DNA from: Marivita sp. XM-24bin2
GTDB taxonomy: Bacteria; Pseudomonadota; Alphaproteobacteria; Rhodobacterales; Rhodobacteraceae
Direction: 5' to 3'
NCBI GenBank assembly: GCA_003149565.1
Contig: QCWH01000032.1
Location: 1-44,790, forward strand
DNA length: 44,790 nt
Positions 1 through 44,790 of the stretch are shown here, one piece after another; the stretch's first letter is position 1, and the number at the start of each line of letters is the position of its first letter. The position numbers and the translations under genes are program-made. The notes beneath the pieces are model-generated. The model was given only the letters and a program-made list of their open reading frames with translations, was not told the DNA's origin and searched no databases.

Positions 1-1728
1 CCCTTGGTCCATCACCAGAATGCGATCCATATGGGCGATGGTGGACAACCTGTGCGCAATGGCGATCACCGTCTTGCCTTCCATCATGCCATAAAGCGTA
101 TCCTGAATGGCGGCTTCTACCTCGGAATCGAGCGCGCTTGTCGCTTCGTCCAAGAGCAGGATCGGTGCGTTCTTGAGGATCACCCGCGCCAATGTCACGC
201 GCTGGCGCTGTCCACCCGAGAGTTTCACCCCCCGTTCACCGACCTGTGCGTCGTAGCCAGTGCGCCCTTGCGGGTCTTGGAGATCGAGAATGAACTCGTG
301 CGCTTGCGCCTGTTTGGCGGCGGCGAATAATTCATCTTCGCTTGCACCTGGCCGACCGTACAGGATGTTGTCTCTGACCGAACGATGCAGCAAAGAGCTG
401 TCCTGCTGTACCATGCCGATGGCCAGCCGCAAACTGTCCTGCGTAACCTGGCTGATATCCTGTCCGTCGATCAGAATGCGCCCCTGTTCGGCGTCGTAAA
501 ACCGCAGGAGCAGTTTGACCAAGGTCGACTTGCCCGCACCCGACCGCCCAATAAGGCCGATCTTTTCGCCCGGTTCGATGGTCAGGTTGATGGCATCAAG
601 TCCACCCGTATCGCGCCCGTAGTGGTGTGTTAGAGACTGAATCTCGATCTTCCCCGTATTCAGCTTCAGTGGTTTTGCATCTGGCTGGTCGATCAACGTG
701 ATGGGCTGGGCAATGGTTTCCATACCTTCGGCCACAACCCCCAATTGGCGGAAGAACGACGTCAGCGCCCACATGATCCAGCCGGTCATTGCGTTAAGGC
801 GAAGCGTCAGTGCCGTTGCCGCAGCCACCACTCCAACGCTCGCCTGCCCCTGCATCCAGAGCCAGAATGCCCAGCCGACCACGGCGACGATCAAGAGACC
901 ATTCAGGGTAACCAGAACCACATCCATGATCGTGAAAAGCCGCATTTCGTACTGGAACGTGCGGCGCGTGTTCTCGATCGCATCCTTGGCGTAGGTCAGT
1001 TCAGTGTCGTTGTGGGCGAACATCTTGACCGAATGAATGTTCGTGTAGCTGTCAACAACGCGCCCCGTCACCTCGGACCGAGCGTCCGAGGCTGCTTGCG
1101 ATGCGGGACCGATCCGTTTGACCGTCCAGACCACCAAAGCACCGTAGAGGAGCAGCCAGCCGATCAACGGGATGGCCAGACGCGGATCCGCCTGCCCAAG
1201 CAGCACCAAAGCACCCACCACATAGGCAAGCGAAAAAGTGATTGCGTCGAACACCTGAAACACCGCTTCGCCTGCGGCGGGAGGTGTCTGCATGATCCGA
1301 TTGGCGATCCGCCCGGCAAAATCATTCTCGAACCAGCCTACGGATTGACGCAACACGTGCTTGTGAGCCCGCCACCGGATCAGGGTGCCGAAATTCGGGA
1401 GGATCGTGTTGTTCAAGAGTAGTACGTCCAATGCCTGCAAGGCTGGGCGGATCAGTAGAATAAACACCGCCAGCGCAATCAGCCAAACGCCATACCTGTC
1501 CCAAACCTCTGCGGGATCGCCCGCAAGAATGTCGACCACCCAGCCCATTGCCCAAATGAGACCGATCTCGATGGACGCAACGACAACCGACATCAAAGCG
1601 GCATAGATGAAGATGCGTTTGAACGGCTGCGCATAGTCGAGCATGAACGGCAAAAGCCGTGACGGAGGCGTGTCCTTCTCGTCATACGGGCCGTAGGGAT
1701 CGACCATGTTTTCGAAAAAGCGGAACAC
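1..1728 (-). CDS. ABC exporter, fused membrane and ATPase domains (3' end cut by window)
   Basis: Half-transporter of the MsbA/multidrug type, expected to work as a homodimer in the inner membrane and to export a lipid or drug-like substrate; the substrate cannot be told. The first ~320 residues are hydrophobic with several membrane segments (ABC transmembrane type 1). The ATPase domain follows: Walker A GRSGAGKST at about residues 394-402, signature LSGGQ at about 502-506, Walker B LLLDEATSALD at about 523-533, then AIAHRLST. The GTG start at 1728 is chosen because AGGAG lies about 8 nt upstream and the protein then opens MFRFFENMVDPY, usual for these Rhodobacteraceae exporters. The C-terminus (after MDRILVMDQG) lies beyond position 1, so about 576 codons are visible. 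It lies 140 bp downstream of cca on the same strand and probably has its own promoter. Confidence 0.93.
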   Translation of the reverse strand, partial: MFRFFENMVDPYGPYDEKDTPPSRLLPFMLDYAQPFKRIFIYAALMSVVVASIEIGLIWAMGWVVDILAGDPAEVWDRYGVWLIALAVFILLIRPALQALDVLLLNNTILPNFGTLIRWRAHKHVLRQSVGWFENDFAGRIANRIMQTPPAAGEAVFQVFDAITFSLAYVVGALVLLGQADPRLAIPLIGWLLLYGALVVWTVKRIGPASQAASDARSEVTGRVVDSYTNIHSVKMFAHNDTELTYAKDAIENTRRTFQYEMRLFTIMDVVLVTLNGLLIVAVVGWAFWLWMQGQASVGVVAAATALTLRLNAMTGWIMWALTSFFRQLGVVAEGMETIAQPITLIDQPDAKPLKLNTGKIEIQSLTHHYGRDTGGLDAINLTIEPGEKIGLIGRSGAGKSTLVKLLLRFYDAEQGRILIDGQDISQVTQDSLRLAIGMVQQDSSLLHRSVRDNILYGRPGASEDELFAAAKQAQAHEFILDLQDPQGRTGYDAQVGERGVKLSGGQRQRVTLARVILKNAPILLLDEATSALDSEVEAAIQDTLYGMMEGKTVIAIAHRLSTIAHMDRILVMDQG

Positions 1729-1868
1729 CGAACGGTCTCCTCGTGAAATAGACAACGGCACAGATCACGCCACGCGGCGTGCGTCCCCAAAGAACAGTCA
1801 AGGCAATGTTCGGTATTGTCCGTATGACAGCGCAACCCTAGCGCGGGTTTTGGCGAGAGGGAAGTCGC

Positions 1869-3014
1869 CTATCCCAAGAGGTCTGATTTGCTGAGAGCAA
1901 AGCCCGAAGCGACCCAGCGGTCCTCGATCTCGCGCAGTTTTGCGCCCAGCTCGGCACCGGAATAGGCGGGCATGAGATCCCCCGGTTTGACTGGGCATTT
2001 CTGCCGCGAACCCATTTCGACGTTGCGCAGAGCGTCTGCATCGAGCGGGATTTCGAGGAGCGCAGCGCGTAGCAAGAGCACGTCCCGAGCAACCTCGGCG
2101 CCATGCCGGTAACCCAGTTCAGCAGGTGGTTCGGATGTGGATATCAGGCTCTGATACTGCTCAAGTCGCCTTTGCTGCTTCTTCGACAAGCGCAATCCAT
2201 CGCCATCGAACACGCCCAGAGCAGCCAGCCTGCGGATCGCGTCCGGAGCTAAATCGGCCGAATGCTCAAGGTGGATCAGCGGCGCCAAGCCACGCGTCGC
2301 ACTGCCCGGCAAAATGACGTGCAACACACCGGTCTGCTCCATCGAGCCAACAGCCGGTGCAGGGTCGGACGCAGAGAGCAGCTTGATCATCTCGCCGCCG
2401 ATCCTTTCCCGAGACAGACCGTTGAGGCCATCCAAAGTGTCAGCGATGGCCGCTAAAGCGTCAGCATCAAACCCGAGATCAGGATCACCGTACCATGCCG
2501 CAAATCTGAAAAACCGCAGAATGCGAAGGTAGTCTTCAACAATCCGGTCGTGCGCATTGCCAATGAACCGCACACGCCGCGCCTCGAGATCCGGTAGACC
2601 GCCCAAAGGGTCGACGACTTGCCCACCCGCATCGGCATAAAGCGCATTCATGGTGAAATCGCGTCGCGCCGCGTCTTCGGCCATGTCAGTCGAGAACCGG
2701 ACAATCGCATGCCGCCCATTGGTTTCGGTATCGGCGCGAAATGTCGTGACTTCGTAACCCGTACCACCCGACACCACCGTGATCGTGCCGTGGTCGATCC
2801 CCGTCGGGACGGACTTCAGACCCGCCGCCTGCGCAAGGGCTTGCACGGTTTCGGGCGTGGCATCTGTCGCGATGTCCACATCCGTGACCGGGACATTCAT
2901 GAGCGCATTGCGCACACATCCCCCCACGGCAAATGCGCTGTTTCCATCAGCCCGCAAGGCGGCAAACACCGCCTGCGTGCTGTCTGCGGTCAACCAGTCG
3001 CCCGTAACCTTCAT
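1869..3014 (-). CDS. cca: CCA tRNA nucleotidyltransferase / poly(A) polymerase family protein
   Basis: Class II nucleotidyltransferase that adds or repairs the 3' CCA of tRNAs; cytosolic. The 381-residue protein has the N-terminal catalytic head with FAVGGCVRNAL, the metal-binding DVDIAT motif (DxD) and RRDFTMNAL, followed by the RNA-binding body with RIVEDYLRILRFFRF. The ATG at 3014 overlaps the stop of the upstream Nudix gene (ATGA), which indicates translational coupling; a longer in-frame extension would lie wholly inside the Nudix gene and is not believed. The order hslO - Nudix - cca on one strand suggests one transcript. The family includes poly(A) polymerases, and sequence alone does not fully exclude that activity, but the length and motifs fit the alphaproteobacterial CCA enzyme. 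Confidence 0.92.
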   Translation of the reverse strand: MKVTGDWLTADSTQAVFAALRADGNSAFAVGGCVRNALMNVPVTDVDIATDATPETVQALAQAAGLKSVPTGIDHGTITVVSGGTGYEVTTFRADTETNGRHAIVRFSTDMAEDAARRDFTMNALYADAGGQVVDPLGGLPDLEARRVRFIGNAHDRIVEDYLRILRFFRFAAWYGDPDLGFDADALAAIADTLDGLNGLSRERIGGEMIKLLSASDPAPAVGSMEQTGVLHVILPGSATRGLAPLIHLEHSADLAPDAIRRLAALGVFDGDGLRLSKKQQRRLEQYQSLISTSEPPAELGYRHGAEVARDVLLLRAALLEIPLDADALRNVEMGSRQKCPVKPGDLMPAYSGAELGAKLREIEDRWVASGFALSKSDLLG

Positions 3015-3607
3015 ATAGCCTCCATCCGTTGGGCCAGCCCGCGCAGGATACGCGCGGTGGCCCCCCAAATGTAGTAGGGTCCAAAGGGAACGGTGTAATA
3101 ATGGCGGCGCGTGCCTCGCCAACGCCGGGATTGTACGGTGAATTGGCCAGCATCCGTCACATGCGCCAGGGGAACGCGGAACGCCTCAGCCACTTCGCCC
3201 GGTTCGGGGATCACATCAAAAACATTTTCGATCCAACCCACAACGGGTGTCACAAGAAAGCCCGTCACCGTTTCGTGGGTCGGCAAAGTACCCAGAATCT
3301 CGACTTCCCCGCGCGGCAGACCAACCTCTTCTTCGGCCTCGCGCAAAGCAGCAGCGATCACATCGGCATCGCCATCGTCCTGCTTGCCACCGGGAAAGGC
3401 AATCTGGCCAGGATGATGTTTGAGCCGCGACGACCTTTTGGTCAAAAGAACCTCTGCGCCCTGCGCGCCGGCAATCACAGGCACCAAAACACCAGCGGGG
3501 CGCAATTTGCGCCCCACCGGAAGAACCACATCCGGGTTCAGATCGAAATCGGACGACGCCGTGCTGTTGTACTTCAGCGCCTCTTCCAGCCGTGAGCGGT
3601 CATTCAC
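3011..3607 (-). CDS. Nudix hydrolase, CoA pyrophosphatase (NudL) type
   Basis: Predicted hydrolase of coenzyme A or its derivatives, giving 3',5'-ADP and phosphopantetheine. The 198-residue protein has the signature that marks the CoA subfamily, LLTKRSxxLxxHxGQxxFPGG (about residues 54-74), running into the Nudix box GX5EX7REXXEEXG (about 73-95, with REAEEEVG). The GTG at 3607 is the best start: it overlaps the last 8 nt of hslO in a GTGAATGA junction, and the only upstream ATG would place nine residues inside hslO. The 3' end overlaps the cca start by 4 nt. Substrate specificity is inferred from the family motif. Confidence 0.9.
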   Translation of the reverse strand: MNDRSRLEEALKYNSTASSDFDLNPDVVLPVGRKLRPAGVLVPVIAGAQGAEVLLTKRSSRLKHHPGQIAFPGGKQDDGDADVIAAALREAEEEVGLPRGEVEILGTLPTHETVTGFLVTPVVGWIENVFDVIPEPGEVAEAFRVPLAHVTDAGQFTVQSRRWRGTRRHYYTVPFGPYYIWGATARILRGLAQRMEAI

Positions 3608-4589
3608 CCGACACCTCTTCGGCCTCAAACCCAACCGTTGCCGGGTCCAGATTGTAATGCGCGCCGCAGAACTGGCAGTCCGCCGTCACACGCCCCTCTT
3701 CCGTGGTCATCGTCGCGATGTCCTTGGCCGAATAGATCGACAGACTTTGACGCACACGCTCTTCCGAGCAAGTGCAGCCAAAGCGGACCGGCAAGGCGTC
3801 GAACACGCGCGGGCCTTCCTCGTGGAACAGACGAAACAACAGATCTGTCGACGGTAGCGACGGGCCGATCAGCTCCATGTCTTCGACAGTAGCCAGGTGA
3901 TAGTTAGCCCGGTTCCAATGTTCGCCCTCATCCTCATCAAGCAGATCATCCGCATGCAGAAGGCCGCCCTCGCCCGACCCACCATCGGTAGCGAAGGGCG
4001 ACGCCTTGGGCATATGCTGAATCATGATGCCACCCGCGCGCCAATGTTGCGCCACACCGGGTTCGGTGGACTGGCCAAAGCTCAGCGCGAATTTTGTCGG
4101 CAACTGCTCGGACTGCGCAAAATAGGCTTCGGCACAGCTTGAGAGGGTTTGACCGGTCAGCGGCGTGATCCCCTGATAGGGCTGCATCCCCTTTCCCTGA
4201 TCCATCAGGATCGCGAAATACCCTTCGCCGATCTGCTCCATCGCAGGGCCATCTGTGATCCTCTCAGGATCGAAACTGGCATAGGCACGGATGCGCGCGG
4301 GCTCGCCTTCCGCCTCGGGCGCATAGAAATCAGTGGCAATCATGCGCACAGCACCCTTCGTCTGAATCTGCAATGACAGCTTCCAGCGCAGCTTGATCGT
4401 TTGCCCGATCAGCGCGGTCAGCAAGGCCATCTCGGCCACCAACGCCTCGACCGGGGCGGGATAGTTGTGCTGCTTGAGAATACCGCTCAACACCCCGTCC
4501 AGACGGGCCACCCGTCCACGGATGTCCGAACGGTCAAGTTGAAATGGCAGGACAGTGTCGTCCCAAGCGATTTTCGATCCGAGTGTCAT
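3600..4589 (-). CDS. hslO: Redox-regulated chaperone Hsp33
   Basis: Hsp33 is a cytosolic holdase that is switched on when oxidative stress oxidises its zinc-binding cysteines. The 329-residue protein starts MTLGSKIAWDD and carries the zinc site near its C-terminus: C-x-C at about Cys272/Cys274 and C-x2-C at about Cys305/Cys308. The N-terminal domain (LDGVLSGILKQHNYPAPVE, MIATDFYAPE) matches the Hsp33 fold. The ATG at 4589 has AAGGAA 5 nt upstream; an in-frame ATG ten codons earlier lacks a ribosome site. It is the first gene of the minus-strand run hslO - Nudix - cca and is divergent from the Nudix gene at 4676 across 86 bp. Confidence 0.95.
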   Translation of the reverse strand: MTLGSKIAWDDTVLPFQLDRSDIRGRVARLDGVLSGILKQHNYPAPVEALVAEMALLTALIGQTIKLRWKLSLQIQTKGAVRMIATDFYAPEAEGEPARIRAYASFDPERITDGPAMEQIGEGYFAILMDQGKGMQPYQGITPLTGQTLSSCAEAYFAQSEQLPTKFALSFGQSTEPGVAQHWRAGGIMIQHMPKASPFATDGGSGEGGLLHADDLLDEDEGEHWNRANYHLATVEDMELIGPSLPSTDLLFRLFHEEGPRVFDALPVRFGCTCSEERVRQSLSIYSAKDIATMTTEEGRVTADCQFCGAHYNLDPATVGFEAEEVSGE

Positions 4590-4675
4590 GGAATTTCCTT
4601 GCTTGCCGCCCTCCGGCATGTTCGGGACTATATAAGGGACGATCCGTCAGGTCCAAGGGGCAGAAGGGGAATGAC

Positions 4676-5140
4676 ATGATGCGCAGGTTTGGCGACGCAC
4701 CGGAATCCGGGCGGTCTTACACGCTACGCACCGGCGCTTACGCGATTTTGCCGCTCGGTGAGGGGCTGTTGCTGACGCATCAGGATGCTCCAGAACCCGA
4801 GGTTCAATTGCCCGGTGGCGGCGTTGATCCGGGCGAATCCCCCGTTCAAGCCTTGATCCGCGAGGTTTACGAAGAAACCGGCTGGCGCATTGCGCGAGCT
4901 CGGCGCTTGGGGGCCTATCGGCGGTTCACCTACATGCCGGAATACGATCTCTGGGCGGAGAAGCTGTGCCTGATCTACATGGCCGCTCCGGTGATGCGGT
5001 ACGGTGATCCGCTGGAACCCGGACATACCGCGCTTTGGATGGATGTGGGCGAAGCGTTGAACACATTGGCCAACTCTGGGGATCGTGACTTCGTGGCGCG
5101 GTTCGCGTCACACCTCCCCATATTCCAAAAGCGCAGCTGA
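4676..5140 (+). CDS. Nudix hydrolase, MutT-like, substrate unknown
   Basis: Small (154-residue) cytosolic Nudix protein. The box GGGVDPGESPVQALIREVYEETGW lies at about residues 47-70, preceded by the usual beta-strand grid (TGAYAILPLGEGLLLTH). The sequence does not show which nucleoside diphosphate derivative it cleaves. ATG at 4676 is immediately followed by a second in-frame ATG at 4679; AGGGGA about 6 nt upstream supports this pair, and a longer ORF from 4544 is mostly antisense to hslO. The last 33 bases overlap the 3' end of the convergent response regulator-phosphatase gene. Confidence 0.85.
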   Translation: MMRRFGDAPESGRSYTLRTGAYAILPLGEGLLLTHQDAPEPEVQLPGGGVDPGESPVQALIREVYEETGWRIARARRLGAYRRFTYMPEYDLWAEKLCLIYMAAPVMRYGDPLEPGHTALWMDVGEALNTLANSGDRDFVARFASHLPIFQKRS

Positions 5141-6373
5141 AATATCGTCGTCGAATTCGGCACACTCACCCAGCTTGTTCCGCAGCGCGTCATAGAGCGC
5201 ATCCAGAAATTTAGGCCCTCGATGTTGGTTGGGGATTGAATGAACGAGATCAAGGAATCCGTCTTCTTCGAGCATTGACCCATCAGGCAAGACCGCCTCG
5301 GTAAACCCATCCGTGTAGAGCAAGAGCCGGTCCCCCGCTTTGAGTTGGATGGTATGATCTCCGAAGGTTGCTGTTTCGATCAAACCAATCGGCAAACCAC
5401 CACCACCAAGGAATTCGCCTCGACCATCGCGCCGCAACAAGAGCGGCGGCGGATGCCCGGCCTGAACAAAGCGCGCGAGACCGGTTTCCCGGTCAACATG
5501 CGCATAAGCCATTGTCAGGTATTCGCTGACACCCTCCTGTCCCGCCACGCGGGCATTCAACCGTGCCGCAACATCTCGTGGCGGACGGAAAGCATAGCCA
5601 TCGGGTGTGTATTTCAGTGCGAGGTTCTCATTCGGATAGTCAGAACTCAGATATCCAGCAACCCGGGCCGTCATCATCGCAGACGTGATACCATGACCAG
5701 AAACATCGAGACTAAATAATCCAAACTCTGCGTTTCCGGTCGAGAACATGCCGGCCAGATCGCCGCCAACATGGCCGCAGGATTTCAAAAGAACGCTGAC
5801 CGTGCTACTCCCGTAATCGGCTGATCGAACCGGCATCAAAGAATGCTGCAGGATGCGCGCCTGTTGAAGGTCCTTGTCGATCACCGCATGCACAGCTTGC
5901 AGCTCGGCCAAGGTGTCGGCGATGACCCTGTTCTTTGAGCGCAACTCTTGCTCCATCGACAGGATACGCGCACCTGCATTGATCCGTGCGCGTAATTCGT
6001 CGCCATGTACGGGCTTCGTCAGGAAATCGTCAGCCCCAGATTCAAGCCCACTTGCCACCGCAGCCTTTTCGGATTTTGAGGTGAGCAAGATGAAGTAGCC
6101 ATAGGCATCGCGCTGATGCGCCCTGAATCTGGCGCAAAATTCTGGTCCGGTCATGCCCGGCATCATCCAGTCCGAAATGATGAAATCCGGATGAAAACGA
6201 TCGCAGATTGCAAGGCCTGCTTCGGCATTTTCCGCCTCTGCCACATCGAAGCCCCACCGCCCTAGCATGAGGGTGAGGATCCGACGCTGCGCACGGCTGT
6301 CGTCAACGACAAGCACGCGCCGCAAATGACTGGTTTGCACATCAGCGAACGCAAACGGCGCGTCCTGAAACAT
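5108..6373 (-). CDS. Response regulator with PP2C-type phosphatase output (RbaY/RsbU-like)
   Basis: REC-PP2C protein of 421 residues. The receiver domain (about 18-135) has the acidic pair Asp24/Asp25, phosphoacceptor Asp68 in SDWMMPG, Thr98 and Lys120. A helical, probably coiled-coil linker (about 135-170) joins it to an RsbU-type serine phosphatase (about 190-421) with metal-binding Asp in HVGGDLAG and LDVSGHG, and later YTDGFTEA. Proteins of this design dephosphorylate a STAS anti-anti-sigma factor in partner-switching pathways; the closest known case in this family is RbaY of Rhodobacter capsulatus, which affects gene transfer agent production. No STAS or anti-sigma gene is adjacent. The divergent neighbour encodes an HPt protein that could phosphorylate or dephosphorylate Asp68. 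Start ATG 6373 has only a weak ribosome site; GTG/ATG codons further upstream look worse. Confidence 0.9.
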   Translation of the reverse strand: MFQDAPFAFADVQTSHLRRVLVVDDSRAQRRILTLMLGRWGFDVAEAENAEAGLAICDRFHPDFIISDWMMPGMTGPEFCARFRAHQRDAYGYFILLTSKSEKAAVASGLESGADDFLTKPVHGDELRARINAGARILSMEQELRSKNRVIADTLAELQAVHAVIDKDLQQARILQHSLMPVRSADYGSSTVSVLLKSCGHVGGDLAGMFSTGNAEFGLFSLDVSGHGITSAMMTARVAGYLSSDYPNENLALKYTPDGYAFRPPRDVAARLNARVAGQEGVSEYLTMAYAHVDRETGLARFVQAGHPPPLLLRRDGRGEFLGGGGLPIGLIETATFGDHTIQLKAGDRLLLYTDGFTEAVLPDGSMLEEDGFLDLVHSIPNQHRGPKFLDALYDALRNKLGECAEFDDDISAALLEYGEV

Positions 6374-6523
6374 AATTATATCACCAACCAAGCGTCGGCC
6401 CCCACGCTCGCTATAAGGAGAAGGTGTTAATCGGGGATGAACTGTCAAATGGTGCCTATCTCAAAACGCCGATTTGCACATTGTTCATATTCGCCTGTTA
6501 TTCGGCAGCCACTGGAGGCAGGC

Positions 6524-6856
6524 ATGATTGATTGGATACGGGTTTCGGAGTTGAGAGACGAAATCGGAGCAGAGGACTTTGCAGAAGTTGCAGACCTGTT
6601 TCTGATGGAGGTTGAGGAAACGCTGTCCCAACTAGACGGACCCAAACACAATGTGGTGCAGATTAGAGAAATGATGCATTTCCTTAAGGGGTCGGCACTC
6701 AACCTTGGCTTTTGCAAACTGGCAGACGTCTGCAATGCCGCAGAGCTTGCAGCCGCACAAGGCGAGGTCGACATCGACATTCCAGCAGTGCAAGATCTTT
6801 ACACCGCCTCCCGCGAACAATTCGAATCTGAATACGCGCAAAGATTTGCGGCCTGA
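6524..6856 (+). CDS. Stand-alone HPt (histidine phosphotransfer) protein
   Basis: A 110-residue single-domain phosphotransfer protein. The active-site motif HFLKGSALNLG gives His52 as the likely phosphorylated residue, and the rest is the expected four-helix pattern. GGAGG lies 6 nt before the ATG at 6524, so the longer reading frame from 6437 is not used. It is divergent from the REC-PP2C gene with a 150-bp shared promoter region, suggesting the two act in one phosphorelay. No histidine kinase is encoded nearby, so the phosphoryl source must be elsewhere on the genome. The partnership is inference; the HPt assignment is from the motif. Confidence 0.87.
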   Translation: MIDWIRVSELRDEIGAEDFAEVADLFLMEVEETLSQLDGPKHNVVQIREMMHFLKGSALNLGFCKLADVCNAAELAAAQGEVDIDIPAVQDLYTASREQFESEYAQRFAA

Positions 6857-6866
6857 ATCCAAGCTT

Positions 6867-7679
6867 CTAAATGAATTTATGAAGCGCGGCTGGATCCGTT
6901 CCATCCGCCTGCGCCATCACCCGATCCCGCAATCGCTGCATCCCTGTGATCCACCGATCGGTGTCTGACGCGCGTTGAGCAAAGTAGGTTTGCGCCTCGG
7001 GATGCGGAAGGATCAGGAACTGACCTTGAACGATGCCTTCAAGCGTCGCCTCCGCAACGGATTCCGGCGTGATCACCCCAGTCGGCAAATCCTTTTCCGC
7101 CTCCGAATACCCCAAAAGAGGCGTCGCAACATAGAGCGGGCAGACAACGGATACCTGAATCCCATCAGCACCGTGTTCAATCGCCAGCGACTGCGCAAGG
7201 CTTACCGCCGCATGCTTGGTCGCAGAATAGGCGGCGTCGCCGATCTGTGACACCAAGCCGGCCGCCGACGCAATATTGACCAGCGTGCCAGAACGCCGTG
7301 CAATCATGGACGGCAACAACAACCGTGATGCCCGCAAATGCGCCATCACATGTAAATCCCAGCTTTTTTGCCAATGCGCGTCTTTTTGGGATGCCGGCCC
7401 ATCCGGTTCGCCCAGCGCAAAACCAGCGTTGGATATCAGAATATCAACGTGGTCAAACGCGCGCTCGGCCGCAGAAACCACGTCTTCGACAACCGATGGG
7501 TCAGACAGATCGCCTTGATGAGCAATGCCGCCGATCTCCCGCGCCACGCAATCCGCTCGATCCGCAGAAAGATCGCTCACCAAAACGCGTGCACCTTTGG
7601 CAGACAAAAGGCGCGCCACAGCGGCGCCGATGCCCTGCCCGGCCCCCGTTACAATCGCAGTTTGATTGTTGAACTGCAT
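6867..7679 (-). CDS. Short-chain dehydrogenase/reductase, substrate unknown
   Basis: Classical SDR of 270 residues with a Rossmann cofactor motif TGAGQGIG (residues 11-18), NAG at about 84-86 and the catalytic set Ser138, Tyr151 and Lys155 (YSATK). Asp36 after the second strand (LVSDLSADRAD) slightly favours NAD(H) over NADP(H), but this is weak evidence. The start codon shares its A with the stop codon of ilvA (TGATG), so translation is likely coupled to ilvA. Nothing in the sequence identifies the alcohol or ketone substrate, and a link to threonine or isoleucine metabolism is only suggested by the overlap. It converges with the HPt gene with a 10-bp gap. Confidence 0.88.
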   Translation of the reverse strand: MQFNNQTAIVTGAGQGIGAAVARLLSAKGARVLVSDLSADRADCVAREIGGIAHQGDLSDPSVVEDVVSAAERAFDHVDILISNAGFALGEPDGPASQKDAHWQKSWDLHVMAHLRASRLLLPSMIARRSGTLVNIASAAGLVSQIGDAAYSATKHAAVSLAQSLAIEHGADGIQVSVVCPLYVATPLLGYSEAEKDLPTGVITPESVAEATLEGIVQGQFLILPHPEAQTYFAQRASDTDRWITGMQRLRDRVMAQADGTDPAALHKFI

Positions 7680-8905
7680 CAGATCACGAATTGCGACAGC
7701 AGATCGTCGTCGGTGATGTCCTGATAGGTGAAGCCGGCCGAATCCAGCTGGGCAAACAACTTGTCGAAATTCGCAGCGTTCCGTGTTTCGATCCCGATAA
7801 GCACAGAGCCATAGTTGCGCGCCGATTTCTTGAGGTACTCAAACCGGGCAATGTCGTCCTCGGGTCCAAGGAAGTTCAGAAAATCCTTAAGAGCGCCCGG
7901 TCGCTGCGGTAACCGCAGAATGAAGTATTTCTTCAGCCCGAGATATTTCTGTGCGCGCTCTTTGACCTCCGGCAAACGCTCGAAATCGAAATTGCCGCCT
8001 GTAGTGACACAAACCACCGTGCGTCCTCGGATGGATTGCCCAAGGTCCTGCAGGGCATCGACCGACAGCGCACCAGCAGGTTCCAGAACAATCCCTTCCA
8101 CATTCAGCATCTCAAGGATCGTGGAGCACAGCCGATCTTCCTTGATCGTCAGAGTGTTCGCCAAACCCACACCGCTGAGCCGCGCAAAGGTTCGCTGCCC
8201 GATCTGACCGACCGCAGCGCCATCGGCGAAAGTATTTACATAATCAAGCCGGACGGGCTTCCCGGCTTCCAACGCGGCACGCAGACAGGCTCCGCCAGAG
8301 GGCTCGACGAAAGTGTATTGGCAATCTGTGCCCAGATAGCTGAGCATCCCGGCCGACAAACCACCCCCACCGACAGGAATGACAAGATGATCCGGCGACT
8401 TGCCCAGCTGTTCAAGCACCTCGACTGCGACACTGGCCTGGCCTTCGATCACATCCTCGTCGTCAAACGGAGACAGAAAATGCCCACCCGCCTCGGCACA
8501 AAACGCCTGCGCAGAAGCAAGCGTGTCATCGAAATAATCGCCTGTCAGGCGGATCTCGATGCTGTCACCTCCGAACATAGCGGTTTTCTGGATCTTCTGC
8601 TGCGGCGTTGTCACCGGCATGAAGATCACGCCCTGTTTGCCGAAATGCTTGCACATATAGGCAACACCCTGCGCGTGGTTGCCGGCGCTTGCACAGACAA
8701 AAAGCTCGACCTCCGGGCGTTTCCGCATTGCATTAAATGCGCCGCGCAGCTTGTAACTACGCACCGGCGAAAGATCTTCGCGTTTCAGATAGATGTCCGC
8801 ATCATACCGCTCGGACAGATGCGCATTGCGCAAAAGTGGCGTCGGTGGAAACACCTCGCGCATGGCGTTTGCTGCGTCGCGCGCGGATTTGGCAAAATCT
8901 GTCAT
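7679..8905 (-). CDS. ilvA: Threonine ammonia-lyase (threonine deaminase)
   Basis: PLP enzyme converting threonine to 2-oxobutanoate and ammonia, the entry step to isoleucine. The 408-residue protein has the PLP lysine at about Lys52 in SYKLRGAFNAM and the phosphate-binding glycine loop VGGGGLSAG. The C-terminal ~85 residues (YFILRLPQRPGALKDFLNF onward) form a single ACT-like regulatory unit, so it is the shorter biosynthetic type, with one regulatory repeat compared with two in E. coli IlvA. The ATG at 8905 has AAGGGGGA about 5 nt upstream; a start six codons earlier would lack this site. It is followed with a one-base overlap by the SDR gene and lies 38 bp downstream of a membrane-protein gene on the same strand. 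Confidence 0.94.
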   Translation of the reverse strand: MTDFAKSARDAANAMREVFPPTPLLRNAHLSERYDADIYLKREDLSPVRSYKLRGAFNAMRKRPEVELFVCASAGNHAQGVAYMCKHFGKQGVIFMPVTTPQQKIQKTAMFGGDSIEIRLTGDYFDDTLASAQAFCAEAGGHFLSPFDDEDVIEGQASVAVEVLEQLGKSPDHLVIPVGGGGLSAGMLSYLGTDCQYTFVEPSGGACLRAALEAGKPVRLDYVNTFADGAAVGQIGQRTFARLSGVGLANTLTIKEDRLCSTILEMLNVEGIVLEPAGALSVDALQDLGQSIRGRTVVCVTTGGNFDFERLPEVKERAQKYLGLKKYFILRLPQRPGALKDFLNFLGPEDDIARFEYLKKSARNYGSVLIGIETRNAANFDKLFAQLDSAGFTYQDITDDDLLSQFVI

Positions 8906-8943
8906 ACATCCCCCTTGGGGCAATAGCGCATGGGCGCAAGCGG

Positions 8944-9696
8944 TCAGTCAATGGGGCGGTTTTCCACGAAATGCCCGTAAAGTGTGGTCAGGACCGAGAT
9001 CCCGATGATCGTCGCAAACCAGTTCACGACAAGCGAATAGACCACGTTTATCAACGAAGATGGATCATCGTTGAACCAAGACGGCAGCTGGATCACGATG
9101 CTCGCACCGACCACAATCAAGGAAAGGATCAAGATTGTTCCACTTTGACCTTTCGTGGCGTCCCACGTTTCTCCAAGCGTCAGCTTTTCACCAAGAGCCG
9201 CGGCCGGCAGCATTACTCCAAGACGGAAGAACAGATACGCCGCCAATCCGATAAGAAGCAATGACATGATTCCCGCCAACCCGGGTAGCCCGATGGAGAT
9301 GATCCCGACAGGGACCGAAAGAACCATGACGCCAAGGACGACGAGGACACCAATAAGGATCGACCGCCCAAGGTAACCCATGACGGCAGTTCCGTGAAAG
9401 GACGGCAGCCATCCCGATGTGCTTTCACCCGTAAGCGCATAGCGATGCCACGCCACAGCGATCCAAAGACTGGCAATAACCGCTAGAATACCCAGAACGA
9501 TCGTCGGAAGAATGCTTTCCGGAGACATCACCGGCACTTGCGTGCCCTCGAAATCCATCATCTCAGGCGGATTGAGAAAACTGTAGACGGTGTAAGCGCT
9601 CTGCACCAGGTAGAGCACAAGCGAGAGCCGCAGCGCCTGATCCAGATTGGCTATCACCAGATTGAACGAATGCCGGAATATCTGCCAACCCTTCAT
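8944..9696 (-). CDS. Hypothetical multi-pass membrane protein
   Basis: A 250-residue protein I cannot assign to a characterised family. It shows about five to six hydrophobic segments: around residues 15-35, 60-82, 108-130, 138-165 and 180-205, with another near the C-terminus (FATIIGISVLTTLYGHF). It is therefore probably an inner-membrane protein. The sequence RLGVMLPAAALGEKLTLGETWDATKG in the second half resembles the conserved region of glycerophosphoryl-diester-phosphodiesterase-like or DUF975-type membrane proteins, but I would not name it on that. The ATG at 9696 is chosen because AGGAG lies 8 nt upstream. It is divergent from argG (100 bp) and upstream of ilvA on the same strand. Confidence 0.75.
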   Translation of the reverse strand: MKGWQIFRHSFNLVIANLDQALRLSLVLYLVQSAYTVYSFLNPPEMMDFEGTQVPVMSPESILPTIVLGILAVIASLWIAVAWHRYALTGESTSGWLPSFHGTAVMGYLGRSILIGVLVVLGVMVLSVPVGIISIGLPGLAGIMSLLLIGLAAYLFFRLGVMLPAAALGEKLTLGETWDATKGQSGTILILSLIVVGASIVIQLPSWFNDDPSSLINVVYSLVVNWFATIIGISVLTTLYGHFVENRPID

Positions 9697-9796
9697 CGCG
9701 AGCGCTCCTGTCTTGGCGACCCTGTTCCAAGGCCGCTTCTTGCCCCTGCTTTGAAAAACAAGTAATCGCCCCGGCAAACCCGTTAAAGGAAAACCC

Positions 9797-11020
9797 ATGT
9801 CTGCGCCCAAAAAAGTTGTGCTGGCCTATTCCGGTGGCCTCGATACCTCGATCATTCTGAAATGGTTGCAAACCGAATATGGTTGCGAGGTCGTGACCTT
9901 CACCGCTGATCTGGGTCAAGGTGAAGAACTGGAACCGGCCCGCGAAAAAGCGGTCATGCTCGGCATCAAGCCGGAGAACATCTACATCGAAGACATCCGC
10001 GAAGAATTTGTGCGCGATTTCGTGTTCCCGATGTTTCGCGCCAATGCCCTCTATGAGGGCTTGTACCTTCTCGGCACCTCCATTGCACGCCCGCTGATTT
10101 CCAAGCGTCTGGTCGAGATTGCGGCCGAGACCGGCGCGGATGCCGTGTCCCACGGAGCGACCGGAAAAGGCAACGACCAGGTGCGTTTCGAACTGGCGGC
10201 CTATGCGCTCAACCCCGACATCAAGGTGATCGCCCCCTGGCGCGAATGGGACCTCAGCTCGCGCACCAAACTTCTCGACTTCGCGGAAAAGAACCAGATC
10301 CCGATCGCCAAGGACAAGCGCGGCGAAGCGCCATTTTCGGTAGATGCAAACCTGCTGCACACGTCCTCCGAGGGCAAGGTTCTGGAGGACCCGGCGCAGG
10401 AAGCGCCCGATTACGTCTACCAGCGCACCGTCCATCCCGAGGATGCGCCGGACACACCTGAAATGGTCGAGATCACCTTTGAAAAGGGCGATGCCGTGGC
10501 GATCAACGGCGAAGCGATGTCGCCTGCCACGATCCTGACCAAGCTCAACGAGCTAGGCGGCAAGCATGGCGTGGGTCGTCTGGACCTTGTGGAGAACCGC
10601 TTTGTCGGCATGAAGTCGCGCGGCATCTACGAAACGCCGGGTGGCACTGTGCTTCTTGAAGCACATCGCGGCATCGAGCAGATCACCCTCGACAGCGGCG
10701 CGGGCCACCTGAAGGACTCCATCATGCCGCGATATGCCGAGCTGATCTATAACGGTTTTTGGTACTCGCCAGAGCGCGAGATGCTGCAGGCTCTGATCGA
10801 CAAATCGCAAGAGCATGTCAGCGGGACAGTCCGGGTGAAGCTGTATAAAGGGTCGGTCAACACCGTCGCCCGTTGGTCGGATCACTCGCTCTATTCTGAG
10901 GCGCACGTGACTTTCGAGGAAGACGCCGGCGCATATGACCAGAAAGACGCGCAAGGCTTTATTCAGCTCAACGCGCTGCGTCTGAAACTGCTGGCGGCGC
11001 GGAACCGTCGCCTCAAGTAA
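9797..11020 (+). CDS. argG: Argininosuccinate synthase
   Basis: Joins citrulline and aspartate with ATP cleavage to AMP and PPi, the penultimate step of arginine synthesis; cytosolic homotetramer in the family. The 407-residue length is standard. The ATP pyrophosphatase loop AYSGGLDTS is at residues 10-18, with further family blocks [17 protein letters not shown] and [11 protein letters not shown]-like [19 protein letters not shown] lies about 7 nt before the ATG. The gene stands alone: a divergent membrane-protein gene precedes it and a strong terminator follows 20 bp after the stop. Confidence 0.97.
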
Positions 11021-11040
11021 TTCAGTCTCTATTCAATCCA

Positions 11041-11069
11041 AAAGGCCCGCCAGTTCGGCGGGCCTTTTT
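11041..11069 (+). terminator. Rho-independent terminator of argG
   Basis: A perfect 11-bp stem: AAAGGCCCGCC (11041-11051) pairs with GGCGGGCCTTT (11057-11067), with a 5-base loop and a run of five T. It sits 20 bp after the argG stop. The A run on the other side means it could also end transcription of the converging secreted-protein gene, whose stop is at 11075. Confidence 0.93.
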
Positions 11070-11074
11070 CGTTT

Positions 11075-11488
11075 TCAGTTCGTAGTGACGACGGTCATCA
11101 CCAGTTTGTCGTCCACCCGGATCGGGCCGTCTTCCTTGGCGCCCAGCGTGTATTCGAACACCCCGGTCGACATGCCACCATCTTCGCCGTGCACCATCAG
11201 CATCAGCATGTCGCCCGATGCGACATCTTCCTGGAGGATCGCAGCGACATCCATGTTCTCACCTTCCTTCAACGCGGCATAACCCACAACCGGTCCGGGC
11301 TTCATCTCGGCATCGGTGCGGTGCACGACCAGCCAGCCATTGGTCGGCGCGACAACTTTGGTCGCGGTCACTGAACCGCCAGACACGTCCTGTTCCATCG
11401 CCTCAACAGATGGTGCCATCGCGTGGCCGCCCGCCGTCAAAGCCGATGCAGACAGAGCGAGAATCGTGGTCAAAAACGAAATTTTCAT
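11075..11488 (-). CDS. Secreted protein with DUF7282-like domain
   Basis: A 137-residue protein with a clear Sec signal peptide (MKISFLTTILALSASALTAGGHA, cleavage probably after residue 23). The mature part has VTATKVVAPTNGWLVVH and PGPVVGYAALKEGENMDV, the pattern of the DUF7282 domain found in archaeal and bacterial surface proteins; its function is unknown to me. The mature protein is acidic and Met-rich and lacks cysteines, so it is unlikely to be disulfide-bonded. The ATG at 11488 has AGGAGACTGG upstream. It lies 74 bp downstream of the sulfotransferase-like gene on the same strand and converges on argG. Confidence 0.75.
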   Translation of the reverse strand: MKISFLTTILALSASALTAGGHAMAPSVEAMEQDVSGGSVTATKVVAPTNGWLVVHRTDAEMKPGPVVGYAALKEGENMDVAAILQEDVASGDMLMLMVHGEDGGMSTGVFEYTLGAKEDGPIRVDDKLVMTVVTTN

Positions 11489-11562
11489 TTTCCAGTCTCC
11501 TGTAAGATGCGGACAGGTTTGCCCGCGGACACTCACAGTCACGGCCAGAACATCTCAGAGTT

Positions 11563-12285
11563 TCACTGCTTGGAGATTTTTTTCGCTTCAAGCTTGCGAT
11601 ACGCAGGCATCGCTTGCTCGGCCAGGTCCGCCAAGGCCCCTGTCATTTGCGGCAGGTCACCTTCGGGGCCTGCAAAACCGGTGGTCGTGTGCAAAGATGT
11701 GTACCAATATGGAGCCCAGACACCGTCATACGGCTTAGGTCCAGCCTCCCAGACAAGCATGGCGGGATCAAACTCCAACCCAATCTCGCAACACAGCGCC
11801 CGGAGCATACCGTCAGGATCATCACGAATATCGGCACTGTCGATCACGACAGGACTCTGTCCCAGTGAACACGCGTAATCGAACAACTCGGCCTGAGCTT
11901 CGAACCCGATGTCCTCTGCTGTCAATTCCGGATAGCCCTTGGCAAAACTCGACACGACCCGCGCGGGATGCCGGATCAGAAACACATTCACGCAGTCGGC
12001 CATAAAACCGCGCGGGATGCCGTCGATCATATGCTGACACATATGCTTGTGGTAGGCATGAGCTTTATCGTTTGGAATAGGCCCAATCAGAGACTGTTCC
12101 ACCTGAAAAGCGTCATTCTTGCGATCTTCTAAAATCGCATCCCCCATCGGATGATCCAGCCCGGTTATCCTCAGATAAGGCCCATAGAATGGCTCATCGA
12201 CCACAAAGAAATCCGCGCGCTGTGCAAATGAATACATCATTGCCGTCGACAGGTTTCGCGGTCCCGACCACATTGCCACGCGCAT
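11563..12285 (-). CDS. Sulfotransferase-like protein
   Basis: A 240-residue protein starting MRVAMWSGPRNLSTAMMYSF: the loop at residues 5-16 (WSGPRNLST) corresponds to the PAPS 5'-phosphosulfate loop of sulfotransferases, and VFLIRHPARVVSSF fits the 3'-phosphate-binding RxxxxxxxS motif. This small subgroup is widespread in proteobacteria, and its acceptor is unknown. Six tightly spaced aromatic residues (DGVWAPYWYTSLHTTTGF) near the C-terminus may shape an acceptor pocket, which is inference. It is divergent from msrA across 158 bp. Confidence 0.78.
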   Translation of the reverse strand: MRVAMWSGPRNLSTAMMYSFAQRADFFVVDEPFYGPYLRITGLDHPMGDAILEDRKNDAFQVEQSLIGPIPNDKAHAYHKHMCQHMIDGIPRGFMADCVNVFLIRHPARVVSSFAKGYPELTAEDIGFEAQAELFDYACSLGQSPVVIDSADIRDDPDGMLRALCCEIGLEFDPAMLVWEAGPKPYDGVWAPYWYTSLHTTTGFAGPEGDLPQMTGALADLAEQAMPAYRKLEAKKISKQ

Positions 12286-12443
12286 TTTAACAGCCTTGCT
12301 TCAGCGACATCATCCGATTGGTAAGCTCTCCGGCGGCACACGCAAGCGGTAACTCAAATTCACCTTCGAGTGAGATCAAGTCACGGAAATTGCACCCATC
12401 ACCGCTTTCATCGCACGCTCCTTCTCAACACAGGAGATTTCTC

Positions 12444-13106
12444 ATGCGACCGCTACGCCGCAACCACCCGGTTATTCTATCTCTCGCCATCATTGCGGGA
12501 CTGTTCCTGCAATCAAAAACGGCCCACGCCGGCGAAACACGAGATATCATCGTCGCTGGTGGCTGTTTCTGGTGCGTCGAGGCAGATTTTGAGCGCGTGC
12601 GCGGTGTCAAAGAGGCCGTTTCCGGCTATACTGGCGGGACTGTCGCCAACCCAACCTACAAGCAGGTCACTGGGGGAAATACAGGCCATTACGAGGCTGT
12701 AAAGATCTCTTACGACAGCGGCATTATTGACCGAAACCGTCTTTACGACCTTTTCTTCCGATCCATTGACCCAACCGATGCCGGGGGCCAATTCTGCGAT
12801 CGTGGGCAGAGCTACGCCACGGCCATTTTTGTCTCTAACTCTGCAGAACGCGCGGCTGCGGAAAAAGCCAAGGCGTCAGCTCAGTCGGCGTTGGGTCGGC
12901 AAATTGTGACGCCAATTCTGGACGCAAAAACGTTCTATGACGCAGAAGATTACCATCAGGATTACTACAAAGGCACCAAACGCGTTCTGACACGGTATGG
13001 CGTCATTCCCCAAAAAGACGCCTATAAACGCTATCGCAAAGGCTGCGGCCGCGACGCTCGCATCAAAGATCTGTGGGGTAATGACGCTCCGTTCATTGGG
13101 AATTAG
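12444..13106 (+). CDS. msrA: Peptide-methionine (S)-S-oxide reductase, exported form
   Basis: Reduces the S epimer of methionine sulfoxide in proteins. The 220-residue protein has an N-terminal signal peptide (MRPLRRNHPVILSLAIIAGL..., likely cleaved after AHA at residue 29), so it probably acts in the periplasm. The catalytic motif GGCFWCVEADF gives Cys41 as the nucleophile; DAEDYHQDYY is the conserved C-terminal block, and a later Cys in KGCGRD may serve as resolving cysteine. The ATG at 12444 is preceded by AGGAG at 12432-12436; the frame is open further upstream to 12318 but would destroy the signal peptide. The last 4 bases overlap the convergent rbsK. Confidence 0.93.
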   Translation: MRPLRRNHPVILSLAIIAGLFLQSKTAHAGETRDIIVAGGCFWCVEADFERVRGVKEAVSGYTGGTVANPTYKQVTGGNTGHYEAVKISYDSGIIDRNRLYDLFFRSIDPTDAGGQFCDRGQSYATAIFVSNSAERAAAEKAKASAQSALGRQIVTPILDAKTFYDAEDYHQDYYKGTKRVLTRYGVIPQKDAYKRYRKGCGRDARIKDLWGNDAPFIGN

Positions 13107-13978
13107 GCAAACTTTGCAAGTTCGATGTCTTTCAGATCAGGAATCACATCCGCCGTGCCGTGACGCGTGACCATGATGGCACCCGCTTGCTGACCCAATG
13201 AGATTGCCTGTTCCATTGGCAACCCCCGATCCAAACCCGCAATCAGGAACCCTGTAAAGGTATCGCCGGCACCCGTTGTATCCACAGCCGTCACAGGCAT
13301 GGCCGGGAACGTCCTGTCCGTACCGTCATCCGTATTCAGCCAGCGACATCCGTCACCACCCAGCGTGACAACAACATCCCGAACTGGCAGATCAGCCAGC
13401 GTTCCACCCAGTGCATCGGTCAATTGCTGCGCTTCCACGGCGTTCATCACCAGGAGATCAAGCATCGGCAAAACCGCCGCAACCACCTGCGCATCAAATG
13501 GAGCCGCCGCGTAGACGACACGCATTCCTTTCGCAGACGCAAGTTTTGCTCCTTCGGTCTGGGCCGAGGTCTCATTCTGAAACAGGAAGGTGTCCGCCTC
13601 GCTTGCCTGACTCAACGCAGCAGCGATATGTGTCTCTGTTATGGCGCGATTGGCCCCCGGAAACAAAAGAATGGCATTTTCTCCGTGATCGTCGACCATG
13701 ATTACGGCGTGACCCGTTGGCACATTGAGCTCACTGATGTGGCGTGTGTCCACCCCGTACTCCAACAGCCGCTCAACCGCCCAGCGCCCATCCGCACCAA
13801 CAGCGCCGATATGCACCACCTGTGCCGCAGCGCGCGCAATCGCGACGGACATGTTCGCGCCTTTGCCGCCCAACCCCCTGTTATGATCCGTTGATGCCAG
13901 AGTTTCCCCCGGCGCAAGCAGATGTGGCACCTGATAAAACAGATCCGCATTGATCGAACCGAGATTGAAAACTGCCAT
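13103..13978 (-). CDS. rbsK: Ribokinase (PfkB family)
   Basis: Phosphorylates ribose to ribose 5-phosphate with ATP; cytosolic. The 291-residue protein starts MAVFNLGSINADLFYQVP with the first PfkB signature GGKGANMSVAIARAAA (about residues 37-52) and ends with the second, DTTGAGDTFTGF, in which Asp239 is the catalytic base. It is close to Rhodobacteraceae ribokinases, although other pentose or nucleoside kinases of the family cannot be excluded. It follows maeB with a 3-bp gap on the same strand, so the two are probably co-transcribed; no ribose transporter is adjacent. Confidence 0.87.
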   Translation of the reverse strand: MAVFNLGSINADLFYQVPHLLAPGETLASTDHNRGLGGKGANMSVAIARAAAQVVHIGAVGADGRWAVERLLEYGVDTRHISELNVPTGHAVIMVDDHGENAILLFPGANRAITETHIAAALSQASEADTFLFQNETSAQTEGAKLASAKGMRVVYAAAPFDAQVVAAVLPMLDLLVMNAVEAQQLTDALGGTLADLPVRDVVVTLGGDGCRWLNTDDGTDRTFPAMPVTAVDTTGAGDTFTGFLIAGLDRGLPMEQAISLGQQAGAIMVTRHGTADVIPDLKDIELAKFA

Positions 13979-13981
13979 GTT

Positions 13982-16237
13982 TTACCGTCCCTTGCACGCC
14001 GCCAGAACAGCCATGTTCAGAATGTCCTGCGCAGTCATCGTGGTGGAGCAAATCTGAATCGACTTATCAACACCCGCCAGAATTGGACCGATCACCGTCG
14101 CTCCTGCCATTTCCTGCATCAGCTTTACCGAGATTGACGCGGAATGGCGCGCGGGAACGACCAGAATATTGGCGGGACCCGTCAAGCGCTGGAATGGATA
14201 AAATTTCTGCGCATTCCGGTTCAGCGCCACATCAACGGTCATTTCGCCTTCGTATTCGAAATTTACCCCACGGCGGTCCAGCACGCGGGGTGCGATGTGC
14301 ATCTTCTCTGCCCGTTCAGAAACCGGGTAACCAAAGGTCGAGAACGACACAAAAGCGACGCGCGGCTCTAGTCCCATCAGGCGAGCAACTTCGGCTGCCC
14401 GTTCCGCAATGTTGGCCAAATCCTCATCGTCCGGCCATTCATGCACCAGCGTATCCGCAATCAGGATAATCCGCCCTTTGAGCAACAGCGCGGTGACACC
14501 AGCCGCGCCATGGGCTGCATCCGCATCGAACACATGGTTGATCAGCTCCATCACATGCGCCGATTTCCGCGTCGCACCGGTGACAAGGGCATCGCCATGT
14601 CCCTGCTGTAGCATAAGTGACGCAAACACGTGTCGATCCCGTGCAGCGAGACGGTGAATGTCCTGGTGATCGTAACCTTTGCGCTGCAAACGCCCATAAA
14701 GAACGTCCTTATAGCGGCTGAGATGCTGCGTATTGGCGGCATTCACCACTTCGATCTCGCGCACCGCGTCGCCCAGTCCAGCTTCTTCCAGCTTGGACTT
14801 CACGTCGGTTTCGCGCCCTACGACCAGCGCCTTTCCGAAACCAGAGCGCTGGTACATGACGGCCGCGCGCAATACACGCGGATCGTCGCCCTCGGCAAAG
14901 ATCATCCGCGCCTGCGCCTTGCGTGCCCGTGCATTGATGCCGCGCAGAATGCTTGCCGTCGGATCCATGCGCGACTTGAGCGATTCCTCATACGCCGGCA
15001 AATCAATGATAGGTCGCCGTGCTGCGCCTGTGTCCATGCCGGCCTTAGCGACAGCAGGCGGAATGCGGTGAATCAGTCTCGGATCAAACGGCGTCGGGAT
15101 GATGTAGTCCCGTCCGAAGGTCAGGCTTTTGCCATAGGCCAATGCCACCTCATCCGGCACATCCTCGCGTGCGAGTTCGGCCAGCGCTTGTGCACATGCG
15201 ATCTTCATCTCGTCATTGATGGCCCGCGCATGAATGTCCAAAGCGCCTCGGAACAAGTAAGGGAAGCCCAGCACGTTGTTCACCTGGTTCGGATAATCGC
15301 TGCGCCCGGTGGCCACGATCGCATCCATCCGCACCTCGTGCGCCTCTTCCGGCGTGATCTCGGGATCGGGGTTCGCCATGGCAAAGATCACCGGATTGTC
15401 CGCCATCGACCGCACCATGTCTTGCGTCACGGCCCCTTTGACGCTCACCCCAAGGAAAACGTCCGCGCCAACCATCGCCTCTTCCAGCGTGCGGGCGTCG
15501 GTCTTGACCGCGTGTGCCGATTTCCACTGGTTCATACCTTCGGTGCGGCCTTGATAAATCACACCCTTGGTGTCCGCGACGATGCAGTTCTCGTGCCGCG
15601 CGCCCATCCGTTTGAGCAGTTCGATACAGGCAATGCCCGCCGCTCCAGCCCCGTTCAGAACGATCTTCACATCTTCGATCTTTTTGCCGGACAGGTGAAG
15701 GGCATTCAGCAGGCCCGCCGCACAGATCACCGCCGTTCCATGCTGGTCATCGTGGAAGACGGGGATATCCATCTCTTCCTTGAGGCGCTGCTCGATGATG
15801 AAACACTCGGGCGCTTTGATGTCTTCAAGGTTGATGCCGCCAAAGGTCGGCCCCATCAGCCTCACTGCTTTGCAGAATTCATCGGGGTCTTCGGTGTCCA
15901 ATTCGATGTCGATCGAGTTCACATCCGCAAACCGTTTGAACAGGACGGACTTGCCCTCCATCACCGGCTTTGAGCCCAGCGCACCCAGATTGCCGAGACC
16001 CAGAACTGCAGTACCGTTCGAAATCACCGCGACGAGGTTGCCCTTGTTGGTATAGTCATAAGCCAGACCGGGGTCTTTCGCGATGTCTTCGCAGGGCACC
16101 GCCACGCCGGGGGAATAGGCCAGCGAAAGATCACGCTGCGTGGTCATCGGCACGGTGGCTTGCACCTCCCATTTGCCGGGGGTCGGTTCAAGGTGGAAGG
16201 CAAGCGCTTCTTCGCGGGTGTATTTCGGGTTGGACAT
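13982..16237 (-). CDS. maeB: NADP-dependent malic enzyme with phosphotransacetylase-like domain
   Basis: Oxidative decarboxylation of malate to pyruvate with NADP(H). The 751-residue length is the usual one for the large bacterial MaeB. The malic-enzyme part covers about residues 1-430: SLAYSPGVAVPCEDI, the catalytic-lysine region ISNGTAVLGLGNLGALGSKPVMEGK and VFHDDQHGTA. The dinucleotide fold has NGAGAAGIACIELL. The C-terminal ~320 residues (from RARKAQARMIFAEGDDPRVL) resemble phosphotransacetylase; in this family that domain is regulatory, binding acetyl-CoA, and not catalytic. The NAD versus NADP choice is inferred from the fusion. Divergent from mutS with 85 bp between the starts; first gene of maeB-rbsK. 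Confidence 0.95.
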   Translation of the reverse strand: MSNPKYTREEALAFHLEPTPGKWEVQATVPMTTQRDLSLAYSPGVAVPCEDIAKDPGLAYDYTNKGNLVAVISNGTAVLGLGNLGALGSKPVMEGKSVLFKRFADVNSIDIELDTEDPDEFCKAVRLMGPTFGGINLEDIKAPECFIIEQRLKEEMDIPVFHDDQHGTAVICAAGLLNALHLSGKKIEDVKIVLNGAGAAGIACIELLKRMGARHENCIVADTKGVIYQGRTEGMNQWKSAHAVKTDARTLEEAMVGADVFLGVSVKGAVTQDMVRSMADNPVIFAMANPDPEITPEEAHEVRMDAIVATGRSDYPNQVNNVLGFPYLFRGALDIHARAINDEMKIACAQALAELAREDVPDEVALAYGKSLTFGRDYIIPTPFDPRLIHRIPPAVAKAGMDTGAARRPIIDLPAYEESLKSRMDPTASILRGINARARKAQARMIFAEGDDPRVLRAAVMYQRSGFGKALVVGRETDVKSKLEEAGLGDAVREIEVVNAANTQHLSRYKDVLYGRLQRKGYDHQDIHRLAARDRHVFASLMLQQGHGDALVTGATRKSAHVMELINHVFDADAAHGAAGVTALLLKGRIILIADTLVHEWPDDEDLANIAERAAEVARLMGLEPRVAFVSFSTFGYPVSERAEKMHIAPRVLDRRGVNFEYEGEMTVDVALNRNAQKFYPFQRLTGPANILVVPARHSASISVKLMQEMAGATVIGPILAGVDKSIQICSTTMTAQDILNMAVLAACKGR

Positions 16238-16322
16238 GCGTCAGAGGCCTCATACGTCAAAATCGGGTTTTCCACCCGGGTCGGTCGCCTTAATGTCACG
16301 CCAAAGCACCGAGGGGAAGCTT

Positions 16323-18980
16323 GTGAACGCGAATAAATCACCCGTCACACCCATGATGGCGCAATATCTGGAAATAAAATCCCAGTACGTGGATGCTTTG
16401 TTGTTCTATCGCATGGGCGATTTTTACGAATTGTTCTTTGACGATGCCGCAGCGGCGGCCGAGGCCTTGGACATTGCGCTCACCAAACGCGGCAAACATG
16501 ATGGCGACGACATTCCCATGTGCGGTGTTCCGGTTCACGCCGCCGAAGGCTATCTGCTCACACTGATCCGCAAAGGGTTTCGCGTGGCCGTGTGCGAACA
16601 GATGGAAAGTCCGGCTGAGGCGAAAAAGCGTGGGTCCAAATCTGTCGTCAAACGCGATGTCGTCCGCCTTGTCACGCCAGGCACACTGACCGAAGAGACC
16701 TTACTCGAAGCACGGCGGCACAACTTTCTGGCTGCTCTGGCCTGTGTCAGAGACGATTGGGCGCTGGCTTGGACCGACATTTCAACAGGTGCCCTGCATG
16801 TGGTGCCACTATCCCTTGCCCGTGTCGGACCGGAACTGGCGCAGCTCTTGCCGTCTGAGATCTTGATGGCCGAAGGCACTGAGACCGCGATGTCCAGCGT
16901 GCTCGACGAGCTCGGGTTGGAGCCGACAATTCTTGGCAAATCCAGTTTCGATTCAACCGGAGCGACGACGCGCTTGACGCAGCAGTTCGCTGTGTCCTCA
17001 CTGGATGCGTTCGGTCACTTTTCGCGCCCGGAACTTTCTGCAATGGGCGCACTCATCGAATATCTCGATCTCACGCAGAAAGGCCGCTTGCCGCTATTGC
17101 GTCCACCGCAGCAGGAAAAGCTCGGAAATTCGATGCAAATCGACGCTGCAACGCGTCGAAATCTTGAACTGACACATTCGCTTCAAGGCGGGCGCGCCGG
17201 TTCACTTTTGTCGGTCATTGACCGCACAGCAACCGCCAGCGGTGCGCGGCTCCTCGAGCGCCGGGTTTCTACCCCTTCGCGCGATCTGTCAGTGATCCGC
17301 AACCGTCAGGACGCAATCACATGGGCCATTTCCGACCCGATGACAGCACGCGAGGTTCGAGACGCGTTGAAACGTGTTCCCGACCTGGACCGCGCATTAT
17401 CGCGACTTGGCCTTGATCGCGGGGGACCGCGCGATATGGCGGCAATCCGCAATGCCTTGGCGCAGGCGGAAGCGATCTCGGGTTTGTTAGAAACACATGA
17501 TCTGCCTGAAATCCTGCGCAACGCCGTATCCTCCTGCACTGGCCAGGCCGACCTGGCCATGCTTCTCGACGATGCGCTTATCGCGGAACCCCCTCTGCTC
17601 ACGCGAGACGGTGGGTTCATCGCGTCCGGCTACGACGACGGACTGGACGAAGCGCGAAAACTGCGTGACGAAGGGCGGGGTGTGATCGCGGGTTTACAGG
17701 CCCAGTATTCCGAAATCACAGGCGTATCCTCGCTCAAGATCAAGCACAACAACGTGCTGGGTTACTTCATCGAAACCACCGCGACTCACGCACAAAAGAT
17801 GATGGCACCACCACTAAACGAGACCTTCATCCATCGGCAAACCACTGCAAACCAGATCCGCTTTACCACAGTTGAGCTGTCAGAACTGGAACGCCGAATC
17901 CTGAACGCAGGGTCCGAGGCGATCGAGATCGAAAAGCGGCTCTATGCCACCCTAAGTCGCGCCATTCTAGACCAACAGGCGGCGCTCAACGCCTTGGCCA
18001 GCGGATTGGCCGAGCTGGACCTTGCCACTGCTCTTGCCGACCTCGCTAAAGATCTGGATTGGTGCCGTCCAACCGTCGACGACAGCCGCGCCTTCGACAT
18101 CGAAGGCGGGCGTCACCCCGTGGTCGAACGCTCGCTCAAGGCGCAAGGAGGCACAGGATTCGTGGCGAATGACTGTAGCCTTTCAGCCGAAGCTGACAAA
18201 GCCGCGATTACGTTGCTGACCGGTCCGAACATGGCCGGTAAATCGACATTCCTACGGCAGAACGCTCTGATCGCCCTGTTGGCGCAGATCGGATCCTACG
18301 TTCCCGCAAAGTCAGCGCATATCGGTGTTGTCAGCCAGATTTTCAGTCGAGTTGGCGCATCGGACGATCTGGCGCGTGGACGGTCGACCTTCATGGTGGA
18401 AATGGTCGAAACCGCGGCGATTCTCAATCAAGCCGACGACCGTGCTCTCGTGATCCTCGACGAAATTGGACGGGGTACCGCCACCTATGACGGTCTGTCT
18501 ATCGCCTGGGCAACGCTTGAACATCTGCAATCCGTCAACAAGGTCCGTGCGCTCTTTGCCACGCATTACCACGAGATGACCACGCTCGCGAATACGCTCG
18601 AAGGTGTGAAGAACGCGACAGTTGCGGTGCGTGAGTGGGACGGTGAAGTGATTTTCCTGCACGAAGTCCGTGATGGCGCCGCTGATCGGTCTTACGGTGT
18701 GCAAGTCGCTCAGCTTGCCGGGCTTCCGCCTGCGGTGATCACTCGTGCACGATCTGTTCTTGACGCATTGGAAAAAGGCGAGCGCGAGAACACGTCACCC
18801 AAGGCGCTGATCGATGATCTGCCGCTTTTCTCGGCTGTCGCCAACGCGCCTCAGCCGGTGAAACCAGCCAAGGAAAGCAAAATCGAGGCGCAGATCAAAG
18901 ACCTACACCCCGATGAAATGACCCCGATAGAGGCACTTCAGGCTCTGTATAACCTCAAAGCGCTTTTGCAGAACGACTAG
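16323..18980 (+). CDS. mutS: DNA mismatch repair protein MutS
   Basis: Recognises base mismatches and small loops and starts repair with MutL. The 885-residue protein has the N-terminal mismatch-binding domain with FYELFFDD (Phe-x-Glu motif), the connector and lever domains, then the ATPase: Walker A GPNMAGKST at about residues 634-642, STFMVEMVETA and Walker B VILDEIGRGTATYDG. The GTG at 16323 is preferred because AGGGGAAG lies directly upstream at good spacing. The in-frame ATG at 16290 lacks such a site, and the frame beyond it runs antisense into maeB. The last stop is 1 bp from the end of the converging grpE. Confidence 0.96.
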   Translation: MNANKSPVTPMMAQYLEIKSQYVDALLFYRMGDFYELFFDDAAAAAEALDIALTKRGKHDGDDIPMCGVPVHAAEGYLLTLIRKGFRVAVCEQMESPAEAKKRGSKSVVKRDVVRLVTPGTLTEETLLEARRHNFLAALACVRDDWALAWTDISTGALHVVPLSLARVGPELAQLLPSEILMAEGTETAMSSVLDELGLEPTILGKSSFDSTGATTRLTQQFAVSSLDAFGHFSRPELSAMGALIEYLDLTQKGRLPLLRPPQQEKLGNSMQIDAATRRNLELTHSLQGGRAGSLLSVIDRTATASGARLLERRVSTPSRDLSVIRNRQDAITWAISDPMTAREVRDALKRVPDLDRALSRLGLDRGGPRDMAAIRNALAQAEAISGLLETHDLPEILRNAVSSCTGQADLAMLLDDALIAEPPLLTRDGGFIASGYDDGLDEARKLRDEGRGVIAGLQAQYSEITGVSSLKIKHNNVLGYFIETTATHAQKMMAPPLNETFIHRQTTANQIRFTTVELSELERRILNAGSEAIEIEKRLYATLSRAILDQQAALNALASGLAELDLATALADLAKDLDWCRPTVDDSRAFDIEGGRHPVVERSLKAQGGTGFVANDCSLSAEADKAAITLLTGPNMAGKSTFLRQNALIALLAQIGSYVPAKSAHIGVVSQIFSRVGASDDLARGRSTFMVEMVETAAILNQADDRALVILDEIGRGTATYDGLSIAWATLEHLQSVNKVRALFATHYHEMTTLANTLEGVKNATVAVREWDGEVIFLHEVRDGAADRSYGVQVAQLAGLPPAVITRARSVLDALEKGERENTSPKALIDDLPLFSAVANAPQPVKPAKESKIEAQIKDLHPDEMTPIEALQALYNLKALLQND

Positions 18981-18981
18981 T

Positions 18982-19548
18982 TCAGGATTTCGGCATGGAG
19001 CTGACGCCTACCTGCGCCGGACGCAGAAGACGGTCATAGAGCATAAAGCCTTCAGTTGAGACCTGAATGATCTCGCCTGCTGTTGTGCCCGGAACCGGTG
19101 CTTCGAACATCGCTTCATGCATCTGAGGATCGAACTTGTCGCCCACTTCGGGCTTGATCGCGGTGACGCCATGTTTGCTGAATACGTTCAGCAATTCGCG
19201 CATGGTCAATTCAACGCCTTCGATAAACGCCTTCGACGCTTCGCGCTGCTCTTCCGGAATGGCATCCAGAGCCCGCTGAAGATTATCATACACCGGCAAG
19301 AGATCGCGCGCCAACCGTGATCCGCCATATTGCTGCGCCTCGCGACGGTCTTTCTCAGACCGCTTGCGGGCATTTTCCGCATCCGCCAATGCGCGCATGA
19401 ACTTGTCTTTCAGATCATCCCGCTCGGCGCGCAGGGCATCCAATTCCGCCTCTTCGCTGTCGATCTCTTCTTCGAGCGCTTCGTTTTCCTCTGCCTCAGC
19501 CTCGGCCAGGCTATCAAGGAAATCCTTCGTGTGATCCGTTTCGGCCAT
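18982..19548 (-). CDS. grpE: Nucleotide exchange factor GrpE
   Basis: Releases ADP from DnaK in the Hsp70 cycle; cytosolic dimer. The 188-residue protein has an acidic, low-complexity N-terminus, a long coiled coil (about residues 15-75, EEEIDSEEAELDALRAERDDLKDKFMRALADAENARKR split over the dimer helix) and the C-terminal beta domain with the family block HEAMFEAPVPGTTAG and VSTEGFMLYDRLLRPAQVGVS. ATG 19548 has AAGGGT 6 nt upstream. It follows hrcA by 4 bp, the standard hrcA-grpE heat-shock operon; dnaK and dnaJ are not in this window. Confidence 0.95.
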   Translation of the reverse strand: MAETDHTKDFLDSLAEAEAEENEALEEEIDSEEAELDALRAERDDLKDKFMRALADAENARKRSEKDRREAQQYGGSRLARDLLPVYDNLQRALDAIPEEQREASKAFIEGVELTMRELLNVFSKHGVTAIKPEVGDKFDPQMHEAMFEAPVPGTTAGEIIQVSTEGFMLYDRLLRPAQVGVSSMPKS

Positions 19549-19552
19549 TTTG

Positions 19553-20623
19553 TTACCCTTGGTTGCGGTCGCCGAGAAGTTTTCCGACGAGCTGCGCGGT
19601 GTAGTCCACGATCGGTACGATGCGCCCGTAATTGAGGCGTGTCGGGCCGATGACCCCCACCGCACCGATTATTTTACGATCAGCGTTCATATATGGAGAG
19701 ACGACCAAAGAGGAACCCGAAAGTGAGAAAAGTTTGTTCTCAGAGCCAATAAAAATGCGCACACCGTCGCCCTGTTCGGTGAGTTCGAGAAATTCAGCAA
19801 TATCTCGCTTACGTTCCAGATCATCGAAAAGCTCACGAACCCGGTCCAGTTCTTCAGCATGCGTATCTTCGGCCAAAAGGTTGGATCGGCCCCGCACAAT
19901 CAGACGCCCAGAGGTGTCAGCGGTTTCATCCCAGATCGCGAGCCCCTGTTCAACCAGCGTCGCCGCCAGCGAATCAAGCTCTTGCCGTTTACGGGCAATA
20001 TCATCTTTGATGGTGCGCCTGAGATCTGACAGCGTCTTCCCTTCGACAAGCGCATTCAGAAAATTCGCGGCTTCCCGCATCGAACTCGGTGTTTGTCCCG
20101 GCGGCGGCGTGAACAAACGATTTTCGACATGCCCATCCGAGAAGACCAACACGACAAGGGCTTGATCCCCGCCAACCGCTACAAATTCGATGTGTTTGAT
20201 AGCAGCTTCATGCTTCGGTGTGAGCACAAGGGACGCACCCTGCGTCACACCGGACAACGCAGATCCGACCCGATCAAGAATGCTGCCAACATCCTGGCTG
20301 TTGCTGGTCACCGTTGCATCAATCTTTTGCCGGTCATCATTGTCTAGGTCACGCACCTCAAGAAGACCGTCCACAAACATGCGCAGTCCAAGCTGGGTTG
20401 GCACCCGCCCCGCACTGATATGAGGGCTATCCAACAGTCCGAGGAATTCGAGATCCTGCATAACGTTTCGAATAGTCGCCGCGGATACCTTTTCATCCAG
20501 CGTACGCGTCAAGGTGCGGGAACCCACGGGTTCGCCGCTGGACAGATACCCTTCGACCACCTTGCGAAAGACCTCGCGCGATCGGTCGTTCAGTTCATCC
20601 AAAAGTTTGGTTCCGTCGCTCAA
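19553..20623 (-). CDS. hrcA: Heat-inducible transcription repressor HrcA
   Basis: Represses heat-shock genes by binding CIRCE inverted repeats. The 356-residue protein has the N-terminal winged helix (REVFRKVVEGYLSSGEPVGSRTL, VSAATIRNVMQDLEFLGLL, SPHISAGRVPT) and the C-terminal HrcA domain ending in NYGRIVPIVDYTAQLVGKLL. The start is a TTG at 20623: AGGTG lies 5 nt upstream, and nearby ATG/GTG codons are in other frames or run into stops. The intergenic region to the divergent rph (106 bp) contains no CIRCE-like GAGTGCTAA repeat that I can find, so self-repression through CIRCE is not supported here. Confidence 0.93.
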   Translation of the reverse strand: MSDGTKLLDELNDRSREVFRKVVEGYLSSGEPVGSRTLTRTLDEKVSAATIRNVMQDLEFLGLLDSPHISAGRVPTQLGLRMFVDGLLEVRDLDNDDRQKIDATVTSNSQDVGSILDRVGSALSGVTQGASLVLTPKHEAAIKHIEFVAVGGDQALVVLVFSDGHVENRLFTPPPGQTPSSMREAANFLNALVEGKTLSDLRRTIKDDIARKRQELDSLAATLVEQGLAIWDETADTSGRLIVRGRSNLLAEDTHAEELDRVRELFDDLERKRDIAEFLELTEQGDGVRIFIGSENKLFSLSGSSLVVSPYMNADRKIIGAVGVIGPTRLNYGRIVPIVDYTAQLVGKLLGDRNQG

Positions 20624-20729
20624 TCAGACACCTCATTTCACAGGCCGTCGCTTTGGTAAGAACAGACTATTGGCTTGCGAAACCGGAAAGCCTGCCTGTA
20701 TCCGTACACGGCAATAAAGAGGACTTACC

Positions 20730-21443
20730 ATGCGACCGTCAGGACGGAAATTAAGCGAAATGCGCGCGGTTTCAATCGAAACCGGGATCAGCAAGCACGC
20801 AGAAGGCTCATGCATGATCCGCATGGGCGATACCCATGTGCTCTGCACCGCCACCATCGAAGACCGGGTGCCTCCGTTCATCAAGGGATCCGGTCTTGGC
20901 TGGGTCACCGCAGAATACGGCATGCTGCCCCGCTCCACCACAAGCAGGATGCGCCGCGAGAGCTCTGCTGGCAAACAACAAGGGCGTACGGTTGAAATCC
21001 AGAGGCTGATCGGGCGTAGCTTGCGTGCTGGTGTGGACCGTGTCGCACTCGGCGAGCGCCAGATCACCGTCGATTGTGATGTCATCCAGGCAGACGGTGG
21101 CACACGGTGTGCCTCCATCACCGGTGGTTGGGTTGCGCTGCGGTTGGCCGTCAACAAACTGATGAAAGCCGGTGATGTGACCAGCGATCCGTTGATCTCG
21201 CCCGTTGCCGCGGTCAGCTGCGGGATCTACGCGGGGCAGCCGGTACTTGATCTGGATTATCCAGAAGATTCCGAAGCCGGGGTCGATGGCAACTTCATCA
21301 TGCGCGGCGACGGTCAACTTATTGAAATCCAGATGTCCGCGGAAGGCGCCACCTTTTCGCGCACTCAGATGACCGAACTCCTGGACCTGGCAGATGCCGG
21401 TGTTCAGGAACTTGTCGCGCTTCAGCTCAAGGCAGCGGAATGA
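20730..21443 (+). CDS. rph: Ribonuclease PH
   Basis: Phosphorolytic 3'-5' exoribonuclease that trims tRNA 3' ends; cytosolic hexamer in the family. The 237-residue length is standard. Conserved blocks visible are [12 protein letters not shown] at the N-terminus, [14 protein letters not shown] and [22 protein letters not shown] lies about 6 nt before the ATG. It is the first gene of rph-rdgB-hemW: the stop overlaps the rdgB start as ATGA. Confidence 0.96.
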
Positions 21444-22051
21444 GTCGCAGGTTTGAAGGCAAGCAACTCCTCGTCGCGACCCATAACAAGGGCAAGCTCG
21501 AGGAAATTGCTGATCTTTTGAAAGACTACGGTGTCTCGGTCGTTGGTGCGGCCGAGATGAACCTGCCTGAACCAGTCGAAGATGGCACAACTTTTGTTGA
21601 AAACGCGAGGATCAAGGCGCATGCCGCGGCCAAGGCCACCGGCCTTCCAGCCTTTTCCGATGACAGCGGGTTAGAGATTGACGCGCTGAATGGTGCGCCG
21701 GGCGTATATACTGCAGATTGGGCGGAAACAGAGACTGGTCGCGACTTTGTCATGGCGATGGAAAAAGCGCATAATGCCATCCTCGAAAGCGGCGCCGAGG
21801 CACCTTGGACCGGGCGGTTCTGCTGCACGCTTGTTCTTGCCTGGCCGGATGGGCATGACGAAGTTTTCCCTGGTACGATGGAAGGTCAGATCGTCTGGCC
21901 GATGCGCGGGGATCAGGGACACGGTTACGATCCCGTTTTCCAGCCGAAAGGCTACGAGATAACCTTCGGTGAAATGGACCGCTGGGAAAAGAACAAGATC
22001 AGCCACCGCGCCGACGCGTTCAGGAAATTCGTGGCGGGCTGCTTTGGCTGA
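21440..22051 (+). CDS. rdgB: dITP/XTP pyrophosphatase (non-canonical purine NTPase)
   Basis: Hydrolyses ITP, dITP and XTP to the monophosphates, keeping deaminated purines out of DNA and RNA. The 203-residue protein has the family blocks [11 protein letters not shown] (residues 13-23), [25 protein letters not shown] with a metal-binding Asp, and [11 protein letters not shown]. The start is the ATGA overlap with rph. Its last 8 bases overlap the likely TTG start of hemW. The rph-rdgB-hemW arrangement is common in alphaproteobacteria. Confidence 0.95.
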
Positions 22052-23189
22052 ACTCTGGCAAGAGCGCGGATTTGGGTTGTACGTGCACTGGCCCTTTTGC
22101 GCTGCGAAATGTCCCTATTGTGACTTCAACAGCCATGTGCGCTCGGCGGTGGATCAGTCCCGCTGGGCGGATGCGTTGGCTCAGGAAATCCGCCGCACCG
22201 GAATGGAAACCGGTCCGCGTGTCCTGACTTCCATTTTCTTCGGTGGCGGAACCCCCAGCCTGATGGAACCTGAAACGGTTAAAGCTGTGCTGGACGCAGC
22301 GCGGGATGTCTGGGCTTTCGCAAACGACATCGAAATCACACTTGAAGCCAACCCCACTTCGGTAGAAGCGCATCGGTTCGAGGGTTATGCGAGACACGGA
22401 GTCAATCGCGTGTCTCTTGGTGTTCAATCACTCAGATCGGAGGATCTGCGTGCATTGGGCCGCCTTCACACCGTCGACGAAGCGCAATCTGCTTTCAAGA
22501 CTGCGCGGGCCTTCTTTGAACGCGTGAGTTTTGACCTTATTTACGCCCGCCAGAACCAGTCTCTGGACGACTGGGAACAGGAATTGACCACAGCGCTTGA
22601 AATGGCAGTGGATCACCTGTCTCTTTATCAATTGACCATTGAAGAAGGCACCGCCTTTTGGGACCGTGCGCAGAACGGCAAACTGCGCGGTCTACCGTCT
22701 GACGATCTTGGAGCTGACCTTTACGAGTTGACGCAACGCCTGTGTGAAGACGCCGGCTATACCGCGTACGAAGTCTCTAATCACGCCAAACCCGGTGCAG
22801 AATCGAAACACAACCTGCTCTACTGGCGTGGCGGTGATTACGCTGGCATAGGCCCTGGCGCACATGGTCGGCTGACTATCGATGGCACGCGCCGAGCCAC
22901 GGAATGCTGGAAACAGCCCGAAAAATGGCTCTCTGCCGTTGGCTCTGGAAGCGGAATTCGTGAAGAAAATACTCTCAACTCACTAGATATAGAGGATGAA
23001 CGCCTCATCATGGGGTTACGGCTTACCGAAGGACTATTTCTAGACGACGTTCAGAATGTGCTGGACAAAAATCGGTTGGACGAGCTGGAAGCAGCTGGCC
23101 TCATTTGGCGAAACAGCCAACGTGTTGGAGCGACCAAAGATGGCCGCCCGGTTCTGAATTATCTTATTTTGCGGCTTGCAAAAGGCTGA
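22044..23189 (+). CDS. hemW: Heme chaperone HemW (coproporphyrinogen III oxidase-like radical SAM protein)
   Basis: Radical-SAM protein that delivers heme, formerly mistaken for HemN. The 381-residue protein begins [19 protein letters not shown] and has the cluster-binding CxxxCxxC at Cys19, Cys23 and Cys26 (start counted from 22044), then FFGGGTPSLM and RVSLGVQSL. The start is taken as TTG at 22044, overlapping the rdgB stop; no in-frame ATG or GTG lies between a position deep inside rdgB and the catalytic cysteines, and family members start at this distance from CxxxCxxC. The ribosome site is weak (GGCGGG), consistent with translational coupling. The hemW stop and the parB stop on the other strand abut at TGATCA. 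Confidence 0.9.
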   Translation: MAELWQERGFGLYVHWPFCAAKCPYCDFNSHVRSAVDQSRWADALAQEIRRTGMETGPRVLTSIFFGGGTPSLMEPETVKAVLDAARDVWAFANDIEITLEANPTSVEAHRFEGYARHGVNRVSLGVQSLRSEDLRALGRLHTVDEAQSAFKTARAFFERVSFDLIYARQNQSLDDWEQELTTALEMAVDHLSLYQLTIEEGTAFWDRAQNGKLRGLPSDDLGADLYELTQRLCEDAGYTAYEVSNHAKPGAESKHNLLYWRGGDYAGIGPGAHGRLTIDGTRRATECWKQPEKWLSAVGSGSGIREENTLNSLDIEDERLIMGLRLTEGLFLDDVQNVLDKNRLDELEAAGLIWRNSQRVGATKDGRPVLNYLILRLAKG

Positions 23190-24101
23190 TCAATTCGCAG
23201 AACTGATCACCGAACACAGTTTGTCAAGATCATCCAGAGTGTCGTAGGCGATTGTGATTGTCCCGGACTCTTTCCCATCCCTGTGATTGATCGACACTTT
23301 CATCCCCAAAGCAGCAGACAAATCACCTTCGAGAGCTTTGGTGTCAGCATCCTTCGTCTCCCCGCTGTTTGCTCGGGATGGGCTTTTAGCTTTGGGTGTG
23401 TCGCCCACGTTTTGGGCGTCACGAACGAGGCGTTCAGTCTCCCGTACCGACAGACCCTGACGAACAATCTGCCCCGCCAACAGGACCGGATCGGGCGCGG
23501 TAATCAAAGCCCGCGCGTGGCCGGACGATAATTTTCCATCTACAACGGCCCGTTTGACCACATCCGGCAGATTTAACAGGCGCAAAAGGTTTGCAATGTG
23601 GCTGCGGCTTTTGCCCAGGGCCTTCGCCAGCTTTTCCTGAGTATGCCCGAAGCGTGACATGAGCTGTTCATATCCCGCAGCTTCTTCAATCGGATTCAAG
23701 TCGGCGCGCTGAATATTTTCGATGATCGCGATCTCAAGAACATCTTCATCTGAAAACTCTCGAATGACCACTGGCACGTCATGAACACCCGCAGCCTGCG
23801 CGGCACGCCAACGACGTTCGCCAGCAACGATCTCATACTGATTTTCTGCGTTGGATCGGGGACGAACGATCAAGGGCTGGATAACGCCCTTGCTTTTGAT
23901 CGACTCTTTCAGCTCATCCAAAGCTTCGGCGTCGAATTGGCGCCGTGGCTGATCGGGATTCGGGAAAAGTTGATCGACCGGCAGACTGCGTGTTGGTCGT
24001 TCGCTCGTAGAAACTGCCGCATCAGCAGAAGGTTCGATATCTCCCATCAAGGCTGACAATCCACGGCCCAAGCCGCGCCGCTGTTCTTTTTTATCAGACA
24101 T
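23190..24101 (-). CDS. parB: Chromosome partition protein ParB
   Basis: CTP-dependent DNA clamp that loads at parS and spreads along the origin region. The 303-residue protein has the N-terminal ParA-activating tail rich in Lys/Arg (KKEQRRGLGRGLSALMGD), the ParB/Srx domain with GERRWRA (residues 94-100, CTP binding) and ENIQRADLNPIEEA, a helix-turn-helix near 154-175 (EKLAKALGKSRSHIANLLRLL) and a C-terminal dimerisation domain. It follows parA by 9 bp. Its cognate sites are the three parS copies at 25195, 25483 and 27367. Confidence 0.96.
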   Translation of the reverse strand: MSDKKEQRRGLGRGLSALMGDIEPSADAAVSTSERPTRSLPVDQLFPNPDQPRRQFDAEALDELKESIKSKGVIQPLIVRPRSNAENQYEIVAGERRWRAAQAAGVHDVPVVIREFSDEDVLEIAIIENIQRADLNPIEEAAGYEQLMSRFGHTQEKLAKALGKSRSHIANLLRLLNLPDVVKRAVVDGKLSSGHARALITAPDPVLLAGQIVRQGLSVRETERLVRDAQNVGDTPKAKSPSRANSGETKDADTKALEGDLSAALGMKVSINHRDGKESGTITIAYDTLDDLDKLCSVISSAN

Positions 24102-24110
24102 CTGCTCTAC

Positions 24111-24923
24111 CTACGCTGCAGTCATTGTTTCGTGTTTGCCCAGAAACTCTCGCGCCAATGCGCGATAAGCAATAGCGCCTTTGGAAGTCGTATCATATTC
24201 CAGAACCGGCATCGCATATGACGGGGCTTCACTCAGCCGAACATTTCGGGGGATTACCGTCTTGAACACCAGATCACCAAGATTTTCTCGTGCATCACTT
24301 TCAACCTGCTGGGACAGGTTATTTCGTGAATCGTACATCGTAAGCACCACGCCCTCGATGCGTAGGGACGGATTTGCAGACTGCCGAACTTCACGGATCG
24401 TCAACATCAATTGGCTCAGACCTTCCAAGGCGAAGAACTCGCTCTGCAAAGGGACCAGTACGGAATGCGCCGCAACCATCGCGTTGACAGTCAGGAGATT
24501 AAGAGACGGCGGGCAATCAATCAGAATGAAATCAAACCCAAATTGATCCATCTCGGTTTGCCGAAGCGCATCATGCAGGAGGTAGCTGCGCTTCTCATTT
24601 GCGATGAGTTCAATATCAGCAGAACTGAGGTCAGTCGTGGATGGCACCAAAAACAGGTTGTCTTGGCCAGTTTTACAGATGATGTCGGACAAGGGAAAAT
24701 CATCTAGCAAAAGGTCATAAGTGGTCGCGTGACGATCTTCTGGCATGATACCTAAGCCAGTTGACGCGTTTCCTTGCGGATCCAGATCAACCACAAGTAC
24801 CTTCTGCCCGATTTCCGAGAGCGCAGACGCAAAGTTGATAGCTGTAGTCGTTTTGCCGACACCACCTTTTTGGTTCGCAACAGCAATGATCTTTGGGCCG
24901 GTTGGGCGTGTGGGATCAAACAC
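24111..24923 (-). CDS. parA: Chromosome partition ATPase ParA
   Basis: Walker-type ATPase that moves ParB-parS complexes along the nucleoid. The 270-residue protein has the deviant Walker A KGGVGKTT at residues 19-26, DLDPQGNASTGLG and DFILIDCPPSLNLLT. The start is GTG at 24923: GGAGG lies 8 nt upstream, while the longer ATG-started frame to 25025 lies inside rsmG. The start overlaps the rsmG stop by 8 bases. It is translated with parB and is part of the run read away from the candidate origin. Confidence 0.96.
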   Translation of the reverse strand: MFDPTRPTGPKIIAVANQKGGVGKTTTAINFASALSEIGQKVLVVDLDPQGNASTGLGIMPEDRHATTYDLLLDDFPLSDIICKTGQDNLFLVPSTTDLSSADIELIANEKRSYLLHDALRQTEMDQFGFDFILIDCPPSLNLLTVNAMVAAHSVLVPLQSEFFALEGLSQLMLTIREVRQSANPSLRIEGVVLTMYDSRNNLSQQVESDARENLGDLVFKTVIPRNVRLSEAPSYAMPVLEYDTTSKGAIAYRALAREFLGKHETMTAA

Positions 24924-25503
24924 GGGAAAGACCTCCAATCTCCAAGACGGCAGCGTTAGGCTGTGTTTTACTATTATGTGGTTCGTAGGTGAATCGCCAC
25001 TTCTTTCGAGCGTCTGCGACCTCATTTTGCCAGTCGCTTCCTTTCATAAACAGGGCCGTACCGTTTTCGGAAAGGTGCCGGTCTGCAAATCCCAGAAGTA
25101 TATCAAGCGGCGCAAGCGCGCGTGCACTCACGACATCTGCGTTCAGTGGCGGAATATCCTCAATGCGTTTGGCTATAACCTTAAAAGGCGTTTTTGTTTC
25201 ACGTGAAACAGTCCGAAGAAAGGTGGCCTTTCGCTGGTCGCTTTCAACCAAAGTGACATCTACGCCTTGATCGGCCAGAGCAATTGCAACAACTGCACCT
25301 GGAAATCCCCCACCAGATCCCATGTCCACCCAGCTTTGTGTCCCGTCCGGCAACATGGCCGCGACTTGCAAGGAGTCCTCAAAGTGACGCGTCGATGCGT
25401 GTTTTAAGGTCGCTGGTGATACTAGATTTATTTTTGGCGACCACTTGAGGAGTAACTCAAGATATATCTCAAGTCGCTCTTGTGTTTCACGTGAAACATT
25501 CAT
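24916..25503 (-). CDS. rsmG: 16S rRNA (guanine-N7) methyltransferase RsmG
   Basis: SAM-dependent methyltransferase for G527 (E. coli numbering) of 16S rRNA, formerly GidB. The 195-residue protein has the SAM motif [11 protein letters not shown] at about residues 59-69 and [12 protein letters not shown]. The ATG at 25503 overlaps the mnmG stop (ATGA). Two parS palindromes lie inside the gene, both in the same frame, so each is read as Val-Ser-Arg-Glu-Thr: at residues 3-7 and again at 99-103. Both positions are surface-type sequence not part of the SAM motif, which shows how the DNA sites are tolerated. Confidence 0.95.
25195..25210. other. parS: parS site, ParB-binding palindrome (copy 2, inside rsmG)
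   Basis: Exact 16-bp palindrome TGTTTCACGTGAAACA, the consensus bacterial centromere site. It lies within rsmG codons 98-103 and about 5 kb from the candidate oriC. Confidence 0.95.
25483..25498. other. parS: parS site, ParB-binding palindrome (copy 1, start of rsmG)
   Basis: Exact copy of the same 16-bp palindrome at rsmG codons 2-7, directly after the mnmG stop/rsmG start overlap. It is 273 bp from the copy at 25210. Confidence 0.95.
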
Positions 25504-27374
25504 CCTACAGCGCGGTCCTTGGGCGAAACAGACCGAAGCTTGGAAAGGATCAACAGCAGTGCAGATGGCGTCATTCCATCCACCCTCCCCGCTTGTGCGA
25601 TGTTACCTGGCCGCGCACAGGAGAGCTTACTCTTCAACTCGTTAGAAAGCCCTTCTATTTGCGAGAAGTCAAAACCCTCAGGAATAACTTGCGCTTCATC
25701 CCGACGAAGCGCATCAATATCCTTCTGCTGGCGTTCAATATAATTGGCGTAGAGCGCATCCTTGGCCAGCTGATCCTGTGTCTTGACGTCAATTTCTTGT
25801 AGGCTCGGATCTATCTCCTCTAGAACGTCCCAAGTAACGGCTTCAATCGCCAAAGCTTCAAAGCCTGACCGCCTTGATCCATCTTGGGAAACAGGCACGC
25901 CGGCCTCCACAAGCTGTTTTGAGGTGATCGAAAGACTGTTCAATCTAGTCCGACCTTCGGAGATCAGCCCCATCTTTGTGCGAAAGGACTCTTCCCGTTC
26001 CACCGATACGCACCCAAGGTCAATCGCCTTCGGTGTCAAACGCTGATCGGCATTGTCAGCTCGCAAGGACAGACGGTACTCAGCGCGTGATGTGAACATC
26101 CTGTACGGTTCTGTCACACCACGAGTGGTCAGATCATCGATCATAACACCGATATAACTGTCCGCTCGACTGAATGTGACAGGCCCCAACTTCTTCGCCC
26201 GCCGCGCAGCATTCAAACCCGCGACAAGACCTTGAGCAGCGGCCTCCTCGTATCCGGTTGTCCCATTGATCTGCCCTGCGAGATACAGCCCTTCAGTGGA
26301 TTTCAAGGACAAATCCAAATTCAGGGACCGCGGGTCAATATAATCATATTCGATGGCATAACCGGGCTGAAGGATTTTCGCATCCTCGAGACCCTTGATC
26401 GACCGGACATAGTCTTCCTGAACTTCTTCCGGAAGCGAGGTTGAGATGCCGTTGGGATATACAGTGTCATCATCCAGTCCCTCCGGTTCAAGGAAAATCT
26501 GGTGAGACGTTTTATCCGCAAAACGGACAATTTTATCCTCAATAGATGGGCAATAGCGGGGTCCAATACCTTCGATATGTCCGCCGTACATAGCAGATCG
26601 ATCAAGGTTTTCTCGGATAATGTCGTGTGTTTTCTCGTTGGTATGGGTAATCGCACACGAGACCTGACGCGCGAATGGAGCCTCGGAAAGAAACGAAAAA
26701 AGGACAGGATCGGTATCGCCGGGCTGTTGTTCCAGCCCATCCCAGTGAATTGTCTTACCATCCAGCCTTGGAGGCGTTCCAGTTTTTAATCGGCCCAGAG
26801 GCAGACCAAAGCGATCTAGAGTTTTCGCGAGATCATTCGATGGCTTTTCACCCATCCGACCACCGGTGATTTGTTTATCACCGATATGAATCACGCCGCG
26901 CAAGAATGTCCCGGTTGTCAAAATGATGGAGGGCGCCAAGAGTTCACGGTGACTGTCTATCTGAACACCGCATACAGTCGTGCCTTGGACAACCAAATCG
27001 GTCACTTCACCAATGACGATTTCAAGATTCTTTTGCGTTCTCGTCGCCTTCAGCATTTCGGCTTGGTAAATCTTTCGATCAGCCTGCGCGCGCGGACCCT
27101 GCACCGCGGGACCTTTACGTCGATTCAGTAATCGAAACTGGATACCGGCCATATCAGCGACCCGCCCCATAATACCATCGAACGCGTCGATTTCTCGGAC
27201 GAGGTGACCCTTTCCCAATCCACCAATGGCGGGATTGCAAGACATCACGCCAATCCCAGACTCGGTAAGTGTAACAAGCGCAGTGCGCGCGCCGGATCGA
27301 GCTGACGCATGCGCTGCTTCACAGCCCGCATGACCACCGCCCACAACTATGACATCGAAATCAAATTGTTTCAC
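25500..27374 (-). CDS. mnmG: tRNA uridine 5-carboxymethylaminomethyl modification enzyme MnmG
   Basis: FAD enzyme that, with MnmE, modifies the wobble uridine (U34) of several tRNAs; formerly GidA. The 624-residue protein starts [22 protein letters not shown] with the dinucleotide motif GGGHAG at residues 12-17, then [14 protein letters not shown] and [13 protein letters not shown]-like [11 protein letters not shown], and ends with a C-terminal MnmE-binding helix bundle. Two starts are possible. The GTG at 27383 is only 1 nt from AAGGAG; the GTG at 27374 is 8 nt from it and is preferred. That GTG is the centre of the parS palindrome at 27367. Confidence 0.94.
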
Positions 27375-27382
27375 GTGAAACA
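27367..27382. other. parS: parS site, ParB-binding palindrome (copy 3, at mnmG start)
   Basis: Third exact TGTTTCACGTGAAACA. The GTG of the palindrome centre is the preferred start codon of mnmG on the minus strand, and the mnmG ribosome site AAGGAG abuts it. It lies about 2.6 kb from the candidate oriC. Confidence 0.95.
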
Positions 27383-27386
27383 CTCC

Positions 27387-28670
27387 TTACTTTCCGATGC
27401 AAAAACTTGAGAAAACCTTATCTAGCACGTCCTCTACATCGACGCGACCCACCAACCTTTCAAGAGTGAAGATGGCGGATCGTAGTTCCTCAGACGCAAG
27501 ATCGTAGGTACCCGGACCAGACCGGGAGAATGACAACGCCGAGAACAAGCACTCTCGCGCCGCAACAAGGACATCTCTCTGACGTTCATGGGACACCAAT
27601 CCAGCAGACGTGGCCTGGCGAAGAAGATAGGTTTTTACGTCCTCAATGAGCCTTGAAACGCCAGCGCCAGTCACGCCCGACACACCCAAACCATCTTCCC
27701 GAAGATCGGATTTACCTTCAACCACGATGTCGTACTCCAGAGGATGAAGCTCTCCAAACCCGCCCGCGCCTTTCAAAAACACCCGCAAGTCAGCCGCTCT
27801 CGCTCTTTTCATCGCCCTCTCGATCCCAATGGATTCAACTTGATCCATCGTCTCGCGCAAACCAGCAGTATCCAGAAATGTGACTGGCAATGTGCCAAGA
27901 TCCATTCGAACCTCAATGACATCTCGCGTTGTTCCAGCAATTTCAGAAGTAATCGCCGCATCGCGGCCCGCAAGCGCGTTTAACAAAGTTGACTTTCCAG
28001 CGTTTGGAGGACCAACGATTGCAACCTCAAATCCCGTCCGCACGCGTTCTGCGATACCAAATCCCGAAACTTCCTGGTCTATTGTCTGAATCACACCTTC
28101 CAGAAGACGTTCCACGTCGCTTGAAACATCAACCGGTACGTCCTCATCCGCGAAGTCAATTGTGGCTTCCAAAAGCGACAAGGCATGGATGAGATCGCTG
28201 CGCCAGGTTTCTGACTTTTCCCTTAAACGACCTGTAAACCCTTTTAGCGCCTGTTTGCGCTGCATCTCGGTTTCGGAATCGATCAAATCTGCCAGCGCTT
28301 CGACCTGCGTGAGATCGAGACGACCGTTATTCAAAGCGCGTCGGGTGAACTCTCCTGCTTCGGCCGATCTGAAACCCGGTACTTCTTTCAGACAATCCAA
28401 AACCGCATGGATGATCGCCACACTGCCATGGACGTGGAACTCAATAACAGGTTCACCCGTAAAGCTGGCGCCGTCTTCAAAACACAGAACAAGCGCTTCA
28501 TCGATAAAGCCACGGTCATCGTTGACCAGACGACGCAAGGCGGATTTCCTGGGCTCTGGGGCGGAAAAGCCGAACGCATCACAACTGACAAACGCGTCCG
28601 GACCTGACACTCGGATAACAGCAACGCCGGATTTTCCCGGCACGGTGGCCAAGGCAAAGATCGTGTCCAT
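27387..28670 (-). CDS. mnmE: tRNA modification GTPase MnmE
   Basis: GTPase partner of MnmG in U34 modification; formerly TrmE/ThdF. The 427-residue protein has the N-terminal folate-binding domain (TIFALATVPGKSGVAVIRVSG, EFTRRALNNGRLDL), the inserted G domain with G1 GPPNAGKST (residues 220-228), IAGTTRD (245-251) and DTAG (267-270), and the hallmark C-terminal FCIGK with the catalytic cysteine at residue 424. It follows rho by 21 bp and precedes mnmG by 12 bp. Confidence 0.96.
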   Translation of the reverse strand: MDTIFALATVPGKSGVAVIRVSGPDAFVSCDAFGFSAPEPRKSALRRLVNDDRGFIDEALVLCFEDGASFTGEPVIEFHVHGSVAIIHAVLDCLKEVPGFRSAEAGEFTRRALNNGRLDLTQVEALADLIDSETEMQRKQALKGFTGRLREKSETWRSDLIHALSLLEATIDFADEDVPVDVSSDVERLLEGVIQTIDQEVSGFGIAERVRTGFEVAIVGPPNAGKSTLLNALAGRDAAITSEIAGTTRDVIEVRMDLGTLPVTFLDTAGLRETMDQVESIGIERAMKRARAADLRVFLKGAGGFGELHPLEYDIVVEGKSDLREDGLGVSGVTGAGVSRLIEDVKTYLLRQATSAGLVSHERQRDVLVAARECLFSALSFSRSGPGTYDLASEELRSAIFTLERLVGRVDVEDVLDKVFSSFCIGK

Positions 28671-28691
28671 GACGCTGCATACCCGTTAGAT

Positions 28692-29960
28692 TTACGAATT
28701 CATAGAATCAAAGAATTCAGAATTCGTCTTGGTTTGCTTCAACTTGGAGATCAGGAATTCGATTGCGTCAGTCGTGCCCATCGGATTCAAGATTCTACGA
28801 AGCACAAAGGTCTTTTGAAGATCAACCTTATCGACGAGCAGATCTTCCTTACGTGTCCCAGATTTCAGGATATCCATCGCCGGGAACACACGTTTATCGG
28901 CAACCTTACGATCGAGCACGATTTCAGAGTTACCGGTGCCTTTGAATTCTTCGAAGATGACTTCGTCCATCCGGCTGCCCGTGTCGATCAGCGCAGTGGC
29001 GATAATCGTCAGCGAACCGCCCTCTTCGATATTCCGCGCTGCACCGAAGAAACGCTTGGGGCGTTGAAGCGCGTTTGCATCCACACCACCGGTCAGAACC
29101 TTACCCGAGGACGGGACAACAGTGTTAAACGCCCTACCAAGTCTTGTGATAGAGTCGAGTAGGATCACAACATCTCGTTTATGCTCAACAAGACGCTTGG
29201 CCTTTTCGATGACCATTTCAGACACAGCAACGTGGCGGGTGGCCGGTTCGTCGAATGTCGAGGACACAACTTCTCCCTTTACCGAACGCTGCATGTCCGT
29301 GACTTCTTCGGGACGTTCGTCGATCAGCAGAACGATCAGGTAACACTCTGGGTGATTGCGTTCGATCGAATGGGCGATGTTCTGAAGCAGAACGGTTTTA
29401 CCAGTCCGCGGCGGGGCGACGATCAGCGACCGCTGGCCTTTACCAATAGGGGCAACAAGGTCAATGATGCGGGCGGAGCGATCTTTAATTGTAGGGTCCT
29501 CGATCTCCATCTTAAGGCGCTCGTCAGGATAGAGCGGCGTCAGGTTATCAAAGGCAATCTTGTGGCGAGCCCGTTCCGGATCCTGGAAATTGATCTGACG
29601 GCAATCCATCAAGGCGAAGTACCGTTCGTTATCTTCGGGTGCCTTGATCTCCCCGTCGATTGAATCCCCTGTCCGCAAAGAGAATTTGCGGATCATGTCC
29701 GGTGAGACGTAGATATCGTCAGGACCGGGAAGATAGTTTGCCTCGGGAGAGCGGAGAAAGCCAAACCCGTCCTGAAGCACTTCAAGAACGCCGTCCCCGA
29801 AAATGGTCCAGCCTTCATCTGCGCGTTCACGCAGAATTTGAAACATGATCTCGCCCTTGCGCATCGTTGATGCGTTTTCGATCTCAAGCTCTTCGGCCAT
29901 CGCCAAAAGGTCTTTGGGGCTCTTTGCCTTCAGGTCGGCAAGGTTCAGTTTTTCGGTCAT
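28692..29960 (-). CDS. rho: Transcription termination factor Rho
   Basis: Hexameric RNA-dependent ATPase that ends transcription. The 422-residue protein has the N-terminal helical and cold-shock-like RNA-binding domain (about 1-130, with GFGFLR and [12 protein letters not shown]) and the RecA-like ATPase with Walker A APPRTGKT at about residues 182-189, [10 protein letters not shown] and [11 protein letters not shown]. The GGGATTT before the ATG serves as ribosome site. It is the first gene to the left of the candidate origin and is read away from it; a hairpin at 29972-29991 lies just upstream of its ribosome site. Confidence 0.97.
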
Positions 29961-30470
29961 GAAAAATCCCGGACTGCGGGTGCGCGCAGTCTTATCTTCT
30001 TTGTCTCAGGAAAGTCGCGTCCAGAACAGGACTGTGCTGCTCTTAGCCGAGGGGAGCGAAGCTGTCAAACATCCCTGCTTTCATAAATAAATTAAAATAA
30101 AAGAAAGGTTTTTGTGGTTTGTAGTCTAGCGCTGCTCCTGTGGATTAAGAATTTCTACAAGAGTTACCCACATCTACCCAATGTGTGGATGGCTGTGGGT
30201 ATATCGTTGGATATTTCTATAAAGAACAAATAACACACTGTTTTAAATATATAAATCCTAGAAAGCTGTGTGGATATTTTGAACCTCACTTCTTAGGAGT
30301 CTGTGGTTACATCGGATTACTCAGAAGCCGTAGTTATCCCGTACACAAGGCGGACAACCGATCTGAATGGGTTGAACATCTTGGCGAGTTATCGTCTGGC
30401 TTGCTGATTGCTTTGGATTTCCCCAAAACACTCCGGAAAAGAAACCGAGTTTGTTCGTGGAGTTGTCCAC
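29961..30470. other. oriC: Candidate chromosomal replication origin (oriC)
   Basis: This 510-bp gap between rho and maf is far richer in A+T than its surroundings. Seven DnaA-box-like 9-mers (consensus TTATNCACA) are visible: with one mismatch at 30139-30147 (TGTGGATTA), 30164-30172 (TTACCCACA), 30269-30277 (TGTGGATAT) and 30463-30471 (TTGTCCACA), and with two mismatches at 30184-30192, 30194-30202 and 30302-30310. AT-rich stretches at 30079-30113 and 30201-30260 could be unwinding regions. Genes on both sides are read away from the gap, and parAB/parS lie close by. In alphaproteobacteria, origins are often next to hemE, rho or maf in this same gene neighbourhood. The segment also holds the promoters of rho and maf. 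No origin has been shown experimentally here. Confidence 0.72.
29972..29991 (-). promoter_or_regulatory. Hairpin in the rho leader
   Basis: GACTGCG (29972-29978) pairs with CGCAGTC (29985-29991) around a 6-base loop. On the transcribed strand it ends about 3 nt before the GGGATTT ribosome site of rho. rho genes are autoregulated in several bacteria, so this may be part of a leader control; that role is inference. Confidence 0.4.
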
Positions 30471-31070
30471 ATGAATCCTGATCTTATCCTGGCCTCCGGG
30501 TCGAAGATCCGCGCTGAACTCCTCCGCAATGCGGGTGTTCGATTCGATGTTCAGGTCGCACGGATCGATGAAGATGCGATCCGACAGGCATTAGAGGCTG
30601 AAGAGGCGTCACCCCGCGACATCGCCGATGCTCTGGCGGAAATGAAAGCACGAAAGGTGTCTGACAAGATGCCTGGGGCGTTGGTTCTTGGCTGTGATCA
30701 GGTGCTCGCTGTAGATAAAGCGGTTTTCGGCAAGCCCGAGACGCCCGAGGCTGCCCGCGAGCAGCTGAAAATTCTGCGCAACAGATCACATACGCTCTTG
30801 TCTGCGGCGGTCCTATACGAGGATGGTGAGCCTAAATGGCGCCATGTTGGTGTCGTGCGACTGAGGATGCGTGACTTCTCTGACAGCTATCTCGAAGATT
30901 ACCTTGATCGGAACTGGGACAGTGTTCGACACTCTGTCGGCGCGTATAAGCTTGAAGAAGAGGGCGCTCGGCTGTTCACCCAGGTTCAAGGCGACTATTT
31001 TACGGTACTGGGACTTCCGTTACTGGAACTCTTGAACCACCTTACTTTGATCGGACGGATTGACGGATGA
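30471..31070 (+). CDS. maf: Maf-family nucleotide pyrophosphatase
   Basis: Nucleoside triphosphate pyrophosphatase acting on dTTP/UTP or modified nucleotides, thought to sanitise the pool or act in septum control. The 199-residue protein starts [18 protein letters not shown], with the Maf phosphate-binding LASxSxxR block, and has GCDQVL with the catalytic Asp. The ATG at 30471 has GGAG 8 nt upstream, so the longer frame from 30408 is not used. The final DnaA-box-like 9-mer overlaps the first base of the start codon. It overlaps aroE by 4 bases. Confidence 0.93.
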
Positions 31071-31900
31071 GTGATAGTAAAATCCCGTTGGCGGCAGTGA
31101 TCGGCCATCCCGTAGCGCATTCCAAGAGTCCAAACGTACATGGGTACTGGCTTCGGAAATATGGGTTGAAGGGCCACTACATCCCAATGGATATCGAACC
31201 AGAAAAGCTTGCTGATCTTTTGCCGCGGCTCGCAGATCTTGGCTTTGTCGGTGCAAACGTGACGATCCCTCACAAGGAAAAGGTGATGGAGATCGCAGAT
31301 CTGATCACGGATCGGGCAACGCTGATTGGCGCCGCGAACACGCTTATCTTTCGCAAGGATGGTCGGATTCATGCGGATAATACCGACGGGTATGGCTTTA
31401 TCGAAAACATTCGACAGACAGTGCCGGATTGGAATCCCCGAACTGGCCCAGCCGTGGTTTTTGGAGCGGGCGGAGCAAGCCGGGCCGTTCTGGCGACGTT
31501 GCTGGATGTTGGCGTACCGCAAATTCTGCTGACCAATCGGACGCGTATCCGGGCCGAAAAACTGAAAGAGGATTTTGGTAACAGGATTCAGGTTGTGGAA
31601 TGGGTGCAGGCTGGGAACGTTCTTGAAGATGCCGATTTGGTGGTGAACACGACGTCGCTTGGTATGACCGGCAAACCCGAAATGCGGGTGCCTCTGGACG
31701 GTTTGAAGCCTGGCGCTGTGGTTAACGACCTTGTTTATTCTCCGTTGAAGACACGATTGTTGGCAACTGCCGAAGAGTGTGGGTGTCGCGTTGTCGATGG
31801 TTTGGGGATGCTGTTGCATCAAGCTGTTCCGGGATTTGAGCGGTGGTTTGGCAAACGTCCGGTGGTCGATGATGCTGTGCGCGCGGCGGTGTTACGATGA
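31067..31900 (+). CDS. aroE: Shikimate dehydrogenase
   Basis: Reduces 3-dehydroshikimate to shikimate with NADPH. The 277-residue protein has the shikimate-binding HSKSPNVHG (Ser19, Ser21), catalytic Lys70 in NVTIPHK, Asp107 in DNTDG and the NADP-binding [15 protein letters not shown]. The ATGA overlap with maf and the next overlap with coaE show a tightly coupled operon. Confidence 0.96.
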
Positions 31901-32490
31901 GCTTTAAGCTGGGACTGACCGGCTCTATCGGTATGGGGAAATCAACAACAGCCAAGCTTTTTGCCGAGGCAGGCTGTGCGGTTTGGGATGCTGATGCGGC
32001 GGTGCATCGTCTATACGCGAAAAACGGAGCAGCCGTATCTCCAATGCAGGTGCTTTTTCCAGAAGCGATTTCGGGTGGAGCCGTGGACCGTGCCGCGCTT
32101 CGTATGATTATCGGGAAGCGGGCGGATGCGTTGAAACTGATTGAAGGTGTTGTGCATCCCTTGGTTCGAAAGGATCGCGCTGATTTCCTAGCAGCCGCCA
32201 CTTCGGATGTTGTTGTATTTGACATTCCCCTCCTTTTTGAAACGGGTGCCGAGACCGAGATGGATGCCGTGGCATGTGTCACTGTTTCACCGGAAGAGCA
32301 GGAAAAACGTGTTTTGGAACGTGGCACGATGACGGCAGAGCAATTCCGGGCGATCCGGGATAAACAAATGCCAAATGACGAGAAATGTGCCCGGTCCGAC
32401 TACGCCATCGAGACCGATACGCTTGAACATGCCCGGGCACAGGTTCACGATGTCCTCAGTCAAATCAGAGCAAAGTTAAGCGATGCGTGA
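31897..32490 (+). CDS. coaE: Dephospho-CoA kinase
   Basis: Adds the 3'-phosphate in the last step of CoA synthesis. The 197-residue P-loop kinase has GSIGMGKST at residues 9-17 and DADAAVHRLY. It overlaps aroE by 4 bases and dnaQ by 8. Confidence 0.96.
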   Translation: MSFKLGLTGSIGMGKSTTAKLFAEAGCAVWDADAAVHRLYAKNGAAVSPMQVLFPEAISGGAVDRAALRMIIGKRADALKLIEGVVHPLVRKDRADFLAAATSDVVVFDIPLLFETGAETEMDAVACVTVSPEEQEKRVLERGTMTAEQFRAIRDKQMPNDEKCARSDYAIETDTLEHARAQVHDVLSQIRAKLSDA

Positions 32491-33172
32491 GATTGTTCTC
32501 GACACGGAGACTACAGGTTTTGAACCAGAACAGGGTGATCGTATCGTAGAGATCGGCGCGGTCGAACTGTTCAACCATGTTCCGACCGGCAAGACCTATC
32601 ATCAGTATATCAATCCGGAACGTGCCATGCCGCAGGAGGCATTCGAAGTGCACGGGCTGGGCGATGATTTCTTGAGGGACAAACCCGTTTTTGCCACAGT
32701 CGCGCAAGCTTTCATTGATTTCATCGGGGACGCCAAATTGGTGATCCACAATGCTGCTTTTGACATGAAATTCCTGAACGCGGAGCTGTCCTGGATCAAG
32801 CATCCACAGATCCCGTTTGAACGCGCCGTCGACACCCTTGCGATTGCTAGGCGGAAATTTCCCGGATCGCCTGCATCGCTGGATGCACTATGCCGACGTT
32901 TTGGAATCGACAATTCATCGCGGACATTGCACGGGGCTTTGCTCGACTCCGAGATCCTTGCGGAGGTCTATCTTGAGCTCATCGGGGGCAAGCAACCCGA
33001 TTTCGGGCTCAACGTGTCGCAAACACGGTCCGATGTTGGTGCGGACATGTCAGAGTGGCGGCCCAAGCCGCGCCCTGCCCCATTGGCTTCGCGGCTGTCA
33101 GATAGCGAAAAGGCGGCTCACGCCGCCTTTGTCGAAAAACTTGGAGACGCCGCTTTGTGGAAGCGGCTTTAG
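32483..33172 (+). CDS. dnaQ: DNA polymerase III epsilon subunit
   Basis: Proofreading 3'-5' exonuclease of the replicative polymerase. The 229-residue protein has the DEDDh exonuclease set: Asp7 and Glu9 in DTETTG, Asp in HNAAFDMKFL and the HGALLDSEIL block with His and Asp. The C-terminal tail after about residue 175 is expected to bind the alpha subunit. Two palindromic hairpins lie in the last 60 bp and the stop codon, and secB converges from the other side with a 3-bp gap. Confidence 0.96.
   Translation: MREIVLDTETTGFEPEQGDRIVEIGAVELFNHVPTGKTYHQYINPERAMPQEAFEVHGLGDDFLRDKPVFATVAQAFIDFIGDAKLVIHNAAFDMKFLNAELSWIKHPQIPFERAVDTLAIARRKFPGSPASLDALCRRFGIDNSSRTLHGALLDSEILAEVYLELIGGKQPDFGLNVSQTRSDVGADMSEWRPKPRPAPLASRLSDSEKAAHAAFVEKLGDAALWKRL
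33109..33130 (-). terminator. Likely terminator of secB inside the dnaQ 3' end
   Basis: Stem AAAGGCGGC (33109-33117) with GCCGCCTTT (33122-33130) and a 4-base loop. On the minus strand the stem is followed by TTTT-cg, 46 bp downstream of the secB stop. It is read through as dnaQ codons Lys-Ala-Ala-His-Ala-Ala-Phe on the plus strand. The short T run makes it a moderate call. Confidence 0.5.
33149..33170 (+). terminator. Hairpin at the dnaQ stop codon
   Basis: Stem GCCGCTT (33149-33155) and AAGCGGC (33161-33167), loop TGTGG, then TTT and the stop TAG at 33170-33172. It is a possible end of the maf-dnaQ transcript, but the T run is short. Confidence 0.45.
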
Positions 33173-33175
33173 AGA

Positions 33176-33685
33176 TCAAGCGTCAGCTGTCTCTTCTTTT
33201 TGTGCGCTGGCGCGACGGGCAAGTTCGCTGCGATAGAGTTGCAGGAAATCGATCGTTTCAAGGTTCAGTGGCGGGAAACCACCGTCACGTGTGACATCGC
33301 TGACGATCCGGCGCACGAACGGGAAGAGCATCCGTGGGCATTCGATAAGCAGGAACGGGTGCAGTTGTTCGTCAGGAACATTCTCGACATGGAACACACC
33401 TGCATAGTCCAGTTCCAGAACGAACAAAGTTTCGCCGCTGCTTTTCGCCTTTGACGTTACTTGCAGCTTGAGAATGACTTCGTACTGGTTCTCGGCGGTG
33501 CGCTTTTTTGCGTCGAGATTGACCTGGAGCTGGACATCCGGCTGAACTTCGCCCTGAACGCCCTTTTGAGCGAGGATGTTTTCAAACGACATGTCGCGCA
33601 CGAATTGTGCGAGGACATTCATCTTTACAGGTGTCTGCTGTTGTGGTGCAGCGCCATTTTCGGCGGTTTCCGGCGTATCAGCCAT
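33176..33685 (-). CDS. secB: Protein-export chaperone SecB
   Basis: Tetrameric cytosolic chaperone that keeps preproteins unfolded and passes them to SecA. The 169-residue protein has the family blocks NVLAQFVRDMSFENILA, QPDVQLQVNLDAKK and FLLIECPRMLFPFVRRIVSDVTRDGGFPPL. The ATG at 33685 is chosen: GAGGGAGA is just upstream. It is downstream of fxsA on the same strand (66-bp gap). Confidence 0.96.
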   Translation of the reverse strand: MADTPETAENGAAPQQQTPVKMNVLAQFVRDMSFENILAQKGVQGEVQPDVQLQVNLDAKKRTAENQYEVILKLQVTSKAKSSGETLFVLELDYAGVFHVENVPDEQLHPFLLIECPRMLFPFVRRIVSDVTRDGGFPPLNLETIDFLQLYRSELARRASAQKEETADA

Positions 33686-33751
33686 GTGTCTCTCCCTCGG
33701 ATCGAGCCATTGCAAAAGTTGAACGCTGCTTAGCAGCCGATCCTGCCAGTC

Positions 33752-34246
33752 TCAATGCTTCGTCCAACCCGAACCGTTGTGATTGGGTTTTTTCGTCTCA
33801 GAAACCTCGTGGAATTCGCCATCTATGACCGTGTCACGAGGGCGTTGCCGCTCAGGTTTAGCGAACGGGTCCTGTTGTGGGCCCATTTCAAAGCGCTGCA
33901 CTTTGATGTGCTTGCGCATGTTCTGGATTAACGCTGATCGCAGTGGCGGGGCCAAGAGAGCAAAACCGACCCCGTCCGTGAAAAATCCGGGTGTCAGCAA
34001 TAATGCGCCGGCCAGAAGGATCATTGCGCCATGCGCGAGAGGCTCGGATGGGTCTTCCAGCCGCGAAAACGAGCCGCGTAGATTATTCAGCGCTGCAATC
34101 CCCTGCGAGCGCACAAGATACGTGCCAAGAATTGCCGTCAGGACAACGATCCCTAACGTCGGCCACAGCCCAATCAGACCGCCGATTTGTATGAACAAAC
34201 CGATTTCGATCAGTGGGACGAGCAAGAAAGCCACAAACAGCCACAT
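33752..34246 (-). CDS. fxsA: FxsA family membrane protein
   Basis: Inner-membrane protein of 164 residues named after the E. coli protein that relieves F-plasmid exclusion of phage T7; its cell role is unclear. The N-terminal ~105 residues hold three to four hydrophobic segments (MWLFVAFLLVPLIEIGLF, GLWPTLGIVVLTAILGTYL, MILLAGALLLTPGF), with the conserved LLTPGFFTD, followed by a charged cytoplasmic tail. AAAGGAG lies 9 nt upstream of the ATG. Divergent from the Tim44-domain gene. Confidence 0.9.
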   Translation of the reverse strand: MWLFVAFLLVPLIEIGLFIQIGGLIGLWPTLGIVVLTAILGTYLVRSQGIAALNNLRGSFSRLEDPSEPLAHGAMILLAGALLLTPGFFTDGVGFALLAPPLRSALIQNMRKHIKVQRFEMGPQQDPFAKPERQRPRDTVIDGEFHEVSETKKPNHNGSGWTKH

Positions 34247-34350
34247 ATCAAGGCACTCCTTTCACTGGACGCGCGGTGGACTAAGCGCTGCCCAACACCT
34301 ACATAAGAACCCAACAACGACGTTTCCACTTTGGTCTGGGCGAGGTCCTG

Positions 34351-35010
34351 ATGAATTCTCCGCTGATACAGCTCTTGGTGCTTGCTGGCATCGCCGTCTT
34401 TTTGATCCTGCGATTGAAAAGCGTTTTAGGGACACGGGAAGGTTTCGAAAAGCCGCCAGTGACCCAACAGGATGCGCCCTCGTCGTCTCGTCGAGACTTT
34501 GAAGTGATTGAGGGTGGACCTGACCACGACATCGTCGACCACGTTGAGGCGGGAAGCGACGCCGCCGACGCGCTTGCGCGTATGAAGCGGGCGGAGCCGT
34601 CTTTCGGAGTTGGTGAGTTCCTGGGCGGCGCACGCGGCGCATACGAGATGATCCTTATGGGATTCGAACGCGGCGAGCTTGCCGAGATCAAGCCCTTCCT
34701 TGCGGAAGACGTTTACGAGACCTTTGCCGAGGTGGTCGAAGCGCGGGAAGAACAGGGTCTGACCATCGAAGCCGAATTTGTTGGCGTCCGCGAGATGTCA
34801 CTGGTGGATGCGACTTTCGACGAAGCCAGTGCGATGGCGGAAATTACCGTGAAGTATATCGGAGAGCTGACTTCAGTCGTGCGTGACAATTCTGGTGAAA
34901 TCATCGAAGGGTCGCCGACCCAGGTTAAGCGGCAAAAAGACGTTTGGACCTATGCTCGCCGAATGGGCGTGGACGATCCGAATTGGCAACTTGTCGCCAC
35001 GGGCGAATGA
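34351..35010 (+). CDS. Tim44/TimA domain membrane protein
   Basis: A 219-residue protein with a single N-terminal membrane segment (about 5-23, LIQLLVLAGIAVFLILRL), a charged linker and a C-terminal Tim44-like domain (about 75-215, GARGAYEMILMGFERGELAEIKPFL ... WTYARRMG). This is the TimA-type bacterial relative of mitochondrial Tim44. The inner-membrane position facing the cytoplasm is inferred. GAGG lies 5 nt before ATG 34351. It overlaps mltA by 4 bases, so it is co-translated with it. Confidence 0.85.
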   Translation: MNSPLIQLLVLAGIAVFLILRLKSVLGTREGFEKPPVTQQDAPSSSRRDFEVIEGGPDHDIVDHVEAGSDAADALARMKRAEPSFGVGEFLGGARGAYEMILMGFERGELAEIKPFLAEDVYETFAEVVEAREEQGLTIEAEFVGVREMSLVDATFDEASAMAEITVKYIGELTSVVRDNSGEIIEGSPTQVKRQKDVWTYARRMGVDDPNWQLVATGE

Positions 35011-36050
35011 TCCGGCGGCTGGGCACAGCCATAAGTCTTGGTATTCTGATGGCAGGACCGGTTGTGCCCAGTGAACCAGCACCACAATATGCAATCCTTG
35101 GTTTTGAGGATTTGGATGGATGGGCTGATGATGATCACGAAGCGGCGTTAAGCGTTTTCAAAAACACCTGTGCGGATCTGGACGAACCTGATTGGGCGTC
35201 TTTATGTGCGTTGGCGTTCGATGCGAAAGATGCTCGTCAGTTTTTCGAACTCTTTTTTCGACCGATGCTCATCACTGATGGTAAGGAGCCGCTGTTTACA
35301 GGCTATTTTGAGCCAGAACTGTCGGGTTCGCCGGTTCGAACGGGGCGCTACCGTCATCCCATTTATAAAATGCCGCCGGAAGCAAACGACCGCAAGCCTT
35401 GGTTGACCCGTCGCGACATCCTGACCAGCGGTGTGATGGAAGGCCGTGGGTTGGAGATTGCCTGGGTAGATGACCCGGTAGAGCTTTTCTTTCTCCAGGT
35501 GCAGGGATCTGGCCGCATTCGATATCCGGATGGGCGCATGATCCGGGTTGGTTATGGCGGCGCCAATGGGCACAACTATCGGTCCATCGGACAAGAGCTT
35601 GTCCGCCGTGGCGTGTATCAGCCGCATCAGGTGTCAGCGGACGTCATCAAGAACTGGGTACGGCGCAATCCGGTTGATGGCGAAAATCTGCTTTATCACA
35701 ACGATTCTTATGTATTCTTTCGCGAGGTCAGTCAGGTTCCCGCGGATCAAGGGCCTTTGGGCGCGATGAACCGATCAATCACACCTATGCGAACCGTTGC
35801 CGTTGACCCTGCGTTTACGCCTTTGGGAGCGCCAGTTTGGGTCGAAAAGGACGGTAAAGACCCTTTGCGGAGGCTGATGGTTGCACAAGATACCGGCTCT
35901 GCCATCAAGGGTGCGCAACGGGCTGACGTGTTTTTCGGTACAGGAGACGACGCCGGACGTGCGGCTGGCCAGATCAAGGATCCCGGGCGCATGATTGTCT
36001 TGATGCCTATTCAACGCGCCTATGCGTTTCTTCCCGAGGCCCTGCAATGA
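35007..36050 (+). CDS. mltA: Membrane-bound lytic murein transglycosylase A
   Basis: Cleaves peptidoglycan with formation of 1,6-anhydromuramic acid. The 347-residue protein has an N-terminal signal sequence (RRLGTAISLGILMAGPVVPS); no lipobox cysteine is visible, so it may be soluble in the periplasm and not a lipoprotein. The MltA barrel domain (about 80-225) has FTGYFEPELSGS and VELFFLQVQGSGRI; the C-terminal 3D domain has MRTVAVDPAFTPLGAPVWV, AQDTGSAIKGAQRADVFFG with the conserved aspartates. Start ATG 35007 (ATGA overlap with the Tim44-domain gene), not the longer frame from 34944. Confidence 0.93.
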   Translation: MIRRLGTAISLGILMAGPVVPSEPAPQYAILGFEDLDGWADDDHEAALSVFKNTCADLDEPDWASLCALAFDAKDARQFFELFFRPMLITDGKEPLFTGYFEPELSGSPVRTGRYRHPIYKMPPEANDRKPWLTRRDILTSGVMEGRGLEIAWVDDPVELFFLQVQGSGRIRYPDGRMIRVGYGGANGHNYRSIGQELVRRGVYQPHQVSADVIKNWVRRNPVDGENLLYHNDSYVFFREVSQVPADQGPLGAMNRSITPMRTVAVDPAFTPLGAPVWVEKDGKDPLRRLMVAQDTGSAIKGAQRADVFFGTGDDAGRAAGQIKDPGRMIVLMPIQRAYAFLPEALQ

Positions 36051-36631
36051 GCCGGCGGCGATTGCGACCGGAGGAACAGGAACTTTGGCAGAAGGTCACG
36101 CATTCCACGACCCCCCTGCCCCAAGCTTTGCGGCGCGTTGAGAAACCGCAAAAACCTCAGGTGCGTCGCAAGCCAGAGCCGGAACCGATGGACCTTTCCA
36201 AAGCCTTTGGAATTGGAAGGCATCCAGAGAGATCCAAATCTTCTGTCACGACGCCTCAGCCAGCCGCACCCAAGAAACCGGTGATGGACAAGAAAACGTT
36301 CGGTAGGATGCGTCGTGGCAAGCTGGTGCCCGAAGCGAGGATCGACTTGCATGGCATGACGCTGGATCAGGCCCATCCGGCGCTAACCAAGTTTATTCTG
36401 ACGTCATATTCCCGGGGATTCCGGTTGGTTTTGGTGATTACGGGGAAGGGTCAGCGGGATGATCCACATGACCCGATCCCGCGCCAGCGAGGCATCTTGA
36501 AACGTCAGGTGCCAATGTGGCTGAAGATGGCCCCGTTAAATACCGCTGTTATGGATGTGGCCGAGGCACATATTCGCCACGGCGGCGGTGGTGCCTATTA
36601 TGTTTACTTGCGCAGAACCGCGCGCAGCTGA
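36047..36631 (+). CDS. Smr domain protein
   Basis: A 194-residue protein with an N-terminal charged, Pro-rich region and a C-terminal Smr domain: DLHGMTLDQAHPALTKF (about residues 98-115), VITGKG and HGGGGAYYVYLRR. Stand-alone Smr proteins are nicking or RNA/DNA-binding proteins of uncertain role. It is read from the ATGA overlap with mltA. The last 28 bases overlap the convergent bchO and mark the boundary with the photosynthesis genes. Confidence 0.88.
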   Translation: MSRRRLRPEEQELWQKVTHSTTPLPQALRRVEKPQKPQVRRKPEPEPMDLSKAFGIGRHPERSKSSVTTPQPAAPKKPVMDKKTFGRMRRGKLVPEARIDLHGMTLDQAHPALTKFILTSYSRGFRLVLVITGKGQRDDPHDPIPRQRGILKRQVPMWLKMAPLNTAVMDVAEAHIRHGGGGAYYVYLRRTARS

Positions 36632-37458
36632 TCTGCGACCAATGCCGGGGCTTCTTCGTGAAGCAGATGCCCGTAGCCATCAAACGTGAGCACCGTCGCG
36701 TTTGGCATCTTCAAAGCGCTGTCCCGGACCGATTGGGGAGGGACAGCCTTGTCGTTGTTTCCGACCAAAAAAGTGCAAGGAACGGTTATCTTTGCAAGAT
36801 CGGCTACAAGACCGTCGAGTTTCCACTGCGCCATCATCAACAATGTACCATCAAGATGACTGTCGCTGCGAAACAGCTTTGCATAGTGGTTCAGTCCTTC
36901 GGGAGAAATTGTCGATCCTGTCGTCTCCATCAGAGAGACCACCTGCCCTGGTCCTGACATCTTGCGTTTGATCACCTTGGTCATGATCGGACTGAGTGCG
37001 ACAACGCGAGCGGCGATGGGAAACAGAACCCCGGCCAAACCTTTGAAAGGTGTCAGTGCCGGGTTTACGGCGATCAAGGGGGTGTTCGATTGGGTTGATT
37101 GCAGCAAACGCAGCCCCAAAGCCGCTCCAGCAGAATGAGCGAGGATTGCTTTGATATTCCAGCCCTCGTTGTCAATCAGTGCTTGGACATCTTGAGCCAT
37201 AAGCGGCAGAGACGATCTGTGTCTTGAGCCTAGTTTGGTCTGGCCATGTCCGGGTAGATCAATCGCGACGACATGGTGATCACGCGCAAGATCAGTCATC
37301 ACATCGCGCCAGGAATGCGTTGATCCGCTTGCGCCATGCAGCAGCAGAACCGTATCGCCCTGCCCCAGTTCCTGTACATGCCAATGATGCGGGCGCACAT
37401 CGACAAAGTACGAATGTTCAGCGTGGGGCCAAGCCGTCAGAGTTTCTGCCGCGCCCAT
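36604..37458 (-). CDS. bchO: Alpha/beta hydrolase associated with magnesium chelatase
   Basis: BchO is always found with bchI/bchD in purple bacterial clusters; its biochemical role in bacteriochlorophyll synthesis is not settled. The 284-residue protein has the oxyanion region HGASGSTHSWRDVM, nucleophile elbow AHSAGAALG, GNNDKAVPP and a C-terminal catalytic His in GYGHLLHEE. The start ATG at 37458 gives MGAAETLTAWPHAEHSYFVDVRPHHWHVQ, the family's usual beginning; it is 4 bp after the bchD stop. Last gene of crtA-bchI-bchD-bchO. Confidence 0.92.
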   Translation of the reverse strand: MGAAETLTAWPHAEHSYFVDVRPHHWHVQELGQGDTVLLLHGASGSTHSWRDVMTDLARDHHVVAIDLPGHGQTKLGSRHRSSLPLMAQDVQALIDNEGWNIKAILAHSAGAALGLRLLQSTQSNTPLIAVNPALTPFKGLAGVLFPIAARVVALSPIMTKVIKRKMSGPGQVVSLMETTGSTISPEGLNHYAKLFRSDSHLDGTLLMMAQWKLDGLVADLAKITVPCTFLVGNNDKAVPPQSVRDSALKMPNATVLTFDGYGHLLHEEAPALVADQLRAVLRK

Positions 37459-37462
37459 GCTG

Positions 37463-39151
37463 TCACCCGCCAAGTGCCGTTTCAATCGCTTGGCTGAGAC
37501 CTTTGGCATCGGCGCGAGGCAGAGGGATGTATTGCGCATTCATCACATCGCAGAGCGTGCGCAAATCCCGATGTGGACGCACGGATGTGTCGATCATCGC
37601 GCTGGGAATTTTGAGAGACCGCACGTAACGCGCCATCGCCTGCGCGTCGTCATTCGCCGCGGCGCGGCCCGTTTTCCCCGGGAGCGGAACATTAGCGCGA
37701 CCATCGGTCAGGACGGCAATCGAAGGCGACAATCCTTGCGCTCGGACGCGCTGGGCAAGCTCGGCCGCTGCCTTGAGGCCGGAGGCTAAAGGAGTGCCGC
37801 CGCCGCCGGGCAATCCTGCCAAACGGCGCTTGGTCTGAACCAAAGAGCGCGTCGGAGGAAGGATCAGATCTGCGCCTTCGCCCCGGAAGGCGATCAGTGC
37901 CACATGATCGCGGCGGGCATAGGCATCCGCCAACATCAGTTCCACTGCGCCCTTCGATTCTGACAAGCGGGCAACGGCGGATGAACCGGACGCGTCGACT
38001 GCGAAGATTACCAAGCGGTCCGAGACCTCTTGGAACATTTTTACATGGATATCGGACGGGTGGATCAGAACGCCAGAACGCTCGGGGCTGAGTTTGCGCC
38101 GGATGGTTTGCCAGGGCACAGCGGCACGGAGCGTGGCGACCAGATCAATCCGGTTGCCTCCGTCCAGCCGCCCTGACCGCGATGGCAATGGTCTGCCCCG
38201 GCGGTTGCCGCGCTTCTTTTGTCCTGCGCCGCCAGTGCCGGAAGCGGCTTTGACGCGACCGGACCCTTCGAGCATGGCGAGCACGTCGAATGGTAGAACT
38301 GCTTTCACCGCATCGATGAGCAGTTCATCAGGCAGGTCCAGATCGGACTCGTCCTGATTGGGGCTTTGTGTGTCGGGCGTGTCGTCGGAATGGGTATTGT
38401 CTTCGGCTTGATTGTCTTCATCCTCGGCCGGCATCTGGGTTGCGCGGTGTGCGTAAACCAGTTGAACCGCGATCTGAAGATCGTCTTCGTTGACCATGTC
38501 GCGGTTGTTCAGAGCCGCATTTGCGCGGGCCGCCGCCACCGCGATCAAGGGTGCGCGCAAGCTGTCTATGCCGAACCGAACTGCAGTGACTGCAAGGGCT
38601 GTTGGCACATCTTCTGGGATCGAGACATTGGACAGTCTAGCGCGCGAGGCGGCAATGTCGGCTTCGTCCATGACCATCTGCGCGAGTTCGACGTGACGGA
38701 GTCCCTCCAGATCAACCCGGAACGCAAGTCGTTCGGTTAGGGTTCTAGGAGCAATTTCGTCGTTCTCGGCCCCTTCGTCGAGAAGGATCAGCGCGTGTCC
38801 GACACCGGTATCAAGACTTTGTGCCAGTCGCGCGGCGAGACCTGGCTCGCATCGTTCCGCCATTGTGAACACAAGGGGTGTTGGTGTTTCAAGAATGCCT
38901 TTGGCGCGGATAATCTGACCCCGCGTGAGCGTTTCGCCAATGTCGACGCCGCCGAACAATTGCAGGTCAGAGATAGCAGGCGCAATGCGTCGTGCGTTCG
39001 GAAAAAGCGTTTTAATGGGCGAGCAGAACATGTCGCGCACAGGACCCGCCCGCGCGCGCAGATGGAGACCCCCCAACCCTTTCGGGTCGACCGCCAGAAG
39101 CGTCAGGGCCAGTTGGCCTTGGACGTTAACGGCACAGGGGTCTTCTCTCAT
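37463..39151 (-). CDS. bchD: Magnesium chelatase subunit D
   Basis: BchD forms the I-D motor complex with BchI and loads the magnesium-inserting BchH. The 562-residue protein has an N-terminal AAA+ domain lacking a functional Walker A (RARAGPVRDMFC at about 33-44), a Pro/acidic linker (about 245-285, many Asp/Glu) and a C-terminal vWA/integrin I domain with the MIDAS start FAVDASGSSAVAR. Its start overlaps the bchI stop by 4 bases. Confidence 0.95.
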   Translation of the reverse strand: MREDPCAVNVQGQLALTLLAVDPKGLGGLHLRARAGPVRDMFCSPIKTLFPNARRIAPAISDLQLFGGVDIGETLTRGQIIRAKGILETPTPLVFTMAERCEPGLAARLAQSLDTGVGHALILLDEGAENDEIAPRTLTERLAFRVDLEGLRHVELAQMVMDEADIAASRARLSNVSIPEDVPTALAVTAVRFGIDSLRAPLIAVAAARANAALNNRDMVNEDDLQIAVQLVYAHRATQMPAEDEDNQAEDNTHSDDTPDTQSPNQDESDLDLPDELLIDAVKAVLPFDVLAMLEGSGRVKAASGTGGAGQKKRGNRRGRPLPSRSGRLDGGNRIDLVATLRAAVPWQTIRRKLSPERSGVLIHPSDIHVKMFQEVSDRLVIFAVDASGSSAVARLSESKGAVELMLADAYARRDHVALIAFRGEGADLILPPTRSLVQTKRRLAGLPGGGGTPLASGLKAAAELAQRVRAQGLSPSIAVLTDGRANVPLPGKTGRAAANDDAQAMARYVRSLKIPSAMIDTSVRPHRDLRTLCDVMNAQYIPLPRADAKGLSQAIETALGG

Positions 39152-40152
39152 GCAAAGACTTCCTCGACAGTGCGATCAACGCGGGTTGACGAGCCGGCAT
39201 CGTCCAGCGGATCGCGACGCAGGCGGTGGCTGAGGGCCATCGAGGCGACAGACCGGAGATGATCGCGGGTGACAATTGGACTGCCCCGATATGCAGCAAG
39301 TGCGCGTGCGGCGCGCAGCAAGGTGAGTTCACCGCGTAGCCCGTCCGAACCGATGGCAACGCACAGACCTGCGCAATCGCGCAACGTGTCATCCGGAGCA
39401 TCAATGGTCTTGAGCGCCTCGCGAGCAGAAAGGATCGCATCGCGGATTTTGGCGTCCTCGGCCGACCATTTGCCAACAAAGGCCTCTGGGTTCGTGTCAA
39501 ACGCGGCGCGACGGCGGATCACCTCGACCCGCTCTTCGATGTCGTTGGGTGACCGGACCTCGACCGAGAGGCCAAAGCGGTCGAGCAGTTGCGGACGAAG
39601 CTCGCCTTCTTCCGGATTGCCGGACCCGACCAGCACAAAGCGCGCATCATGCCTGATCGACAGACCTTCTCGCTCGATGACGTTTTCGCCGGATTGCGCC
39701 ACGTCGAGCAGCAAGTCGACCAAGTGATCCTCAAGCAGGTTCACTTCGTCGATATAGAGGTATCCCCGGTTAGCCTTGGCCAACAGACCCGGCTCAAACG
39801 CCTTTTCACCCCGGCTGAGCGCGCGTTCGATATCGAGCGCGCCGACAAGGCGATCCTCTGTTGTGCCCAAGGGTAAATCGATCACGGGCGTTGGCACATC
39901 GATCATTTTGCCCGAGATGGGATCAGCCCAATCCGGCATCTCGGCCTCGGTTGCAGCATTGGTCGGGCTGCCCTCAAGCTTCTTTATCTCGGGTAGAAGC
40001 GCTGCGAGTGCGCGCACCGCCGTGGATTTCCCGGTGCCCCGGTCGCCGAAAACAAGAACCCCGCCAATGCCGGGGTCGATGGCGGTGAGGATCATCGCCA
40101 GTTTCATCTGGTCCTGACCGACGATAGCGGAAAAGGGGAACGGATGTTTCAT
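39148..40152 (-). CDS. bchI: Magnesium chelatase ATPase subunit I
   Basis: AAA+ ATPase that powers insertion of magnesium into protoporphyrin IX, with BchD and BchH. The 334-residue protein has Walker A GDRGTGKS at residues 36-43, the Walker B block YLYIDEVNLLEDHLVDLLLDVA, ARFVLVGSGNPEEGELRPQLLDRFG (sensor 1 and arginine finger region) and the sensor 2 helix. It starts at the ATGA overlap with crtA and is in the operon crtA-bchI-bchD-bchO. Confidence 0.97.
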   Translation of the reverse strand: MKHPFPFSAIVGQDQMKLAMILTAIDPGIGGVLVFGDRGTGKSTAVRALAALLPEIKKLEGSPTNAATEAEMPDWADPISGKMIDVPTPVIDLPLGTTEDRLVGALDIERALSRGEKAFEPGLLAKANRGYLYIDEVNLLEDHLVDLLLDVAQSGENVIEREGLSIRHDARFVLVGSGNPEEGELRPQLLDRFGLSVEVRSPNDIEERVEVIRRRAAFDTNPEAFVGKWSAEDAKIRDAILSAREALKTIDAPDDTLRDCAGLCVAIGSDGLRGELTLLRAARALAAYRGSPIVTRDHLRSVASMALSHRLRRDPLDDAGSSTRVDRTVEEVFA

Positions 40153-40856
40153 GCGGCGATATCCTTAAGAACACGGGGAGATTGGCCTTCCCAGCTGCCG
40201 ATTTCGTCGGAAACACGGAAGCGGGCATACAGCTCTTCGCGGAACCATTTGCCGTCACGCACAGCGCGGATGGCTTGAGCGTGCGGACCATTGTTTCGGG
40301 CGAATTCAGCCATGGAGCGGGAGTCGGGCCAGATTGAAAAGGTGATCTGCTGAAGAAGTGGTACTTCCCCGATGCCGATCTTGAAGAGAACGTTTTTGTC
40401 CTCGCCGATCACACCGCTGATGTCGGGCACCCGCTTCCAGAACTGCGCGGCCACGACAGGGCGCACGGTGGCGCGTGTGAGGGCGGCGATGGGTCCGGAT
40501 TGCGGCGGTGTTTCCTCATTAAAGGGTGTGGCGCCAGACCATGCGCCCCGTGCAGAATACGGGGTCAGAAAGACGGTCCAATGTTCGGAGGCTTTGGCGC
40601 GATAGCTTTCGAAAATCGATTCCTGTTTCTGCGCGTTTTGTGCCCGTTCGAGATCGGGCCACACAGTCAGGATCGCATAGACGGATGTATTTGGGATCGG
40701 TGTGAAGCCTTCGCCGGTGCCAGACCCGCAGAGTTTCCAGAACTGAAGACCGTCGATTCGTGGAAGCGACAGACGGGCCGCGCCCATCATTGTCAGGGCC
40801 CACAGCCGCGAAAGCGGTGTGGCAAAGCGATAGAAGCTCAGGCTCACGGTCTGCAT
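40149..40856 (-). CDS. crtA: Spheroidene monooxygenase
   Basis: CrtA adds the 2-keto group to spheroidene to give spheroidenone in aerated cells. The 235-residue protein starts MQTVSLSFYRF and has MMGAARLSLPRIDGLQFWKLCGSGTGEGF and ARNNGPHAQAIRAVRDGKWFREELYARF, features of the CrtA family. Two ATGs are in frame (40868 and 40856). The second is chosen since GGGA lies 6 nt before it and it gives the family's usual N-terminus. The other ATG is 2 bp from a PpsR-type site. It is the first gene of crtA-bchI-bchD-bchO and is divergent from crtI. Confidence 0.93.
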   Translation of the reverse strand: MQTVSLSFYRFATPLSRLWALTMMGAARLSLPRIDGLQFWKLCGSGTGEGFTPIPNTSVYAILTVWPDLERAQNAQKQESIFESYRAKASEHWTVFLTPYSARGAWSGATPFNEETPPQSGPIAALTRATVRPVVAAQFWKRVPDISGVIGEDKNVLFKIGIGEVPLLQQITFSIWPDSRSMAEFARNNGPHAQAIRAVRDGKWFREELYARFRVSDEIGSWEGQSPRVLKDIAA

Positions 40857-40870
40857 TTCGGTTCCCATAG

Positions 40871-40888
40871 TGTCAACTTAGTCTGACA
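40871..40888. promoter_or_regulatory. PpsR/CrtJ-type operator, proximal to crtA
   Basis: TGT-N12-ACA (TGTCAACTTAGTCTGACA), matching the established binding consensus of the photosynthesis repressor PpsR/CrtJ. It lies just upstream of the crtA start, within the 126-bp divergent region shared with crtI. Confidence 0.85.
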
Positions 40889-40921
40889 TATTATGATGCG
40901 GCAGGGAAGATATTAAATAAT

Positions 40922-40949
40922 TTGACGCACCTGTCCGGCAAAATATTGT
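40922..40949 (+). promoter_or_regulatory. Putative sigma70-type promoter of crtI
   Basis: TTGACG (40922-40927) and TATTGT (40944-40949) with 16-bp spacing, upstream of crtI. The -10-like hexamer overlaps the left end of the second PpsR site, which would let the repressor block RNA polymerase. It is a weak consensus match. Confidence 0.45.
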
Positions 40950-40964
40950 AAAGTAAAGTTGACA
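40947..40964. promoter_or_regulatory. PpsR/CrtJ-type operator, proximal to crtI
   Basis: Second TGT-N12-ACA (TGTAAAGTAAAGTTGACA), 16 bp before the crtI start and overlapping the putative promoter. The centre-to-centre distance to the first site is 76 bp, about seven helical turns, which would suit cooperative binding; that is inference. Confidence 0.87.
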
Positions 40965-40979
40965 GTATATCATGAGCGA

Positions 40980-42530
40980 ATGATGACCAAACTTGATACA
41001 GCCCTTGCGGCCCATTCCGACAAGCTGACCTCGGCGCATGCGATTGTGATCGGAGCGGGTCTGGGCGGGCTGGCTTCAGCAATGAGATTGGGCGCGCTGG
41101 GCTACCGCGTGACTGTGATTGACAAACTGGACGTTCCGGGTGGACGCGGGTCTTGTATCTGGAAAGACGGACACCGGTTCGATCTTGGGCCAACCATCGT
41201 GACCGTGCCACAGGTTTTCAAGGAGTTATGGGCAGTGTGTGGAAAGGATTTCCATGAGGAAGTCGATCTGCGCCCGCTCGATCCGTTTTATGAAATCCGC
41301 TGGCCGGATGGGTCCAAATTCACAGCCCGCCAAGACACAGACGCGATGCGAGAAGAGGTGCGTCGGTTGTCTCCAGGTGACGTGGCTGGCTACGATAAAT
41401 TCCTGCGTGACAGCGAAGAGCGCTACTGGTTCGGATTCGAGGATCTGGGTCGCCGCTCGATGCACAAGTTTGGCGACCTGATTCGCGTCTTGCCGCGTTT
41501 TGCAATGCTACGAGCCGACCGTTCGGTTTACGCCCACGCCGCAAAACGCGTAAAGGATGAGCGTTTGCGCATGGCGCTGTCGTTTCATCCCCTCTTCATC
41601 GGGGGCGATCCGTTCAATGTGACCTCAATGTATATCCTTGTCTCGCATCTCGAAAAGGAATTCGGGGTGCATTATGCCATGGGTGGTGTTGCCGCGATTG
41701 CCGAAAACATGGCCAAGATCATTGGGGAACAAGGCGGCACGATGCGCATGGAGACCGAGGTTGACGAAATTCTCGTCAAGAACGGGCGGGCGCGAGGCGT
41801 CAAGCTGGCCTCTGGCGATGTACTTACTGCCGATATCGTCGTCTCGAACGCTGATGCCGGACACACCTATGATCGTCTGTTGCGCAACCAGCCGCGTAAA
41901 CGATGGACATCGAAAAAGCTCAAGTCGCGCCGTTGGTCGATGGGGCTGTATGTTTGGTACTTCGGCACCAAAGGCACGCGAGACATGTGGAAAGATGTGG
42001 GCCACCACACGATTCTGAACGGTCCGCGGTACAAGGGTTTGGTTCGCGACATTTTCATGAAGGGCAAAGTCTCGGATGACTTTTCACTTTACATGCACCG
42101 CCCCACAGTGACTGACCCAAGTGCTGCACCCGACGGAGACGACACGTTTTACGTCCTCAGTCCTGTGCCTCATTTGGGACATGAGGATTCCGCTGAATGG
42201 AAAGATATCGAGCGGCAGTATCGTGTGCGTCTGACGAAAGCGTTGGAAGAGCAGCTTTTACCTGGTTTTTCGAGTCGTGTTACCGCAAGCGAGGTGTTTA
42301 CGCCCGAGACCTTCAAGGATCGATACCTGTCGCCCTATGGATCGGGTTTCTCGATTGAGCCACGTATTTTACAAAGCGCTTGGTTCCGGCCGCACAATGT
42401 CAGTGAAGAGCTAAGTGGGCTGTTCCTGACAGGTGCAGGAACACATCCCGGTGCAGGGCTGCCGGGCGTTATTTCATCGGCAGAAGTATTGACGCAGCTT
42501 GTGCCCGATCCTGCATTGGTGCGCGGATGA
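40980..42530 (+). CDS. crtI: Phytoene desaturase
   Basis: FAD-dependent desaturase taking phytoene to neurosporene (or lycopene). The 516-residue protein has the N-terminal dinucleotide fold VIGAGLGGLASAMRLGALGYRVTVID (split into the GxGxxG and helix parts, about residues 30-55), GHRFDLGPTIVTVPQ, and the C-terminal carotenoid desaturase signature FLTGAGTHPGAGLPGV. Two tandem ATGs (40980, 40983) fit the weak ribosome site equally well. It overlaps crtB by 4 bases and is read divergently from crtA. Confidence 0.95.
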   Translation: MMTKLDTALAAHSDKLTSAHAIVIGAGLGGLASAMRLGALGYRVTVIDKLDVPGGRGSCIWKDGHRFDLGPTIVTVPQVFKELWAVCGKDFHEEVDLRPLDPFYEIRWPDGSKFTARQDTDAMREEVRRLSPGDVAGYDKFLRDSEERYWFGFEDLGRRSMHKFGDLIRVLPRFAMLRADRSVYAHAAKRVKDERLRMALSFHPLFIGGDPFNVTSMYILVSHLEKEFGVHYAMGGVAAIAENMAKIIGEQGGTMRMETEVDEILVKNGRARGVKLASGDVLTADIVVSNADAGHTYDRLLRNQPRKRWTSKKLKSRRWSMGLYVWYFGTKGTRDMWKDVGHHTILNGPRYKGLVRDIFMKGKVSDDFSLYMHRPTVTDPSAAPDGDDTFYVLSPVPHLGHEDSAEWKDIERQYRVRLTKALEEQLLPGFSSRVTASEVFTPETFKDRYLSPYGSGFSIEPRILQSAWFRPHNVSEELSGLFLTGAGTHPGAGLPGVISSAEVLTQLVPDPALVRG

Positions 42531-43567
42531 CTTGTCACGAAAGCGATATGGAAGACTGCCGAGAAGCGATCCGGCATGGCTCATTGTCTTTTCACGCGGC
42601 ATCCAAACTCTTACCCGCGTCGGTCCGAGATCCATCATTGGCGTTATATGCGTTCTGTCGATTGGCCGATGATGCGGTGGACCTGCAGCAGGAAAAGGCA
42701 GCCGCGGTTCTGCGACTGCAAGATCGGCTGGAACGGATCTACGACGGTCGTCCTGACAATGCGGCGGCTGACCGCGCCTTTGCCCGAGTGGTTGAGGAAT
42801 TCGATATGCCACGGGCGTTACCCGATGCTTTGCTCGAAGGGCTCGCTTGGGACGCTATGGGCCGTCGGTATGAAACCCTGTCGGAACTCTTTGATTATTC
42901 GGCACGCGTGGCCTCTGCTGTTGGCGCGATGATGTGTGTCTTGATGCGCGTGCGTGATCCCAATGCCTTGGCGCGTGCTTGCGATCTTGGCGTCGCGATG
43001 CAGTTAACGAATATCTCTCGCGATATTGGCGAAGATGCTTTGGAGGGACGTATTTACCTTCCTCTTGAATGGCTGGATGAAGCGGGGCTGAGCCCCGACC
43101 GTTTTATTGCCAATCCAAAACCGACAAAGGCCATTCGCCAGATGACCCGCAGGCTCGTGATGCAGGCGAACCGACTTTATATGCGGTCCGAAGCTGGCAT
43201 TGCTGCGCTGCCAGTGTCGTCGCGAACCGGTATCTATGCCGCACGGTTCATCTATGCGGGGATCGGCGCCCAGGTTCAGCGGAGTGGGTATGATTCCATT
43301 TCTTCCCGGGCTCATACATCCAAGACACAGAAACTGGGATGGGTGTCTGCCTCAGCGTTGAAGGCCGCCATGACAGTTATGATGCCAAAATCCGCTGTAT
43401 TGTATGCGCGCAGTCTGCCGGAAACTGAATTTTTGGTTCAGGCGGCAGGCCATCGAGATACCCGCAGATCCCGGTCGGATGCTGTGTTCGAGGCGCTGAC
43501 TCAGGTCGCGCAACGCGAGCGAGAACAACGTGAAGCCTTGAATGGTTTGCACGGTCGGCTTACCTGA
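42527..43567 (+). CDS. crtB: Phytoene synthase
   Basis: Condenses two geranylgeranyl diphosphates to phytoene. The 346-residue protein has the first aspartate-rich motif ADDAVD (in YAFCRLADDAVDLQ) and the second NISRDIGEDALEGRIYLPLEWL. Translation starts at the ATGA overlap with the crtI stop. It is followed after 5 bp by tspO. Confidence 0.95.
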   Translation: MTCHESDMEDCREAIRHGSLSFHAASKLLPASVRDPSLALYAFCRLADDAVDLQQEKAAAVLRLQDRLERIYDGRPDNAAADRAFARVVEEFDMPRALPDALLEGLAWDAMGRRYETLSELFDYSARVASAVGAMMCVLMRVRDPNALARACDLGVAMQLTNISRDIGEDALEGRIYLPLEWLDEAGLSPDRFIANPKPTKAIRQMTRRLVMQANRLYMRSEAGIAALPVSSRTGIYAARFIYAGIGAQVQRSGYDSISSRAHTSKTQKLGWVSASALKAAMTVMMPKSAVLYARSLPETEFLVQAAGHRDTRRSRSDAVFEALTQVAQREREQREALNGLHGRLT

Positions 43568-43572
43568 CATTT

Positions 43573-44055
43573 ATGTTCTGGCTTTTATTCGGCATTTTTC
43601 TACTGGCTTGCTTTGCAGCCGGGGCGACCGGCGGTTTGTTTCCGCCGGGTCCGTGGTACCGCAATTTGAACAAGCCGTCATGGACGCCGCCCGACTGGCT
43701 GTTTCCAGTCGCATGGACGACGCTTTATCTCTGCATGTCCGCCGCTGGAGCGCGTGCCGCATTGAGCCCGGATAACGCGGTGGCGATGGCGCTTTGGTCA
43801 CTGCAAATTGCGTTGAACGGGCTTTGGACACCTGTGTTCTTTGGGCTGAAGCGCATCAAGCTGGGCATGTTCGTTCTCGTCGCGCTCTGGCTTTCTGTCG
43901 CGGCAACTGTCTACGCCCTCATCCAGATCGATCTGATAGCGGGCCTCTTGTTCCTGCCCTACCTGCTGTGGGTGACGATCGCGGGTGCGCTAAACCTGAG
44001 CGTCTGGCGATTGAACCCGGATGAAGCGAAGAAGAAAGCGCCGGCGGTCCCTTAA
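43573..44055 (+). CDS. tspO: TspO/MBR family tryptophan-rich sensory protein
   Basis: Five-helix outer- or inner-membrane protein, homologue of the mitochondrial translocator protein. In Rhodobacter sphaeroides, TspO modulates photosynthesis gene expression with oxygen and binds porphyrins. The 160-residue protein has five hydrophobic segments and conserved FPPGPWYRNLNKPSWTPPDW, ALNGLWTPVFFG and FLPYLLWVTIAGALNLSVWRLN. It is in the crtI-crtB-tspO operon, 5 bp from crtB, and overlaps the convergent crtC by 4 bases. Confidence 0.94.
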   Translation: MFWLLFGIFLLACFAAGATGGLFPPGPWYRNLNKPSWTPPDWLFPVAWTTLYLCMSAAGARAALSPDNAVAMALWSLQIALNGLWTPVFFGLKRIKLGMFVLVALWLSVAATVYALIQIDLIAGLLFLPYLLWVTIAGALNLSVWRLNPDEAKKKAPAVP

Positions 44056-44790
44056 TCGAACGTCCAGTTCCTGCGCCGAGGAACGCGGACAGCCAGCATC
44101 GGCTTCAGAAGCGGAGACCTGAAGCGCGTCAGATCAAGCGCTTCGTGCACGCCGATGGTCTTTTCGCCGTTCAACCGCGTTTCGACCATTGAGCGTGAGT
44201 AGAAAGGTGCATCGAGCATGTTCATCACTTGGCGTGGGCGAAAGCCGTAATCGCCTCGGGTTTCACGGCGGACTGCCCAGAGTGAACGTTTAAACTCAAG
44301 CTGTGGCGGAAGGTCGATTTCTGTTGCCGTACCGTCAGGATCGAAATGAAAGCCCGATCCAAGTTCTGATCCGTCCAATCTGGTGGCATCATAGAAACAC
44401 GTGCTGCCACCTGCGGCCGGGTATCTGCCCCATGTCCAGTACGAAAAATCTTCCTCCAAGGCGCGGGTGCCAAAATTGGCATCGAAATAGCCGTGGCCGT
44501 CCCATTGCCAGCCGGGCGCTTCGAGATCGACAGAGATATCCGAAACAGGACCGAACGGTCGCCAGATATGGGCGCCGTCATCTGTCAGGGGGAGTTCAAC
44601 CGAAGTGATGGTGCTGGGCGTGACGGTGATGGTGCCGCGGACTCGACTCACCAGCGGAGGCGACGAGATTTCGTTGATGTCGATCACAAGCTTGCCGTTG
44701 ATCCAGCGCATGGAGGACGGGCCGACAGTGAAATTGTTGGCGCTCTGACGCAGGGCAGGGCTGCCACGGTCTGTCATAGTGAACCGCCCG
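44052..44790 (-). CDS. crtC: Hydroxyneurosporene synthase (carotenoid 1,2-hydratase), 5' end cut by window
   Basis: CrtC adds water to the 1,2 double bond of neurosporene or lycopene. About 245 C-terminal residues are visible; the frame stays open through the window edge (GRFTMTDRG), so the N-terminal part, including the start, lies beyond it. CrtC features seen are TMTDRGSPALRQSANNFTVGPSSMRW, GYFDANFGTRALEEDFSYWTWGR and the C-terminal EALDLTRFRSPLLKPMLAVRVPRR. The ATG at 44777 is internal and is not the start. The order crtI-crtB-tspO facing crtC is the standard Rhodobacteraceae order. Confidence 0.92.
   Translation of the reverse strand, partial: GRFTMTDRGSPALRQSANNFTVGPSSMRWINGKLVIDINEISSPPLVSRVRGTITVTPSTITSVELPLTDDGAHIWRPFGPVSDISVDLEAPGWQWDGHGYFDANFGTRALEEDFSYWTWGRYPAAGGSTCFYDATRLDGSELGSGFHFDPDGTATEIDLPPQLEFKRSLWAVRRETRGDYGFRPRQVMNMLDAPFYSRSMVETRLNGEKTIGVHEALDLTRFRSPLLKPMLAVRVPRRRNWTFD

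Follow-up and report, generated by a model that had tools for sequence, protein, structure and literature searches.

Gene neighbourhood of the rho-maf gap

The window, by which we mean the whole 44,790-nt stretch of Marivita DNA analysed here, contains an intergenic gap of 510 bp between rho and maf, with core chromosomal genes (rho, mnmE, mnmG, rsmG, aroE, coaE, dnaQ, secB and mutS) at its flanks (Table 1). Both flanking gene runs point away from the gap, as a preliminary description of the sequence had noted, and the limits given there for a candidate replication origin are borne out by the rho reading frame on one side and the maf start codon on the other. The same description presented the gap as the only long non-coding segment of the window. 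This holds against three other apparent gaps, all of which are coding, with Pfam-supported ORFs (4544-5140, NUDIX; 6437-6856, Hpt; 11075-11542, DUF7282), and is less certain for positions 1-1868, which include an ORF (745-1422) with no Pfam match. Searches for structured RNA gave 0 matches in Rfam and no tRNA.

Partition functions are encoded to the left of the gap. Apart from the three perfect parS copies, the draft (4.43 Mb, 116 contigs) contains no site with one mismatch or less. The three copies lie 2.6-4.8 kb from the gap, followed by parA at 4.9 kb and parB at 5.9 kb; the preliminary description had placed partition genes and parS within 5 kb. The parAB genes are reported to be close to the origin in almost all genomes of one study, with exceptions that include Rhodobacterales (PMC8116508).

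Table 1. Features of the rho-maf region and its left flank (window coordinates)
Feature	Position	Strand	Remarks
parB	23190..24101	-	TIGR00180 above cut-off
parA-like partition ATPase	24111..25025	-	best ParA model scores below curated cut-off
rsmG (gidB)	24916..25503	-	
parS	25195..25210		perfect 16-mer
parS	25483..25498		perfect 16-mer
mnmG (gidA)	25500..27383	-	
parS	27367..27382		perfect 16-mer
mnmE	27387..28670	-	
rho	28692..29960	-	left flank; TIGR00767, E 1e-207
Candidate oriC (rho-maf intergenic region)	29961..30470		dense in boxes; GC minimum of the window; position and layout conserved in relatives
A/T-rich tract beside outer box	30083..30114		putative unwinding element; near-invariant in 15-sequence genus alignment
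GTAGTC	30121..30126	+	possible remnant of relatives' GATGATGAT...GTAGG element; GTAG at this place in 10/15 genus regions
Outer DnaA box TAATCCACA	30139..30147	-	at most 1 mismatch; exact word in 14/15 genus sequences
DnaA box TTACCCACA	30164..30172	+	at most 1 mismatch
Weak DnaA-box-like CCATCCACA	30184..30192	-	2 mismatches
Weak DnaA-box-like ATACCCACA	30194..30202	-	2 mismatches
Most AT-rich 100 bp of window	30201..30300		29% GC; second candidate unwinding site
DnaA box ATATCCACA	30269..30277	-	at most 1 mismatch; minus-strand box at about the same distance in 23/45 regions
Weak DnaA-box-like GTAACCACA	30302..30310	-	2 mismatches
TTATCC-N3-ACACA composite element	30334..30347	+	aligned through genus
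GGATTTCCCCAAAACACTCC block near maf	30415..30434	+	conserved in much of genus; contains TCCCCA
DnaA box TTGTCCACA	30463..30471	+	at most 1 mismatch; overlaps A of maf start codon
maf	30471..31070	+	right flank; PF02545, TIGR00172; ATG at 30471-30473

DnaA boxes and AT-rich DNA

DnaA boxes were scored against the consensus TTATCCACA, with a main threshold of at most one mismatch and two mismatches counted as weak boxes. The seven box-like 9-mers described earlier in the gap, four of them with one mismatch, were all recovered, and none is a perfect box, again as described. The segment had been called AT-rich and is in fact the most AT-rich part of the window. In one respect, the earlier account undersells the region, as it found no box cluster unusually tight. 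Four or more boxes at one mismatch or less arose in 0 of 1000 dinucleotide shuffles (mean 0.14), and seven or more at up to two mismatches in 2 of 1000; a single permuted consensus word out of 500 did as well (the consensus itself may be among them); and a density of four boxes per 510-bp window, scanned in 30-bp steps, is reached only in this gap, where GC content is also lowest. An origin beside dnaA, which is on another contig, was considered and rejected: the 4.36-kb dnaA locus has no box at one mismatch or less.

Both ends of the gap carry features related to the adjacent genes. The maf-proximal box takes up the spacer that separates a GGAG from the maf ATG (30459-30473), and through this box DnaA could also control maf. 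At the opposite end, the rho leader contains a hairpin (29963-29992, minus strand) in which a 7-bp stem precedes a T-rich run immediately upstream of the rho ATG. Since the stem keeps its pairing in the genus through changes on both sides (GACTGC/GCAGTC, GACCGC/GCGGTC, GATCGC/GCGATC), this hairpin may be considered a candidate attenuator for rho. It is not general in the family, with z<-2 in 20 of 128 relatives (49 + 79, duplicates kept).

Strand composition

The preliminary description proposed the position of the GC-skew minimum as a check, which we ran within the window, that is, on one 44,790-nt contig of a 116-contig draft. The outcome agrees with an origin at the gap: cumulative GC skew is lowest at position 29309. 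Because genes diverge at the gap and gene direction alone can fake such a minimum, we used third-codon-position skew per gene, computed on the plus strand for 39 ORFs selected from the ORF list. To the left of the gap, this skew is -0.090 for 16 minus genes and -0.101 for 6 plus genes; to the right, it is +0.121 for 10 plus genes and +0.116 for 7 minus genes. Gene by gene, 21 of 22 are negative on the left, the exception being rho, and 15 of 17 are positive on the right. Four further Pfam-supported ORFs on the left, two negative and two positive (+0.09, +0.01), bring the left values to -0.093 (18 minus) and -0.082 (8 plus), with 23/26 negative; the opposite sign is thus seen in 3/26 genes on the left and 2/17 on the right. 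The turn falls between mnmE (-0.06) and rho/maf (+0.06/+0.04), which puts the sign change at rho. As genes of both directions share the same sign, the switch is a property of the strand and no by-product of gene direction. Read on the plus strand, the sign goes from minus to plus, the direction expected at an origin.

Coarse GC skew was also sampled in four relatives, where the pattern is not clean, and we rejected it as proof of the origin in these genomes. In G111, 10/10 samples left of the locus are negative and 8/10 on the right positive, the sign turning 5-40 kb right of the locus. In G008 (9/10 negative on the left, 10/10 positive on the right), there is no sign change at the locus (2.913 Mb); the switch occurs near 2.735 Mb, about 175 kb to the left, and equal replichores fit best at 2.94-3.02 Mb, near the locus. 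G044 and G003 show weak skew to the right, each with 10/10 negative samples on the left and 5/10 positive samples on the right. For G044, the best fit of equal replichores is at 0.08-0.16 Mb, which lies beyond the locus by 160 kb or more; the cumulative minimum is at 3.164 Mb in linear order and, by our reading, the weak skew, when wrapped round the circle, runs on to about 0.34 Mb. Blocks of opposite-sign skew lie close to the origin in G111 (2.60-2.76 Mb, L168-L175, beyond the turn) and in G008 (about 2.735-2.905 Mb, L142-L151). Inversions are the likely reason for off-locus skew in relatives, and the opposite-sign blocks possibly correspond to recent ones within one arm.

Conservation in relatives

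All 120 genomes covered by the family search, the window's own among them, gave a Maf match. From the other 119, we examined the loci of 49 (29 retrieved by the search and 20 of our choice): rho is divergent to maf in every one of them, and the flanking gene order is kept. Among the 20 loci covering 16 kb, ParB is present in 16 and ParA and RsmG in 19. A larger set of 130 Maf loci comprised these 49 relatives, 80 named loci (the best 80 of 338 matching stretches) and our own, with partial overlap between sets. Among those best 80, the nearest records bearing a genus name belong to Marivita. There, rho lies just across the gap from maf in 129 cases, the contig of the remaining one (L245) starting just upstream of maf. 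We defined layout classes by three possible inserts, HemJ, HemE and PpsR. The most frequent of the 129 layouts is rho-HemJ-maf (98 loci), with a HemJ gene that is absent from this place in the window's genome, followed by rho-maf (26, own included), rho-HemJ-PpsR-maf (3), rho-HemJ-HemE-maf (1) and rho-HemJ-HemE-PpsR-maf (1). HemE and/or PpsR occur at the origin in the distant family members L045, L044, L048, L052 and L053, a graded set of layouts on which the loss of neighbours could be dated phylogenetically. In the window's genome, HemJ is encoded on contig C7 and HemE on contig C16, and PpsR was not found in a search of the draft; judging from these gene positions, the origin appears to have shed old neighbours.

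Box conservation was assessed in 143 regions (49 + 79 relatives and 15 from the genus, own included), of which 128 are unique; L004, a duplicate of our own region, and L245 were left out. All 128 unique regions hold at least one box at one mismatch or less (mean 2.9 per 420 bp), and 55 hold a perfect box. A box whose last base is the A of the maf start codon is found at the same place in 95/128 unique regions and in 14/15 genus regions. In a set of 45 regions, the mean is 3.3 boxes per 400 bp versus 0.11 in Markov shuffles, and the ATG-overlapping box occupies one position in 28/45, whereas 2000 uniform placements never put more than 5 boxes at one position. Elsewhere in the four sampled relatives, such densities are rare: out of 118 partly overlapping stretches of 20 kb, only two reach four or more boxes per 420 bp, and these are the rho-maf loci of G008 and G111. 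The stretches from G003 and G044, which do not include the locus, reach at most 2 boxes per 420 bp, whereas the locus itself has 6 and 3, respectively.

In the genus search, 15 of 17 genomes gave a match; the remaining two are 87% complete. In the alignment of these 15 sequences, the outer box and the A/T tract on its rho side are nearly invariant and the middle of the gap is variable; an A-rich tract is present in the family consensus too. The strict TTATCC-N3-ACACA pattern occurs in 10/15 genus regions and 4/50 family regions (own included in both). As a family-wide element, TTATCC-N3-CCACA was rejected, with 4/50 regions.

An element beside the outer box

In many relatives, GATGATGAT and GTAGG come after the A-rich tract. 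GATGAT lies on the plus strand in 78/128 unique regions and on the minus strand in 11/128, with about 17 in shuffles, and the combination GATGATG-N2..10-GTAGG occurs in 38/128 unique regions versus 0 in shuffles. Outside the genus, GATGAT is found in 75/113 regions, with a minus-strand box further on in 63 of the 75, at a distance of 20-24 bp in 36 of these 63; within the genus it is kept in 3/15 regions. The A-tract/GATGATGAT/GTAGG element is thus common in the family and eroded in Marivita, and is the least expected feature of these origins.

An A/T tract and a trinucleotide-like element beside the outer box recall the basal unwinding system of Bacillus subtilis, as described in the accessible part of PMC8287927. 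The canonical trio reads 3'-GAT-5' within 16 bp of the box, whereas the repeat of the relatives reads 5'-GAT-3' and commonly stands 20-24 bp away. The published box-spacer-trio rule, re-coded from that text as a box with at most two mismatches plus at least three NAN trios within 16 bp, gives 0 matches in the window region, one or more being present in 326/1000 shuffles, and a canonical DnaA-trio module in the window was rejected on this ground. This rule is permissive: it is satisfied in 103/128 relatives' loci (49 + 79, duplicates kept) versus 37/128 shuffled ones, and in 10/15 genus regions, the window's own (L055) not among them. The element may work like a DnaA-trio module, although the rule finds none in the window.

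We tentatively propose, as a rather doubtful extension, that strand opening at Rhodobacteraceae origins depends on a shared module peculiar to them. This module would consist of an A-rich tract together with a 5'-GATGATGAT-3' repeat and GTAGG, all oriented the same way and commonly separated by 20-24 bp from a minus-strand box, and DnaA would read it in a register and spacing other than those of the canonical DnaA-trio; in Marivita the repeat would have mostly decayed, leaving a reduced version to open this origin. The element beside the outer box provides a concrete target for understanding how these origins open.

Probable origin of the main chromosome and competing explanations

The gap combines the attributes of a DnaA-type oriC, namely a box cluster above chance, an AT-rich segment, a minus-to-plus composition switch and proximity to parABS. 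The interpretation put forward in the preliminary description is supported by the skew switch, the nearby parS, synteny and the conserved box positions. We estimate at roughly 0.93 the probability that 29961..30470 is the oriC of the main chromosome.

The best surviving competitor is a conserved regulatory region serving rho and maf only, with divergent promoters, DnaA acting as a transcription factor and the real origin located elsewhere. In its favour, the left 110 bp of the gap form a rho leader that is conserved and contains a covarying hairpin, the maf start codon is overlapped by a box, and the skew switch of G008 lies some 175 kb off. Yet regulation of two genes leaves aside a composition switch at the gap that is independent of gene direction, the presence of the draft's only parS sites beside it, and the persistence of a box-bearing gap through changes of neighbour (rho, HemJ or HemE on the left, maf or PpsR on the right). 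We consider this explanation improbable.

Relatives often carry several replicons, and the gap might be the origin of a secondary one (chromid) instead of the main chromosome. Plasmids are frequent in relatives (available sections of PMC6699656), but the flanks consist of core chromosomal genes whose order is kept in the relatives examined, which makes a chromid origin extremely unlikely. Just as unlikely is a switch due to a terminus or to the end of an inversion, with boxes present by chance: skew switches do occur at inversion ends, as the G111 and G008 blocks suggest, but here the sign runs in the direction expected of an origin, 0/1000 shuffles match the box count and box positions are conserved.

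The composition switch, the conserved box cluster, the conserved neighbourhood and the parS sites are observed in the sequences; for an oriC at this position, established knowledge of DnaA origins predicts DnaA binding, melting, helicase loading and bidirectional forks. DnaA, made elsewhere, would bind to the imperfect boxes that span 30139-30471, and the resulting oligomer would open AT-rich DNA by the outer minus-strand box, either in the tract at 30083-30114 or in the core at 30201-30300. DnaB would be loaded after opening, and two forks would proceed, one leftwards via rho-mnmE-mnmG-parAB and the other rightwards via maf-aroE-coaE-dnaQ, with ParB on the nearby parS carrying the new origins apart.

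Comparison with known origins

Several of the genes found here are already associated with origins: maf, hemE and gidA are indicator genes in Ori-Finder (PMC3794950), and origins next to hemE are predicted in DoriC for most Sphingomonadaceae (PMC4741004), both according to the available portions of these papers. For Rhodobacter sphaeroides, skew served to locate the origins and Ori-Finder to verify them (PMC6315104). Bulk oriC predictions for Rhodobacteraceae, of the Ori-Finder type, allowed one or two mismatches and took parAB proximity as a guide (PMC6699656, available sections). The window's region resembles these predicted origins in being AT-rich, with imperfect boxes and a local GC minimum, near parAB; its distinguishing traits are the lack of a perfect box and the direct contact with rho, where 98 of 129 loci have HemJ in between. 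A description of the rho-maf layout or of the GATGATGAT/GTAGG element was not found in the limited literature covered, in part, by queries other than the element's own letters. Our analysis places an origin in a draft genome of Marivita, a genus for which we found no described oriC.

Sites for other regulators distinguish some relatives. The CtrA pattern TTAA-N7-TTAA has 0 occurrences in the window region and is present in 1/15 genus regions; in the family, 5/45 regions contain it, compared with 0.6 in shuffles, and CtrA sites are therefore present in certain relatives. A strict IHF consensus is found 0 times in the window, in 0/15 genus regions and in 4/45 family regions versus 1.95 in shuffles. 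An origin controlled by CtrA or IHF was rejected for the window, which holds no consensus site for either; GANTC occurs once.

The Caulobacter crescentus origin, Cori, has hemE and a COG1806/DUF299 gene as neighbours (PMC1914354, available part). Its resemblance to the rho-maf site is clearest in L045, with the order rho-HemJ-HemE-[gap]-PpsR(DUF299)-maf; HemE or PpsR is retained in four further relatives, and by gene order these five distant relatives link the rho-maf site to the Cori neighbourhood. The window itself has imperfect boxes, as Cori does, and contains TCCCCA, the sequence given for the Caulobacter W-box in PMC4285127. Unlike Cori, the window's site lacks both hemE and PpsR, with intermediates in relatives. 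Taken together, the rho-maf gap is almost certainly an ordinary, well-supported Rhodobacteraceae oriC, with the same place and layout as in relatives, and illustrates how an alphaproteobacterial origin can hold its location and box arrangement despite the apparent departure of its neighbours PpsR, hemE and hemJ.
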